From Candidatus Bathyarchaeota archaeon (GTDB lineage Archaea; Thermoproteota; Bathyarchaeia; Bathyarchaeales; UBA233): a DNA stretch of 9,558 nucleotides. Below, piece after piece: positions 1-9,558 of the stretch. A model generated the notes under the pieces. It searched no databases and had not been told where the DNA came from. It saw nothing but the letters and a program-made list of their open reading frames with translations. Numbering within the stretch: the first letter of the stretch is position 1; each line of letters starts with the position of its first letter. The translations under genes and the position numbers were made by a program. The DNA lies in the NCBI GenBank assembly GCA_004376975.1, contig SOJA01000204.1, positions 1-9,558 on the forward strand, in the 5' to 3' direction.

Positions 1-1452
1 GCAAACTACCTGATGACAGTATATAATGAATCTGGTCAGATGCCAGGCTGGATGAAATGGAACATAACATATGCCAACTATGTGACACCTTATCTGATAA
101 ATGTCACAACTTCGCAACAAGACATCAGCGGTCACATCTATACCTCGTCGATACTTGTAAATGTTCTTACCAGAGAAATGTCCGATCCATATAGTCCGCC
201 AGACTATTATTATTTCGGATGGATCGAAACTAACATCACAATAGGCTCTACAATAAGATTACTTGATACCACTGGCGTTGTCAAAGGTGAGGAAATAGTA
301 GAAGCTGCTGGAACACACATGGATTGCTGGATAGTCAAGGCGACAGTCTCTCTAGGATCCTATGTATTCAATTACACAATGTGGTACGACAAGGCTACAG
401 GGCTTTGGATAGGGATGAAAATGACTTCTTCCATCACCCCAGACCAATATGTTGTACTATTACTCGTTGATACGAACATTCCTGTAGGCGGAGCCTTTCA
501 AATCGAAACCGACAAACCTATGTACACGCGACTGGAAGTTGTAACCGCAACTGCAACCCTGATCATAGGTGACATACCAGTTGAAAGCGCAACAGTGACC
601 ATCCAAGTGGACTATCCAAATGGTACAGTATACTTTGTTTGGACAACAACGACAAATACAGATGGCACGGCAACAATCACCTTCTTTATAGATGAAAACG
701 CGCCCTATGGTACATACGTGGTTTCAGCAACAGCCTATAAACCAGGTATTGACCCAAGAACAGCTACAACAACGTTCATTGTAGGCCATCTTGAACCTCA
801 TATTGAAATGTGGTTTGAGGGACCTGACGTCGCGTTAATAGGATTCAATACTACGATAGTTCTCCACGTTCAGAACGTAGGAAACGCAACAGCCTACAAC
901 GTAGCTGCAACACTAAGCATTCCAAGCAGCCTAGTAGTAATCTCAGCTAACACAACGTTTACAGGCATCATGGATCCGGGACACGAAGTCACATTAGTTG
1001 CCTTAGTCATAGCAGCTACACCTAGCAGACATGCTTTCAATGCTTCCACCAGCTATACTAAAGTTGACGGAACTCCGATGGATACAGTTTACGAGGAAAA
1101 GACGCTGGTATATGCATATCACGAAGATTATGCAGTAGACTTTGTTGAGATGACAGTAACTGCCACAAACGAACAAATAACAGTAGAGTTAGCAATAACC
1201 AATTATGGGGATTCACCTGTAGAAATCACACTGATAGCTTCTGCTCAGCATATATCGTCCAAACTCATACTTCCATCAACTTATCAAACCATAACCCTCA
1301 ACCCTGGGGAAACTGCTACAATATCACTTGTCATAGCTATGCCATCAGCAGCCCCTTCCGGGGACTACATTATACAAGGCATCCTAGCCACTGGACTTCC
1401 AAGCCAAGATGGCTTCACATTGACACGTGGAGAAGAAACTGTAACCGTGTGA
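1..1452 (+). CDS. Secreted/cell-surface beta-domain protein with CARDB-like domains (5' partial)
   Basis: The frame is open from the first base, so the ATG at 13 is probably internal and the true start and signal peptide lie outside the window. Numbering the 483 visible residues from base 1, the first ~160 form a domain ending in a Y-x-K-A-T-G-L-W turn (YDKATGLW, near 129-136), resembling domains common in archaeal exported proteins. Residues ~166-262 form a macroglobulin (MG2)-like or Big-like domain starting TDKPMYTR and including YPNGTVYFVW. Residues ~266-374 look like a CARDB/DUF11-type domain (VLHVQNVGNATAYNV), and ~377-483 like a second one (ELAITNYGDSPVEI, LNPGETATI). Many N-x-S/T sequons fit an exported, N-glycosylated protein. 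There is no C-terminal membrane segment or recognisable sorting motif, so it may be released or held by partners. The MG2-like domain recurs in the next gene. The exact function is unknown. Confidence 0.85.
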   Translation, partial: ANYLMTVYNESGQMPGWMKWNITYANYVTPYLINVTTSQQDISGHIYTSSILVNVLTREMSDPYSPPDYYYFGWIETNITIGSTIRLLDTTGVVKGEEIVEAAGTHMDCWIVKATVSLGSYVFNYTMWYDKATGLWIGMKMTSSITPDQYVVLLLVDTNIPVGGAFQIETDKPMYTRLEVVTATATLIIGDIPVESATVTIQVDYPNGTVYFVWTTTTNTDGTATITFFIDENAPYGTYVVSATAYKPGIDPRTATTTFIVGHLEPHIEMWFEGPDVALIGFNTTIVLHVQNVGNATAYNVAATLSIPSSLVVISANTTFTGIMDPGHEVTLVALVIAATPSRHAFNASTSYTKVDGTPMDTVYEEKTLVYAYHEDYAVDFVEMTVTATNEQITVELAITNYGDSPVEITLIASAQHISSKLILPSTYQTITLNPGETATISLVIAMPSAAPSGDYIIQGILATGLPSQDGFTLTRGEETVTV

Positions 1453-1480
1453 AAGGAGAGAGCAAACAGGTGAAGGACAC

Positions 1481-1520
1481 ACAGGTCTTGCCTGTACTTC
1501 CCTTTTTTTATTTGCATTTT
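1481..1520 (+). terminator. Hairpin plus T-run terminator between the two surface-protein genes
   Basis: ACAGG at 1481-1485 pairs with CCTGT at 1491-1495 across a TCTTG loop. GAAG at 1472-1475 can pair with CTTC at 1497-1500 as an outer stem. Seven Ts at 1503-1509 and a further T-rich stretch to 1520 follow. It lies about 30 bases after the upstream stop codon, which fits transcription ending there. Archaeal termination depends mainly on the T-run, so the hairpin may be only supportive. Confidence 0.6.
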
Positions 1521-1586
1521 CTTAGAGGTGTGCATAATTGAATCTGGATAACGATCAGGTCAAAAATGATGGGTTGATGGAGATAT
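1521..1586 (+). promoter_or_regulatory. Probable promoter and ribosome-binding region of the 734-aa surface protein gene
   Basis: This 66-base stretch follows the terminator. A weak AT-rich element (TGCATAATTG, 1531-1540) lies about 50 bases before the ATG and is a possible TATA box. GGAG at 1579-1582 is four bases from the ATG at 1587 and is the likely Shine-Dalgarno site. The promoter call is weak; the RBS call is better supported. Confidence 0.4.
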
Positions 1587-3791
1587 ATGCGTGAAAAACT
1601 AGATGCGAGCTTGTTAATTCTCTTAGTACTTCTTTCTTTCTCTTCGGCTACTCAAGAGGTTTTCGCTGTAACATCACCTCTACATCAAAACGAGGGAAAC
1701 TTGGAAAGCAAATGTGCATCCAAGCTGAAATGCATAATGCAAACAAACATGGAAACGTCCTCCCTTTCCCTGCTTTTATCAACCGATAAAGACGCATATT
1801 ATCGACAAGAAACTGTTTTTGCAACGTCAACATTCTTGTATGAACAGACACCAATTCAAAACGCGTTAGTCACGTTAGAAGTTACGTTCCCCAACGGTAC
1901 ATCATGGTTTGTATGGACCAATAACACGGATGAGACTGGCTTTGCGACATTCAGGTTTCTTCTTCCTATAGCGAATCCATCAGGACAGTACGCAATCTAT
2001 GCAACAACCTATAAAGAAGGATTAGAAAATGTGTCAGCAACAACAAAATTCACCATCTTGAATCTTCCACCAGAAATTCATTCCGTCAAGATTATTCCGG
2101 AAGTAGTGGAACAGCCTACAACAGTTAGCATAAAAGCTAATGTAACAGACTTCGAAGAAGGAACAGATATTCACGTAAAATGTGCAGTCTCTATTCCAAA
2201 TGGGACAGTTCAGCGATTCGATATGATTTTTGACGGTGCATTTTTCTCTCTCAACTATCAAATACAGCAAAGAGATCCTGTGGGAACCTACAAAGTGACT
2301 GTGGAAGCTAGTGATTCGGAAGGCGCCTTCGCCCAGCCTTACGTGTCAAGCTTCGAAAATGCAAAAGCCGTGCATGACGTTGCTGTGTTAGGTATCTCAT
2401 TATCATCAAATATGGTGTTCCAAGGAGAACCAGTCACGATAAACGTGACTGTGGCTAACGAAGGAATGGTTATTGAAACCTTCAGTGTGGTTGTCTATGT
2501 GAACACTACAGCGATTGAGGCGAAAGAAGTAACCTTGACCATTGGAGCTTCTACTACGAGAGCTTTCCTTTGGAATACAACTGGTTTTCTTGGCAATTAC
2601 ATGGTAGTAGCCTGTGTTTCTTCGTTGCCAGGTGAAATTGACCTATCTGACAACACCTATGTAGATGGAATAGTGCAAGTAATTCCATGTGCTGCGCCGA
2701 TTGTAATAATAGATCAGGCTTTAGTTAGTGATTATAGGGTCGACGTTGGCAGTTTGCAGCAGGTCAGTTTTCATGCCAGGCGGTCAAACTGGTCGGAAAT
2801 TGTCGGCGGCACAATTTATGTTAATGAAACAGGCTATGTTACAAACCAAACTGGATGGATAACCTTTGAGCATGCATCTGACATTGTTGGGAAGACAACA
2901 TGGGTAGTAACTGGAGTCTTGTGCAATGGTATAACTGAGTTTGAATCAAATGGCGTATCTTGCATTTGGGATAGAATAGAGATCTTTGATGGAGGAGTGT
3001 CACATCCAATGACTAATCTTACGCAAACGGAAACAATCTGGTTTAAAGCTCAGTATGAATTTGACAGCATGATCTTTGATGAAAGTGAAGGCCTGCTTTT
3101 CGTTAATGGCTCTGGAATGGTTTGGTCTGAAATGAATAATAGATGGGAAAAGGCTTTCAACTTCGCGACTGTTGGAAACAGAATGTTCATGATTTCAGAC
3201 ATTTTAGACCACGCATATGATCTGACAGTGATAAACAATGTTGTTGAACCGTTATCAATATCATGGGTTGAAATGGTATTTTTTGTTCAGCCGCCCGCTC
3301 TAGGATGCCCAATACTGATAAATGCAACCGAAATGGTAAACGCCTTGATAATCATCGAAAACATATCGATGGCTTGCATGCTCCAAATCTTGCCTACAAC
3401 AATGCCTGGCCCTCCTCCAGAGGGATTTAAAAGCTGTGGAAAACCTTTTGAGATTAACACAACAGGAAATCCAACAGGGATCTTTAAGATTCGTATCTAC
3501 TATTCAGAAGAAGAACTAACGAATCTTGGCATAGAAGAGGACACACTGAAAATCTATGTTTGGAAGGGCGATGAGTGGGTACAACTTGCCAAGAGCAATG
3601 TCAATAGCACAGAAAACTATGTTGAAGTGGTTGTTAATCACTTCAGCATTTTCAATCTGATGGGGGTTCCCTCTCCAAGGCTGGAGCCAAGACTGTTATG
3701 GCTGATCTTGATTATTGTAGTAGTGTCTGTATTCGCAATTTCTATAGTGTTGTTTCTAAGAAAAAAGAGAGCAAACTTGCAATCACTCTAG
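1587..3791 (+). CDS. Membrane-anchored cell-surface protein: MG2-like, CARDB and C-terminal UPA-like domains
   Basis: This is a complete 734-residue exported protein. Residues 1-27 form a signal peptide (charged MREK, hydrophobic ILLVLLSF, cleavage likely after VFA). Residues ~62-158 are an MG2/Big-like domain (STDKDAYYRQ, FPNGTSWFVW) matching the upstream protein. Residues ~162-255 look like another beta-sandwich. Residues ~262-365 are a CARDB domain (HDVAVLGISLSS, VTINVTVANEG, LSDNTYVDG). Residues ~373-461 and ~462-560 look like two diverged copies of one module, with a W-D-R junction. Residues ~620-692 (IRIYYSEEELTNLGIEED, LKIYVWKGDEW, VNHFSIFNLMG) form a module frequent near the C-terminus of archaeal surface proteins and similar to UPA-type domains. 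A membrane helix at ~703-724 is followed by basic RKKR, giving an outside-facing body. About ten cysteines may form disulfides. Adhesion or an envelope-structural role is plausible; the ligand is unknown. Confidence 0.88.
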   Translation: MREKLDASLLILLVLLSFSSATQEVFAVTSPLHQNEGNLESKCASKLKCIMQTNMETSSLSLLLSTDKDAYYRQETVFATSTFLYEQTPIQNALVTLEVTFPNGTSWFVWTNNTDETGFATFRFLLPIANPSGQYAIYATTYKEGLENVSATTKFTILNLPPEIHSVKIIPEVVEQPTTVSIKANVTDFEEGTDIHVKCAVSIPNGTVQRFDMIFDGAFFSLNYQIQQRDPVGTYKVTVEASDSEGAFAQPYVSSFENAKAVHDVAVLGISLSSNMVFQGEPVTINVTVANEGMVIETFSVVVYVNTTAIEAKEVTLTIGASTTRAFLWNTTGFLGNYMVVACVSSLPGEIDLSDNTYVDGIVQVIPCAAPIVIIDQALVSDYRVDVGSLQQVSFHARRSNWSEIVGGTIYVNETGYVTNQTGWITFEHASDIVGKTTWVVTGVLCNGITEFESNGVSCIWDRIEIFDGGVSHPMTNLTQTETIWFKAQYEFDSMIFDESEGLLFVNGSGMVWSEMNNRWEKAFNFATVGNRMFMISDILDHAYDLTVINNVVEPLSISWVEMVFFVQPPALGCPILINATEMVNALIIIENISMACMLQILPTTMPGPPPEGFKSCGKPFEINTTGNPTGIFKIRIYYSEEELTNLGIEEDTLKIYVWKGDEWVQLAKSNVNSTENYVEVVVNHFSIFNLMGVPSPRLEPRLLWLILIIVVVSVFAISIVLFLRKKRANLQSL

Positions 3792-3891
3792 GTGTGAATG
3801 TTGGCGCCATTAAGTTCAGAATGGCTAAATAATCCAAGGACGTTAAGCAAATTATCCGTGTGCCATTGAATCTACGGAGTGCTCTATTACG

Positions 3892-3912
3892 CGTTTTTCA
3901 TTTAGGCTTTCT
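3892..3912 (+). terminator. Possible T-rich terminator after the 734-aa surface protein gene
   Basis: The T-rich stretch GTTTTTCATTTAGGCTTT lies about 100 bases after the TAG stop and is the first marked T-run on the + strand past this gene. No clear hairpin directly precedes it. The call is weak. Confidence 0.25.
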
Positions 3913-4175
3913 GACATGTGAAGATAACTGAATTGAAGACTGTGGAATTTGACAATGTCGCTTCCTAGGGAATGCTGCAGAAACAGCCAAAAAGCAGCAA
4001 AGCTTGGCTATTCTGGTAATGCTCTGAACACAGAAGTAAAAGCAAAGAATGTTAGAGGTGTTCACAATACTGAATTCCCTAAATCAAAACATAGGCCTAG
4101 GATGCAAAACGTGCATTCTTGTCTTGAAGCATGGTCCAACTTAGCCGTTTTGGGTTCTAGCCTGACTTAACTCTC

Positions 4176-4191
4176 CCTACAAGAATGTAGG
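4176..4191. repeat. Perfect 6-bp inverted repeat (small hairpin)
   Basis: CCTACA at 4176-4181 and TGTAGG at 4186-4191 flank an AGAA loop. The 9-mer AAGAATGTA within it (4181-4189) is repeated at 4220-4228. No T-run follows on either strand, so it is not a clear terminator. It may be a transcript 3'-end structure or chance. Confidence 0.35.
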
Positions 4192-4235
4192 AACTGCAAA
4201 TATCGTGTGATTGGCTCTTAAGAATGTAACTGGCA

Positions 4236-4264
4236 GGAAAAGCAGAAAAGAACATTAAAAAATC
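4236..4264 (-). terminator. T-rich terminator downstream of the eL41 gene
   Basis: On the - strand, starting about 15 bases after the eL41 stop codon, there is a run of six Ts (4262-4257) followed by TTCTTTTCTGCTTTT. Clustered T-runs of this kind are the usual archaeal termination signal. It would end the ecfA-ecfA-ecfT-hxlB-eL41 transcript. Confidence 0.5.
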
Positions 4265-4279
4265 TGTTGACTGATGAGC

Positions 4280-4357
4280 CTACTTGTATCTTGCGCGTCT
4301 TCTTTTTCTTTGTCTTTTCTTTTTGCGCATCTTCTTTTTTTTCCACTTCGCGCGAAT
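4280..4357 (-). CDS. rpl41e: Ribosomal protein eL41, 25 residues, apparent ATT start
   Basis: This is a 25-codon gene. The peptide begins (I/M)RAKWKKKKMRKKKRQ and ends RARYK, with 18 of 25 residues Lys or Arg. It aligns end to end without gaps with the known 25-residue eL41 family, whose eukaryotic members begin MRAKW and have Met at position 10, as here. eL41 is a single basic helix of the translating ribosome lying near the subunit interface. The frame has a TAA two codons before the ATT at 4357-4355, so no upstream start exists. The only internal ATG (4330) would drop the conserved RAKW and leave 16 residues. I therefore place the start at ATT, an unusual initiator; a sequence error at that base is the main alternative. 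A GGGG-containing stretch about ten bases upstream is a weak RBS. The gene begins 26 bases after hxlB ends, so it is probably co-transcribed. The family call is strong; the start is less sure. Confidence 0.82.
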   Translation of the reverse strand: MRAKWKKKKMRKKKRQRKRRRARYK

Positions 4358-4383
4358 GTCTTACACGCCCCAAATTGTTATTT

Positions 4384-4983
4384 CTACTCTATTGATGCAT
4401 GTCTACGCTTTAAATCCTCCCCAGTCCGGCCTAATCGATGCATCAACTCCACAATCAAACCATCTAAAAAGACCATGCAATTATTCTCAAAAATGCTTCC
4501 GAGAGGAGTTAGCGGTTCACGTTCACCAACAAGTTGCCTAGCTAGATAATCTTCCTCTCTAGGCCAGCCCATCTTCGTTCTGCCCTTAACCATTACTACA
4601 TGATCAGCTGTCTGACCCAGAGGAGACTCTGGAAACGAGGTTACAGCAATTACTGTTGTGCCAATTTCTTTGGCGGCGTTGCTTGCTGTCAGAACCATCT
4701 TTGTGGCTCCTGTACCTGAAATAGCTATCAGCAAGTCTTCTTCTTCCGCGGCGGGCGTTATAGTTTCACCTAGAAAGTAGACGTCAAAGCCTAGATTCAT
4801 TAAGCGTAAGGCGAAGGCTCTGCCGACAAATCCGCTTCTTCCCATGCCTACAATGAAAATTTTTTTGTCCTTAGCTCTAAGCAGAAGCTCGATGAGTCGT
4901 TCAACTTCTTTTACGTCAAGTTCTTCGATGGAACGTTTTATCCCAGAGACAATTTCATTTGCTGCAGCCTTCAGCCATTCCAA
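4384..4983 (-). CDS. hxlB: 6-phospho-3-hexuloisomerase (SIS domain)
   Basis: This 199-residue SIS-domain enzyme interconverts 3-hexulose 6-phosphate and fructose 6-phosphate. In archaea this reaction is usually part of the reversed ribulose monophosphate route that makes ribulose 5-phosphate when the oxidative pentose phosphate pathway is absent. Seen in the sequence: the phosphosugar-binding SIS core with GMGRSG (46-51), LGETITP (71-77) and ISGTG (88-92), and the family-typical C-terminus with PLGSIFE (160-166), FLDGLIVELM and a final KRRH (192-195). Glu166 and His195 match positions conserved in the family. The length fits the archaeal enzyme (about 180-200). The start is TTG at 4983: an in-frame TGA at 4992-4990 blocks any earlier one, the nearby ATG is out of frame, and GGAG lies 11 bases upstream. 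The partner hexulose-6-phosphate synthase is not in the window. The gene follows ecfT by 36 bases and precedes eL41. Confidence 0.93.
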   Translation of the reverse strand: MEWLKAAANEIVSGIKRSIEELDVKEVERLIELLLRAKDKKIFIVGMGRSGFVGRAFALRLMNLGFDVYFLGETITPAAEEEDLLIAISGTGATKMVLTASNAAKEIGTTVIAVTSFPESPLGQTADHVVMVKGRTKMGWPREEDYLARQLVGEREPLTPLGSIFENNCMVFLDGLIVELMHRLGRTGEDLKRRHASIE

Positions 4984-4994
4984 CTTTTTTCAAG

Positions 4995-5030
4995 CTCCGG
5001 AAAACTCTTACACAAACGCCTATATTAAAA
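4995..5030 (-). promoter_or_regulatory. Candidate internal promoter and RBS for hxlB
   Basis: TTTTAATATA (5030-5021 on the - strand) overlaps the last codons of ecfT and lies about 40 bases before the hxlB TTG, a fitting place for an archaeal TATA box. GGAG (4998-4995) is the likely RBS. This could let hxlB and eL41 be transcribed apart from the transporter genes. It is suggestive only. Confidence 0.35.
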
Positions 5031-5835
5031 ACCTTGCGGTATAAAAAAATCCTCCTAAAAGGTCATTTAAAGATGGGATTGTTAGGAATACGCGGACATA
5101 GATTGCGGTTAACAAGACTAGACCTGTTACCGCTATCAAAACGAGATCGCCTTTATGCAACTTAAGCGTGTAAAGGTTTGTGCGGTTTTTGGTTGCGCCC
5201 CACGCACGGGACTCCATGGTTTCAGCCAATTCAAGGCTTCTGCGAATTGCACTCACAATCAAAGGTATGAGAATAGGAATGTAATTCCTAATCCTTTTCA
5301 GAAAGTTTCCACGTTCCAGCTCCAATCCCCTTGCTTTCTGGGCATCCATAATTGTTTGGGCTTCTTCAGCTAGAACAGGGACGAAGCGTACAGCTGTTGT
5401 GAAGGCAAAACAGAACTCGAAAGGCACTCGTGTTTGTTCAAGAGCTAAGCCTAAGTGGTCTGGTGATGTGGTGAGGAAGAAAACTGAGAAGGACTCGATG
5501 AGAACTATGAAGCGTAAAGTCATGGCTATTGCATATTCTAAGTTAGAGGCTGTAACTATGTAGCCGGCGTTGATGAATGAAAATATGAAGTTGGTTAAGA
5601 AGATTATTGTGGCTAAGAGTGCTGCTCCCCGCATGGAACGGATCCATTCGCGTTCAACACGAGCTAGGATGACGAATGGAACTTGTATTAAAAAGAGTAT
5701 TGCTAGGGGTAGTAGTTTCCAGTAGACTATTGCTACTGCAAAAATTGCGCATACATAGACAAATTTTATTCTTGGATCTAGATTATGAATGGGGGAGTAG
5801 ACCCTTCGAAATTTGAGTCCATCAAAGACGCTCAT
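5020..5835 (-). CDS. ecfT: ECF transporter transmembrane coupling protein EcfT
   Basis: This 271-residue protein is the membrane scaffold of an energy-coupling factor importer. It links two ATPases to a substrate-binding S protein. Hydrophobic segments are visible at ~25-58, ~70-95, ~103-122, ~183-197 and ~230-250. The long cytoplasmic part carries the paired coupling motifs DAQKARG (164-170) and MESRAWG (207-213), which in EcfT proteins dock into the ATPases. The early HxLDPRxK signature (HNLDPRIK, 17-24) is also typical of the family. Its ATG overlaps the stop of the upstream ATPase gene by four bases (ATGA), implying translational coupling. The length is normal for the family. No S component lies next to it, so the substrate (vitamin, cobalt, nickel or other) cannot be told from this window. 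Confidence 0.93.
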   Translation of the reverse strand: MSVFDGLKFRRVYSPIHNLDPRIKFVYVCAIFAVAIVYWKLLPLAILFLIQVPFVILARVEREWIRSMRGAALLATIIFLTNFIFSFINAGYIVTASNLEYAIAMTLRFIVLIESFSVFFLTTSPDHLGLALEQTRVPFEFCFAFTTAVRFVPVLAEEAQTIMDAQKARGLELERGNFLKRIRNYIPILIPLIVSAIRRSLELAETMESRAWGATKNRTNLYTLKLHKGDLVLIAVTGLVLLTAIYVRVFLTIPSLNDLLGGFFYTARFLI

Positions 5836-6656
5836 TTTGCTCTTTTCTCCAAAACGTTGAGCAATTTTTTTTGTGCTTCGTAGACGTCAATAACTTCCTC
5901 TGATAGGTTGAGATCGGAGAGTTGAAGGAATATTTGAGTTATTTGCGGTGGTACAATTGATGTGTATGTTAGGATTTCAGGGTTTGTAAGCACCTCTAGT
6001 GCCTCACCATCAGCCGTTATTTTTCCTTGCCGCATTAACAAAACTCTTGGTTTGCATTCAGCCACGAACTCTACGTCGTGTGTGACAATGATTATGGTTT
6101 TTCTTTGAGCTTTCATTTGAAGGATGAACTGGAGAAGTTTCTCTTTTTGTTGGTAGTCTTGTCCTATGGTTGGTTCGTCCAGTATCAGTATTTTCGGGTT
6201 CCACGCCAAAACTGAAGCTAGGGCTACACGCTTCCTTTCTCCACCACTTAGCATGAAAGGTGAGGTTTTTCTGTATCGTGTTAGATCAAGAAGGTTTAGA
6301 GCCCATGTTACGCGTTTTCTTATTGTTTTTTCTTTGAACCCGAAATTTTTTAGGGCAAACGCTATTTCTTCCTCAACTGTTTCGCTGAAAAGCTGATTAT
6401 CCGGGTTTTGGAAGACGAATCCCACTTTTCTAGCAAGGGCTGCGACACTGACTTTTGTTGTGTTCACTCCGTCAACAAATACGTTTCCTTTGGTCGGCTT
6501 GAGCAATCCGTTAAAATGTTTAACCAGAGTTGTTTTTCCTGCACCATTTTCACCCATTAATGCTAGGAACTCGCCGTTTTTTATTGTTAAAGATGTGCCT
6601 TTTAGTGCTTCTACTCCGTTTGGATATGTGAAATAAACATCCTTAACTTCGATCAT
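5832..6656 (-). CDS. ecfA: ECF transporter ATP-binding protein (second ATPase)
   Basis: This 274-residue ABC ATPase powers the EcfT-based importer on the cytoplasmic face. Seen in the sequence: Walker A GENGAGKTT (35-43), Q-loop Gln83 in FQNPDNQLF (typical of ECF/CbiO ATPases), signature LSGGE (136-140), Walker B ILILDEP (156-162) with catalytic Glu161, and switch His193. The D-loop region reads TIGQD rather than SALD, which I recall as common in archaeal ECF ATPases. The C-terminal ~50 residues form the helical extension through which EcfA subunits dimerise. The start overlaps the previous ATPase gene by 14 bases and the end overlaps ecfT by four, so the three are one translational unit. It pairs with the ATPase at 6643-7503 as a heterodimer. 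I do not assign EcfA1 or EcfA2 identity. Confidence 0.93.
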   Translation of the reverse strand: MIEVKDVYFTYPNGVEALKGTSLTIKNGEFLALMGENGAGKTTLVKHFNGLLKPTKGNVFVDGVNTTKVSVAALARKVGFVFQNPDNQLFSETVEEEIAFALKNFGFKEKTIRKRVTWALNLLDLTRYRKTSPFMLSGGERKRVALASVLAWNPKILILDEPTIGQDYQQKEKLLQFILQMKAQRKTIIIVTHDVEFVAECKPRVLLMRQGKITADGEALEVLTNPEILTYTSIVPPQITQIFLQLSDLNLSEEVIDVYEAQKKLLNVLEKRAK

Positions 6657-7503
6657 TAGCTTTTAGGACTCTCCTTAACGTGGCTGCCATTTCATCTGAA
6701 GACAATGGGATTGTGCTGCCAAGGTTTATTCCGTCCTTTTGAAGTATCTGGTATAGGCGTGTTGGTTTTGGAATCCCAACTCCGATTAGGCGGGCTTCTT
6801 CAGAGCTTAGAATTTTTCGTGGTTCTCCGTCGAGAACGATTTTTCCGGAATCCATTATGATTATGTGATTTGCGTATTTTGCAGTTAGGTCAAGTCTATG
6901 TTCAACAAGTACAACGGTGACCTCAAGTTTTCTGTTCAAATCGTAAATGACTTCAAATATTTTTTTTGCACCCAAGGGGTCAAGAAAGGATGTTGGCTCA
7001 TCAAGGACTACTACTTCTGGTTGCATGGCAAGAACGGATGCAATTGCCACTCGCTGTTGTTGTCCGCCTGAAAGTTCATAGGGTGCTCTCTCCCTCAGAT
7101 CGTATATGCCAGTAAGGTTAAGTGCCCAGTCTACTCTTTTGCGCATTTCGTCTCTTGGAACTCCTAGGTTTTCTAGTCCAAAAGCTACATCCTTCTCTAC
7201 TGATAGTGCGAAAAGCTGGTTTTCTGGATTTTGGAAAACGAGCCCTACATGTTTTGCCAGTTCACAAATTGGATGCTCAATTACTTTAAGTCCGGCGGCT
7301 GTTACTTCTCCTTCTATTGAACCTTCGTAGAAATGTGGGATTAATCCGTTAAAGCATCTGCAAAGAGTTGTTTTTCCACATCCGCTTGGACCGGTGATTA
7401 GGGTGAATTCTCCTTTTTCAATTTTTATAGATACATCTTTAATTGATGGTGCTGTTCTGTTAGGGTAGATGTATGTGAGGTTCTTCGTTTCAATTATTGC
7501 CAT
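6643..7503 (-). CDS. ecfA: ECF transporter ATP-binding protein (first ATPase)
   Basis: This 286-residue ABC ATPase is the first gene of the ECF module. Seen in the sequence: Walker A GPSGCGKTT (38-46), Q-loop Gln91 in FQNPENQLF, a canonical signature LSGGQ (144-148), Walker B VVVLDEP (164-170) with Glu169, D-loop SFLD (172-175) and switch His202 in EHRLD. A C-terminal extension (~230-286) follows, as in EcfA proteins. It differs enough from the second ATPase, mainly in signature and D-loop, to suggest an asymmetric pair. The start is the ATG at 7503, the first in-frame ATG of a protein beginning at the expected N-terminal strand (IIETKNLTYIYP). The gene lies 57 bases after the DHH gene, and the gap can hold a promoter, so the ECF operon may be a separate transcript. 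Confidence 0.93.
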   Translation of the reverse strand: MAIIETKNLTYIYPNRTAPSIKDVSIKIEKGEFTLITGPSGCGKTTLCRCFNGLIPHFYEGSIEGEVTAAGLKVIEHPICELAKHVGLVFQNPENQLFALSVEKDVAFGLENLGVPRDEMRKRVDWALNLTGIYDLRERAPYELSGGQQQRVAIASVLAMQPEVVVLDEPTSFLDPLGAKKIFEVIYDLNRKLEVTVVLVEHRLDLTAKYANHIIIMDSGKIVLDGEPRKILSSEEARLIGVGIPKPTRLYQILQKDGINLGSTIPLSSDEMAATLRRVLKANDRS

Positions 7504-7560
7504 GATTATTGTGCCTGCCTACTTGTAAGCGGGTTCATTTTCTCATTTAAGAGTAGCTAC
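7504..7560 (-). promoter_or_regulatory. Candidate promoter of the ECF operon
   Basis: This is the 57-base gap between the DHH gene and the first ECF ATPase. An AT-rich TCTTAAATG element (7551-7543) lies about 43 bases before the ATG, which would place transcription start roughly 15-20 bases upstream of it. An 8-bp palindrome GTAGCTAC (7553-7560) abuts the DHH stop codon side. AGGCAGG lies upstream of the ATG as a weak RBS. There is no room for a riboswitch. The promoter call is inference. Confidence 0.35.
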
Positions 7561-8553
7561 TTAATTGTTGGTTAATTTTTCCTTTAGAAGCCCTAAACAT
7601 TGGTCAAGTCCTTTTTCAATGTCTCCTGTTCCGTTGGCTCCGGCGGCTGTGGAATGTCCGCCACCCATACCGTGAAAGTGTTCCCCTAGAGGTTTGGCTA
7701 TGTCTCTGCCAAGGTGGATACTTGTCTTCTTGTAGAAGTCGCGAGTTGAACGTAAGCTAATATCTAGCTTTCTGTTTTTATCTCCAGCTACAACTGCGAC
7801 GTGGGCGCCTAATTCAATTATTGCTCTTGCTGCTGAAGCTTGGTAGGCGCTGACATGTGAAAAAACTATTATCCATTCGTTGATTTTGATGATTTTGGCT
7901 CTTTTGGAGGCTTTTAGTCTTGCTACGCGTTCTGGAGTTTCCATCGGTATTGATAGTAAAGGCAATGTCTCTTGTGCGTTTACGCCAACATCGGTGAGTT
8001 CTGCAACAGTCTTCAGTGTGGATGTTTTGGCTATGATGAAATGGCGTGTGTCAAATGCGATGCCTAAAAACAGTGCTTTTGCTTCATTTTCACCGGGTTT
8101 AACTTTCATCTGCTTGAATAAGCTGTAAATAATTTCGCATGTTGAGGAAGCTTCTTCGTTTGTTATGTATAGTTCTGCTATTTGCTTTGTTTCAGGATGG
8201 GGTGCGTGATGGTCGATAACTATGATTGGTGCCTGTGAATTTTTGACTTTTTCAGCTAAATTATTTAGTTGCTGAATTGTGTTTGTGTCTAGTAAGACTA
8301 TTACATCAGAATTTTCCACGTCAGGCTGTGTTTCTATTTTTATGGGTAAATGTTTGAGGAGGTGTTTTGAAAGCCGGCTTATTCCGTGAGATGCTCCAAT
8401 TTGAACTTCAAGATTCGGTCTAAAATTTTTTATCAGGCTTTTGAAGGCGTAAGCTGAACAAATGGCGTCTGGGTCAGCATTGTGGTGACATAATAAAACT
8501 ACAAGTTCAGTGCCTGGCTTGTCTAGAATTTTGGTTATCTCTTGGAATGACAT
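7561..8553 (-). CDS. DHH/DHHA1-family phosphoesterase
   Basis: This is a 330-residue metal-dependent phosphoesterase. DHH motifs seen in order: HHNADPDA (23-30), LLDTN with Asp89 (87-91), IDHH (113-116) and GIAFDTRH with Asp168 (164-171). These supply the usual Mn2+-binding Asp and His residues. The C-terminal DHHA1 substrate-binding domain ends with GMGGGHSTAAG (295-305). This layout is that of DHH subfamily 1 (NrnA, oligoribonuclease/pAp phosphatase and RecJ-like proteins). The size fits an NrnA-like enzyme rather than full RecJ, but the substrate (short RNA, pAp, cyclic dinucleotide product or ssDNA) cannot be read from the sequence. The ATG overlaps the DUF3194 gene by 19 bases and has GAGG eight bases upstream, so the two are translationally linked. 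It is the last gene of the pcc1-pfdB-DUF3194-DHH run. Confidence 0.92.
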   Translation of the reverse strand: MSFQEITKILDKPGTELVVLLCHHNADPDAICSAYAFKSLIKNFRPNLEVQIGASHGISRLSKHLLKHLPIKIETQPDVENSDVIVLLDTNTIQQLNNLAEKVKNSQAPIIVIDHHAPHPETKQIAELYITNEEASSTCEIIYSLFKQMKVKPGENEAKALFLGIAFDTRHFIIAKTSTLKTVAELTDVGVNAQETLPLLSIPMETPERVARLKASKRAKIIKINEWIIVFSHVSAYQASAARAIIELGAHVAVVAGDKNRKLDISLRSTRDFYKKTSIHLGRDIAKPLGEHFHGMGGGHSTAAGANGTGDIEKGLDQCLGLLKEKLTNN

Positions 8554-8837
8554 GTTAACTGCCTCAAGTAAATTTCAGCTGAGGTGAAAGCTTCTTTTAC
8601 TGCTTCGTCTACAAGCTTTTGCACATCAATTTTCTTCATTAATGGTGATAGAGAGACGTTAACGTCAATCATGAGCGTCACAGGTTTCGTTCCTTCAATT
8701 TCCACGCTTGTGTCTAGTTCTTCTATTCTTTTTGAACAAACCTTTGACAGTACGTATTCCCTAGCGGTTTTCTCAACAATTGAGCAGAGCTCTTCAATTT
8801 GTATGGCATTTAACTCTGGAATGCCAAGTTCTTCCAC
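8535..8837 (-). CDS. DUF3194 family protein (uncharacterised archaeal)
   Basis: This 100-residue protein resembles the archaeal DUF3194 family, whose genes commonly sit beside prefoldin beta. The first half is mostly helical (AIQIEELCSIVEKTAREYVL), followed by a beta stretch (VEIEGTKPVTLMIDVNVSLS) and a final helix (VQKLVDEAVKEAFTSAEIYL). That layout, a helix then a strand pair then a helix, suggests a small alpha/beta domain. No catalytic motif, metal site or membrane segment is visible. The start is GTG at 8837, with GGTGG six bases upstream as a good RBS; the gene begins 24 bases after pfdB stops and its end overlaps the DHH gene. The function is unknown. A role connected with prefoldin or with RNA-related neighbours is only inferred from gene order. 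Confidence 0.82.
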   Translation of the reverse strand: MEELGIPELNAIQIEELCSIVEKTAREYVLSKVCSKRIEELDTSVEIEGTKPVTLMIDVNVSLSPLMKKIDVQKLVDEAVKEAFTSAEIYLRQLTCHSKR

Positions 8838-8861
8838 AGCTGTCCACCAAAGGGATTGCGG

Positions 8862-9227
8862 CTAGGAAGGAGAAATAGGGCTTAAGTCTTTTTGTAGTTT
8901 AGTCTGCAAATCCTTCAATTGTCCCCGTAGACGTCCCTCCTGCTTTCCAAGAACTTGAACTCGCATGTTAAGTAGCTCTTTTCGTTCATTCAAGTCGGCT
9001 GTTACTTTTAATTTTTCAGCTTTTATCAGTAGCGAGCCTATTGCCTTGTATATTACTGTGTCGTCCGCTATTTCCTGTAGTTCGCTTAGAGCCTGCTCAA
9101 CTTCTGTTAGTTCAAGTTCTACTTGCTGTTTTTGTGCCAAGACCGTTTGAAGAGTTTGTTGTCGCTGTTGAAGTGTTAGTAAACGTTCTTGAATATGAGG
9201 CGGAAGTTTCGAGATTTCGTCACTCAC
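8862..9227 (-). CDS. pfdB: Prefoldin beta subunit
   Basis: This 121-residue protein is a subunit of the archaeal prefoldin hexamer (two alpha, four beta), a cytosolic chaperone that holds unfolded proteins and passes them to the thermosome. Seen in the sequence: two long coiled-coil helices (~7-50 and ~72-113, rich in Q, L, E and K), joined by a short beta-hairpin segment (DDTVIYKAIGSLLIKAE, ~55-71), which is the standard beta-prefoldin plan. VYKxxGxLLIK-type residues in the hairpin are family hallmarks. The length is typical (about 115-125). The start is GTG at 9227; the codon before it is an in-frame TAA, so no longer product is possible, and GGAAGGG (9241-9235) lies seven bases upstream as RBS. 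Its neighbours pcc1 and DUF3194 match the order seen in many archaea. The alpha subunit gene is not in the window. Confidence 0.95.
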   Translation of the reverse strand: MSDEISKLPPHIQERLLTLQQRQQTLQTVLAQKQQVELELTEVEQALSELQEIADDTVIYKAIGSLLIKAEKLKVTADLNERKELLNMRVQVLGKQEGRLRGQLKDLQTKLQKDLSPISPS

Positions 9228-9422
9228 TTACATTCCCTTCCATCTGCACAGCAATACGCCAAAGGCATTAATTAAGTATTTTCTGGCTAGCTCATGATGA
9301 TCATGTATTTCTCTGAAACTTTCAAGTGCTAGGAGACTAAGGGATGTTGGTTTCATGAAAATGCGCAAATAGCAGCAACGTTTTCTTATACTTCTCTGGG
9401 TGAGAACGCACTGCGCGTTCAT
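9228..9422 (-). CDS. Doubtful 64-codon ORF between pcc1 and pfdB
   Basis: The ORF starts at ATG 9422, 13 bases after the pcc1 stop, and ends in TAA directly abutting the GTG of pfdB in the same frame. A second in-frame ATG (MKPTSLSLL) would give 42 residues. No good RBS precedes the first ATG, and a small inverted repeat (AACGC/GCGTT, 9405-9419) sits just inside the start. The first 20 residues are Cys/Arg-rich and look non-coding, whereas ESFREIHDHHELARKYLINAF looks protein-like. The ARKYLINAFG stretch is loosely reminiscent of the ARRYFVMNAFDG N-terminal motif of VIT1/CCC1-family proteins, but the rest of such a protein is absent. It could be a small real gene, a relic or a leader region. 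I do not assign a function. Confidence 0.25.
   Translation of the reverse strand: MNAQCVLTQRSIRKRCCYLRIFMKPTSLSLLALESFREIHDHHELARKYLINAFGVLLCRWKGM
9231..9300 (-). promoter_or_regulatory. Candidate promoter and RBS of pfdB
   Basis: On the - strand GAAAATACTTAATTAATG (9284-9267) is the most AT-rich element of the pcc1-pfdB gap. It lies about 45-50 bases before the pfdB GTG, a position where an archaeal TATA box would fit. GGAAGGG (9241-9235) is the RBS. If used, the pfdB-DUF3194-DHH genes could be transcribed independently of pcc1. The element overlaps the doubtful ORF at 9228-9422. Confidence 0.35.
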
Positions 9423-9435
9423 TTGCTAGATCTTT

Positions 9436-9558
9436 CTAGTTTTCAACATTGGGCTGTTGTTGAGAAACGTTATGTAGGACTTCCAAGACGTTTCTCAATG
9501 TGTCTATCCATCTCAGATAGGTGTTCACTGTTGCACGCAAAGCAACGGTATCCTCGGC
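9436..9558 (-). CDS. pcc1: KEOPS complex subunit Pcc1 (C-terminal 40 residues, cut by window end)
   Basis: The frame enters from the right edge and stops at TAG 9438-9436. The visible residues begin AEDTVALRATVNTYLRWIDT and include RNVLEVL. The pattern A-L-R-A-x-x-N-(S/T)-Y-L-R-W-(I/L) is the signature C-terminal helix of Pcc1, which in KEOPS dimerises and contacts the Kae1 subunit. KEOPS makes N6-threonylcarbamoyladenosine (t6A) at position 37 of ANN-decoding tRNAs. Archaeal Pcc1 is only about 75-90 residues, so roughly half is present. A short polar tail (VSQQQPNVEN) follows the helix. The location next to pfdB is a common archaeal arrangement. The start and first half are outside the window. 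Confidence 0.88.
   Translation of the reverse strand, partial: AEDTVALRATVNTYLRWIDTLRNVLEVLHNVSQQQPNVEN

Follow-up and report, generated by a model that had tools for sequence, protein, structure and literature searches.

The gene for the ribosomal protein eL41 (eS32) in the stretch of Bathyarchaeia DNA analysed here (9,558 nucleotides, contig SOJA01000204.1; hereafter, the window) very probably begins its translation at an AUU codon, in place of which relatives have AUC or AUA. Judging from the comparison of related loci, this start would be read by the initiator tRNA and carried by a strong Shine–Dalgarno pairing. If an archaeal ribosomal protein has indeed kept a start other than AUG, GUG and UUG, the range of codons known to be accepted in archaeal initiation would become wider. 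The retention of such a weak start in dozens of species hints at some use for it, perhaps in regulating the ribosome by feedback. The codons ATT, ATC and ATA are collectively designated ATH below (AUH in mRNA).

The eL41 gene in the window

The eL41 coding frame occupies positions 4280–4357 of the minus strand and consists of 25 codons and a TAG stop; its assignment is based on the frame itself, a profile match in PDB, class-wide conservation and pN/pS. The minus strand reads TAA GAC ATT CGC GCG AAG TGG at the beginning of this region and TAC AAG TAG at its end, which translates into stop-D-I-RAKWKKKKMRKKKRQRKRRRARYK-stop. ATT (4355–4357, minus strand) is the first codon of the 25 and is regarded as the start codon based on the comparison over 79 loci; no in-frame canonical start lies upstream of it in the window. 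The 25-codon eL41 frame beginning with ATT, as described in the initial annotation, is confirmed by the sequence: its coordinates are correct, TAA occurs two codons upstream of ATT, and the sole ATG is codon 10, from which 16 residues would remain. Directly upstream of eL41 is an hxlB-like 6-phospho-3-hexuloisomerase gene with a TTG start (4384–4983, minus strand; TIGR03127, 171.5 bits), and the eL41 frame begins 26 bases past its stop. No phage match was found for positions 4250–4450, and no Rfam match anywhere in the window.

A profile (A1) was built from 12 Bathyarchaeia versions of the peptide and compared with 177,635 distinct PDB sequences. All 11 matches with E up to 0.01 and all 23 with E up to 10 were named eL41, L41 or eS32. 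The best of them was chain 4v3p_Lq (wheat germ), aligned 1–25 on 1–25 without gaps, so that the whole-length ungapped match to eL41 asserted in the initial annotation holds for 25 of 25 positions. Residues R2, K4, W5 and K6–K8 are invariant in A1; the basic N-terminus R-x-K-W of eL41/eS32 is thus present. These matches identify the gene as that of eL41 (eS32), and the window peptide is not simply a basic run that arose by chance. Positions 1–21 of A1 also align on residues 14–34 of chain 6sw9_0, which we take to be part of the P. abyssi complex, and R2 falls on residue 15. R15 of P. abyssi eL41 is reported to be in contact with ac4C1479 near the P site (PMC7005279). By alignment, Bathyarchaeia R2 corresponds to the position of this ac4C-contacting arginine, and the same contact is predicted for it.

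The window peptide alone gave no L41 match in Pfam or NCBIfam with Ile as the first residue, and with Met it scored 10.1 bits against the PF05162 cut-off of 22.3. Since a six-frame search with PF05162 exceeded this cut-off in none of four Bathyarchaeia genomes and none of 14 control genomes, the cut-off fails to discriminate at a length of 25 residues; having found little in the four genomes, it was replaced by the Bathyarchaeia eL41 profile. This shows how such genes escape annotation: they remain below the Pfam cut-off, and in some loci no frame from a canonical start contains eL41, so that the gene is missed.

Distribution of eL41 among relatives

The A1 profile detected eL41 in 86 of 256 genomes from the class Bathyarchaeia. 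Stretches around all 86 matches were fetched, and the N-terminus was parsed by script in 77 and read by hand in nine. An RxKW-type N-terminus was found in 78 of the 256 Bathyarchaeia genomes (the 77 parsed by script and L085), while genomes without an eL41 match may be incomplete or carry diverged versions. Among the loci read by hand, L085 has TTG at the start position, and L111 and L117 have ATG two codons upstream. In five others (L113, L115, L116, L120 and L121), the eL41-like frame lacks RAKW and is longer at its N-terminus, which begins with MARKH or MSRKH. Another, L119, has a diverged eL41-like frame of uncertain assignment, in which ACG occupies the start position and a TTG lies three codons further upstream. 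In a phylum-wide sample of 398 genomes, 32 matches were obtained, among which a single genome, G260 (ATG), was new; elsewhere in the Thermoproteota, eL41 may have diverged too far to be recognised by the A1 profile.

The hxlB-like protein led to 35 related loci in the genome collection, in 25 of which eL41 follows the hxlB-like gene. In L013, the eL41 following this gene is cut by the contig end, and in L034 and L035 the sequence ends at the hxlB-like gene. No eL41 was found after the hxlB-like gene in the remaining seven of the 35 loci (L019, L022, L025, L026 and L031–L033). The parsed class loci, the loci obtained from the hxlB-like relatives and the window together make up 79 distinct loci; the nine read by hand and G260 were excluded from this set.

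Codon at the start position

The initial annotation had held that ATG in relatives would remove the unusual start. ATG indeed occupies the position in 40 of the 79 loci, but ATH is kept in 37, with GTG and TTG in one locus each. Counted per genome, the 77 parsed of the 86 have ATG in 40, ATC in 16, ATT in 13, ATA in six, TTG in one and GTG in one. Because only ATG, ATH, GTG and TTG occur at this position in the 79 loci, the pattern is that expected of a start codon. No in-frame ATG, GTG or TTG exists between the last stop and ATH in 12 of the 37 ATH loci, and in four of these 12 (L092, L097, L109 and L114) the peptide contains no Met, yet it is conserved. The close pair L102 (ATA) and L107 (ATG) have GTAGGTTGAA in common immediately before the start position, and their peptides do not differ from residue 2 onwards. 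By sequence comparison, the ATH start position is thus conserved at the codon level in the manner of an infC-type start, and its use as a start is predicted.

Values of pN/pS were 0.13 in 40 ATG loci, 0.15 in 36 ATH loci and 0.19 in the 12 loci without a canonical start, all of them rough because pS is near saturation. By this measure, the eL41 peptide in the 12 loci is under purifying selection. Conservation of the peptide in relatives, on which the initial annotation had made the existence of the gene depend, was found, both in the 86 class genomes with eL41 and in this range of pN/pS.

Besides a start at ATT, the initial annotation had considered a wrong base call and a 16-residue stub, and the alignment of relatives supports the start. 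A sequencing or assembly error at 4355–4357 might be suspected given that the window is a single record, but 35 of the 77 parsed class genomes also have ATH here, as does L003, and these are independent assemblies; a wrong base call is rejected on this ground, its probability being negligible. It is also highly improbable that the true product is the stub beginning at ATG10, even though the window and many other loci have this codon. The residues before codon 10 are conserved, including those invariant in A1, and several loci encode a residue other than Met at codon 10. Since L092, L097, L109 and L114 are conserved both without Met and without any canonical start upstream, ATG10 is not the general start, and the stub was likewise rejected.

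The history of the start codon was followed on a tree of the hxlB-like protein, comprising the 42 of the 79 eL41 loci in which the script found the hxlB-like gene adjacent, 31 of them ATH rows. On the best tree, ATH needs five changes, of which well-supported branches force two. Within the main ATH clade, two nested pairs have ATG or TTG instead (L010/L030 and L018/L023), and at least 10 third-base changes have occurred among the 31 ATH rows, as ATT, ATC and ATA interchange.

The Shine–Dalgarno element and the upstream GTG

Two features add to the initial annotation, namely a strong Shine–Dalgarno-like element and an upstream GTG, which in most relatives is a serious rival start. The element of the window is GGGGCGTG (4364–4371, minus strand), located 6 nt before ATT, with a predicted pairing energy of −8.5 kcal/mol. 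A search for 16S rRNA in 16 genomes gave a match in 10, several of them partial, and the 16S tail was GGATCACCTCCT in all seven loci whose 3′ end could be read. With this tail, GGGGCGTG is predicted to form four pairs, one bulge and three pairs; more generally, GGRG-N-GTG pairs as GGRG, one bulged base and GTG, which is the 3′ half.

The GGRGNGTG motif precedes ATH in 29 of the 37 ATH loci, at 6 nt in 27 and at 7 nt in two, and ATH loci without the GTG show strong 16S pairing through other letters. The median predicted pairing energy was −9.2 kcal/mol in the 37 ATH loci versus −6.3 kcal/mol in the 40 ATG loci (Mann–Whitney P = 1e-11, kinship ignored). Local mRNA folding showed little difference (median −6.6 for ATH and −5.9 for ATG). 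A paired test on the tree gave two contrasts on well-supported branches (five on all branches); on average 1.7 of the 2 had the same direction and none the opposite one, and with only two well-supported contrasts this test cannot reach significance.

The GTG contained in GGGGCGTG (4364–4366, minus strand) raises the question of whether the conserved GTG three codons upstream is itself the start. The product would then be M-x-x-I-R-A-K-W with Ile as residue 4, and loci of the window type would use another start or be decaying. An open in-frame GTG does lie upstream of ATH in 23 of the 37 loci, three codons away in 22 and four in one, and the 6-nt spacing between GTG and ATH in 27 of the 29 motif loci is one that a reading frame would also give. 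A TTG could serve as the start in two of the eight ATH loci that lack GGRGNGTG, namely L086 (three codons upstream) and L100 (12 and 17 codons upstream). The absence of the motif in the two nested ATG/TTG clades agrees with a GTG start, but it fits either view. However, in the window an in-frame TAA (4361–4363, minus strand) separates GTG from ATT and excludes a GTG start there. The motif GTG is blocked by TAA or TAG in five loci (the window, L003, L011, L092 and L097), is out of frame in L001, and is missing altogether from the eight loci mentioned. Purifying selection acts on the peptide in loci that GTG cannot serve. A GTG start would allow no stops in the interval up to ATH, but they occur in 5 of 27 loci against a column-shuffle mean of 4.97, which is the frequency expected by chance; zero stops were obtained in 0.03% of the shuffles (kinship ignored). 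The three stop-bearing loci on the hxlB tree require three separate changes on the best tree. Furthermore, GGRG ends 1 nt before GTG, too near to act as its Shine–Dalgarno sequence. As a part of the pairing, in contrast, GTG sits 6 nt before ATH, the same distance at which GGAGGUG precedes AUG in the P. abyssi EF1A leader (PMC6237735). A GTG start is thus unlikely, and from the sequences compared the upstream GTG reads better as a part of a bulged Shine–Dalgarno element, GGRG-N-GTG, than as a start codon.

Start codons of other genes

No ATH start was found among the parsed loci of three control genes, aIF1, eL39 and the hxlB-like gene. In genomes with ATH at eL41, aIF1 had ATG at its conserved N-terminus in all 28 loci parsed out of 30. 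For eL39, 24 of 30 loci were parsed, with ATG in 21, TTG in one, GTG in one and CTG preceded by GTG in one. The first aligned codon of the hxlB-like gene was TTG in 40 and ATG in one of 41 loci, the window included (31 with ATH and 10 with ATG at eL41); the UUG start of this gene is strongly kept.

In addition, 400 kb of each of two genomes (G123 and G135) were scanned over the first 60 codons of long frames, with their own eL41 excluded. Shine–Dalgarno pairing of −8 or lower was enriched before ATG, GTG and TTG in both genomes; for ATG, it was present upstream of 8.6% of codons in G123 and 10.7% in G135, against 2.2% and 4.2% for other codons. The corresponding values before ATT, ATC and ATA were 0.8–2.6% in G123 and 2.9–3.8% in G135. 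At −9.5, the values before ATH were 0.4–1.5% versus 1.0% in G123 and 1.6–2.3% versus 2.0% in G135. As no clear excess of Shine–Dalgarno pairing before ATH was found in these 800 kb, initiation at AUH is not detectable as a general practice in the two genomes, although rare cases would escape such a scan.

Putative promoter and neighbouring genes

A TATA-like box, ATTTAAAGCG (4406–4415, minus strand), is located inside the end of the hxlB-like gene. In L092 and L097, only short hxlB-like remnants match, at bases ~840–970 of the 1,000 upstream of eL41, and ATTTAAAGCG and the hxlB-like 3′ end are still present before eL41. This persistence where the hxlB-like gene is reduced to remnants suggests that the eL41 promoter lies at ATTTAAAGCG.

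Further upstream, positions 5020–9227 of the minus strand form one run with genes for an ECF-type transporter, a DHH-family protein, a DUF3194 protein and prefoldin beta. The transporter includes a CbiQ-like T component below the NCBIfam cut-off and two ABC ATPases. The plus strand carries two frames with MG2 matches at positions 1–3791, the first below the cut-off and the second also with CARDB; these may be surface proteins.

Proposed initiation and feedback

We suggest the following course of initiation at eL41. The small subunit would be recruited through the strong pairing of GGRG-N-GUG, 6 nt before AUH, with the 16S tail 5′-AUCACCUCCU-3′. The initiator tRNA would then be accepted on two codon–anticodon pairs and a third-position mismatch, and the ribosome would initiate at AUH with Met.

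Contacts of eL41 with modified bases around the P site and, via its C-terminus, with aIF2γ have been described, and the protein has been proposed to help in selecting the start codon (PMC7005279, PMC7531240). Its position by the P site makes a feedback of the infC type attractive. With its expected place by the P site, the 16S helices h44/h45 and aIF2γ, eL41 may make start selection stricter, and subunits lacking it may accept the AUH start and so replenish the protein. That the weak start is kept for this purpose is a tentative proposal made by analogy, and we regard it as possible but rather doubtful. With the same reserve, the gene could be pictured as a built-in sensor of start stringency: an eL41-free 30S subunit would initiate at AUH, an eL41-bearing one would not, and eL41 would set its own level.

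An AUH start without regulatory purpose competes with this feedback only, not with the AUH start as such, and its probability comes close to even. The codon would have drifted, tolerated thanks to the strong Shine–Dalgarno element; the interchange of ATT, ATC and ATA and the recurrence of ATG in nested clades agree with this. On the other hand, ATH occupies several unconnected regions of the tree (the five changes given above, two of them forced), though a single base would restore AUG. If the sensor does exist, archaea would possess a counterpart of infC, set in a ribosomal protein, with three AUH codons tied to a bulged Shine–Dalgarno element. Since eL41 has been proposed to act in start-codon selection, the question of its role becomes directly testable.

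Comparison with known systems

No description of eL41 starting at AUH was found in the literature searched, which was a limited collection. The Bathyarchaeia protein resembles eL41/eS32 of eukaryotes and archaea (PF05162) in giving the same 25-residue ungapped match to solved eL41 chains, but differs in having AUH at the start position. The P. abyssi eL41 has an N-terminal extension, for which there is no room in Bathyarchaeia loci with a stop just upstream.

The nearest parallel is provided by bacterial infC, the gene for IF3, which has an AUU start with autocontrol; the work on it cited in PMC9845219 includes Butler et al. (1987). In both cases, an AUU-type start has been conserved, and the encoded protein is placed close to the site of start-codon selection on the small subunit. 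However, infC encodes an initiation factor, whereas eL41 is an archaeal ribosomal protein for which feedback would be an analogy. Eukaryotic eIF1 is autoregulated through its poor start context. Like the proposed eL41 system, it combines a weak start with a gene that tunes start stringency, but in eIF1 the weakness resides in the context rather than the codon, and it acts on scanning ribosomes.
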